DNA of 64,000 bases from Desulfobacteraceae bacterium. GTDB taxonomy: Bacteria; Desulfobacterota; Desulfobacteria; Desulfobacterales; Desulfobacteraceae. Shown here piece by piece: positions 1 through 64,000 of the stretch (position 1 is the stretch's first letter; each line of letters starts with the position of its first letter). Location of the stretch: the NCBI GenBank assembly GCA_024226935.1, contig JAAELK010000499.1:1-64000 (forward strand), read 5' to 3'. Position numbers and translations under genes: made by a program. The notes below the pieces were generated by a model, which saw nothing but the letters and a program-made list of their open reading frames with translations, searched no databases and had not been told where the DNA came from.

Positions 1-163
1 CCCTTTTGGTTTTGTCGTTTATTTTCTCATTCATTTTGTCATAATCTCCCATTAATGTTATAGGTTTATATCACCAATCACAATTAAATTATTGTAACTA
101 CAGGTAAGACTGTTTTGATTATAAAAAGGTTACAAGATTTTTATTTTTTTTAAAGGAGGTAAA

Positions 164-1027
164 ATGAGGATTACTAGAAGTCAGTTTTTAAAAATACTCT
201 TTGGCCTGTTTTTTTCGATTAATTTTGCCTGGAAAACCTCATATGCCGTTGTGAAGGAAATTGTCACTGGAAAAACATCCAAGATAATGTCCTATTTTAA
301 AAATTTAGGATATGAAAAAATAGAACCCTTGGGATTGATAACCAATCATAAATTTAATGGCGGACTACGTTATGACGTCTCCCAGGATGCTAAAATGCTT
401 CAGGGTAAAAGAATGAGGCTCCAGCCTTGTTCACGTATTGAAGATTTAAAAAAGATAAGATCAGAAAATTATCTGCCATATTTTCATATACTTTCATTGA
501 CCAATAGTAATCCGAAATATAAGGGTGAGCTGCTTTGTGATATACTCGATTTTTTAATCAATGATATCAGTTTGGATAAAAATAACCTTTATTTTATATC
601 CACCCAGGAATTTAAACCCTATTATCATATTCTTGAACAATTTAAAATAAATACCGATCAGATTAAAATACGTAGTTTAAAAGAAGCCATGTCAAAAGGA
701 GATGGCTCCGGTTATTTTGCCCCCAGGGGCCATCCCCATAATTTGGGTCAGTACACTGCCTCCATACACTATCTTGAGGCAAATTCGTCGAAATCCAGAA
801 AAGAGCAGATGGCAAAAGGCCATTTGGAGCTTGGTGAGTATGTTATATCAGATAAAAATTTTGAGGAAGTCGGGTGTGGATATGAAAGAATCCAATTTGT
901 GTCGGGTAAAACAATGCCCGATTATAATCAAAGCAGGTTGGAGGTATTGTCCCTTTTAAGGTCCGAGGCCGAAAAGACCGGAGTTCCACTACCAAAAGGT
1001 TATTATATGTTGGAAGAGGAAAAATAA
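164..1027 (+). CDS. Secreted protein resembling a degenerate alanyl-tRNA synthetase catalytic core
   Basis: The protein has 287 residues and a strong ribosome site (aaaggaggt) seven bases before its ATG. Residues 1-28 form a basic start followed by a hydrophobic stretch ending in SYA, which reads as a signal peptide or membrane anchor. There is no twin arginine. The remainder follows the order of an alanyl-tRNA synthetase core: an FKNLGYEKIEP segment (45-55) like the AlaRS opening helix, a motif-2-like QPCSRIEDL (87-95), YFHIL (106-110) where AlaRS has FFEMLG, HPHNLGQYTASIHY (190-203) where AlaRS has its GPCGPCSEI loop, and GCGYERI (237-243) like class II motif 3 (GLERL). The tRNA-binding, editing and C-Ala parts are absent. 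The resemblance is by eye. Charging of tRNA is not implied, and a secreted synthetase fold would be unusual. It stands alone, convergent with the alcohol dehydrogenase gene. Confidence 0.45.
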   Translation: MRITRSQFLKILFGLFFSINFAWKTSYAVVKEIVTGKTSKIMSYFKNLGYEKIEPLGLITNHKFNGGLRYDVSQDAKMLQGKRMRLQPCSRIEDLKKIRSENYLPYFHILSLTNSNPKYKGELLCDILDFLINDISLDKNNLYFISTQEFKPYYHILEQFKINTDQIKIRSLKEAMSKGDGSGYFAPRGHPHNLGQYTASIHYLEANSSKSRKEQMAKGHLELGEYVISDKNFEEVGCGYERIQFVSGKTMPDYNQSRLEVLSLLRSEAEKTGVPLPKGYYMLEEEK

Positions 1028-1077
1028 ATAATATCAGGTCAGGTTTTTGTTCCAGGCAGGATATGAATTTGTGGGTT

Positions 1078-1137
1078 CAAAAATCAGGAATATGGCCGTT
1101 CTTTAAATGTGACTATGCTCTTTATTCCTGATTTTTG
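1078..1137. terminator. Long inverted repeat, probable bidirectional terminator
   Basis: Perfect 15-bp arms (1078-1092 and 1123-1137) begin with A-runs and end with T-runs, separated by a 30-base loop. The repeat lies between the convergent genes ending at 1027 and 1152, where a terminator serving both strands is expected. The loop is long for a classical intrinsic terminator. Confidence 0.6.
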
Positions 1138-1151
1138 ATGTTTTATTCTAT

Positions 1152-2309
1152 TTAAAAGTCAACTTTTTTTCCGGTATAGCAATATTCATAAATTTTCTTG
1201 ATCTCTTCTTTTGTCGGTATCCTTGGATTTGCACCAACGCAGGCATCATCCATGGCATTTGCAGTAATTATATCAAGTTTTTCATTCCAGTCTTTTTCGT
1301 AAATTCCATATTCACCGATACTTGATGGAACCTCAACTGCCGCTCTCAGGTTTTCTATTTCAAGAGCATAATCTTCGGCGGTTTCTTTTCCGAGAAGTTT
1401 AGCAAGATCTTTGTACTTGTCGGTTGCCTGGCTGTTATAACGAACAATATTAGGCATCAATATTGCGTTTGCACACCCATGGGGTATGCCAAACATTCCT
1501 CCAAGCTGGTGGGCCATGGCATGTACTATACCCAGGAGAGCATTGGTAAATGAAATTCCTGCAAGGCATGAAGCATCGTGCATTGCCTGTCTTGCTTCAA
1601 GGTTTTCGGGTTCTTTATAAGCTGTCGGAAGAGCATTGAAAATCATTTCCACGGATTGTCTTACCAGGGGGTCAGTGTAGCAGTCGGCAAGGGTTGAAAC
1701 ATAGGCTTCGGTATCGTGGGCAAGGGCATCAAGACCTGTGTGGGCTGTTACGTGGGGAGGCATGGATTTACAAAGTTCCCCATCAACAATAGCCACATCC
1801 GGCGTCAATTCATAGGAAACAAGAGGGTATTTTACCCCTTTTTTCCTGTCGGTAATTACCGACACACAGGTTACTTCAGTTCCTGTGCCGCTTGTTGACG
1901 GAATAGCAACAAAAATAGCCTTTTTTCTAAGGGGTTTAATGGTAAATGGCGGGATTATATCTTCAAATTTAGTGTCGGGATATTCATAAAATACCCACAT
2001 GGCCTTGGCGGCATCAATTGCCGAACATCCTCCAAGCCCGATTATGATATCGGGATTGGTCTTATTCATAAAGCCAACCCCTTCCATTACTGTTTCAAGA
2101 CTTGGATCCGGTTCCACACCTTCAAAAATTACCGACTCAATGCCTTTTTCTGCCAGATAATCCTGGGCTCTTTTTACGACACCTGTTTTTATCATGGAGC
2201 TTCCACCGGTAACGATAACGGCTTTTTTTCCATTGATTTCTTTCAATTTTTCCAATGTCCCGATACCATGATAGGTAATCCGGGGTAAAACAAAACCTAT
2301 TGCTGACAT
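1152..2309 (-). CDS. Iron-containing alcohol dehydrogenase
   Basis: This 385-residue protein is full length for the group III (iron-type) alcohol dehydrogenases, which interconvert primary alcohols and aldehydes with NAD(P)H in the cytoplasm. The nucleotide-binding half has VTGGSSM near residue 35 and GLGGCSAIDAAK near 92. The metal-binding half shows the expected pattern: ALAHDTEAYVS, then GIVHAMAHQLGG and GIPHGCANA, supplying the Asp/His ligands. It lies about 150 bp downstream of the oxidoreductase pair on the same strand, so it may be co-transcribed and reduce the aldehyde made from the corresponding 2-oxoacid or acyl-CoA. The substrate cannot be read from sequence. Confidence 0.9.
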   Translation of the reverse strand: MSAIGFVLPRITYHGIGTLEKLKEINGKKAVIVTGGSSMIKTGVVKRAQDYLAEKGIESVIFEGVEPDPSLETVMEGVGFMNKTNPDIIIGLGGCSAIDAAKAMWVFYEYPDTKFEDIIPPFTIKPLRKKAIFVAIPSTSGTGTEVTCVSVITDRKKGVKYPLVSYELTPDVAIVDGELCKSMPPHVTAHTGLDALAHDTEAYVSTLADCYTDPLVRQSVEMIFNALPTAYKEPENLEARQAMHDASCLAGISFTNALLGIVHAMAHQLGGMFGIPHGCANAILMPNIVRYNSQATDKYKDLAKLLGKETAEDYALEIENLRAAVEVPSSIGEYGIYEKDWNEKLDIITANAMDDACVGANPRIPTKEEIKKIYEYCYTGKKVDF

Positions 2310-2456
2310 TTTATTTTCCTTGGGTTGTATTTTTTATTTATCCACGTTTTTTTAATGGTAATCGACCTGTTAAGTCAATTAAACTAATACTTTCCGCAGA
2401 ATAATTTATTGTTTCGTATAATGCAAGCAAATAAAGGGTGAAATATAAAACCAGCC

Positions 2457-3746
2457 CTAGTATATTTTTTCAATGGTTTCCATGGCCAGGGTATAGACTT
2501 TTTCATTAAAACGTGTTTTGAGGGCAAAGGATAGTATTTCCTTTGAAAACAGGACCTTTTCTTTTGCCAGAACCCCAAGTGATGCCAGGGCCCAGTCCTG
2601 CTTTCGTATTTTAAATTTCTTAAAATCAATTTCAAACACCCGGGCACGGGTTTCAGGAATAGCCACGCTTTTTTCTTTGAGGACAAAAGTGGATGGTTTC
2701 AGGTTTTTAAAAATTTTTTCTCGCCGTTGTACTCCTTCAAGGCTTAAGGCCATTACCAGGGTGGGAGATTCAATCCCAGTATATCCTATTTTTTCAGGAG
2801 ACAAGAGGATTTCGGAAACCGACTGGCCCCGGAGCACCGTGATATTATAGTCATTTTTAATGGATACGTTCATGCCGGCAGACATTCCTGCATGGCAGAC
2901 AATATCTCCGGCTGTGACAATACGCATGCCGGCACTTCCCAGGATCACTATTTCCTGGCGTTGGGGCGTGGTAAGGTTAAATGACTTTTCGATGGTCAGA
3001 GTCTGGGGGAATTGGGTTTTTTCTTTGGCCAGTTCCCTGTATAATTTCCCATATTCAGGCCGCTGGTTTTCCTTGACTACTCCGCCTTCAATGGGTTGAT
3101 CCACAATCATCTGGTCAATGACCTTGGGAGTTAGTTTGTTGTGTTTTGTATAACGGCCGGTACACATCCCCAGGGTCTCCACAACGGCAAATCCTTTATG
3201 GGTGATGGCTTTTGCCAGTTCATCGGCAAGGGCAGGATCATGGCCGGCGCATTTGGATACATAGGTGGCTCCTGCACTTTTGGCAATTTTACAGATATCG
3301 ATGGGAATTTCAGCCTGGTTGAGAAATTCAGATCCCACCACGGCGTCGCTGGGAGTAGTGGAAGAATATTGTCCTCCGGTCATACCGAAATTAAAATTAT
3401 TGAGAATGATCAAAGTGAGATCCAGGTTTTTTCGGCAGGCAGCCAGCACGTGGGCGCCACCGATGCCAAGCCCTCCATCTCCCATGGTGACAATTACGTT
3501 AAGGGTTGGGTCGGCAAGTTTCAGGCCTGCGGCATAGGTCAGGGCTCTGCCATGGACACCGTGGAGGGCATGGACGTTGAAAAAGGTGTCAAAAAGACCT
3601 GAACAGCCGATGTCTGTCACAATAACGGTTTTGTCGGCATCGAGGTTTAAATTTACCAGGGTATTGTCCAGGCCTCTTGTGATGCGTTCATGGGTGCATC
3701 CCGGACAAAAAACCTGGGGGCGATCTGTATTTAAAAAGCTATTCAT
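2457..3746 (-). CDS. korB: 2-oxoacid:ferredoxin oxidoreductase, fused beta (TPP) and gamma subunits
   Basis: The protein has 429 residues. The N-terminal part (to about 230) is the thiamine-pyrophosphate beta subunit: FCPGCTHE near the start, DIGCSGL, the GDGG magnesium/TPP motif and NNFNFGMTGGQ. The C-terminal part (from about 260) matches the gamma subunit, starting ILGSAGMRIVTAGDIVCHAG. Beta and gamma are separate genes in many organisms, so this is a natural fusion. The ATG at 3746 is chosen over a TTG at 3752 because the GGAGG at 3756-3760 is well spaced only for the ATG. The start overlaps the alpha-subunit stop by 8 bases (ATGAATAG), indicating translational coupling. The enzyme decarboxylates a 2-oxoacid to acyl-CoA and reduces ferredoxin. 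No ferredoxin-like delta gene is adjacent, and the substrate is not determined. Confidence 0.88.
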   Translation of the reverse strand: MNSFLNTDRPQVFCPGCTHERITRGLDNTLVNLNLDADKTVIVTDIGCSGLFDTFFNVHALHGVHGRALTYAAGLKLADPTLNVIVTMGDGGLGIGGAHVLAACRKNLDLTLIILNNFNFGMTGGQYSSTTPSDAVVGSEFLNQAEIPIDICKIAKSAGATYVSKCAGHDPALADELAKAITHKGFAVVETLGMCTGRYTKHNKLTPKVIDQMIVDQPIEGGVVKENQRPEYGKLYRELAKEKTQFPQTLTIEKSFNLTTPQRQEIVILGSAGMRIVTAGDIVCHAGMSAGMNVSIKNDYNITVLRGQSVSEILLSPEKIGYTGIESPTLVMALSLEGVQRREKIFKNLKPSTFVLKEKSVAIPETRARVFEIDFKKFKIRKQDWALASLGVLAKEKVLFSKEILSFALKTRFNEKVYTLAMETIEKIY

Positions 3747-4854
3747 TTTCAATGACCTCCATAATCTTGCCGGGTGTAATCATCACCCCGTTCATCTGTC
3801 CGTAAAAATCAATTTTTTTACCACCAAGAATTCGCCTTATTTCGTTAATATACTGTCCCAGATTCATTTCAATTACCACCACCCGTTTGAAATTTGCGGC
3901 TGTTTTCAAGATTACCTGTTCAGGTACCGGCCACAGGGTTTTTAAGGACAGAGTGGAGATCGGCTGTCCTTTTTGGGCCAGTATTTTTGCGGCATCTTCC
4001 ACAGCTCTTGATGTAATCCCGTAGCTGATGATAAGGGTATCGGTTTCCGGGATTAAATTTTTTTCATAGAGGGAGAGTTGTTGTCTTGCTGCATGAAGTT
4101 TGGTTCTCAATCGTTGTTGGTTGGCAGCAATTATTTCCGGATCTATGGTAATATATCCATCGGGTCCATGGGTGGAAGATGTTTGCCGGACCAGGGTTTT
4201 GCCGCCAATGGGAAGAAAGGGCGGTGCCTTGTCAGGATCGGCTTTAAAGGGAATATAATTGTCTCCCTTATAGGGGGTTCGTTCAACCAGGGAGGGCAGG
4301 GTGACTGAGTTCAGGTCAAAGCTTTCTTTGGTCATACCGATCTCCTTGTTGGAGGCGATAAAGACCGGGCATCTGAATTGCTCTGCATAATTAAATGCAT
4401 GGATGGTCAGGATGTAGCAGTCCAGGGCATCCTTGGGAGCCAGGACGATGACAGGTACACCTGCGGTTGCCCCCCATCTCAAAAACTGGATATCGGAATC
4501 CGCTCCCCTTGTGGCGGAACCCGTGGAAGGTCCCAGGCGCTGAACGTCTGCAATGACCAGGGGGATTTCACTGCCAATGGCAAAGGAAACCTGCTCGGAA
4601 TAAAGGCTGATACCGGGTCCGGATGTGGCAGTCAATACTTTTTTACCGGCCATGGCAGCTCCTATGCAATAACCCATGGAGGCGATCTCGTCTTCTCCCT
4701 GGATACAGATCCCCCCCGTGGGCGGCAGCATTTTAAGCATATTACTAAATATGGTGGTGGCCGGGGTTATGGGGTACCCTGCAAAAAAATTACAACCTGC
4801 TGCCATGGCCCCCCTGGCAAGAGCTTCGTTGCCTTCCATAAAAGATAAAGCCAT
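3739..4854 (-). CDS. korA: 2-oxoacid:ferredoxin oxidoreductase, alpha subunit
   Basis: This 371-residue protein has the KorA pyrimidine-domain signature: EGNEALARGA at the start, GYPITPATT, then GEDEIASMG and the conserved TSGPGISLYSE with DVQRLGPSTG. The second domain (from about residue 260) ends with the LGQYINEIRR segment typical of KorA. The ATG at 4854 is chosen because AAGGAG lies 7 bases upstream and the family starts here; a longer frame back to 4962 lacks family-like sequence. It is the first gene of the operon with the beta-gamma fusion and pairs with it to oxidise a 2-oxoacid with coenzyme A and ferredoxin. A GntR-type regulator is divergently transcribed about 210 bp away and is the likely controller, which is inference from position. 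Confidence 0.9.
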   Translation of the reverse strand: MALSFMEGNEALARGAMAAGCNFFAGYPITPATTIFSNMLKMLPPTGGICIQGEDEIASMGYCIGAAMAGKKVLTATSGPGISLYSEQVSFAIGSEIPLVIADVQRLGPSTGSATRGADSDIQFLRWGATAGVPVIVLAPKDALDCYILTIHAFNYAEQFRCPVFIASNKEIGMTKESFDLNSVTLPSLVERTPYKGDNYIPFKADPDKAPPFLPIGGKTLVRQTSSTHGPDGYITIDPEIIAANQQRLRTKLHAARQQLSLYEKNLIPETDTLIISYGITSRAVEDAAKILAQKGQPISTLSLKTLWPVPEQVILKTAANFKRVVVIEMNLGQYINEIRRILGGKKIDFYGQMNGVMITPGKIMEVIENE

Positions 4855-5066
4855 TTTGATTCTCCTTGAATGTTCTTTGTTCCATCCCATGGGATTTAAT
4901 AATCTGATTAACAATCTGATTAAATTTATCATCTTATTATCGTCTGTTCCCTTGGTTGTCAAGCAATTAATGATGAAATTCAGTCAGATATATAATAGGT
5001 TATCCCATCTTAAATTAATAATATTTTAATTGATTTTGTAAAAGTCTTGGTATAACTTACGGGATT

Positions 5067-5756
5067 ATGAGAGCTAAACAAAAAAAAACCAAGGAAGATT
5101 TCACCATGGAAGCCTATAGTGGCATTCGTCGGATGTTTTTCCACAATGAAATCATTCCGGGCCAAAAAATTTCCTATGGAGATCTGGCCCAGCGCTTGAA
5201 AATGAGTACCACTCCGGTGATCCAGGCCTTGAAACGACTGGAGTTCCAGGGGTTGGTTCGCCATGAACCCAACCGGGGATATTATACGGAAAATATAAGC
5301 CTGGAAGAGATTACTCAAATCTATGAGTTCAGGGAGCTTATTGAGGTTTCTTTGCTTGCTAAAACAATTTTCTCCATCACCAAAAAAGGTCGGAATACTT
5401 TAAAAAAAGCCCTGGATAATCATTTAGAGGCGGTCAGAGATATTTATCTCAAGGATCGGCTTTTAAAGGATATGGAATTTCACCTGGTGCTGGCAAAATT
5501 ATCCGGCAGTCAGATCCAGATCAACACCTTAAAATCCTTATTTGATCTTCTTTATTTGAAATATCGGGGCAATATTTTATTTGTCACCCCCATGGAAACA
5601 GTGGACGCCGAACATATCCAATTGTATGAGGATATTGATGTTGCTGACCTTGAGTCGGCCCAGGCGGTTTTGGGCCAGCATATTTCAAATGTTAAACAGC
5701 ATGCCATCTTGAGTATAGAACGGATGAACCGGGAAAAAAATATCAAAACCATTTGA
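5067..5756 (+). CDS. GntR family transcriptional regulator (FadR/FCD type)
   Basis: The protein has 229 residues. An N-terminal winged helix (about 10-80) contains GDLAQRLKMSTTPVIQALKRLE, the GntR helix-turn-helix, followed by the wing HEPNRGYYT. The C-terminal all-helical FCD-type ligand domain (about 90-220) carries FRELIEVSLL and MEFHLVLAKLSG; these proteins bind small organic acids, often with a metal. It is divergent from the oxidoreductase operon, and the roughly 210-bp gap must hold both promoters. The likely role is control of that operon in response to a substrate or product, by analogy with other divergent GntR genes. Confidence 0.88.
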   Translation: MRAKQKKTKEDFTMEAYSGIRRMFFHNEIIPGQKISYGDLAQRLKMSTTPVIQALKRLEFQGLVRHEPNRGYYTENISLEEITQIYEFRELIEVSLLAKTIFSITKKGRNTLKKALDNHLEAVRDIYLKDRLLKDMEFHLVLAKLSGSQIQINTLKSLFDLLYLKYRGNILFVTPMETVDAEHIQLYEDIDVADLESAQAVLGQHISNVKQHAILSIERMNREKNIKTI

Positions 5757-5886
5757 TCCGGCTTTTTTAGGAGATCCCTTTGACAAAGCCCATCAAAAAA
5801 GCATTTTAAAACAGGCCCTGGCTTTGTTGGAAAGCGCTTCTGAAAATGGAACGATCCGGAATTTGGATCGAGATTTAAAAATTTAA
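5757..5886 (+). pseudogene. C-terminal fragment of an unidentified gene
   Basis: Right after the GntR stop, the +1-shifted frame reads about 40 residues (PFDPAFLGDPFDKAHQKSIL and on) without a start codon, ending with TAA at 5884-5886. The composition (helical, then charged and ending in LKI) looks like the tail of a real protein rather than random sequence, but I could not identify the family. It abuts the stop of the oppositely oriented OsmC gene. It could be a deletion remnant or a frameshifted extension of the GntR reading frame. Confidence 0.3.
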
Positions 5887-6287
5887 TCTTCCAGGTAAAC
5901 CACCTGGGTTTGGGTATTGATATCCGGGTGAAGCTGGTTTTTGACGGCACATCCGTTCATGGCTTTGATAATGGGTTTGATATATTTTTCAGGAAATATC
6001 TTGTCCACATGGAGGTTGATCTCAATGCAATCCATCTGTTTTTTGCCTTTTTTGAATGATGCGGATAAAAAAAGTTTCATTCCCCGGCAGGAAAGCTTCC
6101 GGGCATCACAAAAAGATTTGGCATAAATTCCTGCACAGGCTCCTAGAGAGGAGAGGAAAAGATCAAAGGGTTCGGGGGCAGTTTCATCCCCATCATTTTT
6201 TTTGGATTGGTCTGTTTTAACCAGAAAATTATTAAATTTCACATCTATCTTTTTGTTTTCAGGAAAGATTACTTCAAAGTTTTTCAT
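5883..6287 (-). CDS. OsmC family protein
   Basis: The protein has 134 residues, the usual length for small OsmC/Ohr-type proteins. It has PEPFDLFLSSLGACAGIYAKSF near residue 38, which carries the first conserved Cys, and MNGCAVKNQLHP near residue 110, which carries the second. In the superfamily these two cysteines reduce organic hydroperoxides, although the YhfA-like branch has unproven activity. It lies 18 bp downstream of the large unrecognised gene on the same strand, so the two probably form one transcript. Its 3' end overlaps the fragment on the opposite strand. Confidence 0.85.
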   Translation of the reverse strand: MKNFEVIFPENKKIDVKFNNFLVKTDQSKKNDGDETAPEPFDLFLSSLGACAGIYAKSFCDARKLSCRGMKLFLSASFKKGKKQMDCIEINLHVDKIFPEKYIKPIIKAMNGCAVKNQLHPDINTQTQVVYLED

Positions 6288-6305
6288 ATTTATCCTTGAT
6301 TTAGA

Positions 6306-8093
6306 TCAGTCGAGTTCAAGCCATTCAAACCAGATGGGGTGATTTTTTTTGTACCAGGTTAGTATGGTGCGCAGGGTTTTTTGTTCTTCCAGGGAAATAA
6401 CTGCCCTGGGGATTTTTTCAAACCGAAGTACCATTTTATTGGCAAAATGCTCCAATGCATCGGTACACAAGGTCTGGAGTTCATTTCTGATTCGTCCGGA
6501 ATCAGAAATTTTTACTGCCCGGGTCAAAAAATCTTCCCCTTTGAGAAATCGGTTAAGCAGGGGAGTGAAAATAAGCTTACTCTTATCAAAGGGTTCAAGG
6601 AGCCGCAGGGCAAAGGTTATTCGTTTGTCACCCTTTTCAGAGGTCATTCGGACAGTGACGGCATAGGTGTCTTCAGATATTTGGGTTACGCCAGGAGCAC
6701 CGGTATAGGGGTCCGGGAGTATATATCCGGCCATGGCAAGGGGCTGCCATTTTTTTTCGGCAATGAGGTCGTCGACGGTAATGGTTTTCTTTTTTAGAGG
6801 AATGCCGGCATCCCTTGCCTGGCGGATGCTATCTTTGTAAATTTCCACCGTTGTTTCTTCTATCTCTTCCTTAAAAAAATCCTGGTTCAGGCGGTGGGCA
6901 AAATCGCTGGCATCGGGATCCAATTTCATGGTGGCTGCATCTTTGTCGTGGGGGAGTTGAAATCTGGAGGATAAAACAGCCAGGGAGATATCCAGATTCA
7001 AGATGGAAGACAAACTTGCAGCTTGTATGGCTTCGGCCGAAGCTGCATATCCGTCCACCAAAAATAGATGGGTCTCATTGGCATTGTCCTGCCAGGTTTT
7101 GACGGCAAAAGTGGGCGCATAGGTGCCAGAATCTGTGAAGGGGGCAAATCCTGTGGGCAATGTCCAGTTTTTGTCCACCAGATGGGCCCCGGCAGTTTTC
7201 CATTCTTCCCAGAGTTTTCCGATTCGGGGTTTCCGACTTTTTCCCTGGAGGGTCCAGACATGGATGTTTTTTGGTTTAATGCCGGGATAGGTCATGGTGA
7301 TGGCTTTCATCACGCGGTCTCTGGGAGTGAAATAGTTGACCAGTAAAGAATCATCTGCTGCTCTTTCCACAACTTTTTTTGGTAAAACCAGGGTCCCGAT
7401 ATACCCTTCATACTGATCGGTAATGGCCAGGGGCTGGTCAAAAAGATGGAGAATAGTCAAGGGGCCGGTTGCCTTTCCTTTGGCAAATCTGGATGTGTTT
7501 TCGAGGGTGTCAATGGCCGCTCCCCAAACGGTAATATCTTTGACGGTAATGGCCTGTTTGAAGTCTTCCCACTGGTAGCTAGGATCATTGACAAGTTTTA
7601 ATACACAGTCATCTAAAAAATTGGCAACTCCCGGTCTGGCATAGACCCGTCCAAATCCCAGCAGGGGGTTAGCCCCCATTTCCGATGTTTCACCGGCTTT
7701 GGGCATCAGGCCTTCCCCCAGGCAGACCATGATGGCATGGTTTTCAGGCAGGGTCCGGGATAGATACCAGAGGCTTTCGCTCATGGCATAGGCAGATATG
7801 GCATCTGCATCTTTTTTAACCAGGTTGAGTGCTGTCTTATTCAGCCCTGCTCCTTCACCATAATGGCCGAACAGTTTGGTGCCCAGAGCTGTGACGGCCG
7901 AGGTCATGGCCAGCATTTTTTCGGTTCTGTTATCCACAAATGAGATGGAATCTATCATCTCATCCCTGGGTTTTCCTTTTATCCATTCTATTGTGATATC
8001 TTCAAGCCATAGATGAAGTCTGCCTAAAATGGGGCGTGTATCAAAGGCCCACTGGGAGATCAAATTCTTTTGTTTCATCGGCATGATGTCCAT
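6306..8093 (-). CDS. Large conserved-looking protein of unknown function
   Basis: This 595-residue protein belongs to no family I recognise. The ATG at 8093 is preceded by AGGAGAGG at good spacing; a longer frame back to 8141 only adds a basic hydrophobic leader without a ribosome site. The protein appears cytosolic: no signal peptide and no membrane segment. The N-terminal third is helical with GHYGEGAGLNKTALNLVKKDADA near residue 75 and ENHAIMVCLGEGLMPKAGET near 115. The middle has alternating strand/helix character (ATGPLTILHLFDQPLAITDQYEGYIGTLVLP). The C-terminal third (about 450-595) is helical with a PDPYTGAPGVTQ segment. OsmC lies 18 bp downstream. Codon use and length argue for a real, selected gene. 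Confidence 0.75.
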   Translation of the reverse strand: MDIMPMKQKNLISQWAFDTRPILGRLHLWLEDITIEWIKGKPRDEMIDSISFVDNRTEKMLAMTSAVTALGTKLFGHYGEGAGLNKTALNLVKKDADAISAYAMSESLWYLSRTLPENHAIMVCLGEGLMPKAGETSEMGANPLLGFGRVYARPGVANFLDDCVLKLVNDPSYQWEDFKQAITVKDITVWGAAIDTLENTSRFAKGKATGPLTILHLFDQPLAITDQYEGYIGTLVLPKKVVERAADDSLLVNYFTPRDRVMKAITMTYPGIKPKNIHVWTLQGKSRKPRIGKLWEEWKTAGAHLVDKNWTLPTGFAPFTDSGTYAPTFAVKTWQDNANETHLFLVDGYAASAEAIQAASLSSILNLDISLAVLSSRFQLPHDKDAATMKLDPDASDFAHRLNQDFFKEEIEETTVEIYKDSIRQARDAGIPLKKKTITVDDLIAEKKWQPLAMAGYILPDPYTGAPGVTQISEDTYAVTVRMTSEKGDKRITFALRLLEPFDKSKLIFTPLLNRFLKGEDFLTRAVKISDSGRIRNELQTLCTDALEHFANKMVLRFEKIPRAVISLEEQKTLRTILTWYKKNHPIWFEWLELD

Positions 8094-8224
8094 TTTACCT
8101 CTCCTGCGAAAAAATGATTTTATTATTTTGACAATTACCATTTACCGGGAAATTCTGTCAAGATTTATACTAGTTCGTGGGAAAAGATATGGTAAAATTT
8201 AAGTTGTGCAGCTATTTTGCATGG

Positions 8225-8271
8225 CTTTGCCATTGCAGGCAATGGTTGTATAACCGCCTGCAATGGCAAAG
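8225..8271. repeat. Perfect 16-bp inverted repeat hairpin
   Basis: Arms at 8225-8240 and 8256-8271 (CTTTGCCATTGCAGGC and its complement) are perfectly paired around a 15-base loop that itself contains GGTT-gtat-AACC, so the hairpin can extend with a 3-base bulge. There is no T-run on either strand, so it is a poor intrinsic terminator. It lies just downstream of the aldehyde dehydrogenase stop and may stabilise the mRNA 3' end or be a REP-like element. Confidence 0.6.
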
Positions 8272-8283
8272 TTTGGTGTTGTC

Positions 8284-9642
8284 TTACTGAATACAAATGG
8301 TTTTAATGTTTACAAATTCCTTGATTCCATAATCGGACATTTCCCGGCCATATCCGGATTTTTTGACTCCTCCAAAGGGCAGTTTGGGATTTGATGCGGT
8401 CAGTGTATTTACAAAAACCATTCCAGCCTCGATTTTGCGGGCAACTCTTTCACCTCTTTGGGAATCTTTTGTCCAAACGGCAGCTCCCAGCCCAAATCTG
8501 GTATCATTGGCCACGGCAACAGCTTCATCTTCATTTTTAACGGTTATGATTGCAGCCACAGGTCCAAAGGTTTCTTCTTCATAGACCGTCATACCCTTTT
8601 TTACATTTGTAATTATGGTGGGGGCATAAAAATTTCCCGGTCGATCCAGTCTTTTTCCTCCGGTCAGAAGTGTGGCTCCCTGGGCAATTGAGTTTTCCAC
8701 CTGGACATGTATCTCTTCAACCAGATCAGCCCTTGCCATGGGAGCCATCTGTGTATTTTCATCGGCGGGATCGCCCACTATTAAGCTTTCCATGGCATCT
8801 TTCATCTTTGATTCAAACTCCCGGGCGATTTTTTCTACTACAATAAATCGTTTGGCAGCGATACAAATCTGGCCGGCATTCAAAGTTCGTCCTAAAACGG
8901 CGGTTGCAACACATCTATCCATGTCGGCATCTTCAAAGACAATAAAGGGGTCTGAACCGCCAAGTTCAAGAACCGATTTTTTCAGTTCTTTTGCAGCAGT
9001 CATTGCAACCTTGATTCCGGCCGGTTCGCTGCCGGTCAGGGTAACCGCCTTGACCAATGGGTTTGTGATGACGTCTTCCACAAGGCCAGATGGAATAATA
9101 AGAGACCTGAAGATATTTTCTGGAAATCCGGCTTTTCTCAGGATCTGTTCTATCTTTACAGCACAACCCATCACATTGGAGGCATGTTTTAAAACCACTG
9201 CATTACCTGCCATCAAGGCAGGAGCCACGAATCGCAAAACCTGCCAGAAGGGAAAATTCCACGGCATTACCGCAAGTACAATCCCGATGGGTTGAAAAGC
9301 TGCAAAACTCTTTGAATAATCGGTTTCAATTATTTCATCCCTGAGTATTTTTTCAGCATTGTCCCCATAGTACCTGCATGCCAGGGCGCATTTTTCAACT
9401 TCTGCCCTGGCTTCTGAGATCCGTTTTCCCATTTCAGCCGTCATGATGGCTGCACAATCATCTCTTTGTGCCAGAAGAATGTCCGATGCCCTATGCATGA
9501 ATATTGCGCGTTCGGTAAAAGAGGTCTCTTTCCAGGACAGCCAGTCTTTGTTGACGGACTCGATGATTTTTTCGACATCCTTTGGTGAATGCTCGGTATA
9601 TTCTTTTATGACTTCATTGGTAGTCGGGTTTATGCTTTTCAT
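8284..9642 (-). CDS. NAD(P)-dependent aldehyde dehydrogenase, succinate-semialdehyde dehydrogenase-like
   Basis: This 452-residue protein has the aldehyde dehydrogenase order: MPWNFPFWQ and VLKHASNVMG in the cofactor domain, catalytic Glu in LELGGSDPF (near residue 230), catalytic Cys in AGQICIAAKR (near 264), and ETFGPVAAI near 365. Length and the LPFGGVKKSGYGRE ending match the short GabD1/YneI branch, which oxidises succinate semialdehyde and similar aldehydes. The ATG at 9642 is chosen because AAGGAG precedes it by 6 bases; the frame continues to 9696 without support. It stands alone between the hairpin at 8225 and the helicase gene. The exact aldehyde is not predictable. Confidence 0.88.
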   Translation of the reverse strand: MKSINPTTNEVIKEYTEHSPKDVEKIIESVNKDWLSWKETSFTERAIFMHRASDILLAQRDDCAAIMTAEMGKRISEARAEVEKCALACRYYGDNAEKILRDEIIETDYSKSFAAFQPIGIVLAVMPWNFPFWQVLRFVAPALMAGNAVVLKHASNVMGCAVKIEQILRKAGFPENIFRSLIIPSGLVEDVITNPLVKAVTLTGSEPAGIKVAMTAAKELKKSVLELGGSDPFIVFEDADMDRCVATAVLGRTLNAGQICIAAKRFIVVEKIAREFESKMKDAMESLIVGDPADENTQMAPMARADLVEEIHVQVENSIAQGATLLTGGKRLDRPGNFYAPTIITNVKKGMTVYEEETFGPVAAIITVKNEDEAVAVANDTRFGLGAAVWTKDSQRGERVARKIEAGMVFVNTLTASNPKLPFGGVKKSGYGREMSDYGIKEFVNIKTICIQ

Positions 9643-9711
9643 GTTAACTCCTTGGGAAAAAATAGATAATATCTGATAATATTGAACTATTTTCAAGTTT
9701 AAACAATATTT

Positions 9712-11154
9712 TTATTTTTGTTTTAAATAAAGCCGGATAAATTCCGGGATATCACTTTCCCTGTCAAATCTCAGGTTTACCATGGCCCGGGTCATGGACA
9801 CATAGATCAGGTTGAATTCGTCGGGGTCAACCCCGGTGGGGGAGATGATCTTTTCTTCTTTAATCAGAGGTTGAAAGTCTTGTGCAATGAGAACATTGGC
9901 CCATTCCAGACCCTTTGATTTATGGGCTGTGGTCAGAACTATTGCCGCCTGATCTTTCTCCACTGCCTGTTCCATGATCCGGTTCACATGGTTGGGAATC
10001 CCCGTTGTATATTTTTCAACCATTTTGCATACAGAGGATAGTTCAAAATCTTCCACGGCCTTGGCATAGAATCTTAAGTCCCTGAAACTGGCAAAACTTT
10101 TGATATAGGCATCCTTGATCTGGAAATGATCTTTTTTGTATAGATAATATACGTCCTTGAGAATGTCCAGTCGATAGCTGCCCACTCCACCTACAAATCC
10201 GATCTTGTGTCTTTTGTATAGTCTTACCGCCCTGTCAAAGACAGTGGCATTGGTTCGTGCAATAATGGTATGATGTCCTGGATCCCAGGCAGGTTTTTCA
10301 GGCACGGGGGTGCCCATGATTTCCCGGCTTTCTTTTTTGAATTTTTTCAGGATCATATTGGCCACCCGGGCCACATTGTTATCAAACCTGAAACTTTGGG
10401 TCAGATATTTGGTCCTGGAGGCTGAAAAACTTTTCAGGGTGTCTTTGGCTCCTCTGAAACTATAGATCTGCTGGTGGCCGTCCCCCACCAGAATGATGGC
10501 CGCAGATTTTTGGGCCTGGGCAAAGACAATGGCAGCGGTTACAGGGTTGATGTCCTGGGCCTCGTCCAGGAGAATACAATCATAGTCCAGGTGGGGATTT
10601 GATAATTGGTAGAGCTTTAAGTATCCGTCATGGATCATGCCTATATTTTCGTTGGAGCCATCACACATGAGTCTTCCCAGGCGATTGGCATGGTCAACCA
10701 GAGGCGGCATGGGGACCTTATTTTTTTTGTAGAATCCTTTTGCCACGACGGGGATGTGGTGGTGGGAGACTTTGGGATCTGCCGATACCAGGTAATTGTA
10801 GAGAGTGTCCATGGTATACCTTGCATCTTCATATTCTTCAAGGCCCAGGGCTGCCATGACCTGGTTGGCCCTGAATCCTTTCACCAGACGGTCTTTGTAT
10901 TTAAATCCTTTGGTTCTGAAGGCAAGGGAATGGGTGGTTCTGGCTGTTACATTGCCGGGAAATTTTTGGGTGGCTTCCAATTGTACGCTCTTGTTAAAGG
11001 CAATATATAAAAAACGTATCCCCGGGCGTTTTTTTGTATATTCCACCAGGGTGGTGGTTTTACCGGTGCCGGCAAAGGCCATGATTTTGAGGGTATCCCC
11101 CGGCACAAGATCGCAGTTTATAATTTGATTTTGTTCTTTGGTAGTTTGAATCAT
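9712..11154 (-). CDS. UvrD/Rep superfamily 1 DNA helicase, FBH1-like
   Basis: The protein has 480 residues, shorter than UvrD (about 720), because the 1B/2B insertions are reduced. Visible helicase motifs in order: AFAGTGKTTTL (Walker A, near 28), ARTTHSLAF (Ia), LLDEAQDINP (Walker B, near 197), VGDGHQQIYSFRGA (III), LTQSFRFD (IV), TTAHKSKGLEW (V, near 415) and IYVSMTRA (VI). The compact layout resembles the helicase core of FBH1-type enzymes, which strip recombinase from DNA. An antirecombinase or repair role is inference. All catalytic motifs are intact. It has no partner gene beside it. Confidence 0.85.
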   Translation of the reverse strand: MIQTTKEQNQIINCDLVPGDTLKIMAFAGTGKTTTLVEYTKKRPGIRFLYIAFNKSVQLEATQKFPGNVTARTTHSLAFRTKGFKYKDRLVKGFRANQVMAALGLEEYEDARYTMDTLYNYLVSADPKVSHHHIPVVAKGFYKKNKVPMPPLVDHANRLGRLMCDGSNENIGMIHDGYLKLYQLSNPHLDYDCILLDEAQDINPVTAAIVFAQAQKSAAIILVGDGHQQIYSFRGAKDTLKSFSASRTKYLTQSFRFDNNVARVANMILKKFKKESREIMGTPVPEKPAWDPGHHTIIARTNATVFDRAVRLYKRHKIGFVGGVGSYRLDILKDVYYLYKKDHFQIKDAYIKSFASFRDLRFYAKAVEDFELSSVCKMVEKYTTGIPNHVNRIMEQAVEKDQAAIVLTTAHKSKGLEWANVLIAQDFQPLIKEEKIISPTGVDPDEFNLIYVSMTRAMVNLRFDRESDIPEFIRLYLKQK

Positions 11155-11183
11155 GTGTAGATGGAGACCATAAAAAGTTCGGT

Positions 11184-11957
11184 TTACTTGAGAAAGAATC
11201 CTCTTTTTTCAAGAAATGATTTTAGTTGGGGCCGGCTGATCTTGTTCATGAAATCTGCCATCTGCTGGCTCCAGGTCTGATCCCTTAAGTTGGAGTCCCT
11301 GTTTAGATAATAGTCGCGGCAGGTTTTATCATAGGTATCCAGGCTTTTTTTTGCAGTCATTTGAGAGGGATCGGTCAGTTCTTTTTTGGAATCAGGGCCG
11401 AAAAAAGAGTCTTCTTTGAGTATTAAATCAAGGGGTAATCTGGGTTTGATCCCAGGGGTCCTTGCAGGGTAGCCCAGGCACATACCAAAGACCGGATAAG
11501 CATTGTTGGGTATATCTAATAGTTTGCAAACCTTTTCCGGGTCATTTCGGATCCCGCCGATGAAAACCCCGCCAAGCCCCACGGATTCTGCGGCTACCAT
11601 AAGATTTTGAGCCATGATGGCAGTATCCACCGTGGCCGTGACAAATTGTTCTGCCCATCCTGTCTGAGCTATAAGTTTGTGCTGCTGGCAGGTAGATTCA
11701 AGCCGGGTAAGCTCGGCACAAAAAATAAGGAAGGTGGGAGCCTGTTCAACCCAGGGTTGGGGGCCGGAAAGAGTTGCAATCTGTTTTTTATTTTCTTTGT
11801 CCTTAACCCGGATAATGGTATAGGCTTGGACATGGTGGGAGGTAGCAGCACATTGGGCCGTTTCTATAAGGGTACGAAACAGGGATTCTTCAATGGGTTT
11901 ATCCGTAAATTTGCGGATGGATCTGTGGGCGGACAACAGGTTTATGGTCGTGTTCAC
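11184..11957 (-). CDS. Nitroreductase family oxidoreductase (NfsA-like)
   Basis: The protein has 257 residues from a GTG start at 11957 that follows AAGGAAT. The family signature LSAHRSIRKFTDKPI begins six residues in. QCAATSHHVQAYTIIRV, VAAESVGLGGVFIGGIRN and FGMCLGYPA are the FMN-contacting segments of NfsA-type nitroreductases, and the C-terminal arm extends past them. It reduces nitroaromatics, quinones or flavins with NAD(P)H. The gene follows the hemerythrin stop by 7 bases, so the two are one operon and are probably translated together. The start at 12023 would overlap hemerythrin and was not used. Confidence 0.85.
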   Translation of the reverse strand: MNTTINLLSAHRSIRKFTDKPIEESLFRTLIETAQCAATSHHVQAYTIIRVKDKENKKQIATLSGPQPWVEQAPTFLIFCAELTRLESTCQQHKLIAQTGWAEQFVTATVDTAIMAQNLMVAAESVGLGGVFIGGIRNDPEKVCKLLDIPNNAYPVFGMCLGYPARTPGIKPRLPLDLILKEDSFFGPDSKKELTDPSQMTAKKSLDTYDKTCRDYYLNRDSNLRDQTWSQQMADFMNKISRPQLKSFLEKRGFFLK

Positions 11958-11964
11958 GTGATAC

Positions 11965-12372
11965 TTATTCCTTGTTTGTTTTTTCTGCATCGAGAATATA
12001 TTGGCCCAATTTTTTATCATCACCGAAAATATGGTCCAATATCCATTTGTTAATTTTTTTTATAAGCTTATCAACGGCTTCTTCCGAATATTCTTTGTGG
12101 TTTGCCCTGAATTTTTTGAGGGTTTTAATATATTCCTTGTGTTCTTTTTTGTGTGATTCTTTTTCCGGGTAATAATAAATATCCATGTATTCTTCTTCCA
12201 GTTTGAAATGGTGGTTTGCATACATGGACAAAAATGCCACGGTAAACCGGAAAGCATCTTTATCTTTTTTGTCTGCCCGGGCCTTTCTCAGTTTTGCAAA
12301 AAGTTCCATCATCTCTTTGTGCTGAAAATCCTGCCATATCACACCAGTAAAGTATTTTTGCTCCAGCAGCAT
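11965..12372 (-). CDS. Bacteriohemerythrin
   Basis: This 135-residue protein is a single four-helix hemerythrin domain. Iron ligands are visible in order: a His in WQDFQHKEM near residue 18, HHFKLEEEYM near 54-63, HKKEHKEY near 73-80, and HIFGDDK near 115-121 (the HxxxxD motif). It binds O2 at a diiron site; in anaerobes it serves O2 sensing, delivery or detoxification. The start has AAGGAG at 7 bases. It is the first gene of a pair with the nitroreductase, which suggests a joint role in oxygen or redox stress. Confidence 0.92.
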   Translation of the reverse strand: MLLEQKYFTGVIWQDFQHKEMMELFAKLRKARADKKDKDAFRFTVAFLSMYANHHFKLEEEYMDIYYYPEKESHKKEHKEYIKTLKKFRANHKEYSEEAVDKLIKKINKWILDHIFGDDKKLGQYILDAEKTNKE

Positions 12373-12406
12373 ATCTCTCTCCTTTGGGTTGTGATTAAGG
12401 GCTTTT

Positions 12407-13111
12407 TTATTCTTTAATATCTGGAAATCGTATTTTTTTATAATAGGATTCGCAATTATAAATGGGCACCAGGGGATTGTGGCCTGTGACCCGGTCTTTT
12501 ACCGCCAGAACAGTGGTCGGGATGTCAGAATATTGAAAAAATAATGTATCATGTCCCACGCATAACCCAAGGAGAATATTGAAATCCACCTCTTCAGAAT
12601 TCAGGGTTTTTGCCTGGAATATGGGATTGCACATGGATTCATCTTTGCCCTTGTGAACCTTTTGATCATCGGTTATACCAATCATCTCCTTGGGGCTTTT
12701 CCCGGCTTTACAACAGATGGAAACCACATCAAATCCATAGCCTTTAAAAATTTCTTCCACAACAAGGGCTTCCTTTGAAAGTCCCAGGCAGAAGGCCAGG
12801 CCAATTTTCTTGTATTCCATTTTCATGGCAAATTCACAGGTTTCGACAATCCTGGTTTTACAAGGCTGCATGACATAGGGAGTCTGGTCCCGGTTGGCAT
12901 AGCCTTGGGCTTCCTGTAGAGCGGCTTTGTTGGCAAATTTTTGGATGGCTGCTATTTCATATTCTTTATTTGCCTCAGCCAGTACTTTTTTTTGCATCAA
13001 GGTGGGACATCCTTTGGCGGCTTTGCCTTTATTTTTCATGCACACTCTTTCTGGGATATCAAAGGTGCAGCCGGCACAGGAAGGTGATTTGGTCGTTTTT
13101 TTGTCGGTCAT
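12407..13111 (-). CDS. DUF1847 metal-binding protein
   Basis: This 234-residue protein starts MTDKKTTKSPSCAGCTFDIP, with Cys-rich segments CAGC, CMKNKGKAAKGCPT and later CKTRIVETCEF, FCLGLSKEA, ICCKAGKSPKE, LCVGHDTLFF and NCESYYK. This matches DUF1847, a family of putative metal-binding proteins common in anaerobes. The function is unknown. The ATG at 13111 has AGGAAA upstream; a longer frame reaching 13327 would overlap the repeat-protein gene and is rejected. Hemerythrin lies 34 bp downstream on the same strand, so all three genes to 11184 may form one redox operon. Confidence 0.85.
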   Translation of the reverse strand: MTDKKTTKSPSCAGCTFDIPERVCMKNKGKAAKGCPTLMQKKVLAEANKEYEIAAIQKFANKAALQEAQGYANRDQTPYVMQPCKTRIVETCEFAMKMEYKKIGLAFCLGLSKEALVVEEIFKGYGFDVVSICCKAGKSPKEMIGITDDQKVHKGKDESMCNPIFQAKTLNSEEVDFNILLGLCVGHDTLFFQYSDIPTTVLAVKDRVTGHNPLVPIYNCESYYKKIRFPDIKE

Positions 13112-13229
13112 AGGGTTTTTCCTAGGTGATCCATGTAAATATTTTTTTTTCAAGGATTCATTATAGGAAAATTTTGAAGGAGTTTCAATAGACTCTTTCT
13201 TTCCAAGAAGAAATGCATGGATTCCCAAA

Positions 13230-15680
13230 TCAGGAAAGATAGGGTTCCAGGTAGAGTTTGAGAAAGCTGTTGGATGCAAAGGCATTTTCCAGAAAATTAA
13301 AAACACCGCCGGAAGATGTACCGACAAGTTTCATGTCGGGGTTGCCATCAATTGAATAGGAATTGTCCTTCAGGTCAAAATCCCCCTCTTCTATTGCCTG
13401 GATATATTCATTAATATACTCGCGGTTTTCATCATTTCTAAATTGGTAGCCAGACTCATCACGGCTGAAAATCAGTTCGGGATCAAAACCTGTTGCCCTG
13501 GCAGCAGATACAAGTTCACTGATATCATTTTTGCAGCAAGCCCCGAGGGTATAGGTGTTGTCTTTCTTGAACAGAGACATTAAATCAAATCCTTTTTCTC
13601 GTGCCTGGGCCATGAAGCTGTTTTGCTCGGCGGCAATAAAATTTTTGGTGCCTTTGATAAGGTTGCTCAATTGACCTTTAGCGCTTTGGGCTATGGTAAG
13701 AAATAAACTGCGGGAGGGACCTGTTAATTGGTTGGTAAGATCCATTAATTTATCTAATACCCCTTGTTGATCGGCATCAACCGAGGCTTTTAAAAATTTT
13801 GTTTTTTCCTGTTCCGTCAGGGAATCGGTAAATAAAGTAAATTCATCCAGATTCTCATGGTTGCGGCCTGCAACTTTCAGAAAATTTTGCAGATTTTCTC
13901 CCTTCAACTTGTCTGTAACCGCCAGGAAATTTTCCTGTTCTTCATCCTCTAATTTCTCCCCCAGGTCCAAAAAATTGTGAAGTTCTTTTTGTGCACCTGC
14001 GGCTGTTTTCAAAAAGGAGGATCGGTCATCCACCGAATCAGACAGTTTTAAGAGAAGTTCTATATCCTCTTGTCCGGATGCAGATCCTGCTGCCCTTAAA
14101 AAATCATGGAATTCACCGGCATCAAGCTCTTTGTTCAGATAAATGTAGGTGGAAGTTAAGGTCTGTTGTTCCGATCCAAAAAGGTCTGATTTTTCCTGGG
14201 CTAAAAATTGTGCTCTTTGTTCATGGGAGTCCATATTTGTTATTTTGTTTAGCATTGCGGGCAGGTCTTTTTTCTTTTCATTGGCCAGGACTAAAAGAAG
14301 ATCTTGGCGCTCCTGTCCCCTGGTATTTTCTACCAGGTCCATGAATTTGTCGGATTGATCGCCCGCTTTTGAGGCTCCGAAAAGAAAGTGACTTTTTTCA
14401 ATTCCGGACAGGGAGTTGCCTTGGTCAATGAATCGTCCCAGACTCGAAGATTTCATCCCCTCTGCCGCTGTGATAAGGTTTTTCAGATCAGCTGTGTGCA
14501 AATCCTTGGCAAGTTCTAAAAATGAAGATTTCCCATCCCCGGCCTTTTTGATTACTGAAATTAATGCCCCAATATCATTGATTCGGCTGGCGGCATTTAA
14601 AAAATTGCCAAGAGCGGTGGAGCTTTTTCCCATTTTTGAAACCTGTCGAATGAATGCTTTGGTATCCGATCCACCATTGGCAGCAGCTTCCAGGAACAAT
14701 TGCCTTTTATCACCCTTAAGTGTTCGTGCCAGGCTATGAAATTTGTCCCTTTGGGAACCGGCATTCACCGAGGCGCTGAGATAATTTTCAAAATTTTCCT
14801 GGGAAAGTGTTGAAGCCATGGACCGGATATCTTTTTGCATCTGTCTTTGCGTCAAGCGGTTGGAGAGTGAAATGAGTTTTCCCTGGGCTTTGCCAGCTTT
14901 TACGGCTGAAAATAGAAAATCTGAAAGTCTATTATTTTCCAATCCCTCAACATGGGATATCAAAAGTGTTAGATTAGGGCTGTCTGCGGCCGCAGTAAGA
15001 AAGTTGTCCCGGTCAATACCGCCTAGTTGTTTGGTTTGCCGGACAAGACTTGCAATATCTTCTGGATTATCAATAGCTGCCTTGATGAAATCGGCCAATT
15101 CGTCATCACTTAGGTTTTTGGCAACCTTGAGAAAATCAAGGTGTAAGGGTGTATTTCCAATTAAATCTGCAATTTTAACCAGGCCGGAAACAATTTTTTG
15201 ATCTTTTTTGGCGGCAATGGATAAAAAAAGATTTCTTTCTTCAACTTCCATTTCGGGGAGTTGCTCGAGCATTTTTCCGGCACTATCTCCGGCTGTTGCC
15301 AGGGCCGAGAATAAATCGCCATGATTCAGGGAACCATCTTTTTCCATGCCACTTAAAAATCTGGTAAGATCATCTATTTTGTGTGTTCCCAGGTTCATGG
15401 TCGAATCAAACAGGTCAAGGGCTTCATTTTCGGTGATTACCACCCTTTGTACAGGCTTGGTAACAATAATAGTTTTAGATTCTTCCACTTTTGTGCCTGA
15501 TATAAAAGAATTATTTTGGTCAAGGCCTTCCTGGCTGATATTTACCTTTATCCCACTTTGATTTCCAGTATCCATTGATACGATAGTTGCCCCAGGTGCT
15601 TGCTGAGTCTTGACTTGGGAAAGATCAGGCTTTGGAAAACCGAGGTTTAAAACCGGATTATTTGAAATGGTATTGTTCAT
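13230..15680 (-). CDS. 816-residue helical-repeat protein of unknown function
   Basis: I know no family for this protein. After a polar N-terminus of about 100 residues (no signal peptide; GATIVSMDTGNQSGIKVNIS), residues from about 110 to 690 are a series of degenerate units of 26-32 residues, each opening FLxxAxxxx and followed by a second helix with Lxx(L/I) and a loop rich in Gly, Asp and Glu. Examples of openings: FLTAAADSPN, YLSASVNAGS, FLEAAANGGS, FLNAASRIND, FLRAAGSASG, FLKTAAGAQK, FLKVAGRNHE, FLKASVDADQ. At least 14 copies are visible, implying an alpha-solenoid. The final 125 residues are different and carry ACCKND and a Phe-rich tail. The start has GGAG upstream. A scaffold or surface role is a guess. 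Confidence 0.75.
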   Translation of the reverse strand: MNNTISNNPVLNLGFPKPDLSQVKTQQAPGATIVSMDTGNQSGIKVNISQEGLDQNNSFISGTKVEESKTIIVTKPVQRVVITENEALDLFDSTMNLGTHKIDDLTRFLSGMEKDGSLNHGDLFSALATAGDSAGKMLEQLPEMEVEERNLFLSIAAKKDQKIVSGLVKIADLIGNTPLHLDFLKVAKNLSDDELADFIKAAIDNPEDIASLVRQTKQLGGIDRDNFLTAAADSPNLTLLISHVEGLENNRLSDFLFSAVKAGKAQGKLISLSNRLTQRQMQKDIRSMASTLSQENFENYLSASVNAGSQRDKFHSLARTLKGDKRQLFLEAAANGGSDTKAFIRQVSKMGKSSTALGNFLNAASRINDIGALISVIKKAGDGKSSFLELAKDLHTADLKNLITAAEGMKSSSLGRFIDQGNSLSGIEKSHFLFGASKAGDQSDKFMDLVENTRGQERQDLLLVLANEKKKDLPAMLNKITNMDSHEQRAQFLAQEKSDLFGSEQQTLTSTYIYLNKELDAGEFHDFLRAAGSASGQEDIELLLKLSDSVDDRSSFLKTAAGAQKELHNFLDLGEKLEDEEQENFLAVTDKLKGENLQNFLKVAGRNHENLDEFTLFTDSLTEQEKTKFLKASVDADQQGVLDKLMDLTNQLTGPSRSLFLTIAQSAKGQLSNLIKGTKNFIAAEQNSFMAQAREKGFDLMSLFKKDNTYTLGACCKNDISELVSAARATGFDPELIFSRDESGYQFRNDENREYINEYIQAIEEGDFDLKDNSYSIDGNPDMKLVGTSSGGVFNFLENAFASNSFLKLYLEPYLS

Positions 15681-15920
15681 GGGATAACTCCATTAAGAAA
15701 AATTTTAAGATGTCTTTTGTGTAAAAACATTGGATAGTTCTATATTCGGCATTGGAAAGTAAAACTTTAAAAATATTATCTTCGTAAAAACGGCCCTGGC
15801 ACTTTTGTCCCTGAATTAATCCCAAAAACATCAGGATTTTTGAGAATTTAGTTGAAATTTTATTAAAAATGGGTATTCTAGGTTTTTTTTGTACAACTAT
15901 TGTTAATAAGGATCGTAATT

Positions 15921-16181
15921 ATGGTATCAAAATTGAGTAAGAAACTGGCAAAATTAATTGTCGTTACTTCTCTTGTTCTTGTAGTATCGTCTTGTTTTGC
16001 TGCTCCCGGGTTTTGTGGGAGACAACCCAAAATGAATAATTCAATTGCTTTATTGAAGGCTGCAAAAAGAGAGCTTCAAGAAGCGTTTAACAACAAAGGC
16101 GGACATAAAGCAAAGGCGATTGCGCTGATCGAACAGGCAATTAAGGAAGTAAAGAGGGGCAAGGCGGCTGCCCATAGATAA
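15921..16181 (+). CDS. Small secreted helical protein
   Basis: This 86-residue protein has an N-terminal signal peptide (basic KLSKKLAK, then hydrophobic LIVVTSLVLVVSS, cleavage probably after FAA or similar). The mature part has two short amphipathic helices: LLKAAKRELQEAF, then NKGGHKAKAIALIEQAIKEV. The KGGHxxKAIxLIxxAIxEV motif recurs in small periplasmic proteins of many environmental bacteria, of unknown function. The start at 15921 (AAGGAT upstream) is preferred over a TTG at 15900. A hairpin at 16201 follows the stop. Confidence 0.7.
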   Translation: MVSKLSKKLAKLIVVTSLVLVVSSCFAAPGFCGRQPKMNNSIALLKAAKRELQEAFNNKGGHKAKAIALIEQAIKEVKRGKAAAHR

Positions 16182-16200
16182 AGTTTATAAGTTATCCTTT

Positions 16201-16230
16201 GAACCAGCTGTTAATCATAACAGCTGGTTC
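16201..16230 (+). terminator. Hairpin after the small secreted protein gene
   Basis: A perfect 13-bp stem (GAACCAGCTGTTA / TAACAGCTGGTTC) with a 4-base loop lies 20 bases past the stop codon. There is no strong T-run, so it is probably a transcript-end hairpin or a weak terminator. Confidence 0.55.
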
Positions 16231-16297
16231 AATCCGTTAGAACTCAAATTTGTTTACCATTTATATTATTCATGGGTTTTACCCGTATCCGGCCTAT

Positions 16298-16486
16298 CTA
16301 AATTCTCTCATCTTGTGCAATAAAGATTGCATCATTCGCGTTTTTAAACAGTATTCGGTATTTTGTTTCATTTTTAATTAATGCTTTTTCGGCCTGTTTG
16401 TGCACCTTAATATCAAGGGCCATCTTTTTGAATGCTTGCCAGAGGTCATGACCAAAAATGAGTTTAAGGCCCTGCTGTCTTAGCAA
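16298..16486 (-). pseudogene. Fragment of a PAS-domain sensor
   Basis: The frame gives 62 residues, of which the last half (KQAEKALIKNETKYRILFKN and ANDAIFIAQD) is the opening of a PAS domain as found in histidine kinases. It stops after about 25 residues of PAS, far short of a full domain of about 110. No kinase part follows on this strand. The first 25 residues do not match the usual coiled-coil linker and may come from another source. This is a decayed sensor gene at the start of the accessory region. Confidence 0.6.
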
Positions 16487-16504
16487 ATTGGAAAAGAATT
16501 TCTA

Positions 16505-16559
16505 TTGACAAAAAGTGTTCATAAAGCTTTATTATATTAATAATTATAGCTTTATGAAC
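16505..16559. promoter_or_regulatory. Inverted repeat beside a TTGACA box
   Basis: A TTGACA lies at 16505-16510, followed by GTTCATAAAGCT (16517-16528) and its perfect complement at 16548-16559, separated by 19 bases of A/T. The arrangement (operator over a sigma-70-like promoter) could control a short frame downstream that ends at about 16695 with GGHSVL, itself without a clear start. It could equally be the end of a decayed mobile element. From 16231 to 16764 I see no intact gene. Confidence 0.35.
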
Positions 16560-16764
16560 AACAGTTCCTTGAGTTGTTTTGGAGGAAGCATTTTTAGTAT
16601 TAGCAGAGCAAATTGAAAATAGTAAGGCCACCGCAGATGAGTGTACATTTAATTCAAATATCGCAAAGTGTAATGGTGGGCATAGCGTTCTTTAATTGTT
16701 TTATTGGAAATAATAAGTAATTGTAAATTTAAAAGAATAACCCTCTGATTTGGAGTTTGAAATA

Positions 16765-17739
16765 ATGAAGAATATTAGGATTTGTAGTTTGTTGTTATCG
16801 ATGTTGTTCGTATGTTTTATTCCTGTTTATGCATTTGGGCAATCCACGGCTAAACTAAATTTTAAACCCGCTGCGGACTTTTCTGTAATCACAGTGGGGA
16901 CTGGTTCTCCTTTATATTCGAAAGACAGAGTAAAACCGTCCAGTGTAATACAATACTCAGGCAACTATATTGTCGTTGATTCAGGGGATGGTTCTTTTAT
17001 TGATATGGAAAAATTTGGTATGCCACAAAATAAAATAACAGGTATCTTTTATACCCATCATCATCTGGATCACAATGCTGATGCCATACCCCTTATTATA
17101 AATTCAAGATTAAGGGGAAGTGATGCATTGATTGTAGGACCTTCAGAACCCAGCACAAAAAAATTAGTTGATTTTATTTTATCATTTTATAAGGATGACG
17201 TTATTTACAGATGTGAACGTATGGGAAAATCATATGAAAAATTTTCTAATATAAAAGTAAAAGAAATAAGTAAGCCGACTGAGTTCAATATTGGAACAGT
17301 GAAAGTGACTACTACAAATGTCGTTCATACTATTCCGACTTATGCATATCGATTTGATTATGCCGGTAAATCAATCGTAATTTCAGGTGACACTTCATAT
17401 TCAGAAAATCTTATAAAACTATCAAAGGGCGCAGATATACTTGTGATGGACTCCGGAGGAATTAAGTATAAAAACGATGGGAAATCTTCCAAATTCAAAA
17501 AACCAAAATTACCCAAAAAGCGTAAAAAATCGGTAAAAATAGATAATATCGATATAAGTAAAGCACACGCTTCGATGAAAGAGGTTGCAATTATGGCCGC
17601 AAAATCGAATGTAAAAACTCTTGTTCTCACACATTTTCGACCCGGTGAAGTTGACTCGGCAGCAACTTCCAAGGGAATCGGTAAATATTATCATGGTAAA
17701 GTGATATTTGCTTCAGATATGAAGCAGTATATTCCCTAG
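16765..17739 (+). CDS. Secreted metallo-beta-lactamase-fold hydrolase
   Basis: The protein has 324 residues with a signal peptide (KNIRICSLLLSMLFVCFIPVYAFG). The metal-binding motif THHHLDHNAD lies near residue 94; later ligands appear in NVVHTIPTYAYRF, ISGDTSYSENL and LTHFRPGE. This is the RNase Z/arylsulfatase-like MBL fold with two metals, probably acting in the periplasm. A Lys-rich stretch (KSSKFKKPKLPKKRKKSVK, about 243-261) is inserted before KAHASMKE and has no counterpart I know in the family. ATG 16765 is used because TGGAG precedes it; the TTG at 16750 lacks support. The substrate is unknown. Confidence 0.82.
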   Translation: MKNIRICSLLLSMLFVCFIPVYAFGQSTAKLNFKPAADFSVITVGTGSPLYSKDRVKPSSVIQYSGNYIVVDSGDGSFIDMEKFGMPQNKITGIFYTHHHLDHNADAIPLIINSRLRGSDALIVGPSEPSTKKLVDFILSFYKDDVIYRCERMGKSYEKFSNIKVKEISKPTEFNIGTVKVTTTNVVHTIPTYAYRFDYAGKSIVISGDTSYSENLIKLSKGADILVMDSGGIKYKNDGKSSKFKKPKLPKKRKKSVKIDNIDISKAHASMKEVAIMAAKSNVKTLVLTHFRPGEVDSAATSKGIGKYYHGKVIFASDMKQYIP

Positions 17740-17884
17740 GAACAATTAAATTCTGGGTTTTAAAAAATATGTATTTGCACATTTAAAGGCATATCAAATT
17801 CTCCAGGACTGAATCTGAAAAGAGCTTGAAGGTCGGGGGATCATCAAGAAAAGCAACAGATACGCCAATTCAGGGGTGTTTTTT

Positions 17885-19234
17885 ATGGCCGCCGAAATTA
17901 AGGCTTTTTTCAAGATTGTTATTTCAGCAGTAATAGGAATTGGCTTTTTTGTATTTCCAATTCAATATTCGGGAAAAACCACGGTGTTCTTCGATGTGAT
18001 TGTAACCTGGATTACAAAAGGATATCCAGGCTTTGTCGGATGGTATAGTTTCGTTTTAATATTGTTTGGTGCTTGTGCAACTTTAGCAAGCCGTAAAAAA
18101 TGGGGAAATGGAAAAGGCTTTGCATTTTTAGAAGCATATCAAAGTTCTTCTATTTTCTTTGTTCTGCGATTGGTTGGGGTGTTGTTTGCTGTTTGCATGT
18201 TTTTTCAAATCGGCCCGGAATTTTTAATAGCTCCAAAAATATCTAAACTGATGTGGAGTATTCTTACTTTGTCGGTGGGGGTTATTATTCCCCTTGGAGC
18301 TATTTTTTTAAATATTTTTGTAAGTTATGGTTGTCTGGAATTTGTTGGAGTATTAATGCGGCCCATTATGAGGCCTCTTTTTAAATTGCCGGGTCGATCA
18401 GCTTTGGATGACATTACTTCCTGGTTGGGAAGTTACTCGGTTGGTCTTTATATTACTCGTAAACTTTTTCACCAGGGATATTATACTCGCCGGGAAACCT
18501 ATACTATTGTTACTTGTTTTTCAACCGTTAGTATTGGTTTTGTAGGGGTTGTTGCTTCAACCCTTGATTTACTTTATTTATTTCCCTTGATCTTTATTAC
18601 TTATTTTTTTGTGATCTATTTTCTTACCATTGTTTTGGTGCGGATGTGGCCGATCACTTCTGTACCGAATACTTACTTAAATCAATCTATTCCTGAAAGA
18701 CAATTTCAAGGCAGTTTTGGTGGATATTTTCGATTGGCGGGAAATCAAGCATTGGAAAGGGCACATTCGGCTCCGGGTTTTTTAAAAGTGATTATCGAAG
18801 GGTGTGGCGACGGATTAAAATTAGCAACTACTATCTTGGGTACCATACTTGTTGTGGGATCTTTTGCATTAATGCTCGCAAAATATACTCCTGTTTTTAA
18901 TTGGTTGGGAGCTCCTTTTGCCCCTCTATTAAATTTATTGGGACTACCGGATGCGAAATTGATTGCTCCGGCAACCGTTGCTGGTATTGCTGAAATGTAT
19001 ATTCCGGCTCTTTTAGTAAAAGATGCGGCACTTTCCGCCAGGTTTTTTATTGCGGTCCTTTCCATTTCCCAATTGATCTTTTTTTCTTCGGTTGGTCCCA
19101 TGATGTTGGATATGTTCCAGGAAGTTCCCGTTAAATTTTATGAACTTATTTCGTTATTTTTTATTCGTACTTTGATTTTGATTCCGATTGTGGCGGGTCT
19201 CACCCATCTTTATTGTTATTTTGGTTGGCTCTAA
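17885..19234 (+). CDS. YjiH family membrane protein (nucleoside-recognition/gate domains)
   Basis: The protein has 449 residues and about ten hydrophobic segments. FFKIVISAVIGIGFFVFPIQ opens the protein, and two gate-like regions, WLGSYSVGLYITRKLFHQGYY near 185 and AGIAEMYIPALLVKD near 375, match the YjiH/nucleoside-recognition-domain family of inner-membrane proteins. These resemble transporters, but no substrate is established. ATG 17885 is chosen over GTG 17876 because AGGGGTG sits upstream of it. It is in the AT-rich accessory stretch and has no partner gene. Confidence 0.8.
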   Translation: MAAEIKAFFKIVISAVIGIGFFVFPIQYSGKTTVFFDVIVTWITKGYPGFVGWYSFVLILFGACATLASRKKWGNGKGFAFLEAYQSSSIFFVLRLVGVLFAVCMFFQIGPEFLIAPKISKLMWSILTLSVGVIIPLGAIFLNIFVSYGCLEFVGVLMRPIMRPLFKLPGRSALDDITSWLGSYSVGLYITRKLFHQGYYTRRETYTIVTCFSTVSIGFVGVVASTLDLLYLFPLIFITYFFVIYFLTIVLVRMWPITSVPNTYLNQSIPERQFQGSFGGYFRLAGNQALERAHSAPGFLKVIIEGCGDGLKLATTILGTILVVGSFALMLAKYTPVFNWLGAPFAPLLNLLGLPDAKLIAPATVAGIAEMYIPALLVKDAALSARFFIAVLSISQLIFFSSVGPMMLDMFQEVPVKFYELISLFFIRTLILIPIVAGLTHLYCYFGWL

Positions 19235-19372
19235 CACCTGTTTAAGGGATTATTCTAAATCCAATCAGAAGATTTTGATCAAAAAATATAGTATTTTAAT
19301 ACGTCAATCAATTGATATTATGATGTTTGAAAGCCCCTGGAGCACAACATGAATCAATGGGAAAATACGAGT

Positions 19373-19879
19373 TTAGAGTTGTTCGTTCCGCCCTGGTTCT
19401 ATCACAAACCAACTCCATCTGCTAGACTTATGGGGAAACTGCGTGGCAACGCTAAGGTATATATGCCCATTCTTGTATTGATAATAATCCAGTTCAAGCC
19501 TTTCGTTGTTAGCTATTGTTGGCCATTGCGACATAATGTGATCGTTGTTGATTTCCCACTTTCCCACTTCTTTTCTCCCATCATTCATCTGTAAAATCAC
19601 TTCTCCATTGGGATCAAAATGAAGAACATAGGGCACTCCTTTGTAGGTGACACCGATCAATGTGTTTCCAACAGCAATTTCATTAATTTGTTTACCTGAC
19701 AGACGGATATGTTCCTTCCGTATAAGGTCAACCGCATGTGTTTTTTTATCGGATCCAGCAGTCGGGCCAATCCTACAGTTTGAGATAACGCCAAATGCAG
19801 GCACCCCCAATAATACACCACCTCCAAAAATCACTCCACCCTTTATTAGTTTTCGTCTTTGTTCATCCAAATTTTTCAT
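19373..19879 (-). CDS. Tat-exported protein with a DUF995-like domain
   Basis: The protein has 168 residues. Its N-terminus carries a twin-arginine signal (QRRKLIKGG) followed by GVIFGGGVLLGVPAFG, so folded export through Tat is likely. The mature part (about 50-165) has LSGKQINEIAVGNTLIGVTYKGV, VGKWEINND and HIYLSVATQ, a pattern like DUF995-type small beta domains. The ATG at 19879 follows GGAGAGT; the upstream ATG at 19894 is too close to that ribosome site. The function is unknown. It is convergent with the YjiH gene. Confidence 0.7.
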   Translation of the reverse strand: MKNLDEQRRKLIKGGVIFGGGVLLGVPAFGVISNCRIGPTAGSDKKTHAVDLIRKEHIRLSGKQINEIAVGNTLIGVTYKGVPYVLHFDPNGEVILQMNDGRKEVGKWEINNDHIMSQWPTIANNERLELDYYQYKNGHIYLSVATQFPHKSSRWSWFVIEPGRNEQL

Positions 19880-20159
19880 ATACTCTCCTTCCATGCTTAT
19901 GGGTGCTTGCGTAAGCTATTATAACATAATTCCCTTGATCCACCATTAAAAAAATAAAAAACCACGTTGAACTTAATTGTTTAAGCAGATAGAGTGTTTG
20001 TGTTATAAAAAAAATATCATCAACGAGGAGAAATCAGTAGTGTCAGGTTAGTTAATTGCGTGGAAATTATTAACTTTTTAAGGGGTGGGATCATTTTTTT
20101 GGTGACAAATGTGTGCAATTATTTTGTTTTTCGTATCAAAGCCAGAACTACGAGGCGCC

Positions 20160-20222
20160 ATGGCGAAAATCAAGATGGTGAAGCCCTCTTCGTCCCGGGA
20201 AGAAATTGTCGGAGCAAGATAG
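20160..20222 (+). pseudogene. Possible N-terminal remnant of a TetR-type regulator
   Basis: A frame of 20 residues starting ATGGCGAAAATC reads MAKIKMVKPSSSREEIVGAR and then stops. SSSREEIV is how many TetR-family regulators begin. The base composition differs from the very AT-rich gene that starts 38 bases later, so the regulator may have been cut when that gene arrived. This rests on a short match only. Confidence 0.3.
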
Positions 20223-20259
20223 ATGCTATATCCAATTTATTCATGATAGGGGTTGCTCG

Positions 20260-21402
20260 ATGTCAGAATTAATTAAACAAATTGAAAATAATAATTTTAA
20301 TTTTGCTGCAGGAGTTCCATGTGGCGTTCTAAAAGATTATATTAATCATTTTAGTGAAAACAATAATATACACCATATTATTGCACAAAATGAATCTGAA
20401 GCAGTAGCTATTACAGCTGGAGCATATTTAGCTGGAAAAAAACCTATTTTATATATGCAAAATTCGGGATTTTTTAAATCTATAAATGAATTTACATCAC
20501 TATTAATCCCATATAACATACCATTGTTATCTATAATTACATATAGAGGATGTGAAGGTGAAGATGCCCCGCAACATTTTATTAATGGTAAATTAACAGA
20601 ACCTATTTTGAATCAATTGAACATAAATTATAATATTTTAAATAAGAATAATCAAAATAATATAATCAGCAAAGCTTCTAAAAATATGGATCTTGAAAAA
20701 CAATTAGAAATTATTCTAGTGCAAAGACAAGGATACAATAAAGTTAAAAAATCTGAAGAAAAATTGAATTTAAATGAGAATAAAGAATTAAGTACAAATT
20801 ATTTAGTTTTTAATTTAAGATCAAATACTCTTTATTTTAATCGTGAAGATGCATTAGAAACTATCGTTAATTCAACCAATGAAACCAATGCAATATTTTC
20901 AAGTACAGGATTGATGAGTCGTTCACTTTATGAGAATCATGATTCAGACAATCAATTCTATATGACAGGGTCATTTGGACAAGTATCATCAATAGGTTTA
21001 GGATTTGCTGTTTCAAAACCGAATTGCCAAACATATGTCATAGATGGTGATGGTAGCCTTCTTACTAATTTTGGGTCATTAGTTACAATCGGTAAAGAAA
21101 AACCATCAAACTTGATACATATTCTTATTGATAATAACGCATATGGTTCTTGTGATGGAGAGAAAACTGCTTCAGATAATGTAAGTTTTGAAAAAATTGC
21201 GTTATCGTTGGGATATAAAGGGGCATATACAGTAGATGATAAATCAGGATTAGAATTTTCAATAAAGGATTTTCAATTTGCAGGTGGTCCAATAATTATA
21301 AGAGTATATACTAATAAAGAAGGTAAGCGTAGTTTTAAAAGACCAAAAGATTTGAAATATATTTCTGAAAGATTTAGAAACCATTTTCAAAAATATGAAT
21401 AA
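20260..21402 (+). CDS. Phosphonopyruvate/sulfopyruvate decarboxylase-like TPP enzyme
   Basis: The protein has 380 residues. The N-terminal half holds AAGVPCGVLKDYINHF and AQNESEAVAITAGAYLAGKK, with MQNSGFFKSINEF, which match phosphonopyruvate decarboxylase (Ppd) and the sulfopyruvate decarboxylase ComDE. The C-terminal half has the TPP motif VIDGDGSLLTNFGSL followed by DNNAYGSCDGE. Ppd normally drives phosphonate synthesis by removing the product of PEP mutase, but no aepX or comA-C gene is in the window. The gene is much more AT-rich than its neighbours, with many AAT, ATA and TTA codons, a sign of recent transfer. ATG 20260 follows TAGGGG; the earlier ATG at 20206 adds a non-family leader. 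Confidence 0.8.
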   Translation: MSELIKQIENNNFNFAAGVPCGVLKDYINHFSENNNIHHIIAQNESEAVAITAGAYLAGKKPILYMQNSGFFKSINEFTSLLIPYNIPLLSIITYRGCEGEDAPQHFINGKLTEPILNQLNINYNILNKNNQNNIISKASKNMDLEKQLEIILVQRQGYNKVKKSEEKLNLNENKELSTNYLVFNLRSNTLYFNREDALETIVNSTNETNAIFSSTGLMSRSLYENHDSDNQFYMTGSFGQVSSIGLGFAVSKPNCQTYVIDGDGSLLTNFGSLVTIGKEKPSNLIHILIDNNAYGSCDGEKTASDNVSFEKIALSLGYKGAYTVDDKSGLEFSIKDFQFAGGPIIIRVYTNKEGKRSFKRPKDLKYISERFRNHFQKYE

Positions 21403-21596
21403 GCATAATTTAAAAATTAATAGAACATAACTAAACTTCAGTTTACGGTAAATATTGCAAAAAGGTGCCATGCCTGGGGGGGATTCCCGCCGGTATGGGT
21501 GAAAATCAGATTAAATGCCCGCTAAAATGGTTATGTAAACATAGCTGAATTTTTATTCTCTTTTTCCATGATATACCTAATTTAGATTTTTTGAAT

Positions 21597-21926
21597 TTAA
21601 TGCGAACTTGTCTTTGAGAAAATATTTATAATTAATACTCCTGCAATGATTAAGATCATTCCGGCAATTGCCGGTACATCCGGGATCTGTCTATAAAGAA
21701 CAGCACTGACAATGGCCACCAGGATGATACCTAAACCTGCCCATATGGCGTAAGCTACACCCACGTCCATTGTTCTTAGTACCAACGATAAAAAATAAAA
21801 GGCAAGTCCATAACCTGCAATGACCACCAGACTTGGAAATAAACTTGTGAACCCCCGGGAAGCCTTGAGGGCACTTGTTGCAATTACTTCGGATACAATA
21901 GCTATGGCCAGATAAAGATGATTCAT
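21597..21926 (-). CDS. Small multidrug resistance transporter (EmrE type)
   Basis: This 109-residue protein has four membrane helices, the standard SMR size. The catalytic Glu is in IAIVSEVIATSALK (near residue 13), and the signature VGVAYAIWAGLGIILV (near 56-71) is of the EmrE/QacE branch, not the guanidinium Gdx branch. It works as an antiparallel dimer exchanging cationic compounds for protons. It lies in the accessory region, about 45 bp downstream of the small hypothetical gene on the same strand. Confidence 0.88.
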   Translation of the reverse strand: MNHLYLAIAIVSEVIATSALKASRGFTSLFPSLVVIAGYGLAFYFLSLVLRTMDVGVAYAIWAGLGIILVAIVSAVLYRQIPDVPAIAGMILIIAGVLIINIFSKTSSH

Positions 21927-21971
21927 TCTTAAACTCTTTATTCAGATTTGAAAATTTTGCCGGTATATATT

Positions 21972-22331
21972 TCAGCTATGTTTTTGTAGCTGGTCTAAAA
22001 TTCTATTCGCTTTTGCCAAGGTTTCAACAACGACCACAGGATGTCCATGCCGACCAGTCACTTTTTTGCTTTTCCCTTTTACCCCGGTAACCCTTGCGGA
22101 AATACCCATTTCAGCTTTTGTTAATAATGTGAAAATTTTCCCGACCCAGATAGCTTCATCGGGGTTATTCATTTTAAAGGTTGAAATATCAGATATACCT
22201 GCAAATCCTGGAGTAAGCAAGTTTAACTTTGTTTGAAGTTGCTTGAATATTTGTTCACCATCTCCAGTTTCAATGGTCCCAAATTTTATATAAATTCTAT
22301 TTTTTTCTTGATCGATTTTAATATGGAACAT
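21972..22331 (-). CDS. Hypothetical protein, STAS/SpoIIAA-like
   Basis: The protein has 119 residues, is soluble, and alternates strands and helices: HIKIDQEKNRIYIKFGTIE, GEQIFKQLQTKLNLLTPGFAGISDIS, a helix WVGKIFTLLTKAEMG, then RVTGVKGKSKKVTGR and PVVVVETLAKANRILDQL. The layout resembles the STAS/SpoIIAA-like fold, but no diagnostic motif is present. It lies directly upstream of the multidrug transporter on the same strand. Confidence 0.6.
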   Translation of the reverse strand: MFHIKIDQEKNRIYIKFGTIETGDGEQIFKQLQTKLNLLTPGFAGISDISTFKMNNPDEAIWVGKIFTLLTKAEMGISARVTGVKGKSKKVTGRHGHPVVVVETLAKANRILDQLQKHS

Positions 22332-22712
22332 AATGTCTCAAATAAATCATTCAGTTAATACTATTAAGTTTCATTAAAGAATAACATTCCCTGAAAAAGA
22401 AATTTTTCGTCCAACAATAACGGAAAAAGTTGATACCTATTTTCACAAGGTGAATGGCAACAAAAACAGACTAAATCCATATATTTTATTGTTGCAAACA
22501 CCTCTTTGCCTGTGGGTGGGGGCAGCAAGCTTGTGAGTCAAACGGATTGCTGTGTTGGAGAGTTGATAGTAAACAGACAATAGTTAATCTTTTATCAAAA
22601 TAGTCAAAAAATTACAAGTGTCGTATTCTATTGATTAAAGCAATAATTTTGAATTTGCGATATTATAAATATACATATCAAGATTCTATCTTGATTTTAA
22701 AACAATTTAAAG

Positions 22713-22757
22713 TGCGTCAGATGAAAATCTGGGATAATTACCTATAAAGCAAAAAAG
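22713..22757 (+). repeat. Left copy of an imperfect ~45-bp direct repeat
   Basis: The segment from TGCGTCAGATG to AGCAAAAAAG matches 27976-28021 with roughly 80-85% identity by eye, including CTGGGATAA and AGCAAAAAAG. The two copies have the same orientation and bracket the adhE/methyltransferase/lipoprotein segment. The activator fragment begins at the end of this copy. Confidence 0.55.
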
Positions 22758-23024
22758 TTGCTCCAGGAAGGGGAATATTGGCCCCTGGGGTCTGATTGCA
22801 TCCACAAATCCGATGTGCGGATACTTGCCCCTACTAATCTGGATCTGTTTAAGGCGTTTACCCCGAGTTCAAAAGGTCATGGTCGGGATGAACCGGCAAA
22901 TCTTCCAGCCTTAAAGGAAGCCTCCTGGGAGTTGGTTGAAAAAGCCCTTAAAAAGACCCAGGGTAACCAATCTGCTGCCAGGATTCTGGGAATCTCCCAG
23001 CAGGCCTCGGGTAAACGTATTTAG
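22757..23024 (+). pseudogene. Internally deleted NtrC-family sigma-54 activator
   Basis: The frame reads LLQEGEYWPLGSD, then KSDVRILAPTNLDL, which is the arginine-finger part of a sigma-54 AAA+ domain. After a short non-matching stretch it ends with KTQGNQSAARILGISQQASG, a Fis-type helix-turn-helix. The Walker motifs, GAFTGA loop, sensor domain and the part linking AAA+ to the DNA-binding helix are missing, so the product cannot work. The break at the left coincides with the direct repeat at 22713. It sits just upstream of the sigma-54 promoter of adhE. Confidence 0.75.
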
Positions 23025-23070
23025 AAGTTGAAATCTTTGAAAAAATAAACCTACAACTAAAGCTGTATTC

Positions 23071-23164
23071 ACAACTCTGGTTGTAAATAGTGCTCTTTTA
23101 CCAATTCCGGGGCATTTCTCGGTTAATATTTAATTTACTACAACTTTTCTTGTAAAATTTACAA
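23071..23164. promoter_or_regulatory. Cluster of TTGTAAA/ACAAC palindromes, candidate activator sites
   Basis: ACAAC-TCTG-GTTGT at 23071-23084 is a perfect palindrome, ACAA-N6-TTGT occurs at 23140-23153, and TTGTAAA-A-TTTACAA at 23150-23164 is a perfect 7-1-7 palindrome. They lie 70-160 bp upstream of the -24/-12 promoter, the usual position for sigma-54 enhancer sites. The binding protein is unknown. Confidence 0.5.
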
Positions 23165-23233
23165 AAACTCTATTTTTACAAAAAAATACTATAACCTGAA
23201 TAAAAACAAAGAGATACGTTTTGATTTCTGCTG

Positions 23234-23249
23234 TGGCACAATGATTGCT
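23234..23249 (+). promoter_or_regulatory. Sigma-54 (-24/-12) promoter of adhE
   Basis: TGGCACAATGATTGCT matches the sigma-54 consensus TGGCAYRN4TTGCW at every defined position, with correct spacing between GG and GC. It lies about 115 bp before the first possible adhE start. Transcription from it needs an NtrC-type activator, the local copy of which is broken. Confidence 0.75.
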
Positions 23250-23414
23250 ATTCTTCAGTGAATGAATTGCGATTGCTTTTATGAAAAATTATTTGGGTTG
23301 GTACAGGTGTTACGTGTTACTGCCTCGTATATGTTTAATGGAGTTTAGAGGAGGTTGTTTAATATGAGATCATCTATTTTATTGCCTGAACAATATAAAA
23401 TTTTGGAGAAAAAT

Positions 23415-26069
23415 ATGACAGTAAGTAATGTTGCGGAATTAGATGCTATGGTTGCACGTGTAAAACTTGCACAGCAAGAGTTTGCGTCTTTTTCGCAAGA
23501 GCAAATAAATAAAATCTTCCGCGCTGCATCTTTAGCCGCCTCAACCGCTCGGATTGAGTTAGCTAAAATGGCTGCTGAAGAGTCTGGCATGGGGATAATG
23601 GAAGACAAAGTAATCAAAAACCACTTTGCTTCTGAATTTATCTACAATAAATACAAAGATGAACTAACTTGTGGCGTTATCGATCGTGACGAAGAAGGCG
23701 GCACAATTACTGTAGCAGAACCGGTTGGCATTGTTTGTGCGATTGTACCAATAACCAACCCAACCTCGACTGCAATCTTTAAAGCGTTAATTTGTCTTAA
23801 AACCCGTAACGGATGCATCTTCTCACCACATCCTGGCGCTAAAAAGTCAACTAACTATGCAGCTCAATTAGTTTTAGAGGCTGCAGTTAAAGCAGGCGCA
23901 CCAAAAGATATCATTGGATGGATTGATGTGCCTTCTGTTGATCTTTCTAATAAACTGATGAAACACGACGATATCAATCTTATTCTAGCAACGGGTGGGC
24001 CAGCTATGGTAAAAGCAGCTTACTCTTCAGGTAAACCAGCGATTGGTGTTGGCGCGGGTAATACCCCTGTTGTGATCGATGAAACTGCAGACATTAAACG
24101 CGCTGTTTCTTCAATCTTAATGTCTAAAACATTCGATAATGGCGTAATTTGTGCTTCTGAGCAAGCTGCGATTGTTGTTGAATCTGTATATGATGAAGTT
24201 AAAGCACGTTTTGCTAAATATGGCGCTGCTGTACTAAATACAAGCCAAGCAGATAAAGTGCGTAAAGTACTGCTCATCGATGGTGCACTTAATGTTAAAA
24301 TAGTAGGTCAGCCAGCATATAAAATTGCTGCTCTGGCTGGTGTTGAAGTACCAATTTCAACTAAAATCCTGATTGGTGAAGGTCTTAACGCTTCCTGGGA
24401 TGATGAATTTGCCCACGAGAAACTCTCTCCAACATTAGGTTTGTTTAAAGCGAAAAACTTTGAAGATGCAGTGCGTCAAGCAGGTATCGTAGTAGATATT
24501 GGTGGTGCTGGCCATACATCGGTACTTTACACTGACCAAGATGCAAACAAAGATCGTATTGCCTACTTTGGTGATAAAATGAAAACAGCACGTATTCTTA
24601 TCAATACTCCCGCTTCACACGGTGGTATAGGTGACCTTTACAACTTCAAGTTAGCCCCTTCTCTAACATTAGGCTGTGGTTCTTGGGGTGGTAACGCTAT
24701 TTCTGAAAATGTGGGTCCAAAACATCTTATTAATAAGAAAATTGTTGCATTGAGAGCTGAAAATATGTTGTGGCATAAATTACCAAAATCAATCTACTTT
24801 CGTCGTGGCTGTTTACCAGTAGCAATGACTGATCTGAAAGGCAAAAAACGCGCACTAATTGTCACTGACCGTTTCCTATTCAATAACGGTTACATTAACG
24901 ATTTACGGAATATCTTGAAAGGTCAAGGCATGGAAGTTGAAGTGTTCCATGAAGTTGAAGCCGATCCTACATTATCTATCATTAAGAAAGGGACTGAAGC
25001 GTGCCTAAGCTTCCAACCTGGCGTTATTCTCGCTTTTGGTGGTGGTTCACCAATGGATGCAGCAAAAATTATGTGGGTTATGTATGAGCACCCAAAAACA
25101 GATTTTAAAGATTTATCCATGCGCTTTATGGATATTCGTAAGCGTATCTACAAGTTTCCCAAAATGGGCATTAAAGCTGAATTAGTCTGTATTACAACGA
25201 CTGCTGGTACAGGTTCTGAGGTAACTCCTTTTGCGGTTGTAACAGACGATGTTACAGGTCAAAAATACCCGCTTGCTGATTATGAACTAACCCCCAATAT
25301 GGCTGTTGTTGACGCCAACCTGGTTATGGATCTACCAAAATCTTTGTGTGCATTCGGTGGCTACGATGCAGTAACCCACGCAATAGAAGCCTATGTTTCT
25401 GTTCTTGCCAGTGAGTACTCAAACGGTCATGCATTACAAGCGCTTAAAATGTTAAAAGAATACTTACCAAGTTCTTACGCAAATGGTAAAAAAGATCCGA
25501 TTGCACGTGAGAAAGTTCACAATGCAGCAACTATAGCGGGTATGGCTTTTGCGAATGCATTCTTAGGTGTATGTCATTCAATGGCCCACAAGATAGGTGC
25601 TGAATTCCACATTCCACATGGTTTAGCGAATGCATTATTGATTTCCAATACCATTCGTTACAATGCAACTAATAATCCAACTAAACAAACTGCATTCTCA
25701 CAGTACGATCGCCCTCAAGCACGTGCTCGCTATGCTGAAGTTGCAGCTCATTTAGGTTTTACTACAGGTAATACTGAAGATAAAATTAATGCATTGCTTA
25801 ACTGGTTAGATGAACTTAAAGTTGCACTTGATATTCCACTATCAATTCAAGCAGCAGGTGTTAACGAAGCAGATTTTCTTGCTAAAGTAGATCAACTTGC
25901 TGCACAAGCGTTCGATGATCAATGTACTGGTGCTAACCCACGTTACCCATTAATTTCTGAGCTGAAAGCGATATTAACCGCATCTTACTACGGTAAAGCT
26001 TACGAAGATGTAATTGAACCTGATCAAGTAAAAACGGATATAAAATACAGAAAATTATTTGTAGCTTAA
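23415..26069 (+). CDS. adhE: Bifunctional acetaldehyde-CoA/alcohol dehydrogenase AdhE
   Basis: The protein has 884 residues, close to E. coli AdhE (891). The N-terminal aldehyde dehydrogenase half turns acetyl-CoA into acetaldehyde; catalytic Cys is in NGVICASEQ, with GVGAGNTPVVIDETADIKRA beside it. The C-terminal iron alcohol dehydrogenase half has GGGSPMDAAK, GTGSEVTPFAVVTDD, then GYDAVTHAIEAYVS, CHSMAHKIG and HIPHGLANAL as metal ligands. AdhE forms long spirosome filaments. The sequence is nearly gammaproteobacterial throughout (NVAELDAMVARVK, VIKNHFASEFIYNKYKDE), with codon use unlike the neighbours, which implies transfer. ATG 23415 matches the family start and has GGAG 7 bases upstream. 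An in-frame ATG at 23364 with a stronger AGGAGG would add 17 residues, so the start is not settled. Confidence 0.93.
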   Translation: MTVSNVAELDAMVARVKLAQQEFASFSQEQINKIFRAASLAASTARIELAKMAAEESGMGIMEDKVIKNHFASEFIYNKYKDELTCGVIDRDEEGGTITVAEPVGIVCAIVPITNPTSTAIFKALICLKTRNGCIFSPHPGAKKSTNYAAQLVLEAAVKAGAPKDIIGWIDVPSVDLSNKLMKHDDINLILATGGPAMVKAAYSSGKPAIGVGAGNTPVVIDETADIKRAVSSILMSKTFDNGVICASEQAAIVVESVYDEVKARFAKYGAAVLNTSQADKVRKVLLIDGALNVKIVGQPAYKIAALAGVEVPISTKILIGEGLNASWDDEFAHEKLSPTLGLFKAKNFEDAVRQAGIVVDIGGAGHTSVLYTDQDANKDRIAYFGDKMKTARILINTPASHGGIGDLYNFKLAPSLTLGCGSWGGNAISENVGPKHLINKKIVALRAENMLWHKLPKSIYFRRGCLPVAMTDLKGKKRALIVTDRFLFNNGYINDLRNILKGQGMEVEVFHEVEADPTLSIIKKGTEACLSFQPGVILAFGGGSPMDAAKIMWVMYEHPKTDFKDLSMRFMDIRKRIYKFPKMGIKAELVCITTTAGTGSEVTPFAVVTDDVTGQKYPLADYELTPNMAVVDANLVMDLPKSLCAFGGYDAVTHAIEAYVSVLASEYSNGHALQALKMLKEYLPSSYANGKKDPIAREKVHNAATIAGMAFANAFLGVCHSMAHKIGAEFHIPHGLANALLISNTIRYNATNNPTKQTAFSQYDRPQARARYAEVAAHLGFTTGNTEDKINALLNWLDELKVALDIPLSIQAAGVNEADFLAKVDQLAAQAFDDQCTGANPRYPLISELKAILTASYYGKAYEDVIEPDQVKTDIKYRKLFVA

Positions 26070-26072
26070 TTG

Positions 26073-26231
26073 CTAAGTGAATATGGGAAGCCTGCTTAAT
26101 TGCAGGCTTTTTTTGTTATCTTCTAAATATTCTTCAAGTATTGGTAAATCTTTCCAAGAATAAATTTTTATAGAAATTTGATTTCCTTTTTGAACTGCAA
26201 TTGCCTGTTTTTTTGTTGTCGAATCAATCAT
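26073..26231 (-). CDS. Possible 52-residue protein or truncated gene
   Basis: The frame reads MIDSTTKKQAIAVQKGNQIS, then YSWKDLPILEEYLE, and its end runs through the adhE terminator hairpin to a stop just after adhE. The first 40 residues look protein-like, while the last dozen are encoded by the hairpin, suggesting that the original 3' end was lost. No clear ribosome site. Family not recognised. Confidence 0.35.
   Translation of the reverse strand: MIDSTTKKQAIAVQKGNQISIKIYSWKDLPILEEYLEDNKKSLQLSRLPIFT
26088..26114 (+). terminator. Rho-independent terminator of adhE
   Basis: AAGCCTGC, a 6-base loop, GCAGGCTT and a run of T follow the adhE stop by about 20 bases, a textbook intrinsic terminator. 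Confidence 0.9.
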
Positions 26232-26328
26232 AATTTATTTTTTTTTCATATAACCCCCAAATAGTCAGCGCTGTAGAGCGCAGCAAAGCTTTATGGAGGC
26301 CGTGTTTATTTGCCTTGCTAACATGAAT

Positions 26329-26754
26329 TTAGTATGCTTTTAAAAGCTCATCAATAACAGGCTCTATTTTGCTTTTGGTTCCTTTCCACTTTGTCAGAGA
26401 AAATCCACCTTTACCTTTTAAGTGATACTCAGCATAGGCAACTTGTCTTCCTTGATTTTTAATTCGAATTTCGGCATGTGACAGATAAGGAGTAATATCC
26501 CAAGATCTCAGTGCAGTATAAGTTAAGATGTATTCACAATTGCTTGATGTGGGATCAGAATACACTTCTGTGGTTATACCGTGTTTTTCAAACCCATCTT
26601 GTAACACAGTAATGAAGTCACTGACCCTTACCTTTGGATTTTCTTGTATACAAATATGCTGTAATAAAAGTGATTTATCGACTGGTCTGACAGTCATTGC
26701 TGTACATCCAGCTAAAACAATCATTCCAAAAAATATAACAAAGTTTCTTAGCAT
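26329..26754 (-). CDS. Sbal_3080-type lipoprotein
   Basis: This 141-residue protein has a lipoprotein signal (FVIFFGMIVLAGC, lipobox LAGC near residue 17). The mature part has HICIQENPKVRVSDFI, EKHGITTEVYSD and AYAEYHLKGKGGFSLTKWKGTKSK, which match the Sbal_3080 family of small lipoproteins known mainly from gammaproteobacteria; function unknown. Its presence beside a gammaproteobacterial-type adhE supports a shared donor. The start at 26754 is used because the longer frame overlaps the methyltransferase gene, whose stop is 4 bases upstream. Confidence 0.75.
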   Translation of the reverse strand: MLRNFVIFFGMIVLAGCTAMTVRPVDKSLLLQHICIQENPKVRVSDFITVLQDGFEKHGITTEVYSDPTSSNCEYILTYTALRSWDITPYLSHAEIRIKNQGRQVAYAEYHLKGKGGFSLTKWKGTKSKIEPVIDELLKAY

Positions 26755-26758
26755 ATGC

Positions 26759-27523
26759 TTATTCTTTTTTACGACAATAGAAAGCAAAATATTCTCCTTT
26801 TTGTGCTGGTTCTTTTCCAGTAAGGTCTTTAGCTGTAGTAATATCAATGAAACCGGCTTCGGCTAAAAGAGGCGTGAGTTCATTAACCCCATACATTTTT
26901 TCAACTTCTACTATTTTGATGACTTTATTAGTCTGTGGATAAATAAACCAACTATATTCATGGAAATGAGTTTCATCAGCCCATTTTTCTGAAAGAGCAA
27001 AACAATCTGATAATTGCTGCCAATTACGAACTTTTTTCATAGGGTAAATTTTTTGTTTTCCTGCGACATTTGAAATAAACCATCCACCTGGAATTAAGGC
27101 GTCATGAATTCTTTTGAAATCTTGGACGACTTCTGAAGGTGAAAGTTGCCCGGGACAATACCAGCCTGCCCAAGCAAGAGCATAGCTTTCAGATGTTTCC
27201 AACCCAGAACAGGTCATTACCTTAAAAAAAACATCTGCATTGGTATTATTGTTTTTAGCTATTTCAATATATTTATCACCAGGATCAAACGCAAAAACTC
27301 GAAAACCTCTTTTAGCAAATTCTATTGCATGGTATCCCAAGCCACACCCAATATCTAATACTTGATGTGGTGGTTGAATATTTGATAATGATGTAATTTG
27401 TTCAACCATTTTATTGGCAATTTCAGGTGTGTTGAAAAGCCAGTTTCTGTAATATTTTAAAAGAATTTCTTGAATTATAGGATGATCCCAAGACCATTGA
27501 ATTTCAGTTATTTCATTTTCCAT
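26759..27523 (-). CDS. SAM-dependent methyltransferase
   Basis: This 254-residue class I methyltransferase has the SAM-binding motif VLDIGCGLGYHAIEFAKRG near residue 55 and the following acidic VFAFDPGDKYIEIAK. A post-motif loop (LAWAGWYCPGQLSPSEVVQDF) and GGWFISNVAGKQK complete the fold. It resembles small-molecule methyltransferases, but the substrate is not known. ATG 27523 has TGGAG upstream. It is the first gene of a pair with the lipoprotein and lies between the direct repeats. Confidence 0.8.
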   Translation of the reverse strand: MENEITEIQWSWDHPIIQEILLKYYRNWLFNTPEIANKMVEQITSLSNIQPPHQVLDIGCGLGYHAIEFAKRGFRVFAFDPGDKYIEIAKNNNTNADVFFKVMTCSGLETSESYALAWAGWYCPGQLSPSEVVQDFKRIHDALIPGGWFISNVAGKQKIYPMKKVRNWQQLSDCFALSEKWADETHFHEYSWFIYPQTNKVIKIVEVEKMYGVNELTPLLAEAGFIDITTAKDLTGKEPAQKGEYFAFYCRKKE

Positions 27524-27870
27524 ATTTGCTCCATTTCCAAAAACATAATACGGGACGAAGTCAGCACCATCATTATGGCGGCGTTTGGTCGCCATGAACA
27601 AATAATTATACAGGTTAGTATAAACAAAAAACTATTAGCAGAAATTTGTATCAACATTTCAAACACGTGTAAAGATATTTCGGCAGAGTAATTCTATCGG
27701 AAATCTTTGAAGTTCAATTTTAAAAGATAATTGGAGTTACGTACAGATTATCCTATGGATAATAGCCATAAGATGTTCAGAGTATCAATGATACCAATTC
27801 AAATCTTGATGAAATTTTTTAGGCCTTGACATAAGGCAGGGTTTTTATATAACAAGAAAATTTTAAATAT

Positions 27871-27940
27871 CTGATATTGCCTGGTAAATTTTCTGATATT
27901 GCCCGCAAGTTTAGCACCTGATACTCCCCGGATAATTATA
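27871..27940. repeat. Three degenerate ~24-bp tandem repeats
   Basis: CTGATATTGCC recurs at 27871 and 27893, and CTGATACTCCC at 27918, each followed by a similar AT-rich segment. The wider stretch 27524-28060 contains no gene. These repeats and the right copy of the 45-bp repeat lie between the methyltransferase gene and tRNA-Gln. Confidence 0.45.
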
Positions 27941-27975
27941 CTATTTTATATGGGCATTTTCACAAAAGTTCACGC

Positions 27976-28021
27976 TGCATCAGATTAAAAACTGGGATAA
28001 ATACCCCTAAAAGCAAAAAAG
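27976..28021 (+). repeat. Right copy of the imperfect ~45-bp direct repeat
   Basis: This matches 22713-22757 in the same orientation (TCAGAT, CTGGGATAA, TACC, AGCAAAAAAG). It ends 40 bp before the 3' end of tRNA-Gln. With the left copy it may mark the ends of the segment holding adhE. Confidence 0.55.
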
Positions 28022-28060
28022 GCTTCCAACTTGAAAAGCTGAAAACCTGTTGCTGTTAAG

Positions 28061-28134
28061 TGGCTGGGTGATAAGGATTTGAACCTTAATTGACGGAGTC
28101 AGAGTCCGTAGTCCTACCATTGGACGATCACCCA
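28061..28134 (-). tRNA. tRNA-Gln (anticodon CTG)
   Basis: On the minus strand TGGGTGA opens the acceptor stem and pairs with TCACCCA, followed by GCCA, so CCA is encoded. The anticodon arm ACGGA-CTCTGAC-TCCGT gives CTG, reading CAG. The T arm has GGTTCAAATCC. It is transcribed toward the accessory region, so its 3' end faces the adhE segment, the usual orientation for tRNA-linked integration. Confidence 0.92.
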
Positions 28135-28356
28135 CCAGATTTAACGTCTGGGTATATACATCAAACTTGGAAATGAGTCAAGAATTATCTTGGTTGAAAA
28201 TTTGGTAATTGTTAAAATATATGATAGGTTTTTTAATCAGGAGCACGTGGGAAAGGGTATTTTTATCCCATTTCTGGAAATATCGGGCCGGAAAATTGTC
28301 AGGAGTACAAAAAAATGCGGATTGATCTCAAATGTTAATCTATCAGGAGGTGGGGT

Positions 28357-28641
28357 ATGACAGTTACAGTGTTGATTAAAAGAAAAGTGGTTCGCGGCAA
28401 GGGGGAGCTTCTTGAAAATCTTTACCGGGAGTTGATCGCCCTTGCCATGCAGCAAACAGGATATTTGGAGGCTAAAACCATGAAGCGGGTGGATATTCCG
28501 GATGAGTATCTGGTGATTTCCAAGTGGAAACACATTGACGATTGGTCAAAATGGCTCATAAGTGAGGGCCGCAGGTCATATCAGGAAAGAATTGATGCCT
28601 TGACCGATTCAAAAACGAGATTTGAAATATATGAGCACTGA
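28357..28641 (+). CDS. Antibiotic biosynthesis monooxygenase (ABM) domain protein
   Basis: This 94-residue protein is a single ferredoxin-like ABM domain: VTVLIKRKVVRGKGELLENL, a helix LYRELIALAMQQTGYLEAKTM, and the signature YLVISKWKHIDDWSKWL. Such proteins are usually dimers acting on quinones, haem or as small structural partners. The gene has AGGAGG at 7 bases. It precedes larE by 6 bases, so they are likely one transcript. Confidence 0.85.
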   Translation: MTVTVLIKRKVVRGKGELLENLYRELIALAMQQTGYLEAKTMKRVDIPDEYLVISKWKHIDDWSKWLISEGRRSYQERIDALTDSKTRFEIYEH

Positions 28642-28647
28642 TTATAG

Positions 28648-29457
28648 ATGAAAGCGATATCGACATATTTTGATAAAATTGAGCATCTGGACAGATCATT
28701 AAAGGGAATGAAGAAGATCGCCCTGGCATTTTCGGGTGGAGTGGATTCCCATTTTCTTCTGGCGTCGGCAAAGAGGGCGGGGCTTGAAAAGCTTTTGGCC
28801 ATCACTGTGTCATCACAGTTTTTCACAGAAGAAGAAAAGGATCGGGCAAAAAAACTGGCAGATTCCCTGGGAGTGGACTATATCTGCCTGGATCTGGATA
28901 TTCTGGGGCAGGCCCGGGTGGTTCAAAATACTCCCCGAAGATGTTATTTTTGTAAGGCTAAAATTTTTTCTTTGATCCGGGAAACCGCGATTCAAAATGG
29001 AATAGATACTTGGATGCATGCTGTTAATGTGGATGATCTGGGTGATTACCGTCCCGGGCTTGAGGCGGCAAAAGAGTTAGGTTTTATTGCTCCCCTGGTG
29101 GAGGCTGGATTTTCGAAAAAAGAGATCAGGGCCTGTTCAAAACATATGGGCCTTGGGACCTGGGATTTACCGTCCCAGTCCTGTTTAGCCACGAGAATTC
29201 CCTATGATGATCCGATTACCCGGGAGAAACTTGAGATGGTGGATCAAGGGGAGTCGTTTTTGCGCAAGCTTGGGTTTAACAACTTTCGGGTGCGGTGTCA
29301 CGGGACGCTTGCCCGGATCGAAATGGATACTAAACTTATCGCATCTCTCATGGAAAAAGATAAGCGGCGGGTCATATCCCGGGGATTAAAGAAAATCGGA
29401 TTTAAATATGTTTCCTGGGATCTTGACGGGTATAAAACAGGGAATATGAATCCATAA
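28648..29457 (+). CDS. larE: ATP-dependent sacrificial sulfur transferase LarE
   Basis: The protein has 269 residues. The PP-loop SGGVDSHFLL (near residue 30) adenylates the carboxyl of the pyridinium dicarboxylate, and the sulfur donor Cys is in SQSCLATRIPY (near 178). PRRCYFCKAK (near 96) adds two Cys in CxxC spacing; with the third Cys these fit LarE types that hold an iron-sulfur cluster instead of sacrificing a cysteine. The enzyme makes the nickel-pincer cofactor of lactate racemase and relatives. LarB, LarC and LarA are not in the window. Confidence 0.88.
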   Translation: MKAISTYFDKIEHLDRSLKGMKKIALAFSGGVDSHFLLASAKRAGLEKLLAITVSSQFFTEEEKDRAKKLADSLGVDYICLDLDILGQARVVQNTPRRCYFCKAKIFSLIRETAIQNGIDTWMHAVNVDDLGDYRPGLEAAKELGFIAPLVEAGFSKKEIRACSKHMGLGTWDLPSQSCLATRIPYDDPITREKLEMVDQGESFLRKLGFNNFRVRCHGTLARIEMDTKLIASLMEKDKRRVISRGLKKIGFKYVSWDLDGYKTGNMNP

Positions 29458-29464
29458 TAATGGG

Positions 29465-29569
29465 ATGCAGAGGCAATATTCATTGGCAATATCTGAAAGG
29501 GTGTTTGTTATTCATCTTGAAGATGGCGATATGGTCCATGTGACCGTTGAAGCCTTTGCTCGGGAGTAG
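29465..29569 (+). pseudogene. Truncated PPC (DUF296) domain fragment
   Basis: A 34-residue frame starts 8 bases after larE and reads ISERVFVIHLEDGDMVHVTV, then EAFARE and a stop. This is the first strand and helix of a PPC/DUF296 domain (typical opening RVFVLRLEDGDxVxEAIEAFA), which is normally about 120 residues. The rest of the domain is missing. A stem-loop follows. Confidence 0.55.
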
Positions 29570-29578
29570 AGAGGTTAC

Positions 29579-29616
29579 AAAGAACATGAAAAGATTATTG
29601 TTTTTTCATGTTCTTT
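29579..29616. terminator. Bidirectional terminator between larE and ndk
   Basis: AAAGAACATGAAAA and its perfect 14-bp complement TTTTCATGTTCTTT flank a 10-base loop between convergent genes. A-runs and T-runs at the edges allow it to act on both strands. Confidence 0.7.
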
Positions 29617-29639
29617 GTTTATTTTGGAATCGTCCTGTT

Positions 29640-30059
29640 TTATCTGTTCTGGATTTCAAGGCCGTTAAAAAAATAATTAATTTCAAAGGCAGCTGTTTCG
29701 GGTGCATCTGAACCATGAACTACATTTTTTTCAATATCGGTTGCAAAGTCTTTTCGAATGGTGCCTTCTTCTGCTTCCTTGAAATTAGTGGCACCCATAA
29801 GCTTTCTATTTCGTGCGATGACATCTTCTCCTTGGAGAATCATGACAACGATGGGGCCTGAGGTCATGAAATCGGTAAGACTGTCAAAAAAAGGTCTTTC
29901 TCTGTGTACTGCATAAAACCCTTGGGCCTGGGTCTTGGATAGTTGGATCATTTTCATTGCAGCTATTTTAATACCTTCGGTTTCAAACCGTCGGATGACT
30001 TCGCCTATAACGTTTTTTTGAACTCCGTCGGGTTTGATGATAGATAGTGTTTTTTTCAC
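29640..30059 (-). CDS. ndk: Nucleoside diphosphate kinase
   Basis: This 139-residue protein is full length. It moves phosphate between nucleoside di- and triphosphates through a phosphohistidine, visible in the active site [16 protein letters not shown] (His near 117). [18 protein letters not shown] and [17 protein letters not shown] are the family nucleotide-binding segments. It stands alone, convergent with larE. Confidence 0.97.
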
Positions 30060-30193
30060 ATTTTTTTCCTTTTTATTGCAATTAATAATATTTTAAAAAG
30101 CGGGCTTGAAAAGTAGCATAACACTGTATTATAAGTCAATCATTATGGGGTGAGTTAAAAGTATAAATATGAGAGTAAAATATTAAGAGGAAA

Positions 30194-30814
30194 ATGGATA
30201 TTTTAAGGATAGGGGTGACAGGGTCGGCAGGATCGGGTAAAAGTATGGTTTGTCAGGCTTTTAAGGCCTTGGGGCTTGTGACTTTGGATTGTGATAAAAT
30301 TGCCCGACAGGTGGTTGAACCCGGACAAAAAGCCTATGAAAAGGTGGTGACTTGTTTTGGTCGGGATGTGATCAAGGAAGATAAAACTCTTGATAGAGCA
30401 ATGTTGCGAAATCTCATGGTCAACCGGCCGGATTTGCGAAAGCAATTGGAAGCGTTGCTTCATCCTCTTATTATAGAACAAATGGTGTTGCAGATTAAAA
30501 CCGCTGTTTATGATAGAGAACCAGCTTGCGCTGTGGAAGTTCCTCTTTTGTTTGAGTTGGGTATGGAGGATAAATTTGACGTTACCGTCCTCGTGGTGGC
30601 GACCCAGGCGGTTCTGTTGGAACGGATCTCTATGCGGGATAAAGTTTCAATAGAAAGTGCGGGAAAGATGCTGGATTTACAGATGTCCCAGTCTGAAAAA
30701 ATAAAATCTGCAGGGTATGTAATTGAAAATATAGGAAAATCCGGGGAGCTTTTTAGCTCAGTAGGAAAAATTTATGCTAAAATAAAAAAAGAATTCTTGA
30801 CAAGAAAACTATAA
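30194..30814 (+). CDS. coaE: Dephospho-CoA kinase
   Basis: This 206-residue protein catalyses the last step of coenzyme A synthesis. It has the P-loop GVTGSAGSGKSMVC near residue 8, then LDCDKIARQVVEPG and AVEVPLLFELGMEDKFD, all standard CoaE segments. The start follows AGAGGAAA. It precedes rho by 185 bp; no gene is seen in that gap, which is the likely rho leader. Confidence 0.95.
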   Translation: MDILRIGVTGSAGSGKSMVCQAFKALGLVTLDCDKIARQVVEPGQKAYEKVVTCFGRDVIKEDKTLDRAMLRNLMVNRPDLRKQLEALLHPLIIEQMVLQIKTAVYDREPACAVEVPLLFELGMEDKFDVTVLVVATQAVLLERISMRDKVSIESAGKMLDLQMSQSEKIKSAGYVIENIGKSGELFSSVGKIYAKIKKEFLTRKL

Positions 30815-30998
30815 TATTTTACGTTATTGAGAAACGTATAATAATTTTTGCTATATGTTTGGTTTCCCAACAAATCAATTAGGCTTCCAGATTATCAAGA
30901 TCAAAAAGGTATTCCTTAAATAAAACAATCCTAAAATAAACCAATCATTAAATAAACCAATGAAATACAAACTACTGAAAAACAAACCGGGAGATTGA

Positions 30999-32246
30999 AT
31001 GAATCTTGTAGACCTTAATAAAATGAAGATAAGTGAACTGACAAAACTTGCAAAAGAGTATAAAATTCAAGGATTTGGTGGTCTTAAAAAACAAGATTTA
31101 ATCTTTGCTTTACTCCAGGCCAATGTTGAAGAAAGCGGTCAGGTTTATGGTGAAGGTACCCTTGAAATTCTCCCCGATGGTTTTGGTTTTTTAAGGGCAC
31201 CAGGGTACAATTATCTTCCCGGCCCCGATGATATTTATGTCTCGCCATCCCAGATTCGGCGTTTTAATTTGAGAACTGGAGATACTGTTTCGGGTCAGGT
31301 GCGGCAGCCAAAGGACTCGGAGCGATATTTTGCCCTGCTGAAAGTGGAAGCGGTTAATTTTCAGAATCCTGAGCTTGCAGCCGAGACCATTCTATTTGAT
31401 AATCTTTTGCCCCTCTACCCGGATCGGAAGATGGTGCTTGAGGCGGAGGCGGATAATTATTCCATGCGTGTGCTTGATATGATGTGCCCCATTGGATTTG
31501 GCCAGAGGGGGTTGATCGTGTCTCCGCCTAAGGCTGGTAAAACAATGCTTTTACAGAATATTGCCAATTCTATGATCAAGGCCCACAAGGATATCGTGCC
31601 CATGATTGTCCTCATCGATGAGCGGCCGGAAGAAGTGACCGATATGGCTCGTTCCGTTGATGCTGAGGTGGTCAGCTCAACCTTTGATGAGCCTGCAGAA
31701 CGTCATGTTCAGGTGGCGGAAATGGTTATTGAAAAAGCCAAAAGGATTGTGGAGCAGGGTCATGATGTTGTAATACTTCTGGATAGTATCACGCGGCTTG
31801 CCCGGGCTTATAACTCAGTAATGCCGCCATCGGGGAAAATTCTTTCCGGTGGTGTGGATTCCAACGCCCTGGATCGACCCAAACGGTTTTTCGGTGCCGC
31901 TCGTAATATTGAAGATGGCGGTAGTCTGACCATTATTGCAACGGCCCTGGTCGATACCGGCAGTCGAATGGACGAGGTTATTTTTGAAGAGTTTAAGGGG
32001 ACGGGTAACCTGGAGTTGGTCTTGGACAGAAAACTTGCGGACAAAAGAATTTATCCTGCCATCGATATGAACAAGTCCGGGACCCGAAAAGAAGAACTGT
32101 TGATGGATCCCTCGGTTTTGAATCGTGTTTGGATCTTGAGAAAATTGTTGTCAAGTTTAAATTCTGTTGATAGTATGCAGTTTTTACTTGAAAAAATGAA
32201 AGGAACAAAGGATAATAAAGAGTTTCTTGATTTAATGAATTCCTAA
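30999..32246 (+). CDS. rho: Transcription termination factor Rho
   Basis: This 415-residue protein is full length. The N-terminal helix-extension-helix ([13 protein letters not shown]) and cold-shock-like RNA-binding domain ([22 protein letters not shown]) precede the ATPase domain with the P-loop [15 protein letters not shown] (near 180), [14 protein letters not shown], and the Q/R loops around [25 protein letters not shown]. The hexamer terminates transcription and is often autoregulated through its leader. It starts the rho-rpmE-prfA-prmC cluster typical of these bacteria. Confidence 0.98.
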
Positions 32247-32314
32247 GGATTCAGGATCGATATTATTTTTAATAAATGCCCCGATATGAGGGTTGGTAAG
32301 GAGTTTTACAGAAA

Positions 32315-32533
32315 ATGAAAAAAGAAATACATCCCCAATACACAAAGACTACGGCTTCTTGTGCCTGTGGTGCAGCATTTGAGGTGGGGTCCACAAGAGA
32401 AAATATCAAGGTTGAAATTTGTTCCAAATGTCATCCGTTTTTTACCGGAAAACAGAAATTGGTTGACTCTGCCGGTAGGATTGATCGCTTTAAAAAGAAA
32501 TATGCTGGATTTGACGCGACTAAACTCGTTTAA
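32315..32533 (+). CDS. rpmE: 50S ribosomal protein L31 (zinc-binding form)
   Basis: This 72-residue protein starts [19 protein letters not shown]. Two Cys pairs, CAC and later CSKC, coordinate zinc, so this is the C+ form rather than the zinc-free RpmE2. The ending [11 protein letters not shown] is conserved. AGGAG sits upstream of the start. Confidence 0.97.
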
Positions 32534-32556
32534 AAGCGACAATCTTAGAAAACCAG

Positions 32557-32585
32557 AAAAGGGGCTTTTTAAAACTGCCCCTTTT
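32557..32585 (+). terminator. Stem-loop between rpmE and prfA
   Basis: AAAAGGGGC and GCCCCTTTT form a 9-bp stem with an 11-base loop after rpmE. It ends with a short T-run only, so it may attenuate rather than stop transcription into prfA. Confidence 0.55.
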
Positions 32586-32611
32586 GCGTTTGTAATTATG
32601 ATTGATACATT

Positions 32612-33676
32612 ATGATTAATAAATTAAAAGGTATTGAAGAGCGGTTTGTCAAGCTTGAGCATCTGTTGAGTGATCCTGCTGTTATCTGTGATCAGAAAAA
32701 ATATCAGGAGTATCTGAAGGAGCATGGTGAGCTTAATAAAATTGTTCCGGTGTTCAGGGTTTATGAAGGGCTTTTGGGTGAACTCAAAGAGGCAAAAGAG
32801 TTTTTGCGTGATGATGATCCTGATATCCGCAGTATGGCAAAGGAAGAAGTTCCTAGTCTTGAAAAGGAAATTGCCGAGTTGGGTTCCCGGATCAATGTTC
32901 TTTTGATGCCGACAGATCCCCGGGATGCAAAGAATGTCCTCCTTGAAATCCGGGCAGGTACAGGCGGAGAAGAGGCAGGCCTTTTTGCGGGGGATCTTTT
33001 CAGGATGTACTCCAGGTATGCCGAATCAAAATCCTGGAAGATTGAAATTATTGAAAAGACCGATTCAAGTTCCGGCGGTTTTAAAGAGGTGGTTTCTCTT
33101 ATCCGGGGAAAAGGCGCTTTTTCCAGCTTTAAGTATGAAAGCGGTACTCATCGGGTGCAGCGGGTGCCGGAGACCGAGACCCAGGGTCGGGTTCACACTT
33201 CTGCTGTGACGGTGGCGGTTTTGCCCGAGGCTGAGGATATTGATGTTGAAATTGGTCCAACCGATCTCAAGATTGATGTGTTCAGGGCATCGGGCCCCGG
33301 TGGTCAGTCGGTTAATACCACGGATTCGGCCGTCAGAATTACCCATCTTCCCACGGGGATAGTGGCCACCTGTCAGGATGAAAAATCCCAGCACAAAAAC
33401 AGGGCCAAGGCTTTGGGGGTTTTAAAATCCCGTGTTCTCGATGCAAAAATCAGAGAAGAAGATGCAAAGAGAGCTGCTGATCGGAAAGGTCAGGTGGGTT
33501 CCGGAGACCGCAGCGGCAGGATCAGGACTTATAATTTTCCCCAGGGCAGGATGACAGATCATCGTGTCGGCCTCACCCTCTATCGCCTGGATGCTATTAT
33601 GGCGGGGGATATTCAGGACATTATTGATGAGCTTAAAACTTTTAATCAGGCCCAGTCATTAAAAGAGATTGGTTAG
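32612..33676 (+). CDS. prfA: Peptide chain release factor 1
   Basis: This 354-residue protein is full length. The GGQ motif for peptidyl-tRNA hydrolysis is in [20 protein letters not shown] (near residue 228), and a PxT-type anticodon-recognition loop is in [14 protein letters not shown]. It releases chains at UAA and UAG. prmC, which methylates the GGQ glutamine, follows by 8 bases. Confidence 0.97.
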
Positions 33677-33683
33677 AAAAAAA

Positions 33684-34556
33684 ATGATTGACCGGACAAT
33701 CATAGAGAGTATTTCCTGGGCAGAATCTTATCTTAAAGATCATGGTATAGATAGTCCCCGGTTGACTGCCGAGATTTTTCTTTGTTTTAGCCTTGGTTTA
33801 GAGCGTCTTGATCTTTATCTTCAGCATGACAGGCCACTGGAAAAAAATGAGTTTGCCCGGTTTAAAGTTCTGGTGAAAAGAAGAATTGAGCGGGAACCGG
33901 TTGCGTATATCACAGGGGAGAAGGGTTTTTTTGAATCTGATTTTCAGGTTCAAAAAGGGGTTTTGATCCCCAGGCCGGATACCGAGGTGCTGGTTGAAAC
34001 GGCCATCGACTTGCTGGGGGCGTTGGAGGATCAATCCAGGGCAAAGAATGTGTTGGAGCTTGGTGTGGGGTCGGGTGCCATTGTGGTATCTCTGGCCAAA
34101 GCCTGTCCCGGGCATGTCTATTTTGGCTGTGATCTTTCCCGGATTGCCCTTGAGACAGCAATTGAAAATGCCTCCAATTTATCCCAAACTCCCATTCGAT
34201 TTTTCCAGGGCTCCTGGTTTGATGCTGTTGGTCCCGGGGAATCTTTCGATATGATCCTGTCTAATCCTCCTTATATTCCCACAAAAGATATAGAAAAATT
34301 GGCTTTGGAAATTAAAAACCATGAACCCTCTTTGGCGTTGGATGGCGGAGTGGGTGGGCTTGATTCCATTGCAAATATTTTGGATAATGCCCGGGGGCGT
34401 CTGGTGCCTGGAGGGCGGCTTCTTATTGAGATGGGCTTTGATCAAAGAGATGCGGTTTTGTCTTTAATAAGGACCTTTCCGGAATACGAAACCATTGAGT
34501 TTATAAGGGACCTTGCAGGACATGTCCGCCTCGTCTCTATCAAAAAAAGGAATTGA
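33684..34556 (+). CDS. prmC: Release factor glutamine methyltransferase
   Basis: This 290-residue protein has an N-terminal helical domain and a SAM domain (VLELGVGSGAIVVSLAKACPG near 120). The substrate-glutamine motif NPPYIP is in MILSNPPYIPTKD. It methylates the GGQ glutamine of PrfA and PrfB, fitting its place next to prfA. The ATG at 33684 is used; a TTG at 33669 overlaps the prfA stop and would add 5 residues. Neither has a strong ribosome site, so translation may be coupled to prfA. Confidence 0.95.
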   Translation: MIDRTIIESISWAESYLKDHGIDSPRLTAEIFLCFSLGLERLDLYLQHDRPLEKNEFARFKVLVKRRIEREPVAYITGEKGFFESDFQVQKGVLIPRPDTEVLVETAIDLLGALEDQSRAKNVLELGVGSGAIVVSLAKACPGHVYFGCDLSRIALETAIENASNLSQTPIRFFQGSWFDAVGPGESFDMILSNPPYIPTKDIEKLALEIKNHEPSLALDGGVGGLDSIANILDNARGRLVPGGRLLIEMGFDQRDAVLSLIRTFPEYETIEFIRDLAGHVRLVSIKKRN

Positions 34557-34711
34557 TTGTTTCATCCTTTTTTGATATATAAAGTAGGATTTTATATAAA
34601 TAAGTAAAAATACACATCCATGGACCTGGGATCAGGTGCTTTTAATTAAGTCGATTTTGGGGATGAAGTGGATGAAGGCAACAAAAACCATTAATTAATT
34701 TTGGAGAACAA

Positions 34712-35596
34712 ATGGCTTACATCACGATTAGAGAACTTTTGGAAGCAGGTGTTCATTTCGGACATCAGACAAAACGGTGGAACCCAAAGATGAAGAAATA
34801 TATCTTTGGTGCAAGAAATGGTATTTATATTGTTGATCTTCAGCAGACAGTGAAGCTGTTCAGAAAGGCCCATGATTTTATCAAGGGTGTGGCTGCCGAG
34901 GGAAAGGATATCCTTTTCGTTGGAACCAAAAAGCAGGCATCTGAATCCATTTATGAAGAAGCCAACCGTTCCGAATCTTTTTATGTTGAAAATAGATGGT
35001 TGGGTGGTATGTTGACCAACTTTCAAACCATTAAAAATAATATTACTCGGTTTCATTTTTTAAATTCCATTGAAAATGATGGAACTCTTGAGAATTACCC
35101 CAAAAAAGAACAGTCTAAAATGCTTAAGGATAAAGCAAAGCTTGAGTTCGCCATTGGTGGTATCAGTACCATGAAACGTCTGCCTGGTGCTATTTTTATT
35201 GTTGATCCTAAAAATGAAGCCATTGCCGTTAAAGAAGGAAAGCGTCTGGGGATTCCCATTGTTGCTGTTGTTGATACAAATTGTGATCCCGATGATATCG
35301 ATTTTGTAATTCCGGGTAATGACGATGCTATCAGGTCTATTCGTTTGTTTGCTTCTCGGATTGCCGATGCTACCATCGAAGGGCATCAGATCTATCAGGA
35401 AAAACAAAATGCCGAATCCGATAAGGGCGAAAAAGATGATCGCCCTGTGGAAATAAGTGATGAAAAGGTGGCAGTTGAGGTGGTTTCCGATGGCACAGAC
35501 GGTCCTGTTGTTGAGAAAATTATAAGAAAAACAACGCCGATTGAAGAGACAATAGTTGAAGAAACTGTCAATGCAACGAAAGAAGTGACTGAATAA
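34712..35596 (+). CDS. rpsB: 30S ribosomal protein S2 with an acidic C-terminal tail
   Basis: This 294-residue protein has the S2 core to about residue 230 ([58 protein letters not shown]). About 60 residues rich in Glu, Asp, Val and Thr follow ([20 protein letters not shown] and on), which most S2 proteins lack. The leader from 34557 has no gene and may carry the rpsB regulatory region. It heads the rpsB-tsf-pyrH-frr operon. Confidence 0.97.
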
Positions 35597-35618
35597 AGAT
35601 CATAAGGAGCAAAATAAA

Positions 35619-36215
35619 ATGGTGGAAATTTCTGCAGCAATGGTAAAAGAGCTTCGCGAAGCGACCGGGTCCGGTATTATGGATTGCAAACGGGTTCTTG
35701 CCGAAGCAGAGGGTGATATGGGTACAGCAGTTGATCTTTTGAGAAAAAAAGGTCTTGCCAAGGCAGCAAAACGGGCCGGACGTTCCACTTCTGAAGGCCT
35801 TATCTATTCTTACATTCATACCGGTGCAAAACTGGGTGTCCTTGTTGAAGTGAATTGTGAATCTGATTTTGTGGCAAAAACAGCTGATTTTGAGGCATTT
35901 GTAAAGAATATTGCCATGCATATTGCCGCTGCAAATCCTGCTGGTCTGCTCCCTGAGGATGTGGATTCGTCAGTGATCGAAAAAGAAAGAGAGATTTTCC
36001 GGGCCCAGATGTTGGAAGAGGGAAAACCTGAAAATATTATTGATAAAATTGTGGATGGTAAGATTGAAAAATTTTACAAAGACGTCTGCCTGATGAGTCA
36101 GCAATATGTTAAAGATCCCCAGAAAACCATCACAGAGGTTGTAAAAGAAACCATTGCTAAAATTGGTGAAAATATTCAGATTAAAAGATTTGTACGTTTC
36201 CAGATAGGAGAGTAA
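35619..36215 (+). CDS. tsf: Elongation factor Ts (short form)
   Basis: This 198-residue protein is shorter than the E. coli factor (283) because it has one core subdomain, as in Thermus and many deltaproteobacteria. The N-terminal UBA-like part MVKELREATGSGIMDCKRVLAEA and CESDFVAKTADFEAFVKNIAMHIAA are diagnostic. It recharges EF-Tu with GTP. It follows rpsB by 22 bases. Confidence 0.97.
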   Translation: MVEISAAMVKELREATGSGIMDCKRVLAEAEGDMGTAVDLLRKKGLAKAAKRAGRSTSEGLIYSYIHTGAKLGVLVEVNCESDFVAKTADFEAFVKNIAMHIAAANPAGLLPEDVDSSVIEKEREIFRAQMLEEGKPENIIDKIVDGKIEKFYKDVCLMSQQYVKDPQKTITEVVKETIAKIGENIQIKRFVRFQIGE

Positions 36216-36218
36216 ATC

Positions 36219-36941
36219 TTGGAGAAGAAGCCTGAGTTTGAAAGGATCATGATTAAACTGAGTGGTGAAGCCTTGATGGGAAATCAGGGCTTTGGTATCA
36301 CTCCTGAAATGATTCATTATGTGGCAGAAGAGATTGCTAAGGTTTATCGACTTGGCGTGCAGGTCTCTGTCGTTGTGGGTGGTGGTAATATTTTCAGGGG
36401 CGTTGCCGGTAGTTCTGCGGGTATGGATAGAACCTCTGCGGATAATATGGGAATGCTTGCAACCGTGATTAACAGTATTGCCCTTTGTGATGCATTGGAA
36501 AAATGCGGTGTGCCTACCCGGGTTCAATCTGCCATTGCAATGGATAAGATTGCCGAGCCATTTATCCTGAGAAAAGCCATTCGTCATCTCGAAAAGAATA
36601 GGGTGGTTGTTTTTGCTGCCGGTACCGGCAATCCTTATTTTACAACGGATACCGCTGCTGTGTTGCGGGGGCATGAAACCCGTGCCCAGATCCTTTTTAA
36701 GGCAACCCAGGTGGATGGCGTTTATGATAAGGACCCTATGGTTCATGATGATGCGGTTCGTTTTGATGAATTGTCTTATATGCGGGTTATTGAAAAACAA
36801 TTGCATGTAATGGATATGACTGCTATTTCCCTTGCAATGGAGCATGACTTACCACTTCAGGTGTTTGATCTCCACCAGACGGACAATATTTATAGAGCCG
36901 TTCTGGGTGAGGATGTCGGTACCCGGATATATAATAAATAA
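36219..36941 (+). CDS. pyrH: Uridylate kinase (UMP kinase)
   Basis: This 240-residue protein makes UDP from [15 protein letters not shown] near residue 10 binds phosphate; [11 protein letters not shown] and [17 protein letters not shown] follow. The start is a TTG at 36219 with AGGAG 8 bases upstream, 3 bases after the tsf stop; the next ATG lacks a ribosome site. Bacterial PyrH is a hexamer controlled by GTP and UTP. Confidence 0.96.
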
Positions 36942-36951
36942 GCTAACGACG

Positions 36952-36997
36952 AGAACTATTATCGGTGGGATAATAAGGTTTTTCCGGTAATAGTTCT
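36952..36997 (+). promoter_or_regulatory. Stem-loop in the pyrH-frr gap
   Basis: AGAACTATTA and TAATAGTTCT form a 10-bp stem with a 26-base loop. It lies 10 bases after pyrH and 38 before frr. There is no T-run, so an RNA-processing or translation-control hairpin is more likely than a terminator. Confidence 0.45.
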
Positions 36998-37035
36998 TGT
37001 TGATAGTTGTCAACTATTATTTAGGACGTGATGCT

Positions 37036-37593
37036 ATGATAAATGAAGTGCTCGAAGAAACCAAAGATAGGATGGGGAAATCGGAGACGGCCTTTGAAAA
37101 AGAGTTGATGAAGGTTCGTACCGGCAGAGCATCCCAGGCAATACTTGACGGTGTAAGAGTCGATTATTACGGCACCCAGACCCCTCTGCCTCAGATGGCT
37201 ACCGTGTCCATCCCGGAAAGTCGTTTGATTACGGTTAAACCTTGGGATATAAGTGTCATTAATGAAGTGGAAAAAGCCATTTTAAAAGCCAATATAGGGC
37301 TTACTCCATCAAATGATGGTAAATTGATCCGTATTTCCATTCCTCCGTTGACGGAAGATCGTAGAAAGCAAATCGCTAAAACCGCCTCCAAAATTTGTGA
37401 AGATTATAAAGTGGCTGTCAGAAATATCAGAAGGGATTCTAATGAAATGCTCAAGGACCTTCAAAAAGAAGGAGATATTTCAGAAGATGACAGCTTTAAG
37501 GCTCAAAAACTGGTGCAGGATTTGACCGATCTATATATCAAAACTTTAGACGATATTTTTGCAGCCAAAGAAAAGGAAATTCTTGAAGTCTGA
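37036..37593 (+). CDS. frr: Ribosome recycling factor
   Basis: This 185-residue protein has the standard length. MGKSETAFEKELMKVRTGRASQAILDGV and the C-terminal helix region with RRDSNEMLKDLQKEGDISEDD are diagnostic of RRF, which splits ribosomes after termination. ATG 37036 has AGGA upstream; the ATG at 36997 would add a leader not found in the family. Confidence 0.97.
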   Translation: MINEVLEETKDRMGKSETAFEKELMKVRTGRASQAILDGVRVDYYGTQTPLPQMATVSIPESRLITVKPWDISVINEVEKAILKANIGLTPSNDGKLIRISIPPLTEDRRKQIAKTASKICEDYKVAVRNIRRDSNEMLKDLQKEGDISEDDSFKAQKLVQDLTDLYIKTLDDIFAAKEKEILEV

Positions 37594-38332
37594 AAAAATT
37601 CAGGATCTGGGTCTCGATCCTGAAAAACTTCCTGTCCATATTGCCATAATTATGGATGGCAATGGCCGCTGGGCAAAAAAACGGCTGATGAACCGTGTTA
37701 AAGGTCATGAAAAAGGTTCTAAGACTGTTCGTTCCATTGTGGGTGCCGTTAGGGAGCTTGGCGTTGGGATGCTTACCCTGTACGCATTTTCCACGGAAAA
37801 TTGGGAAAGACCCAAGGTTGAGGTCAAGGCGTTGATGATGCTGCTTAAGCGTTTTTTGGTATCAGAAAGGGATGAGCTGATGACCCGTGATATTCGGCTG
37901 AATATATTGGGTCAAAAAGAAAAATTGCCTGGAGATATTCAGGAAGAAACGGATAAGACTGTGGATATGACCCGGAACAATCAAGGCATGGTCTTAAATC
38001 TGGCATTGAGCTACGGCAGTCGTCAGGAGATTACCTTGGCAGTTCGATCCCTGGCTCAAAAAGTTTTATCCGGCTTGATTCGACCGGATGAAATTAGCGA
38101 AGAGATGATTTCAGATCATTTATATACACGGCAGATGCCGGATCCGGATCTGATCATTAGAACAAGCGGGGAGTTTCGGCTAAGCAATTTTTTGATGTGG
38201 CAGGCTGCCTATTCAGAACTTTTTATCACCGATACCCTGTGGCCGGATTTTACAAAAGACGAATTAATTGAAATTTTAATCAACTTTCAAGAAAGGGACC
38301 GACGGTTCGGTAAAGTAAAATGCAGCACTTAA
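37583..38332 (+). CDS. uppS: Undecaprenyl diphosphate synthase
   Basis: This 249-residue cis-prenyltransferase builds the C55 carrier for cell-wall synthesis. The signature HIAIIMDGNGRWAKKR (Asp near residue 23), FSTENWERP and the C-terminal PDPDLIIRTSGEFRLSNFLMWQ are all present. The TTG at 37583 with AAGGA 6 bases upstream gives the family-length N-terminus and overlaps frr by 11 bases. Confidence 0.95.
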   Translation: MKSEKIQDLGLDPEKLPVHIAIIMDGNGRWAKKRLMNRVKGHEKGSKTVRSIVGAVRELGVGMLTLYAFSTENWERPKVEVKALMMLLKRFLVSERDELMTRDIRLNILGQKEKLPGDIQEETDKTVDMTRNNQGMVLNLALSYGSRQEITLAVRSLAQKVLSGLIRPDEISEEMISDHLYTRQMPDPDLIIRTSGEFRLSNFLMWQAAYSELFITDTLWPDFTKDELIEILINFQERDRRFGKVKCST

Positions 38333-39135
38333 AAAGATGGCTTACCGCAATAATTCTTGGTCCCCTTGTCCTATGGATTCTCATAGAGGGCAACCAGGTT
38401 CTTTTGGCAGTCTTGGTTACAATAGTAGCCGTGGCGGCCGTTGATGAATATTTAAGGATAGTTTTCCGGCATGACGACAAGCCTGTTCCCAATGTTTTAA
38501 AACTGCTTTCCTATGCCGTTTCCCTGGTCCTGGTTCTGGCTGCTTGTCGTGGATCCTGGCAGATTTCCTTTTTGGCCCTTGCCTTGAATTTATTGGCATT
38601 ATCTATTTTTGTCCTGGCGCAATTTCCTTCGAACCCCCGTGTCTTTGATACCATAGCAAAACAACTTCTAGGAATTGTTTATATTCCGGTTTCCCTTTCT
38701 CTGTTGATTTTTCTTAAAGAATTGGATGGAGGCAGATTATGGATCATCTGGTTATTGATCGTCATCTTTGTAAATGATACAGGTGCCTTTTATACCGGCA
38801 CTTTTTTGGGCAGACACAAGCTTGCCCCTAATATCAGTCCCAATAAAACCATTGAAGGGTCCATGGGCGGAATTCTTGCTTCCATGGTTGTGGGTTTTAT
38901 ATTTTCCCGTCTCTTTTTTGGTGATTTTAACCTGGCATTGTTGACTTTACCTTGTTCCCTCATGATGGCAGTGGCTGGTCAGATCGGAGATCTGTTTGAA
39001 TCGGCCATGAAGCGGGCTTCTGATGTCAAGGATTCAGGGCGTATACTGCCGGGGCACGGGGGGATGCTGGATAGGATTGATGGCCTGTTGCTGGCCATTC
39101 CCGTCCTCTATGTCTATCTGGTGTTTGTTATATGA
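38320..39135 (+). CDS. cdsA: Phosphatidate cytidylyltransferase
   Basis: This 271-residue inner-membrane protein has about seven hydrophobic helices. It makes CDP-diacylglycerol for phospholipids. The C-terminal signature ISPNKTIEGSMGG and SAMKRASDVKDSGRILPGHGGMLDRIDGLL is complete. It overlaps uppS by 13 bases. Confidence 0.95.
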   Translation: MQHLKRWLTAIILGPLVLWILIEGNQVLLAVLVTIVAVAAVDEYLRIVFRHDDKPVPNVLKLLSYAVSLVLVLAACRGSWQISFLALALNLLALSIFVLAQFPSNPRVFDTIAKQLLGIVYIPVSLSLLIFLKELDGGRLWIIWLLIVIFVNDTGAFYTGTFLGRHKLAPNISPNKTIEGSMGGILASMVVGFIFSRLFFGDFNLALLTLPCSLMMAVAGQIGDLFESAMKRASDVKDSGRILPGHGGMLDRIDGLLLAIPVLYVYLVFVI

Positions 39136-40280
39136 GACATTTGTCCGTGTTAGGGTCAACCGGGTCAATCGGCACCAGAGCTCTTGATGTTGTTAGGATG
39201 TATCCGGACAGATTCAGTGTTAAGGTCCTGACCGCCGCCGGCAATATTGAGCTTTTGGCCCGTCAAATTGAAGAATTTAAGCCGGAAATGGTGGCAGTTC
39301 TGGATGAGACAGGTGCCTTGAAGTTGGCTAAATCGGTGACGGGTAAATTCAAACCCACCATTTTATATGGGGAAACCGGGTATGAGATCGCGGCTGCCTG
39401 GGAAACCTCGGATGTGGTTTTACTGGCCATGGTGGGGGCCGCTGGATTGAAACCAGCCCTTGCCGCCTTGGATGCTAAAAAACAAATTGCTCTGGCCAAC
39501 AAGGAAACCCTTGTAATGGCAGGACAGATTGTTATGGACAAGGCCAGGGAAAATGGGGTGGATATTCTTCCAGTGGATAGCGAACATTCAGCCATTTTCC
39601 AGTGTCTTAGAGGCAATCGTGAGCAGGATTTTAAACGAATCTTTCTGACCGCTTCGGGGGGGCCCTTTAGAAATCTTCCCATAAAAGATTTCAAGACTAT
39701 TACCCTTGGGGATGCTTTGAATCATCCCACCTGGAATATGGGACCCAAGATTACCATTGATTCTGCTACTATGATGAACAAGGGGCTGGAGGTTATTGAG
39801 GCGGTTCATCTGTTTGGAGTCTCTCCCGATGAAATTGAGGTGCTTGTACATCCGGAGAGTATTGTACATTCCATGGTTGGGTTTACCGATGGGATAGTTC
39901 TCGCCCAGATGGGAATTGCCGACATGAAGGCGGCCATCGCCTACGCATTGTCCCAGCCCGGTCGTCTCAACCTGAATATGGATTTTCCTGATTTTGCTGC
40001 CCTTAATCGTCTGACCTTTGATTCTCCTGATCCGGATAAATTTCCGTCCCTGGGCTTTGCCTTTGAAGCCTGCAAACAAAAAGGAACTATGCCGGCTGTT
40101 TTGAATGCTTCCAATGAGGTTGCGGTCCAGGCTTTTCTTGAGAAGAAAATTGGTTTTTTAAGTATTTTTGATATTGTTTCCAGCACCATGGGGCTTCATC
40201 GTCGCATTGACAATCCTGATCTTTCAGGTATTATTGAAGCTGATAGCTGGGCGAGGGAAAAAGCCAAATCTCTGATATAA
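39132..40280 (+). CDS. dxr: 1-deoxy-D-xylulose 5-phosphate reductoisomerase
   Basis: This 382-residue enzyme makes MEP, the second step of non-mevalonate isoprenoid synthesis. GSTGSIGTRALDVVR is the NADPH-binding start, VDSEHSAIFQCL and TASGGPFRNLP hold metal and substrate residues, and MMNKGLEVIEAVHLFG is diagnostic. ATGA overlaps the cdsA stop by 4 bases. It supplies precursors for uppS in the same operon. Confidence 0.97.
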   Translation: MRHLSVLGSTGSIGTRALDVVRMYPDRFSVKVLTAAGNIELLARQIEEFKPEMVAVLDETGALKLAKSVTGKFKPTILYGETGYEIAAAWETSDVVLLAMVGAAGLKPALAALDAKKQIALANKETLVMAGQIVMDKARENGVDILPVDSEHSAIFQCLRGNREQDFKRIFLTASGGPFRNLPIKDFKTITLGDALNHPTWNMGPKITIDSATMMNKGLEVIEAVHLFGVSPDEIEVLVHPESIVHSMVGFTDGIVLAQMGIADMKAAIAYALSQPGRLNLNMDFPDFAALNRLTFDSPDPDKFPSLGFAFEACKQKGTMPAVLNASNEVAVQAFLEKKIGFLSIFDIVSSTMGLHRRIDNPDLSGIIEADSWAREKAKSLI

Positions 40281-40294
40281 AAGTGAGGTCTTAA

Positions 40295-41365
40295 ATGGGT
40301 TATTCTGCTGGTGCATTTGTTGTAGTAATTGGTATTCTTGTTTTTGTTCATGAATTGGGACATTTTCTGGCTGCAAGGCTTTGTAAAGTAGGCGTCGACG
40401 TATTTTCCCTGGGCTTTGGTCCTAAAATCTTTAAAAAAAAATATGGCCGGACCGAGTATTGTGTTTCCGCTATCCCCCTGGGCGGTTATGTGAAAATGGT
40501 GGGAGAGGAACCTGGAACTACCATTGATCCTGAAGAACAGTCCCTGTCATTTACCCATAAAAGTCTGGCTAAAAAAAGTATAATTGTGGCCGCTGGCCCC
40601 GCTTTTAATTTTATTTTATCCCTGCTTATTTTTTATGTGATCTATCAGTTTTCAGGGATATACATGGGTACACCTGTTATCGGTAAGGTTCTGGAAAATA
40701 CACCGGCCCAGAGTGCCGGTCTTAAACCCGGGGATGTCATTAAAGAGATCAACCAAAAACAGATTAAATCCTTTGAAGATATTTTTCAGATTATCAGCAC
40801 CGGTACCGGTGAAAAACTGGACATTGCCATCCAGCGGGAGGGGCAGATGATGGAAGTGTCTCTCACGCCCGAAAAACGCATCGGGAAAAATATATTTGGT
40901 GAGGATGTTGATAAATATATCATCGGTATTATGGCTACCGGGGAGACTTTTCATGAAGGTCTGAATCCTCTCCAGGCCATGGAGAGAGCCATATCGGATA
41001 CCTATGGTCTTGTGAAACTGACTGTTCAATCCGTGGGAAAAATGATCAGCGGCAGTGTTGCTGCGAACAATCTGGGTGGACCTTTAATGATCGCCCAGAT
41101 GGCAGGGAAACAGGCCAAGGCCGGACTTGTGAATTTTGCTTGGTTTATTGCATTGCTTTCTGTTAATCTTGGCATAATTAATTTGTTTCCAATTCCTGTT
41201 CTGGATGGTGGTCACCTGCTCTTTTTCGGGATTGAAGCTGTTACCGGCAGATCGGTCAGTGAAAAATTACGGGGCAAACTTATTCAGATCGGGGCCGCAA
41301 TGCTTGTGGGATTAATGATTTTTGTTTTTTATAACGATATCGTCAGGATGATTAATGGTGGATAA
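40295..41365 (+). CDS. rseP: RIP zinc metalloprotease RseP
   Basis: This 356-residue membrane protein is an intramembrane site-2-type protease. The zinc motif FVHELGHFLAARL lies near residue 19, a PDZ domain with GLKPGDVIKEINQKQI is near 140, and the second metal motif LFPIPVLDGGHLLFFG is near 300. It has one PDZ domain where E. coli has two. It cleaves anti-sigma factors and signal peptides. Confidence 0.94.
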   Translation: MGYSAGAFVVVIGILVFVHELGHFLAARLCKVGVDVFSLGFGPKIFKKKYGRTEYCVSAIPLGGYVKMVGEEPGTTIDPEEQSLSFTHKSLAKKSIIVAAGPAFNFILSLLIFYVIYQFSGIYMGTPVIGKVLENTPAQSAGLKPGDVIKEINQKQIKSFEDIFQIISTGTGEKLDIAIQREGQMMEVSLTPEKRIGKNIFGEDVDKYIIGIMATGETFHEGLNPLQAMERAISDTYGLVKLTVQSVGKMISGSVAANNLGGPLMIAQMAGKQAKAGLVNFAWFIALLSVNLGIINLFPIPVLDGGHLLFFGIEAVTGRSVSEKLRGKLIQIGAAMLVGLMIFVFYNDIVRMINGG

Positions 41366-41371
41366 AATCGG

Positions 41372-44300
41372 ATGGATAATATGATTTCATGTATTGAAAT
41401 TGCTCTTAAACAAGAGCTTCTGGATGCGCAAGCTTCCTCCTTGAAGAAAAAAGCAGATTCCTATTTTGGAATCGGGATTGAGTCGGCACGGTGTATAAAT
41501 ATCGTGACCATTGAATCGGGTCTGGATGGGGTGGAACTTGATCGGGTAAAGGACGAGATCCTGACAAATCCTGTGACCCAGGTGTCCAGTTTGCGACCCC
41601 TGGATATTGATTTTGACTGGTGCATCTGGGTTGGTTACAGGCCGGGTGTCAAAGATAATGCTGGTGCTACGGCCATGGAAGTCATCACCGATGTGCTGGG
41701 TAAAACCTTTGGGGAAAATGAAGGAATTTATACCTCAAAGCGGTATTGCCTGAAAGGTGAGACCTTGACACGTGCCGGGGTTGAAAAGCTGGCAATAGAG
41801 TTGTTATCCAATGGTATTATCCAGCAGTTTAAGATTTTTTCCATGGATGAATGGGACAAAAAGATCGGAGCCGATGTAAAACCTGCAAAGGTAATTCTCG
41901 ACCATATTCCCTGTTTTGATACTATCTGTATCGATTCTAACGAGATGCTTTCCAAGATCAGTGATGAGAGAAATCTGGCCTTGAATCTCCGGGATATTCC
42001 GGTTATCCGGGAATATTTTTTAGATCAAAAAGTTCTTGATGAAAGAAAAGAAGTTGGATTATCCGCTCCCACCGATGTGGAATTGGAATATATTTCCCAG
42101 GCCAGAAGCGACCATTGCAACCATAATACCTTTAACGGTATTTTCCAATACAAGGATGTCTCCACCGATGGGGTAATAGTGGAAAACTCTTTGTTTAAAA
42201 CTTATATCCAGCAACCCACCCTAGCCCTTAAGGAAGAAAAGGATTGGGTAGTGTCAGTTTTATGGGATAATGCGGGGGTGGGTAAGTTTGATGATGATAA
42301 TAATTATGTGGTCACCAGCGAAACCCATAATTCACCTTCCAATATGGAGGCCTATGGTGGGGCCATCACCGGAATCGTAGGGGTGTACCGTGATCCCATG
42401 GGAACAGGCCTTGGGGCCAAGCTTTTCATGGGCAGTTTCGGATTTTGTGTGGGAGATGTCGGATATGACGGCCCCTTGAATCCTCCCCTTCATCCCCGGC
42501 GGCTTTTGGATGGGGTTATCGAGGGAGTTAAGGATGGCGGAAATAAGAGCGGGGTGCCTACCACATTTGGCCAGACTCTGTTTGATTCGGGATATATGGG
42601 TAAGAGCCTTGTTTTTGTGACGGCCCTGGGGATCATGCCAACCCTCATCCAGGGCAAACCCAGTCATGAAAAGACAACTTCCCCCGGCGAATTGATTATA
42701 ATGAGTGGTGGCCGGGTGGGAAAAGACGGTATACATGGAGTTACAGCCTCGTCGGAAAGCTTTTCTGAAAATACACCGGCAGGTCATGTTCAGATTGGTG
42801 ATCCATATACCCAGAAAAAAATGCATGATTTCCTTTTGATCTGCAGGGATGAAGGTCTGACCTCCTTTATTACCGATAACGGCGGTGGAGGACTTTCCTC
42901 TTCCGTGGGTGAATCAGCCATGCTGTCCAATGGGTGTGAGGTTTGGCTTGACCGTGTGCCCGTAAAATATGAGGGCCTGGATATGTGGGAAATCTGGATT
43001 TCAGAATCCCAGGAACGTATGACAATTGCTGTAACACCTGCAAATCTTGCCAGGTTCATGGAACTGTCCAGGGAACATGAAGTGGAAAGTACAGTGATTG
43101 GTGAATATACCGATACTGGAAAACTTCATATCAAGTATAAGAATGAGACCTGTGCCTATGTGGATATGGATCTGCTTGAAAAGGGGTTTCCATCCTGGGA
43201 ATTTGATGCCCTCTGGCTGCCCCCTGAAATCCGGGGCTTGGTTGAACCTGTGATCAGCACTCCTTCCGATTTTAATGGTCTGTTGACCCGGATGTTGGCC
43301 CGGCCCAATATTTGTTCCAAGGAATGGATTTTCCGCCAGTATGACCATGAGGTACAGGGTGGTTCTGTTATTAAACCTCTGGTGGGGGTTAACCATAATA
43401 TTCCTTCGGATGCTTCGGTGACCCGTCCTGTGCTGACTTCTAAGAAGGGTCTTGCCTTTTCCCAGAGCCTTTTGCCTTGGTACTCCAAAATTGATACCTA
43501 TCATATGATGACCTGTACCATTGATGAGGCGGTCAGGCGCATTATAGCCGTTGGCGGATCATTTGATCATATTGGTGGGCTTGATAATTTTTGCTGGCCT
43601 GATATTGGATTCGACGAAAAGAAAAATCCCGATGGTAAATTTAAGGCTGCCCAGCTGGTACGGGCATGCAGGGCCCTGAAAGATGCCTGTATGGCCTATA
43701 AAATTCCTTTGCTTTCAGGCAAGGACAGCATGTATGTGGATGGCTATCTCGGGGGACAATTTGGAGAAAGAGTAAAGGTTTCAGCTCTTGGGACGGTTCA
43801 GTTTTCCGCCACCTCTGTTTTGGAGGATATATCAAAATGTGTGACTATGGACCCCAAGGTTTCAGGAGATCTTGTCTATGTCATGGGGACCACAGCCGAT
43901 GAATTGGGAGCATCTGAATATTACGATCTGTTCGGTAAAACAGGTTTTAATATACCGAAGGTAAATTTTGATGCCTGTAAAATTTGTTATAAAGCTTTGG
44001 AAAAAGCCATTGATAAGGAGCTTGTCTCCTCCAGCCATGCCGTGGCAAGGGGGGGGCTGGGAATCCATTTCAGCCTCATGACAATGGCAGGTGGGCTTGG
44101 TATGGAGATTAATCTTGCCTGTCTGCCCCATTTTAATGAAGGTAGCTCAACTAACGGCTTTACCGATGAAATCTTTTTGTTCTCGGAGTCTGCAGGACGC
44201 TTTATTGTAACCGTTGCTCCCGAGAATAAGTCAGTATTTGAAAAATTGTGTAAAGGCCTGCCTGTCAGTTGTGTGGGGGTTGTAACAGATGACCATACCT

Positions 44301-44398
44301 GTTTGAAAATAGATGGACGGGATAAAAAATCCATTGTTAATCTGTCTTGCGATGCCCTTGATAAGGCGTTTAACAAGACCTTCGGAGATTATATATGA
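41372..44398 (+). CDS. purL: Phosphoribosylformylglycinamidine synthase, PurS-PurL fusion
   Basis: This 1008-residue protein begins with two PurS-like repeats (about 1-70 and 75-165: IEIALKQELLDAQ and WVGYRPGVKDNAGATAMEVI) joined to a PurL body. The PurL part has QARSDHCNHNTFNG near 245, THNSPSNMEAYGGAITGIVGVYRDPMGTG, DNGGGGLSSSVGESA and LSGKDSMYVDG. It makes FGAM in purine synthesis using ammonia from PurQ. Separate purS and purL genes are usual in Gram-positives and one 1300-residue chain in E. coli, so this is the intermediate architecture. It follows rseP by 6 bases. Confidence 0.93.
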   Translation: MDNMISCIEIALKQELLDAQASSLKKKADSYFGIGIESARCINIVTIESGLDGVELDRVKDEILTNPVTQVSSLRPLDIDFDWCIWVGYRPGVKDNAGATAMEVITDVLGKTFGENEGIYTSKRYCLKGETLTRAGVEKLAIELLSNGIIQQFKIFSMDEWDKKIGADVKPAKVILDHIPCFDTICIDSNEMLSKISDERNLALNLRDIPVIREYFLDQKVLDERKEVGLSAPTDVELEYISQARSDHCNHNTFNGIFQYKDVSTDGVIVENSLFKTYIQQPTLALKEEKDWVVSVLWDNAGVGKFDDDNNYVVTSETHNSPSNMEAYGGAITGIVGVYRDPMGTGLGAKLFMGSFGFCVGDVGYDGPLNPPLHPRRLLDGVIEGVKDGGNKSGVPTTFGQTLFDSGYMGKSLVFVTALGIMPTLIQGKPSHEKTTSPGELIIMSGGRVGKDGIHGVTASSESFSENTPAGHVQIGDPYTQKKMHDFLLICRDEGLTSFITDNGGGGLSSSVGESAMLSNGCEVWLDRVPVKYEGLDMWEIWISESQERMTIAVTPANLARFMELSREHEVESTVIGEYTDTGKLHIKYKNETCAYVDMDLLEKGFPSWEFDALWLPPEIRGLVEPVISTPSDFNGLLTRMLARPNICSKEWIFRQYDHEVQGGSVIKPLVGVNHNIPSDASVTRPVLTSKKGLAFSQSLLPWYSKIDTYHMMTCTIDEAVRRIIAVGGSFDHIGGLDNFCWPDIGFDEKKNPDGKFKAAQLVRACRALKDACMAYKIPLLSGKDSMYVDGYLGGQFGERVKVSALGTVQFSATSVLEDISKCVTMDPKVSGDLVYVMGTTADELGASEYYDLFGKTGFNIPKVNFDACKICYKALEKAIDKELVSSSHAVARGGLGIHFSLMTMAGGLGMEINLACLPHFNEGSSTNGFTDEIFLFSESAGRFIVTVAPENKSVFEKLCKGLPVSCVGVVTDDHTCLKIDGRDKKSIVNLSCDALDKAFNKTFGDYI

Positions 44399-45219
44399 AA
44401 AAGGTTAAAGCACTTATTTTAACCGGTTTTGGTTTGAATTGTGATAATGAAACCGCCCTGGCCTTTGATCTGGCCGGTGCCCAATCCCATCGGGTCCATA
44501 TCAATTCATTGATTTCCGGCAGGGAAAAACTTGAAAATTATCACATCCTTGCCTTCGGTGGTGGGTTTTCCTGGGGAGATGACCACGGGGCAGGTGTGAT
44601 CCAGGCATTGAAACTCAAGAACCATATTGGACAGGATCTGCTTTCTTTTGTGGAGGCTGGAAAATTGGTTATCGGGATATGTAACGGATTTCAGGCCCTG
44701 GTAAACCTGGGCCTTTTGCCGGGTCTTGATACAGATTATACCCGGCGATCTGTTTGTATAACCTTTAATGATTGTGGGAATTTCAGGGACCAATGGGTTC
44801 GTTTGACCGGTAATGGGGCCAGTCCCTGTGTCTTTTCCAAGGGAATTGAGCTGGCAGACTATCCAATCCGCCACGGGGAAGGCAAGGTTGTTGCCGATCC
44901 AGGGGTTATTGAGCAGCTTGTCGCCAATAATCAGGTGGTGTTCCAATATGCTGACAGTAAAGGGTCTCCTGCAAAAGGAGTTTTTCCTTTAAATCCCAAT
45001 GGAGCCATGGCAGATATTGCAGGTCTTTGTGATCCGTCCGGCCGGATATTTGGGCTCATGCCCCATCCAGAGGCCTATAACCATTTTACAAATCATCCTG
45101 ACTGGACCCGGAAAAAAGAGCAGTTTAAACGCCGGGGAGAGAAAATGGATACGGGTATGACAACTGGTATCCGCTTGTTTAAAAATGGAGTTGATTATAT
45201 TCAGGATACTTTTTTTTAA
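44395..45219 (+). CDS. purQ: Phosphoribosylformylglycinamidine synthase, glutaminase subunit
   Basis: This 274-residue class I glutamine amidotransferase has its catalytic Cys in VIGICNGFQALVNLGLLPG (near residue 95) and His-Glu in LMPHPEAYNHFTNHP (near 225). It feeds ammonia to the PurS-PurL protein, whose stop it overlaps by 4 bases (ATGA). It is longer than B. subtilis PurQ (227), resembling the amidotransferase part of the large PurL. Confidence 0.94.
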   Translation: MKKVKALILTGFGLNCDNETALAFDLAGAQSHRVHINSLISGREKLENYHILAFGGGFSWGDDHGAGVIQALKLKNHIGQDLLSFVEAGKLVIGICNGFQALVNLGLLPGLDTDYTRRSVCITFNDCGNFRDQWVRLTGNGASPCVFSKGIELADYPIRHGEGKVVADPGVIEQLVANNQVVFQYADSKGSPAKGVFPLNPNGAMADIAGLCDPSGRIFGLMPHPEAYNHFTNHPDWTRKKEQFKRRGEKMDTGMTTGIRLFKNGVDYIQDTFF

Positions 45220-45253
45220 ATTGTATACCCTATTGTAAGGAGTCTGAGCCAAG

Positions 45254-45937
45254 GTGTTGGGAACTTTTGTAGATTGTCTGGCCATTATTGGTTGCAGTCT
45301 TGTTGGGATGTTGTTTAAAAACGGAATCTCTGAAAAATACAATCAAACAGTGATGCAGGCCATGGGTCTGGCCCTTGCTCTGGTGGGAATCGAGAGTGCT
45401 CTGGGCTGTGATGATCTGCCCATTATTATTATCAGTCTGGCAATAGGGTCTGTTCTGGGGGAGTTTGTCGGCATCGAAGCTTATCTGGAAAGCCTGGGTA
45501 AGTTTTTGGAAAGAAGATTTTCCAAAACTTCCGATGGGTTTGCCAAAGGGTTTATTACCGGCTCTTTGATCTTTTGTGTGGGGTCCATGGCCATTGTGGG
45601 GGCCCTTGAAGACGGGCTGACCGGCGATCATCACATTTTGTTTGCCAAGGCCTGCCTGGATGGAATTATCGGGTTGATCCTGGCCTCATCCTTAGGAATT
45701 GGGGTGATGTTTGCATCTTTGGCGGTCCTGGTTTATCAAGGAGGTATTACCTTGATGGCCGTGGTGTTAAAACCATTGCTGGTACCTGTTGTGGTCAGTC
45801 AGATGTCGGCTGTAGGAGGCCTTTTGATTATGGGTATTGGCCTTAATCTGCTCCGGGAAAAAAAGATTCGGGTGGGTAATATGCTGCCGGCGGTTTTTGT
45901 TCCCATGGTCTATTATCTGATCCGGTTATATATTTGA
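45254..45937 (+). CDS. DUF554 family membrane protein
   Basis: This 227-residue protein has six or more hydrophobic segments (GTFVDCLAIIGCSLVGMLFKNG, MGLALALVGIESAL, PIIIISLAIGSVLGEFVGIEAYL, FITGSLIFCVGSMAIVGALEDGLTGDH). These match DUF554 (YdfK-like) membrane proteins of unknown function. It starts with GTG preceded by AAGGAG at a long spacing. It follows purQ by 34 bases and ends the long operon. Confidence 0.85.
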   Translation: MLGTFVDCLAIIGCSLVGMLFKNGISEKYNQTVMQAMGLALALVGIESALGCDDLPIIIISLAIGSVLGEFVGIEAYLESLGKFLERRFSKTSDGFAKGFITGSLIFCVGSMAIVGALEDGLTGDHHILFAKACLDGIIGLILASSLGIGVMFASLAVLVYQGGITLMAVVLKPLLVPVVVSQMSAVGGLLIMGIGLNLLREKKIRVGNMLPAVFVPMVYYLIRLYI

Positions 45938-45950
45938 TAGAAAAAAAAAT

Positions 45951-45986
45951 GCCCCGGATTTTCCAAAGGATTCATCCGGGGCTTTA
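45951..45986 (+). terminator. Terminator of the rpsB-to-DUF554 gene string
   Basis: GCCCCGGAT and ATCCGGGGC form a 9-bp GC-rich stem extended by TCC/GGA in the loop, followed by TTTAAAA. An A-run precedes it, so it may also act on the small minus-strand gene that ends at 46001. Confidence 0.75.
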
Positions 45987-46000
45987 AAAGTTATTTTTTT

Positions 46001-46240
46001 CTATTGTATTTGTTCGCGCATGGTAATATCGTGTTTGCGTTCCTGAAGGGTCTTGTATCCCAGGCTCCGGTCGTGCTCCAGGGAATAGGGGGACACACAA
46101 ACTTTTTTTAGTTTTTCAACATTACCTTCAACTGTCCTGCGGTCTGCCCGGGATAGGTCTTCAATGCAACTATTATAAATCTTTTCGATTTTATGTTTAA
46201 CTCTTATTGTCTGGTGCCTTCTGATTGCTCTGTTTTTCAT
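46001..46240 (-). CDS. Small basic hypothetical protein
   Basis: This 79-residue protein has no recognised family. It is highly charged (KNRAIRRHQTIRVKHKIEKIYN, DLSRADRRTVEGNVEKL, YSLEHDRSLGYKTLQERKHD), soluble, and likely helical. A strong AAGGAG lies before its ATG, which supports it being real. Confidence 0.6.
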   Translation of the reverse strand: MKNRAIRRHQTIRVKHKIEKIYNSCIEDLSRADRRTVEGNVEKLKKVCVSPYSLEHDRSLGYKTLQERKHDITMREQIQ

Positions 46241-46431
46241 ATGATAGCTCCTTTATAATAGTGTAGCCTTCAAAGAACGTCTTTGCCTTATTTTTTTCAA
46301 GCAAAGTCTTTGTTCTTGTTTTTAACGATAAACATCTTGGAGCTGTTTGACAAGGAGAAAATCAAAAAAAGTTTGTTTTGACTAAACAAAGAAGGTCCAG
46401 TGAGGCAGGCATAAATACCTTCCTCTATCTT

Positions 46432-47010
46432 TTAAGGGGTGTTGTTATTTTTTTTATACCAATTCTGGTCTCCATAAAATTTATCTGCACATTTGGGGCA
46501 CATACTATGGCTGAACAATGCGCTTGAGTGATTTTCAAAATATTCTTCAATCTTGTCCCATATCCCTTCATCATTGCGAATATCCTTACAATTGGCACAA
46601 ATTGGTATCAGCCCCCTTAAAATTTTCATCTCCACATGCATTTTAACTCGTACCAATAGTTCGGCTGCTTTGAAAGGTTTGGTGACATAGTCGGAACCAC
46701 CCATGGTAAAAGCCTTAACGATATCTTCCGTGTCGGTTTTTGCGGTGAGAAAAATAATGGGAATATGACGTTTGGCAATATTGGATTTAATTTTTTTACA
46801 CACTTGAAAACCATCCATTTCAGGCATCATGATATCTAAAAGGATTAAATCAAAATCCCGGCTGAACACCCAGTCAATAGCCTCTTTTCCGTTTGTAGCA
46901 AACTCAACTTCATAATTATGTTCTTTAAGAAGGTTGCCCAGAAGCTGAATGTTTTTAGGTTGGTCATCTACAATCAGAATTGAAAAGCTATTATTATTTT
47001 CAGATATCAT
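46432..47010 (-). CDS. Response regulator with a Cys-rich C-terminal segment
   Basis: This 192-residue protein has a receiver domain (ILIVDDQPKNIQLLGNLL; phospho-Asp in DLILLDIMMPEMDG near residue 57; Thr in FLTAKTD and Lys in YVTKPF). The last 60 residues carry PICANCKDIRNDEGIWDKIE and SHSMCPKCADKFYG, a four-Cys probable metal site seen in many environmental response regulators. There is no DNA-binding domain, so output may be protein interaction. It starts 4 bases after the stop of the hybrid kinase. Confidence 0.88.
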   Translation of the reverse strand: MISENNNSFSILIVDDQPKNIQLLGNLLKEHNYEVEFATNGKEAIDWVFSRDFDLILLDIMMPEMDGFQVCKKIKSNIAKRHIPIIFLTAKTDTEDIVKAFTMGGSDYVTKPFKAAELLVRVKMHVEMKILRGLIPICANCKDIRNDEGIWDKIEEYFENHSSALFSHSMCPKCADKFYGDQNWYKKNNNTP

Positions 47011-47014
47011 GGAA

Positions 47015-49321
47015 TTATCCTTTGGCGGATTTAAGTTTTTTGATTATTTCCGGGAAGTCAGCAATTGTATAACGCATATTGTCAATGTCAAAGTGGTCAA
47101 CATGGCTGATCAGGTGATCACTATATTTGATTAAAAAATCCAGGTGGTGAGATTTTCCAAGATCTTTTAATCCGTTGGCGAATCTTTTTACCTCTTTCAT
47201 GGGCTGTTTTGTTTTAAAATTTCGCCATTGATCCATAAAATCAGATTCAAGGGTATTGATGATTTCTACAAGATTTGATGCTGTTTCCAAAGGTGAGGAT
47301 TCCAAGGCGTCCTGCCACCTGGGATTTGTTATATCCCCAGGAGCCATATCTTCTTTTAATATTTTTAAATATTTTGATAATTCTGAAAGCAGGTCAGTGA
47401 TTTTAATAGGTTTTGCAAGAAAACCGTTAAACCCTTTTTTAAGTATTGCCGAGCTGGTCAGGGTTGATGAAGACGCGGTTACCGCAATTATCGGTATCTC
47501 TTTTGTTTTTGAATTCATCTTTAATTGTTGAGTAGCCTCAATGCCATTCATTATCGGCATTCTGATATCCATAAGAATGATATCCGGTTGGTATTCAGCC
47601 GTTATAAGTACGGCTTCATGGCCATTTTCCGCAGTCAACACTTTAAGGTTTACTTTGGTCAGTAATTCAATTAATAAATTTCTATTGGATTCAACATCAT
47701 CAACCACCAGAATTTTTTCTTTTTGAAATTGAATATTTTCAAGATGATAAATTTGTTCAATGACAGGAATTTCTTTGGATGAGACTTTTACGTCATGGAT
47801 CACTATCTTAAAAATACTTCCTTTGCCCTGGGTGCTTTCAACCGATATGTGACCGTTCATCATTTCAATCAGTCTTTTGCAGATGGTAAGACCCAAACCT
47901 GTTCCACCAAATTGTGCGTTGCTTTGACCGGCCTGCTGTTTGAAGGATTCAAAAATTGTTTCAATATCATTGTTTGATATTCCCATACCTGTGTCTTCGA
48001 CCCGGATGATTAAATCCAGGGTTTTTTTGTTGTCATTTTTGATTATTGTCTGGATAGAAAGTTTTATTTGCCCTTTTTTTGTAAATTTAATAGCATTTCC
48101 CACCAGGTTCAAAAAAATCTGTCTTAATCTGATTTCATCAAGTCTAATGGCAGCGGGCAGATCATCGCTGATATCAATGATAAATTTGATATTTTTTCTG
48201 GATGCCTGTAGTGCAAATATCTGCTCAATTTCTTTGATCATCGTTCTAAGGTCAATGGTGCTATACTGGATTTCAAGTTTGCCTGCCTCAATCTTTGAAA
48301 GATCAAGGATATCATTGATAAGGGTCAGCAGATTTTTTCCGGCGGTTTTTATTGCCGAGATATAACTTTTTTGTTTTTCATCTGCAACAAGAAAGGATAG
48401 GAGTTCGCTGAAGCCTGTAACAGCGTTAAGCGGTGTTCGGATTTCATGGCTCATATTGGACAAGAATTCGCTTTTTGCTTTATTGGCAACCTCAGCCCGC
48501 TCCTTTTCCTTTTCAAGGGCTTTGGTTCTTTCTTTGACTAAATCTTCAAGGTGTTCCTGGTGGTGTCTGAGTTCCTCTTCAATTTGTTTTCGTTGGCTGA
48601 TGTCCTGAAGATTTATTACGCTTCCGATCATTTTACCATTATTGTCTTTATAGGTGGAAGCACTGATGCTTACGGGAATGATGTTGCCATCCCTGTCAAA
48701 TCTTTCGGTTTCAAATCCGGAGAAAAACGTTCCGGTCAGTAGCACATCAATCATTTTTTTGGTTTCAGGCCAGTTTTTTTCCGGTACAAAATCATCCATT
48801 CTTTTATTGATGCGTTCCGCCAATGACCACTTGAAAACCCGGGAAAAAGCAGGGTTAAAATAGGTCACAAGTCCCTTGTTATCATAGACGATGATAGGAT
48901 CTGCCACAGCTTCCATGACGGAACGGTATTTTTCTTTGTTTTCGCGCAGTTTTTTTTCGATTTTTTTTGTTTCAGTAATATCCCGGTAAATTACAATACT
49001 TCCAATGGGTGTGCCTTTATGATTTTTGATAATGGAGGCGTTGAGCTGAATATTCAAAGTTTTGCCAGCTTTGGTAAAGCGTTTGGTTTCCAGGGGGTGG
49101 ATTTTTTTATTTTTTAATAATAGTTTTAATTTGTCCCTGGTTTCCTGTAGATGTTCTTCTGGTATAAAGTTATATTTGTTATTTAAAAGCTCTTCTAAGT
49201 CCCATCCAAAGACCCGGGTAAAAGCATCATTTATATAAGTTGTTTTTCCTTTGATATCATAGAAAGCAATGGGATCCGGCACTGCATCCATCGTGATGGC
49301 TTGATTCTCTGATTTTTTCAA
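47015..49321 (-). CDS. Hybrid sensor histidine kinase (PAS-PAS-HisKA-HATPase-REC-HPt-like)
   Basis: This 768-residue protein has two PAS domains (about 8-118 and 130-245), a coiled coil, HisKA with NMSHEIRTPLNAV (His near 292), HATPase with VEDTGMGISNNDI and GGTGLGLTICKRL, and a receiver with VVDDVESNRNLLIELL and IILMDIRMPIMNG. The last 90 residues look like an HPt helix bundle, but the site that should hold the phospho-His reads FANGLKDLGK, so it may not accept phosphate. There are no membrane segments, so it is a cytoplasmic sensor. The start is TTG with GGAG at 8 bases. It forms an operon with the response regulator. Confidence 0.92.
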   Translation of the reverse strand: MKKSENQAITMDAVPDPIAFYDIKGKTTYINDAFTRVFGWDLEELLNNKYNFIPEEHLQETRDKLKLLLKNKKIHPLETKRFTKAGKTLNIQLNASIIKNHKGTPIGSIVIYRDITETKKIEKKLRENKEKYRSVMEAVADPIIVYDNKGLVTYFNPAFSRVFKWSLAERINKRMDDFVPEKNWPETKKMIDVLLTGTFFSGFETERFDRDGNIIPVSISASTYKDNNGKMIGSVINLQDISQRKQIEEELRHHQEHLEDLVKERTKALEKEKERAEVANKAKSEFLSNMSHEIRTPLNAVTGFSELLSFLVADEKQKSYISAIKTAGKNLLTLINDILDLSKIEAGKLEIQYSTIDLRTMIKEIEQIFALQASRKNIKFIIDISDDLPAAIRLDEIRLRQIFLNLVGNAIKFTKKGQIKLSIQTIIKNDNKKTLDLIIRVEDTGMGISNNDIETIFESFKQQAGQSNAQFGGTGLGLTICKRLIEMMNGHISVESTQGKGSIFKIVIHDVKVSSKEIPVIEQIYHLENIQFQKEKILVVDDVESNRNLLIELLTKVNLKVLTAENGHEAVLITAEYQPDIILMDIRMPIMNGIEATQQLKMNSKTKEIPIIAVTASSSTLTSSAILKKGFNGFLAKPIKITDLLSELSKYLKILKEDMAPGDITNPRWQDALESSPLETASNLVEIINTLESDFMDQWRNFKTKQPMKEVKRFANGLKDLGKSHHLDFLIKYSDHLISHVDHFDIDNMRYTIADFPEIIKKLKSAKG

Positions 49322-49340
49322 ATTGAATTCTCCAGAGTAA

Positions 49341-50360
49341 TTATTTTTTTTGTTTCATCTCCTTGAAGGATGCTTTAAATTTTTCACAGGGGTTTTCGTA
49401 GGATACCCGCTGGGTAAACCATAGGTAGTCCGAAGGTTTTCTGGGGTCAAATCCTTTCAGTTCAAGGGGCTGCATATAATCTTCAAGTTCGGAAGGGTCT
49501 ATTGTGATTTCGGTCAGTCCGATGTTCACCTGGGAGATGTCGGGATTAATTGCCGAGACCCTGTCCATGACACCTAATCCATATTCGGTGTGCCCACCGC
49601 CTATTATTACCACAATGGGTCCTTTTGCATTTTTTTCATATAATTGTGATATTGACAGAGCTATTTTATCATTTCTTGCCACCCAGGTGTCATAGAACCG
49701 GGACGTCATTTTCCCATGATCCATGCCGCAGTGAACGGCCTTGAATATGGATTTCATACGGGCTTGGTAGGGTCCATTGGAAAATCGGGATGAAAAAATT
49801 AATTTTTTTTCGATTCCGGTAAGTCCTTCCAGTCCTTTCCTGGTAATTCTGTGCCTCAGCGGTTTTGACAGATCAAGACCGCTGATAAGGAGATTATTAT
49901 CCCTGGCAAGGGTAAGAAGGTCGTAGTAATAGGCCCACATGGTATCGGACTGGGAATCCCAGTTCAATTGTTTCCGGGTCTGTTGTTCAATGGCTTTTTC
50001 TATTTTTGGAGAGTGCTTAGCCTTGCCAGAGTCGGTAAAGTCCAATAATAGCGGGGTATCATCCATGGAGAAGAATTCGAACCCGAGAACGGGAAATTTT
50101 CCTTTTTCAATAAGGTCCTGGATGATTTTGTGCTGGATGGCGTGGTGAATGGGGTTGTCATGTTTTTCAGACAGATAAATTACATCCTGGCTTGCAATTT
50201 TATCCACCAGGGTGTTGAAGGAGATGGTCTTGTGGGTAGCGGCATCGATGATTTGCCCGATCAGGGGGTCTTGCCGCATTTTTGTCTTGGGTGCGATTGC
50301 ACAGGCAAATATCACGGGAATGATAAGAAATAAGAGTAAGTATAATCCAAAGCGCATCAT
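49341..50360 (-). CDS. ChaN family lipoprotein (haem/iron-associated)
   Basis: This 339-residue protein has a lipoprotein signal (LYLLLFLIIPVIFAC, Cys near 20). DVIYLSEKHDNPIHHAIQHKII (near 59) and FEFFSMDD, with VVIIGGGHTEYGLGV near 250, match ChaN, an outer-membrane-associated lipoprotein shown to bind haem in Campylobacter. It lies 19 bases upstream of the hybrid kinase on the same strand, so it may be in the same operon. Confidence 0.82.
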   Translation of the reverse strand: MMRFGLYLLLFLIIPVIFACAIAPKTKMRQDPLIGQIIDAATHKTISFNTLVDKIASQDVIYLSEKHDNPIHHAIQHKIIQDLIEKGKFPVLGFEFFSMDDTPLLLDFTDSGKAKHSPKIEKAIEQQTRKQLNWDSQSDTMWAYYYDLLTLARDNNLLISGLDLSKPLRHRITRKGLEGLTGIEKKLIFSSRFSNGPYQARMKSIFKAVHCGMDHGKMTSRFYDTWVARNDKIALSISQLYEKNAKGPIVVIIGGGHTEYGLGVMDRVSAINPDISQVNIGLTEITIDPSELEDYMQPLELKGFDPRKPSDYLWFTQRVSYENPCEKFKASFKEMKQKK

Positions 50361-50495
50361 AATTGATAGTCCTCAAATTAAAAGAGATACGCTAATATAC
50401 TATTTTTTTTTATATATTTCCACCACCAAGGTGAATTGCCAAAAAATAGCGCCTTGATTATTTTATAATAACTAACCTAGGATTCGAAATTATAA

Positions 50496-51215
50496 TCAGG
50501 GTTTTAAAGGTTTTTTGAAATAGAGAACCAGGCTTTTGCCCAAAATCGGGTTGAACAGTTTATCCACAAATGCGGTGATTTTAGGTTTTTTCATCAGATC
50601 CCATACCAGAATCCTGTGATAGAGATTTACAAAAAATGAATCGGTTCTATTGGGGCCCATCAAGCACTTTAACCACCAATAGGGTGTGTGGATGCTGTGG
50701 GCAAAATGGGAACCAAGATAGACAGGTCCCAGGGTTTTAATTTTTTGGATTAAAGCTTTCTTTTTATATATCCGGACATGGCCCATGTCTGCATTGAAAT
50801 ATTCATCGGAAAGGAGCCAGCAGATTTTTTCCGACCAGAATCTGGGCACACTGACGGCCAGGATTTTTCCCGGGCGTACAATTCTGACAAGTTCTGCCAT
50901 GGCTTTTGTGTCATCGGGAATGTGCTCTAACACCTCCGAGCAGATGACGATGTCAAAGCTATTGTCTTTGAAGGGGAGAGCTGTGATATCCATGGTGGAC
51001 AGATTCCAATCCCTGCATGAAAGATCATTGATCCCATCGTGGAATATAAGTTTATCCCGGGTTTGAACAAGGTTATCAAAGCCAAAATCAGCCCCGGTGC
51101 AGATGGTGTCTTTTTCCTGGGCGGCTCGTATGGTATGGCGGCCTTCTCCGCAGCCAATATCTAATATTTTGTCGTTGGGATTGATATCGAGTCGGTTAAA
51201 ATTAATGGTAATCAT
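50496..51215 (-). CDS. SAM-dependent methyltransferase (type 11)
   Basis: This 239-residue class I methyltransferase has ILDIGCGEGRHTIRAAQE near residue 18, DFGFDNLVQTR, and DIVICSEVLEHIPDD near 90, typical of type 11 (UbiE-like) enzymes. Its start overlaps the glycosyltransferase stop by 14 bases, so the two are translated together. A role in modifying a glycan or glycolipid made by the partner is likely but unproven. Confidence 0.85.
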   Translation of the reverse strand: MITINFNRLDINPNDKILDIGCGEGRHTIRAAQEKDTICTGADFGFDNLVQTRDKLIFHDGINDLSCRDWNLSTMDITALPFKDNSFDIVICSEVLEHIPDDTKAMAELVRIVRPGKILAVSVPRFWSEKICWLLSDEYFNADMGHVRIYKKKALIQKIKTLGPVYLGSHFAHSIHTPYWWLKCLMGPNRTDSFFVNLYHRILVWDLMKKPKITAFVDKLFNPILGKSLVLYFKKPLKP

Positions 51216-52437
51216 GGATAATCCCCCTATAGGCTTGTGCTGTTTTGATGGCTGTTTTTTCCCAGGTGAATTCTGTTAAAACTCGTTCATAGCCTTTTTG
51301 GGCAAGCATTTCTCTTTGTGCCGGATCTTCCAATAGTTCAATAATTGCTTTTTCCAGAGCCGGGGCGTCTCCGGGGGGGACAAGTTTTGCTGCGTCTCCT
51401 GCCACTTCAGGAAGGGCTCCGCCTGTGGTGCTGATAACGGGAATTCTGCATGCCATGGCCTCGCCTACGGGCAGACCGAATCCTTCGTAGAGTGAGGGAA
51501 CAACCGCAATACTGGCTTTTGCATACTCTTTGACAAATCGGTCATGGTCGATACGGCCGGTGAATTCAATGTGGGAGCCCAGATCCAATCTTTTCACCAG
51601 ATTTTCAATTCCCCCGTCTTTTTTGGGAGTTCCAATGATGGTCAGGCTGACTCGGTGTGTTTTTAGAATGTTTTTCAGGGCAAATAAGAGATGGTATAGT
51701 CCCTTTAAAGGGGTATCTGCACTATTGGTTACAATTATTCGTCCAGGGATTTTTTTGATATGTTCCAGGGGATAAAAATTATTGGTATCGATGCCGATGG
51801 GGATGGTTTTAAATTTTGCTTCCGGAACCTTAAACTCTTTTGCAATATCTTTTTTGGAACTGTCGGATACCGTGATTATTGTTTTAAGTTTTCTGGCCAC
51901 CTGCTTTTGCATACCAATGAAGGAATACCATCTTAAAATTTTGAGTTTTTGGAGATAGGACCGGGTGCTCTGGATCGCAAGGCGTCTATCCACGGTCATG
52001 GGATGGTGGATGGTAGCGGTCACCGGTACTTTTCTTTGTAAGGAGAGTAGGCTATAGGACAGGCTTTGATTGTCATGGATAATATCGAATTTATCTTCAC
52101 AGCCTTTCAGGTGACGATTCACCCGCATGCCGAAAGTCATGGGTTCAGGGTATCCCATGGCTGAAACGTCCAGCCATTCCAAGAGATTGATGGGGTCTTT
52201 AAGTTCCGAAAGGGCGGGGGTCCGAAAGGGATTGTCTGCATTGTATAGATCCAGGGTTTCCAGCATTGTCAGGGTCCCACTGCCGTTCAGTTGGGGGTCC
52301 GGTGGTCCTGCAATGACCTCAACCCGATGCCCCAGATCTGAAAGTGCTTGGGTAAGGTGGCGGACATAAACGCCCTGGCCACCGCAATGGGGATTGCTTC
52401 TATAGCTTAAAATGCCTATTTTGAGGGATGTTTTCAT
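51202..52437 (-). CDS. Glycosyltransferase family 4
   Basis: This 411-residue protein is a GT-B-fold glycosyltransferase. The acceptor half starts IGILSYRSNPHCGGQGVYVRHL, with HDNQSLSYSLL; the donor half has IGIDTNNFYPL, FTGRIDHDRFVKEYAKASIAVVPSLYEGFGLPVGEAMA (EX7E motif) and ISTTGGALPEVAGDAA. It probably transfers a hexose in polysaccharide or glycolipid synthesis. It is paired with the methyltransferase. Confidence 0.9.
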   Translation of the reverse strand: MKTSLKIGILSYRSNPHCGGQGVYVRHLTQALSDLGHRVEVIAGPPDPQLNGSGTLTMLETLDLYNADNPFRTPALSELKDPINLLEWLDVSAMGYPEPMTFGMRVNRHLKGCEDKFDIIHDNQSLSYSLLSLQRKVPVTATIHHPMTVDRRLAIQSTRSYLQKLKILRWYSFIGMQKQVARKLKTIITVSDSSKKDIAKEFKVPEAKFKTIPIGIDTNNFYPLEHIKKIPGRIIVTNSADTPLKGLYHLLFALKNILKTHRVSLTIIGTPKKDGGIENLVKRLDLGSHIEFTGRIDHDRFVKEYAKASIAVVPSLYEGFGLPVGEAMACRIPVISTTGGALPEVAGDAAKLVPPGDAPALEKAIIELLEDPAQREMLAQKGYERVLTEFTWEKTAIKTAQAYRGIIHDYH

Positions 52438-52449
52438 AGAAATTAAAGG

Positions 52450-52525
52450 TGGTGCGCCCGGCTGGAATCGAACCAGCGATCTTCAGCTTCGGAGGCTGAC
52501 GCCTTATCCACTGGGCTACGGGCGC
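52450..52525 (-). tRNA. tRNA-Arg (anticodon CCG)
   Basis: On the minus strand GCGCCCG pairs with CGGGCGC, followed by ACCA, so CCA is encoded. The anticodon arm TCAGC-CTCCGAA-GCTGA gives CCG, reading CGG. The T arm has GGTTCGATTCC. Confidence 0.95.
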
Positions 52526-52555
52526 ACAAAATTCAAGAGCCCTTATACCACGTTA

Positions 52556-53860
52556 TTAAATAAAATCCACATTAAATTTTTCTTTTGCTTCTCCAGCAAC
52601 ATATAAAGACCCCGCAATACAGATGGCATCATCGTCGGAACACGCCGATATCGCATGGGTTACAGCCATATTTACATCTTCTATAACTTCAATTTTTTTA
52701 TTTGTAATTTTTTTAACCGCCTCTTTTAGGATCTGGGTTTCCAGGCTTCTGTCAATTTTGGCTTTGGTAATAATTATTTTTTGGGCGTGGGGAACAAGAT
52801 TGTTGAGCATCTCTTCGTAGGGCTTGTCATCCAGGATTCCCAATACAAGGGTGAGGTTTTTACCGGCCAGGTTTGAGGACAGGTATTTTCCCAGTACCTT
52901 TGCCGCCTTAAGATTGTGGGCCCCATCCAGGATGACCAGGGGTTTTTCCATGATGACCTCAAGTCTTCCCGGCCATTTTACGGCGGCAAGTCCCTCTTTG
53001 ATAAGAGTAGGTGACAGATTGTATCGAAGATCAGTTCCTTTGAATCTATCAAATACAAGTTCACAGGTTGCCAGGGCCAGGCTTAAGTTTTCTTTTTGGT
53101 GATCTCCGGGCAAAGGTTTTACAATTGCTTTACAGGTCTGGTTAATACCCCGGTAAAGATAGGTAGCTTTCTTTGGATTTTTCCGGATGGAAAAATCATG
53201 TTTAAACTCAAAGATAGGGGCAGTATTGTTTTTTGCAATTTCTTTGATAACTCCAAGGCCGGATGGTTGATTAACTCCGGTTACCACTGGGGTGTTTTGC
53301 TTGATGATTCCGCCTTTTTCCCTGGCCAGAGCCTTTATGGTGTGACCAAGGTAATCACTGTGCTCGATGGATAAATTGGTGATCACACTGATCTGGGGGC
53401 TAATAACATTTGTTGCATCAAATCGTCCGCCCATGCCTGTTTCAATAATGGCCCACTCCACCTTTTCCCTGGAAAAATGATAAAATGCCATGGCCGTATT
53501 GATTTCAAAAAAAGTAGCTTTTCTTTTCCATAGGTCTGCAGCATGTACCGCTTCATAGGCTTCTACTACTTTTTCATCACTTATCTGTTCTCCATTGACA
53601 CAGATTCTTTCATTGAATTTAACCAAATGGGGAGAGGTGTAAATACCTGTTTTGAATCCGGCTTTTCTTAATATGGATTCAATATAGGTTGCGGTTGATC
53701 CTTTACCATTGGTTCCGGCAATGTGGATGGTATAATAATTTTTCTGGGGGTTGTTCAGGGTCTTGAGGATGTTGTGAATGGTATCCAACTCGAGTTTGAT
53801 GCCGAATCGGCCGAGTCCATAAATTTTATCAAGACAATCTTGGTAAGCTATTTTTCCCAT
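52556..53860 (-). CDS. folC: Folylpolyglutamate synthase/dihydrofolate synthase
   Basis: This 434-residue Mur-ligase-family enzyme adds glutamates to folates. The P-loop HIAGTNGKGSTATYIESIL lies near 45, the SPHLVKFNERI segment near 75, and ETGMGGRFDATN near 140, with VILDGAHNLKAAKVL near 310. ATG 53860 is used; a TTG at 53872 would begin in the rpsU terminator. Confidence 0.94.
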   Translation of the reverse strand: MGKIAYQDCLDKIYGLGRFGIKLELDTIHNILKTLNNPQKNYYTIHIAGTNGKGSTATYIESILRKAGFKTGIYTSPHLVKFNERICVNGEQISDEKVVEAYEAVHAADLWKRKATFFEINTAMAFYHFSREKVEWAIIETGMGGRFDATNVISPQISVITNLSIEHSDYLGHTIKALAREKGGIIKQNTPVVTGVNQPSGLGVIKEIAKNNTAPIFEFKHDFSIRKNPKKATYLYRGINQTCKAIVKPLPGDHQKENLSLALATCELVFDRFKGTDLRYNLSPTLIKEGLAAVKWPGRLEVIMEKPLVILDGAHNLKAAKVLGKYLSSNLAGKNLTLVLGILDDKPYEEMLNNLVPHAQKIIITKAKIDRSLETQILKEAVKKITNKKIEVIEDVNMAVTHAISACSDDDAICIAGSLYVAGEAKEKFNVDFI

Positions 53861-53873
53861 GTTCCCCAACAAT

Positions 53874-53913
53874 AAAAAAACCCGGCATATTTAATTATAT
53901 TAAATATGCCGGG
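53874..53913 (-). terminator. Rho-independent terminator of rpsU
   Basis: CCCGGCATATTTAA pairs perfectly with TTAAATATGCCGGG (14 bp, 5-base loop), and on the minus strand a T7 run follows. It lies 14 bases past the rpsU stop and just before the folC start. Confidence 0.9.
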
Positions 53914-53927
53914 TAGAATTTAACGGT

Positions 53928-54125
53928 TTAACTACGTCGTCTGCGTGTTCTTGAGGCTGCAATTCTTTGTCTTCTCATTGCTTCTCTCATTTTACGTCGT
54001 CTGAATTGACAAGGTTTCTCAAAATGTTTTTTTACTTTAAGACGTTTGAAGAGACCATCATTTTGGATTTTTTTCTTCAATATTCTCAAGGCTTTTTCAA
54101 CATCGTTGTCAATAACCGTGACCAT
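53928..54125 (-). CDS. rpsU: 30S ribosomal protein S21
   Basis: This 65-residue protein reads MVTVIDNDVEKALRILKKKI and ends in a basic Arg-rich tail (RRRKMREAMRRQRIAASRTR). S21 helps start-site recognition on the 30S subunit. ATG 54125 is the family start; a TTG at 54137 would add four residues, and the ribosome site does not decide clearly. Confidence 0.94.
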   Translation of the reverse strand: MVTVIDNDVEKALRILKKKIQNDGLFKRLKVKKHFEKPCQFRRRKMREAMRRQRIAASRTRRRRS

Positions 54126-54221
54126 AATTTCTTTCAAAAGGCATCGCCCCTTTCATCGTGTATTTAAATATACAATATTTATAACCCGAACAGATACCAA
54201 ATAGTAGATATGAAAGCAAGT

Positions 54222-54263
54222 AAAAAAGCCATTCGACCTAAATATTAAATTTAGTCAAATGGC
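54222..54263 (-). terminator. Terminator of adk
   Basis: On the minus strand GCCATTTGACTAAAT pairs with a nearly complementary arm (two mismatches) and is followed by TTTTTT. It lies about 65 bases past the adk stop. Confidence 0.75.
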
Positions 54264-54326
54264 TATAATTTTGTTTTACGAAGGAAAATTTCATGTCGGT
54301 TAAAGGTTGATATCATGGACTATTGT

Positions 54327-55001
54327 CTATAAATTGGAGATCAGCTCCTGGGTAACCGAATTGAGATCTTTTTCCCCGGCCAGGGTGAAATATTTGATGG
54401 AACCATCCTTGTGGGCAAGGTCTTTGAAATAATATGCCGAGGCCAGGGTGCCGGTATCTGTATCGTAATAAATGGAATGACGTTTATCGATGGCAGCTTC
54501 ATCCTGGTCATCATCCCGGGCGCTCAGGCTGCCGCCGCAGGCTTGGCATTTATCTCCATTTGGTTTGATGGCATCAATGAAAATATTATTGGGATGATTA
54601 TTGTTGTTTTCACATAATCTGCGCCCCATGATTCTGTTTTTTGCAATCTGACGGTCCAGGAGCATCTCAATTACAAAGTTAAGTTTCATATCGGCTTCTT
54701 CAAGGGATGCATGGAGTTTTTCTGCCTGAACTTTGTTTCTTGGAAAGCCGTCTAAAAGCCAGCCGTTTTTGCAGTCATCTTGTTGGAGTCTGTCAAGAAC
54801 CATGGGGATGGTAATTTCATCTGGAACCAGATCCCCCTTATCGATATACTCTTTGGCTTTTTTGCCTAGGTCGGTTCCTCCTTTGATGTTTTCACGAAAG
54901 ATTCCACCTGATTCTATGTGAGCTATATTGTACTTATCTTTGAGTATGGTGCCCTGGGTTCCTTTGCCACTACCGTTTGGTCCAAAAAAAAGAATGTTCA
55001 T
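54327..55001 (-). CDS. adk: Adenylate kinase
   Basis: This 224-residue protein interconverts ATP, ADP and AMP. The P-loop is GPNGSGKGTQG, differing from the usual GAPGAGKGTQ at two positions. GWLLDGFPRN near 82 and a long lid (CENNNNHPNNIFIDAI, then CQACGG near 155) with three Cys complete it; the lid probably binds zinc. It stands alone with its own terminator. Confidence 0.93.
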   Translation of the reverse strand: MNILFFGPNGSGKGTQGTILKDKYNIAHIESGGIFRENIKGGTDLGKKAKEYIDKGDLVPDEITIPMVLDRLQQDDCKNGWLLDGFPRNKVQAEKLHASLEEADMKLNFVIEMLLDRQIAKNRIMGRRLCENNNNHPNNIFIDAIKPNGDKCQACGGSLSARDDDQDEAAIDKRHSIYYDTDTGTLASAYYFKDLAHKDGSIKYFTLAGEKDLNSVTQELISNL

Positions 55002-55231
55002 TTTGACTCCTTTATGTGTTTAAAAGTAATGTTAAATCCGCACGACTTTCCTACATATAAGAGTCATTTTTGTTTGTCAAGGTTAAGAAAAGCCAGCGGT
55101 GACAGGGCAGCTATGTTAAGTGGTTTAAAAAAGTGCCGGGGTGATTTTTAAATCGAATTCTAAGAATTTTATGGAGTTTAGTATAAAATTGTGTTTTAGT
55201 AAAGGCTTGGCTTGGAGGGCTCTCCGGAATA

Positions 55232-55249
55232 AAGTTGTTTTAACAACTT
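55232..55249. promoter_or_regulatory. Palindrome upstream of the antiporter gene
   Basis: AAGTTGTT-TT-AACAACTT is a perfect 8-2-8 palindrome 80 bp before the antiporter start. It could be an operator. The rest of 55002-55328 shows no gene. Confidence 0.4.
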
Positions 55250-55328
55250 ATTATGAATTTTGATTCGTGGGCTTTTCCAAGTTTTTTTTATTGTTAATTT
55301 ATTTAATTAAAATGTTATCAGGACAGCT

Positions 55329-57101
55329 ATGAAAATCAGCAATAATTTTAAAAAATATATTTTTTCCATCGGAATTCTTGGGATAGCAGCGGTATTATCC
55401 CAATTTGCTCCGGCTGTGTATCATTTTTGGGCGAAATCGCCCGAGGGGGGATTGACCGAAATTTTTTTTATTGTAGCCGTGGTCTTTATCCTCAGTACGG
55501 CATCCTTCTATTCTTCCCAGGCATTGAAATTGCCGTCGTTTGTATTAGCCATAGCCTTTGGTCTGGCTGCCAAGCCGGTATTAAACCCCATAGTAATACA
55601 CGGCAATGCTTTGAGTATCATAGTCAGTATGGGCGCCACCTTTATATTGTTTGGTGGTGGGTTGGAAACTCCCTTCACCAACTTCAAACGATTGATATAT
55701 AAGATTTGCTCACTGTCTTTTTTGGGTTTATTCTTAACCGCCTGGATGTTTTCCCAAACTACATATTATTTATCTATTTGGTTTGGTCAGCCTTTATCAA
55801 TGCACACTGCCGTGGTTTTAGGTGCCCTGTTGGCTTCGACCGATCCGGCTGCCATAATTCCACTTTTTAAGAATTTGCGGTTTAAAAATCACTTTGTTAA
55901 AAACCTGGTTATATCTGAAAGCGCTGTCACTGATGTTGTCGGTACTCTGTTGACGGTTGTTTTTCTATCTGTAATTACTTCCGGTTCAGAATATAATTCC
56001 ATTAATCATTGGTACACTTCTATTTTCAGTATTCCCAGCGGAATGCTTCTTGGGAAGCAGATTATATTTGGTGTTGGGGCCGGATTATTTGGTTTTGTTT
56101 TGCTTAAGATTTTGCGTAACCGAAAGAATACTGAAGAAGAAGAGTTTGAAGCAGACTCAGCCTATTTTTTATTTGTACCGGTTTTTATCTTCACTATTGC
56201 CCTGTCGGTAGGGGGTAGTGGGTATCTGGCGGCCTTTATTGCTGGTTTGGTTTTTAGCTTAAATGAAAAGATGCGTGCAACGGAAAAATTTTTTAATTTT
56301 CTTGTTGAAGGATTTTTTAAACCATCTGTTTTTATATTTCTTGGAGCCCTAGTTGATGTGCATGCACTTATTTCCTATGCCGGGATAGGATTGCTGTCAG
56401 CTTTGATTTTTATGCTGATAATCCGACCAATTGCAGTATTTGTTTCGCTTTATTTCTGGACTTTTGCAGGGAAAGATCGTTTGAGTGTTAAAGATTTGAT
56501 TTTTATATCTTTTGTGCGGGAAACGGGTGCGATCCCGGCGGTATTGTTGACAACTGTTATCGGAATGGGCATCGTCGGAGTTGATGGCTTGGTCGAAATC
56601 GGCATGTGGGTAATTTTGTCCACATTGATAATTGAACCGATTTTTACACCCTGGATCGCCACAAAATTAGGTGTAGCCGAAGAGATGGAAGATGAAAATC
56701 AAATAGACATACCCAGTGGAATAATAGCTGTACTTGGATCAAGGGGAAATTCATTTGTTAACAGATTGCCTTTTGTAGCCGAATGGACTTCTCGCAATTT
56801 AAGATTGCGCCAGGTTGTATTGCTTTGCTGTCTGGAAGATAAATATAATCTGGAAAAAGAAAATGAAATTCTGCTTTTAGCCCAAAAAGAATTTTCCTGT
56901 GTTAACAAGATGTTGGTGAACAAAAACTTACAGGAAGTGAGTTTTATGGTAAGCTGTCGACAGGGTTTGCTGCATGATAATTTAAAACATATAGGTAAAG
57001 AAAAAGCCGATAAAACCATCATTTTTATTGGTAAAAGAATGCTTGATTTTCGCTTGGGTGAAATTAAATCTCTTGGTGTTCCTGTTTATTTTTTGGAATA
57101 A
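55329..57101 (+). CDS. CPA1-type cation:proton antiporter (NhaP-like)
   Basis: This 590-residue protein has about 12 membrane helices (10-430) followed by a soluble tail. ASTDPAAIIPLF (near 175) and ISESAVTDVVGTLLTVVF (near 200) hold the ND/DD-type ion-binding acidic residues of CPA1 antiporters. The tail (from about 455, SGIIAVLGSRGNSFVNRLP) resembles a universal-stress-type or RCK-like regulatory domain. AGGA lies before the ATG. The exported ion, Na+ or K+, cannot be told. Confidence 0.87.
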   Translation: MKISNNFKKYIFSIGILGIAAVLSQFAPAVYHFWAKSPEGGLTEIFFIVAVVFILSTASFYSSQALKLPSFVLAIAFGLAAKPVLNPIVIHGNALSIIVSMGATFILFGGGLETPFTNFKRLIYKICSLSFLGLFLTAWMFSQTTYYLSIWFGQPLSMHTAVVLGALLASTDPAAIIPLFKNLRFKNHFVKNLVISESAVTDVVGTLLTVVFLSVITSGSEYNSINHWYTSIFSIPSGMLLGKQIIFGVGAGLFGFVLLKILRNRKNTEEEEFEADSAYFLFVPVFIFTIALSVGGSGYLAAFIAGLVFSLNEKMRATEKFFNFLVEGFFKPSVFIFLGALVDVHALISYAGIGLLSALIFMLIIRPIAVFVSLYFWTFAGKDRLSVKDLIFISFVRETGAIPAVLLTTVIGMGIVGVDGLVEIGMWVILSTLIIEPIFTPWIATKLGVAEEMEDENQIDIPSGIIAVLGSRGNSFVNRLPFVAEWTSRNLRLRQVVLLCCLEDKYNLEKENEILLLAQKEFSCVNKMLVNKNLQEVSFMVSCRQGLLHDNLKHIGKEKADKTIIFIGKRMLDFRLGEIKSLGVPVYFLE

Positions 57102-57242
57102 AAGTATAAAAGTTTGTATGGACATTGTTGAAAGAGAATGTTTTTCATAAAATATGTACCTGTTTAAGAAATAAATTTTGATTAGTTCTTGAATGTGGGA
57201 AAGGATATTGTTATTAATGGTTCAGGAAAACTTAAGAAATAA

Positions 57243-58547
<1,305 letters not shown>

Positions 58548-58559
58548 TCCTTGGCGTTT

Positions 58560-59363
58560 ATGAATAAAAAAATACCAATTCTTTTTTTTGCTGTATTCTT
58601 TATTCTGTCGGCGGGTAAGGGTGAGGCCTTTGTTCCACAAACGCCTCACCTTTTGTATTTGATGATACATAAAATCAAGCGCCCTGCCGGGATGGAAGTT
58701 TTTCAGACCCGGAATGTCATGGATGTTTCAGGACAGGAGGTTGAGGCTGGGAATAAAACCATTGCCTTGGATGAAAAATTGACCTATCTGTTTCCGGGTA
58801 AATTCCGGTCTGAAATTATTTCAGGCACAGTTTCTTGGATTTATGTGGAGTCTGATTCTCAATTTATTAAGGTAGCAGACGGAAGGGTTGTTTCCCTGGA
58901 AAAATCTCCCGGGGATTTTTATACGGATATCCTTCTTTACAGAGATCAAAAGTCCCTTGGCCGGCAATTGATGCTCGCCGGCGTGGATACGGATCAGGTC
59001 TCATTTCAAAGACTTGATGACAAGATTTGTTATTTTATTGGTCAGCTTCCTTTGGATCTAAAAGTGTCACCCGGGCTCTGGATTGACAAGAAAAGTTTAT
59101 TACCGGTCCGGTATGTGATTAAAAAAAATGGTCGGATAATTGTATTTGATTATGAAAACTGGCAGCGGGTCAGTCAAACCTGGTATCCCATGCAGACTAC
59201 GATCTTTGTCGATAATCAGTTATCTACAAAGATTGATGTGCGGCAGTTTAAGCTGGTATCCAGATTTCCCGCAGCCTTGTTCGATGTGAATCGTATCCAG
59301 GAACTGTATCATGTTCGGGATGGCTTCCACAAAGGGATAGAAGGAGCTTTCTGGGCTGATTGA
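58560..59363 (+). CDS. LolA-like outer-membrane-lipoprotein-sorting-type protein
   Basis: This 267-residue protein has a signal peptide (KKIPILFFAVFFILSAGKGEA). The mature part has strand-rich segments QTRNVMDVSGQEVEAGNKT, YLFPGKFRSEIIS and SPGLWIDKKSLLPVRYVI, a pattern like the LolA/DUF4292 fold that binds lipids. The function is unknown. It starts 12 bases after eno and is followed by pyrG. Confidence 0.65.
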   Translation: MNKKIPILFFAVFFILSAGKGEAFVPQTPHLLYLMIHKIKRPAGMEVFQTRNVMDVSGQEVEAGNKTIALDEKLTYLFPGKFRSEIISGTVSWIYVESDSQFIKVADGRVVSLEKSPGDFYTDILLYRDQKSLGRQLMLAGVDTDQVSFQRLDDKICYFIGQLPLDLKVSPGLWIDKKSLLPVRYVIKKNGRIIVFDYENWQRVSQTWYPMQTTIFVDNQLSTKIDVRQFKLVSRFPAALFDVNRIQELYHVRDGFHKGIEGAFWAD

Positions 59364-59414
59364 TGCCTTTGACAAGCAAATTGAAATTTTTAGAAAATTA
59401 TATGAATAATTTAA

Positions 59415-61070
<1,656 letters not shown>

Positions 61071-61080
61071 ATTGTTTTAT

Positions 61081-61130
61081 AATACTACTTATCATGGTAT
61101 TTTTTTACCATGATAAGTAGTATTTTTTTT
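61081..61130 (+). terminator. Rho-independent terminator of pyrG
   Basis: AATACTACTTATCATGGTA pairs perfectly with its complement (19 bp) around a short T loop and is followed by a T-run. It lies 11 bases past the pyrG stop. Confidence 0.93.
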
Positions 61131-61457
61131 AAAAAATACAAATTAGTATTCCTATTAAAAATCAGATTTTTTTTATCTTTGCCAATCTCTTGGGCTTGAG
61201 TCTCAATCAGGATTATTGCGGTTCGGGCCATCAATGCTTTTAAATAATTTTATTCATAGATAATAAACAGGAAACATAAATTTATGTTTTACTGAAAATT
61301 ACTTGGTATCCTGAATGAAGTTAGTCTATTGTTTTTAGTGATTTTTTATGTTTTTTAACTATAAATTTATACAATCATAATTTTTATTACTAATTATTTC
61401 CCTTTATTTATGTAAACCCAGGGTTGACATCTGTGTGCATTATATGAGATGTTCGCC

Positions 61458-61478
61458 ACTAGTTAATGTTGAACTAGT
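61458..61478. promoter_or_regulatory. Candidate operator before the ABC transporter operon
   Basis: ACTAGTT-AATGTTG-AACTAGT is a perfect 7-7-7 inverted repeat about 30 bases after a TTGACA and about 160 bases before the first transporter gene. The rest of 61131-61640 shows no gene. Confidence 0.45.
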
Positions 61479-61640
61479 CAAATATATAGATAAAATCATG
61501 ATCCCGGACATCATTTTGGGTGTCATCAACATTTAACAAAGATCTTTTTGGAATTAGTATATTTTTTTTAAAGAACCGCCGCAGTTTCTATATGTTAAAG
61601 TGTTGTTTTTTTGGTACTTCGTAAAAGAGATGGAGGGAAA

Positions 61641-63452
61641 ATGAAAAAAATGAAAAATGTCCAGTGGTTTAAATTTATTCTTATTGTTTCAAGTGTTTTG
61701 ATTTTTTCCGGCTTGTTAGGTTGTACTGATAAGTCGGAAGAAAAAACTAAGCCAGAAGAAAAAACGGCCGTAAAAAAAACGATTAAGAATCCCGATACCT
61801 TTATTTATGTGGATTATGGAACAGTTAGGACATTGGATCCGGCTGTCTGTTATGATGTTGTCGGTAGGCAAAAACTTAAAAATATCTATGAAACTCTTAT
61901 CTATTTTGATGGTTCTTCAACGGATAAATTTGTTCCTGTTCTCGCAACAACGGTTCCAACAATTGAGAACGGGGGGATCTCTCCCGATGGAAAAACCTAT
62001 AAATTTCAAATTCGTAAAAATGTTAAGTTCCATAATGGCGCTGTGATGACCCCTGAAGATGTCGTGTACTCCTTTAAGCGAAACATGATTTGTGATTCAG
62101 CAGGGGGGCCCATGTGGATGCTTATTGAAGCACTCACAGGTGAGGGCGGAACCCGTGATGATGGGAAAATAATCCCGGGTATCTTTGATAAAATTGACAG
62201 GGCCGTTGAAGCAAAAGGCGATGAAATTATTTTTCACCTTCCCGCAGCTTATCCCCCATTTTTGAGTATCATGACCTATACAACTTCTGTTGTTTTAAAT
62301 AAAAAATGGTGTATTGAAAACAATTGCTGGGATGGAAATATTGCCAATGCAGCAAAATATAACCGGCCGGCACCTGGTTATGAACCTCTTCAGAAAATTG
62401 AAAATGGAACAGCTCCATATTTCATGAAATCATGGGTGCCATCCAAGGAGTTTGTTTTTGAAAGATTTGATTCCTATTGGGGGCCAAAACCTCAACTTAA
62501 ATATGCTGTTTTTAAATATGTTAAAGAGTGGAGCACAAGAAAACTTATGCTCCAAAACGGTGATGCTGATAGGGCCATGGTTGATCTTAATTATGTTCCG
62601 GAAGTAAGACAGATGTCAGGGTTGACTCTCTATGAAGTTCCACAGCTTGATTATTCAGCAGCACTTTTTTGCCAGAAAATCAATAGTATTGGTAATCCAA
62701 ATATTGGAAGCGGAAAACTTGATGGTGAAGGGATTCCTCCGGACTTTTTTGCAGATATTAATGTGAGAAAAGCCTTTTTACACGCAATGGATCGAAAAAC
62801 CTATAAAAACGATGTATTTAACGGGCTTGTTGTTATGCCCACAAGCCCTAATGTTGAAGGACTTCCCTATCACAAGGATGTTCCTGTTTATGCTTTTGAT
62901 CTTGAAAAATCCAAAGAGTTTATGAAAAAAGCCTGGGACGGGAAAGCATGGGAAAAGGGTTTTAAAATGATTATCACCCATAATACAGGAAATGAGATGC
63001 GACAGGCGGCAGCCCACATGTTAGCTGAAAATATCGCTTCATTAAATCCAAAATTTCAAATTGAAGTCAGAAATGTTGACTGGAAAGATTATACAGTTAA
63101 ATATCGCCAATTTGAGTTCCCAATCTTTATCATTGGCTGGAGTGCAGATTATGCCGATCCCCATAATTTCATGTATACTTTCATGCATTCAAAAGGGGTT
63201 TATGGCAGTTTTATGGCCTATAAAAATGAAGAGGTTGATAAACTTTGTTCTGCGGGTATAAAAACTGTAGATCCTTTGAAAAGACAAGAGATATATTCAA
63301 AACTCCAGGATCTCTGGTACATCGATGCAATCGGAATTCCCCTTTATCAGTCCATTGATCTTAGGGCCTATAAAAATTATATATCAGGATTTGTTCCCAA
63401 TGCCATTGATTCACCTGCCATGGAACATTTAGCCCATATTCGCAAACAATAA
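61641..63452 (+). CDS. ABC transporter substrate-binding lipoprotein (peptide/SBP_bac_5 type)
   Basis: This 603-residue lipoprotein has signal FILIVSSVLIFSGLLGC and a short Glu/Lys-rich linker. TLDPAVCYDVVGRQKLKNIYETL, PDGKTYKFQIRKNVKFHNGAVMTPEDVVYSFKR and the later WSADYADPHNFMYTFMHS match the DppA/OppA family 5 binding proteins for peptides, nickel or other ligands. GGAGGG precedes ATG 61641. A permease gene follows. Confidence 0.9.
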   Translation: MKKMKNVQWFKFILIVSSVLIFSGLLGCTDKSEEKTKPEEKTAVKKTIKNPDTFIYVDYGTVRTLDPAVCYDVVGRQKLKNIYETLIYFDGSSTDKFVPVLATTVPTIENGGISPDGKTYKFQIRKNVKFHNGAVMTPEDVVYSFKRNMICDSAGGPMWMLIEALTGEGGTRDDGKIIPGIFDKIDRAVEAKGDEIIFHLPAAYPPFLSIMTYTTSVVLNKKWCIENNCWDGNIANAAKYNRPAPGYEPLQKIENGTAPYFMKSWVPSKEFVFERFDSYWGPKPQLKYAVFKYVKEWSTRKLMLQNGDADRAMVDLNYVPEVRQMSGLTLYEVPQLDYSAALFCQKINSIGNPNIGSGKLDGEGIPPDFFADINVRKAFLHAMDRKTYKNDVFNGLVVMPTSPNVEGLPYHKDVPVYAFDLEKSKEFMKKAWDGKAWEKGFKMIITHNTGNEMRQAAAHMLAENIASLNPKFQIEVRNVDWKDYTVKYRQFEFPIFIIGWSADYADPHNFMYTFMHSKGVYGSFMAYKNEEVDKLCSAGIKTVDPLKRQEIYSKLQDLWYIDAIGIPLYQSIDLRAYKNYISGFVPNAIDSPAMEHLAHIRKQ

Positions 63453-63520
63453 TTTTTTAATTTGTTAAAGTGCGGATTAACCTGTTTAATCCGTGCTTTA
63501 ATGGAAATATCGGTGTTATT

Positions 63521-64000
63521 TTGCAAGCTTATATAATTAGAAGACTGATTTTTTTAATATTTGTTTTGTTTGGCGTCTCCATTTTAATATTTGGGATTCT
63601 TTCCACCTTCAGTCCTGAAAGAAGGGCCGCTGCCTTTGTTACAACACCCCAACAGGCAAAAAATATTCCAGAACTCATCGAAAGATATGGCTTTAATGAT
63701 CCTGTATATTTGCAATATATAAGATGGGTAAAAGAAATATCTTCCGGGAATATGGGGTGGTCAATTGTTGCTGCAAGGCCTGTTTTTGATGCTTTCTGGC
63801 ACTATTTTCCCATAACCCTGGAACTTAATTTGTTTGCAACCCCTATATTTATAATTCTGGGGATCTGGCTTGGGACCCAGGCCGGGATAAAAAAAGATTC
63901 AGCCTTTGATCATATAACGAGAATTGTGGCCATAATAGGCTGGTCATTACCAACCTTTCTATTCGCCCTTATTCTTCTCATGGTTTTCTATGGTTATTTT
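63521..64000 (+). CDS. ABC transporter permease (DppB type), cut by the window end
   Basis: The first 160 residues are present. LQAYIIRRLIFLIFVLFGVSILIFGIL is the standard DppB/OppB opening helix, followed by ERYGFNDPVYLQYIRWVKE and GWSIVAARPVFDAFWHYFP, then a second helix. The start is a TTG at 63521 with GGTG upstream, but the start is uncertain. It lies 68 bases after the binding-protein gene, and more transporter genes are expected beyond the window. Confidence 0.85.
   Translation, partial: MQAYIIRRLIFLIFVLFGVSILIFGILSTFSPERRAAAFVTTPQQAKNIPELIERYGFNDPVYLQYIRWVKEISSGNMGWSIVAARPVFDAFWHYFPITLELNLFATPIFIILGIWLGTQAGIKKDSAFDHITRIVAIIGWSLPTFLFALILLMVFYGYF

Follow-up and report, generated by a model that had tools for sequence, protein, structure and literature searches.

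A sparsely distributed protein family with a putative export signal and a predicted alanyl-tRNA synthetase-like core, encoded at the start of a Desulfobacteraceae contig

The window analyzed in this work is a stretch of 64,000 nucleotides from a Desulfobacteraceae bacterium (assembly GCA_024226935.1, contig JAAELK010000499.1, positions 1 to 64,000 of the forward strand). An intact open reading frame of 287 codons with a good ribosome-binding site upstream was found at the very start of this contig (C499), in a genome of 6.09 Mb that is distributed in 590 contigs (Table 1). On its 3' side an iron-type alcohol dehydrogenase gene, named by eye, is located on the opposite strand, and the scans for promoters and terminators gave signals at the level of shuffled sequences. 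Bases 4-129 of the window are identical to bases 1-126 of contig C36 on the opposite strand, with the match ending 3 bases before the start of the window, and C36 is the probable, rather than proven, upstream neighbor. The divergent genes on C36 code, according to the open reading frames and Pfam, for a carboxymuconolactone decarboxylase family protein, an ECF sigma factor and an Fe-S protein, in this order.

Repeats were seen by eye in other proteins encoded in this DNA. An 816-aa protein of the window (13230-15680, minus strand) consists of many degenerate repeats of about 25-30 residues. On contig C36 (L061), a 919-aa secreted-looking protein (9544-12303, minus strand) has C-terminal near-identical tandem repeats (DWSIKGVGDVDGDGTDDIVWQHDSGRVHYWKI), and in an 860-aa chemotaxis-receptor-like protein (3045-5627, minus strand) an N-terminal unit (VDMETGMRGYLLAG) is present three times.

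Table 1. Features of the locus and of the encoded protein. Positions are those of the window and residues those of the window protein.
Feature	Position	Strand	Basis
5' end of divergent carboxymuconolactone decarboxylase family gene	1..52	-	ORFs, Pfam; rest probably on contig C36 (L061:78-359)
Shine-Dalgarno-like AAAGGAGGT	152..160	+	Sequence
Gene of AlaRS-core-like protein with putative signal peptide	164..1027	+	ORF, 287 aa, 18 relatives, model and fold search
Putative signal peptide, residues 1-28	164..247	+	Sequence, aligned with the RR signals of the relatives; cleavage site by eye
FNGGLRYD, residues 64-71	353..376	+	Invariant in 18/18; N65, G67 and L68 aligned to N, G and M of AlaRS NAGM
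Motif 2 equivalent, residues 87-107 (Q87, R91, D94, F107)	422..484	+	Alignment and hhalign map
GSG..F..G.P, residues 181-191	704..736	+	Aligned to AlaRS NFW..G region; AlaRS Trp replaced
E222 to E225, predicted active-site strand	827..838	+	E222 = AlaRS Glu; E225 in place of AlaRS Asn (literature N212)
Motif 3 equivalent GxGxER, residues 237-242 with flanks	869..892	+	Alignment and hhalign map

The first-pass annotation had recognized in this protein the order of the alanyl-tRNA synthetase (AlaRS) motifs, and from the single sequence this likeness was marginal. The window protein alone gave no match up to an E value of 10 in Pfam or among the PDB sequences, and in NCBIfam only one unrelated line (E = 0.094). 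With a HMMER profile of 30 AlaRS it scored -4.7 bits and missed the top 15 in a set of 2,003 sequences made up almost entirely of shuffles. A BLASTP comparison with the AlaRS of its own genome gave E = 0.047, as one comparison, with query residues 34-156 collinear with frame residues 12-149. Mean pairwise alignments against 12 AlaRS cores, run in eight settings with 200 shuffles as background, reached Z values of 3.5-7.7, and in one of these settings one shuffle outscored the window protein. This protein also ranked first among 40 ORF translations compared with the AlaRS cores (Z 6.81, with 4.95 for the second-ranked translation and an average of 0.26 for the other 39). When single E. coli proteins were used, AlaRS (Z 1.2) ranked below PheRS beta (1.9), PheRS alpha (1.6) and SerRS (1.5), and the single-sequence AlphaFold model had a pLDDT of 38.7. 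As set out below, the motif order became solid with the family profile and was settled by the predicted fold. A second, weak match to the Pfam AlaRS family PF01411 (positions 473-534, 26.8 bits, below the cut-off) was observed elsewhere in the same genome (L003, G000:C583:16026-16199), within a 430-aa frame that is distinct from the window protein.

Scans of genome_contigs and viral_contigs with exact peptides found nothing. Degenerate patterns were then placed at motifs guessed to be conserved, built from alignments with deliberately artificial rows, and scanned over genome_contigs; 109 stretches were matched, of which 18 encode relatives according to tblastn (E values 7e-52 to 3e-5, relative to these candidates only). 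The relatives share 27-35% identity with the window protein; seven belong to Roseibium/Labrenzia, four to other alphaproteobacteria (Nitratireductor, Hoeflea, a Rhizobiaceae and an alphaproteobacterial MAG) and five to actinobacteria, and the remaining two are on doubtfully labelled MAG contigs. Both of the latter encode actinobacterial-type members, and their genome labels look wrong: L075 (CAMDMA010000014.1) lies in a MAG titled Kuenenia stuttgartiensis and L084 (CAMDAT010000252.1), whose neighbors are common to L077, L080 and L081, in one titled Bifidobacterium breve.

An alignment of 18 rows has been constructed with the window protein and the 17 complete relatives, L084 being left out as it is truncated by the end of its contig. 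Invariant in all rows are FNGGLRYD, Q87, D94, L104, F107, T147, R170, G181-S-G, P191 and E222, together with G237, G239, E241 and R242 of class II motif 3 and five other positions. None of the 18 members matched PF01411. The Pfam model TAT_signal matched 6 of them (best E 9e-5), with nothing else convincing in this database, and NCBIfam contributed Tat-signal models and two AlaRS models that were hit by one member each (E 0.098 and 0.18). Among the relatives, dN/dS was 0.11-0.33 in eight of nine pairs, indicative of purifying selection, and dS was saturated in the ninth.

The distribution of the family was sparse. Single-sequence searches of 58 genomes of relatives, 389 of the class, 395 of the phylum and 86 of the family gave only the own genome at E <= 0.001, and the 85 other genomes of the family, 5 of them from the same genus, showed no relative of the window gene. 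The family profile also found only the own copy among the 389 class genomes, the other 388 being without the gene. Nineteen weak loci (L004-L022) from the phylum and family searches, run with a limit of E 0.1 (best 0.0085), were judged chance matches; 12 of them were realigned and 6 aligned at E <= 1, each alignment being short, incomplete or interrupted by stop codons. Nothing significant was found in phages and plasmids by a single-sequence search with the window protein, and no relatives appeared in plasmids with one Roseibium member as query, nor in the viral scans carried out with degenerate alignments (three) and with the real family alignment (one).

In the phylogenetic tree, good support was obtained for two groups, one with the four rows from other alphaproteobacteria and one with the six actinobacterial-type rows, and Roseibium/Labrenzia splits in two. 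The window protein is placed weakly (75/81) on a long branch of 1.7, and therefore no origin is claimed for it.

The hydrophobic, signal-like N-terminus described by the first-pass annotation is real in the window protein, with an n region MRITRSQFLK (Tat-like, with RS in the place of RR), an h region ILFGLFFSINFAW and a c region KTSYA followed, after the putative cleavage site, by VV. A twin-arginine signal is present at the same place in all the 18 relatives, including the cut L084, with start codons assigned by eye and with variants such as SRRTF, SRRQF, DRRQL, NRRHV, ARRDI, KRRTI and the like. In seven of these relatives (L074-L077, L080, L081 and L084) a lipobox-like cysteine ends the hydrophobic stretch, and these members look like lipoproteins. 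The export signal thus appears to be a family-wide property that is weakened in the window copy, in which the motif reads TRSQFLK, with Ser for the second Arg, and is not a twin-arginine signal. Its 13-residue core contains 9 bulky hydrophobic residues versus 3-6 in the 17 relatives measured, and its Kyte-Doolittle maximum falls within the range of the relatives. In E. coli, a raised hydrophobicity of the signal can at least partly offset a mutated arginine pair (PMC5539426, in the part of the article available), and a similar compensation in the window copy is only suggestive.

The missing second arginine is what could be expected if the N-terminal segment were a membrane anchor or a relic, with the domain working in the cytoplasm. 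We consider this very unlikely, since the arginine pair is kept in the 18 relatives, seven of them with a lipobox-like cysteine, the own genome contains TatC, and the effect described in E. coli offers a way around the loss. From these signals we infer that the family is exported across the membrane by Tat. The lost arginine pair, together with the long branch, an odd composition and the lack of relatives in the other genomes of the family and genus, would also fit a decaying gene in this bacterium. However, decay of the window copy is most improbable, because its frame is open over the full length behind a good ribosome-binding site, its catalytic-type residues are kept and the window sequence itself yields a confident model.

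This model was obtained with AlphaFold2 from the mature window protein aligned with the 17 relatives (pLDDT 88.9, pTM 0.87). A Foldseek search of the PDB with it gave 71 matches at E <= 0.001, and ranks 1-19 were AlaRS, from the best E value of 3.1e-11 to 1e-7, rank 10 being an integrative model titled ISPT-SYA. HisRS, GlyRS alpha, ThrRS and others came after them, from E 1.9e-5. In ranks 1-19 the query-normalised TM was 0.57-0.65 and the rmsd 7.5-9.8, moderate and high values respectively, and the Foldseek superposition is therefore loose. In VIA-align, ranks 1-3, all AlaRS, showed a Z of 20.1 and 3.0-3.2 A over 240-245 residues, and ranks 1-12, also all AlaRS, had Z values of at least 18.0. 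Archaeal AlaRS were found at Z 13.3-14.2. Bacterial and human AlaRS were at 18-20, whereas the other synthetases compared (GlyRS alpha, PylRS, HisRS, PheRS and ThrRS) remained at Z 13.7 or less, with GlyRS alpha (12.9-13.7) as the best of these families and PylRS at 13.2 and less.

Profile comparison with hhalign gave probabilities of 71.0, 75.0 and 76.6% for the family against the AlaRS profile (the last with E. coli master), with P values of 2-4e-5 over 204-214 columns, versus 1.9% against the GlyRS-alpha profile. The other controls were single sequences, and their contrast with the AlaRS profile is thus uneven: PheRS alpha reached 13.4%, over 26 motif 3 columns only, HisRS 1.6%, ThrRS 0.3%, ProRS 0.3%, SerRS 0.1% and PheRS beta 0.0%, four unrelated E. 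coli proteins gave 0.2% or less, and the single-sequence E. coli AlaRS only 2.2%. A search of the PDB sequences with the family profile, up to E 10, gave an unrelated synthase (0.057) followed by four distinct AlaRS (0.38-1.2), so that sequence-profile search alone leaves the AlaRS similarity below significance. The structure prediction and fold search against AlaRS that the first-pass annotation had proposed thus ended in a confident model with AlaRS as its best PDB matches, and its claim of a class II AlaRS core has been borne out by the model, the Foldseek ranks, the VIA-align scores and the hhalign probabilities. By computation, AlaRS is the closest known structure to the predicted fold of the family, and the predicted fold and AlaRS kinship can be regarded as strongly supported. 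A family without Pfam or NCBIfam matches, Tat-signal models aside, can now be described by a predicted fold, a set of motifs and an initial residue map, and it illustrates that distant synthetase relatives of this kind escape standard profile searches.

The residue map was derived with hhalign and could be displaced in loops; AlaRS numbers are given one above those of the literature (Met1 counted) unless stated. In the NAGM loop, AlaRS N41 and G43 are kept in 18/18 rows each, as is Q66, and R69, Y70 and D71 after the NGGL loop are new invariants of the family. In motif 2, AlaRS R70 corresponds to R91, kept in 17/18 rows (L076 has Cys), and D77 and F91 correspond to D94 and F107, both kept in 18/18. 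F170 is kept in 17/18, the strand E210, equivalent to E222, in 18/18, and motif 3 G238, G240, E242 and R243 in 18/18, with R243 falling on R242. The ATP-contact arginines to which the first-pass annotation had pointed are therefore conserved in both motifs. On the other side of the pocket, AlaRS D236 (literature D235) is replaced by Gly (7), Ala (5), Ser (3) and others, with Glu in the window protein alone, N213 (literature N212) by Glu (17) and Asp (1), and W171 (literature W170) by Ala (13), Arg (4) and Ser (1). The motif 2 Arg and Asp, the motif 3 Arg and the strand Glu are presumably the nucleotide-side residues of AlaRS, and we take N212 and W170 (literature numbering) to be alanine-holding residues. 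The available parts of PMC7373986 and PMC12143591 assign the binding of the alpha-amino group to literature D235, and PMC7373986 notes that AlaRS and tetrameric GlyRS have Asp at the motif 2 position of the usual Glu; D94 would fit the AlaRS-type Asp provided that this loop is correctly aligned. As far as the aligned sequences indicate, the family has retained the nucleotide half of the AlaRS active site and remodelled the alanine half. With D235, N212 and W170 replaced in the family, it is unlikely that alanine is held in the AlaRS way. Activation of an amino acid for transfer to a cell-wall or small-molecule acceptor, as suggested by the first-pass annotation, is a hypothetical use. The lack of tRNA-binding and editing parts, also stated by the first-pass annotation, is borne out, the window protein stopping 45 residues after motif 3.

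The genomic context of the relatives has been examined by eye, with 20 neighbor proteins scanned against Pfam. In these neighborhoods no partner gene is shared across clades and none hints at a reaction, neighbors differing by clade, and no cell-wall or biosynthetic neighbor conserved across clades was seen. By neighbor clusters, UvrB is nearby in 7/7 Roseibium/Labrenzia loci and a choline-sulfatase-type gene in 6/7 (names taken from L069), ABC-3 transporter genes and a Fur-type regulator in 4/4 loci of other alphaproteobacteria (named from L078), and carotenoid-type genes (by eye), NUDIX and PhyH in L077, L080, L081 and L084 (named from L077). In L078 and L083, the family gene and the ABC-3 type metal transporter operon with its Fur-type regulator are divergent, their ORF starts being separated by about 140-190 bases. 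L077 and L081 have a sigma-factor-like gene directly next to the family gene, and in the own genome the second of the divergent genes codes for an ECF sigma factor; until there is evidence to the contrary, this association is regarded as coincidence.

ATP is scarce outside the cytoplasm, and the retained nucleotide contacts may be structural relics. This scarcity, the rebuilt alanine pocket and the export signals with lipobox-like cysteines, which suit a binding protein, would be accommodated by a non-catalytic AlaRS-like core acting as a periplasmic or surface receptor for a nucleoside, a nucleotide or another small molecule. Such a receptor is a possibility to be considered, although on the unlikely side, since the arginines of both motifs, the Asp of motif 2 and the strand Glu are conserved in 17-18 of 18 rows, which goes beyond the need of a mere scaffold, and no transporter or sensor adjoins the gene across clades, although an ABC-3 operon is near it in four alphaproteobacterial loci. 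Export signals, a kept nucleotide half-site and a sparse distribution would also be in keeping with a decoy or immunity role, in which the protein captures toxic mimics of aminoacyl-adenylates (sulfamoyl-adenosine antibiotics) on their way to the cytoplasm. Nevertheless, this function is highly improbable: the alanine-holding residues needed to trap alanyl-adenylate mimics are lost, and no producer-type gene cluster was seen beside the family genes (20 proteins scanned with Pfam, the rest viewed as ORF starts).

Given the retention of the arginines of motifs 2 and 3, of the motif 2 Asp and of the Glu on the strand, the family is best read as a binder of adenine nucleotide or adenylate. Our leading explanation, which is put forward tentatively, is an exported AlaRS-derived domain whose ligand, outside the cytoplasm, would be an adenine nucleotide or resemble an acyl-adenylate, and which would act there enzymatically on an acyl group other than alanine. 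The single mature domain would descend from the AlaRS catalytic core by loss of the tRNA-binding and editing parts and gain of a Tat signal. The kept half-site would hold ATP or the AMP part of an adenylate, and the alanine pocket would have been rebuilt for a different acyl partner, ligand and catalysis being here deduced from residue conservation. Tat exports folded proteins, and therefore the protein could leave the cell interior with its ligand bound; it would probably cross the membrane already folded, and its carrying a ligand is conjecture. The fuller version, in which an AlaRS-descended adenylate-handling enzyme is exported folded by Tat, perhaps with nucleotide or acyl-adenylate, and transfers or hydrolyses an acyl group outside, is speculative and, taken as a whole, improbable. 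AlaRS can adenylate lactate (PMC12143591, in the part available), which makes an AlaRS-derived pocket for a non-amino acid chemically plausible.

The family seems to be an undescribed and sparsely distributed one in which the AlaRS core has been reused in a new cellular place. To our knowledge, every bacterial case of a reused aminoacyl-tRNA synthetase core works in the cytoplasm. A Tat-type signal on an AlaRS core with its nucleotide half-site would thus be a new place for an ancient translation fold, and it raises the question of whether adenylate chemistry takes place outside the cytoplasm or the pocket has turned into a receptor. No published description of an exported AlaRS was found in the open-licence PMC literature, among the matches listed; PMC3305326, in its available part, uses AlaRS as a tree marker.

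Compared with the AlaRS core (PDB 3HXU, 1RIQ, 4XEM and 9JC7), the mature domain of the family has a similar predicted fold (VIA-align Z 18.1-20.1) and the same class II motif order, with motif 2 Arg and Asp, motif 3 GxGxER, strand Glu and N-x-G loop. Unlike AlaRS, it carries a Tat-type signal on a mature domain of about 260 aa, lacks tRNA-binding, editing and C-Ala domains and a PF01411 match, and has literature D235, N212 and W170 replaced. The GlyRS alpha subunit shares the class II fold and is the best non-AlaRS family in VIA-align, but it is distant in hhalign (1.9% versus 75.0% for AlaRS, both as family profiles). A core with a non-translation job is found in the repurposed class II synthetase relatives HisZ, AsnA, EpmA/PoxA, BirA and the SerRS-like carrier-protein ligases. 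As far as we know, all of these are cytoplasmic and none is AlaRS-derived. HisZ is listed among such relatives in PMC7373986, in the text available. AcmF from ascamycin biosynthesis resembles the family in being a truncated AlaRS relative with changed alanine-activation residues, and, by our own reading of the residue equivalence, it has Gln and Glu where the family has mostly Glu and Gly/Ala/Ser, respectively (PMC12945691). In contrast with the family, AcmF keeps a tRNA recognition domain, which by length is absent from the family, and uses Ala-tRNA, and the available part of PMC12945691 does not mention an export signal. AcmF lies in an antibiotic cluster, and no such cluster was seen beside the family genes among the 20 neighbor proteins scanned with Pfam and the ORF starts viewed. 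AcmF is, according to that same part of PMC12945691, a truncated AlaRS relative that, with altered activation residues, has turned into an acyl transferase with aminoacyl-tRNA as donor.
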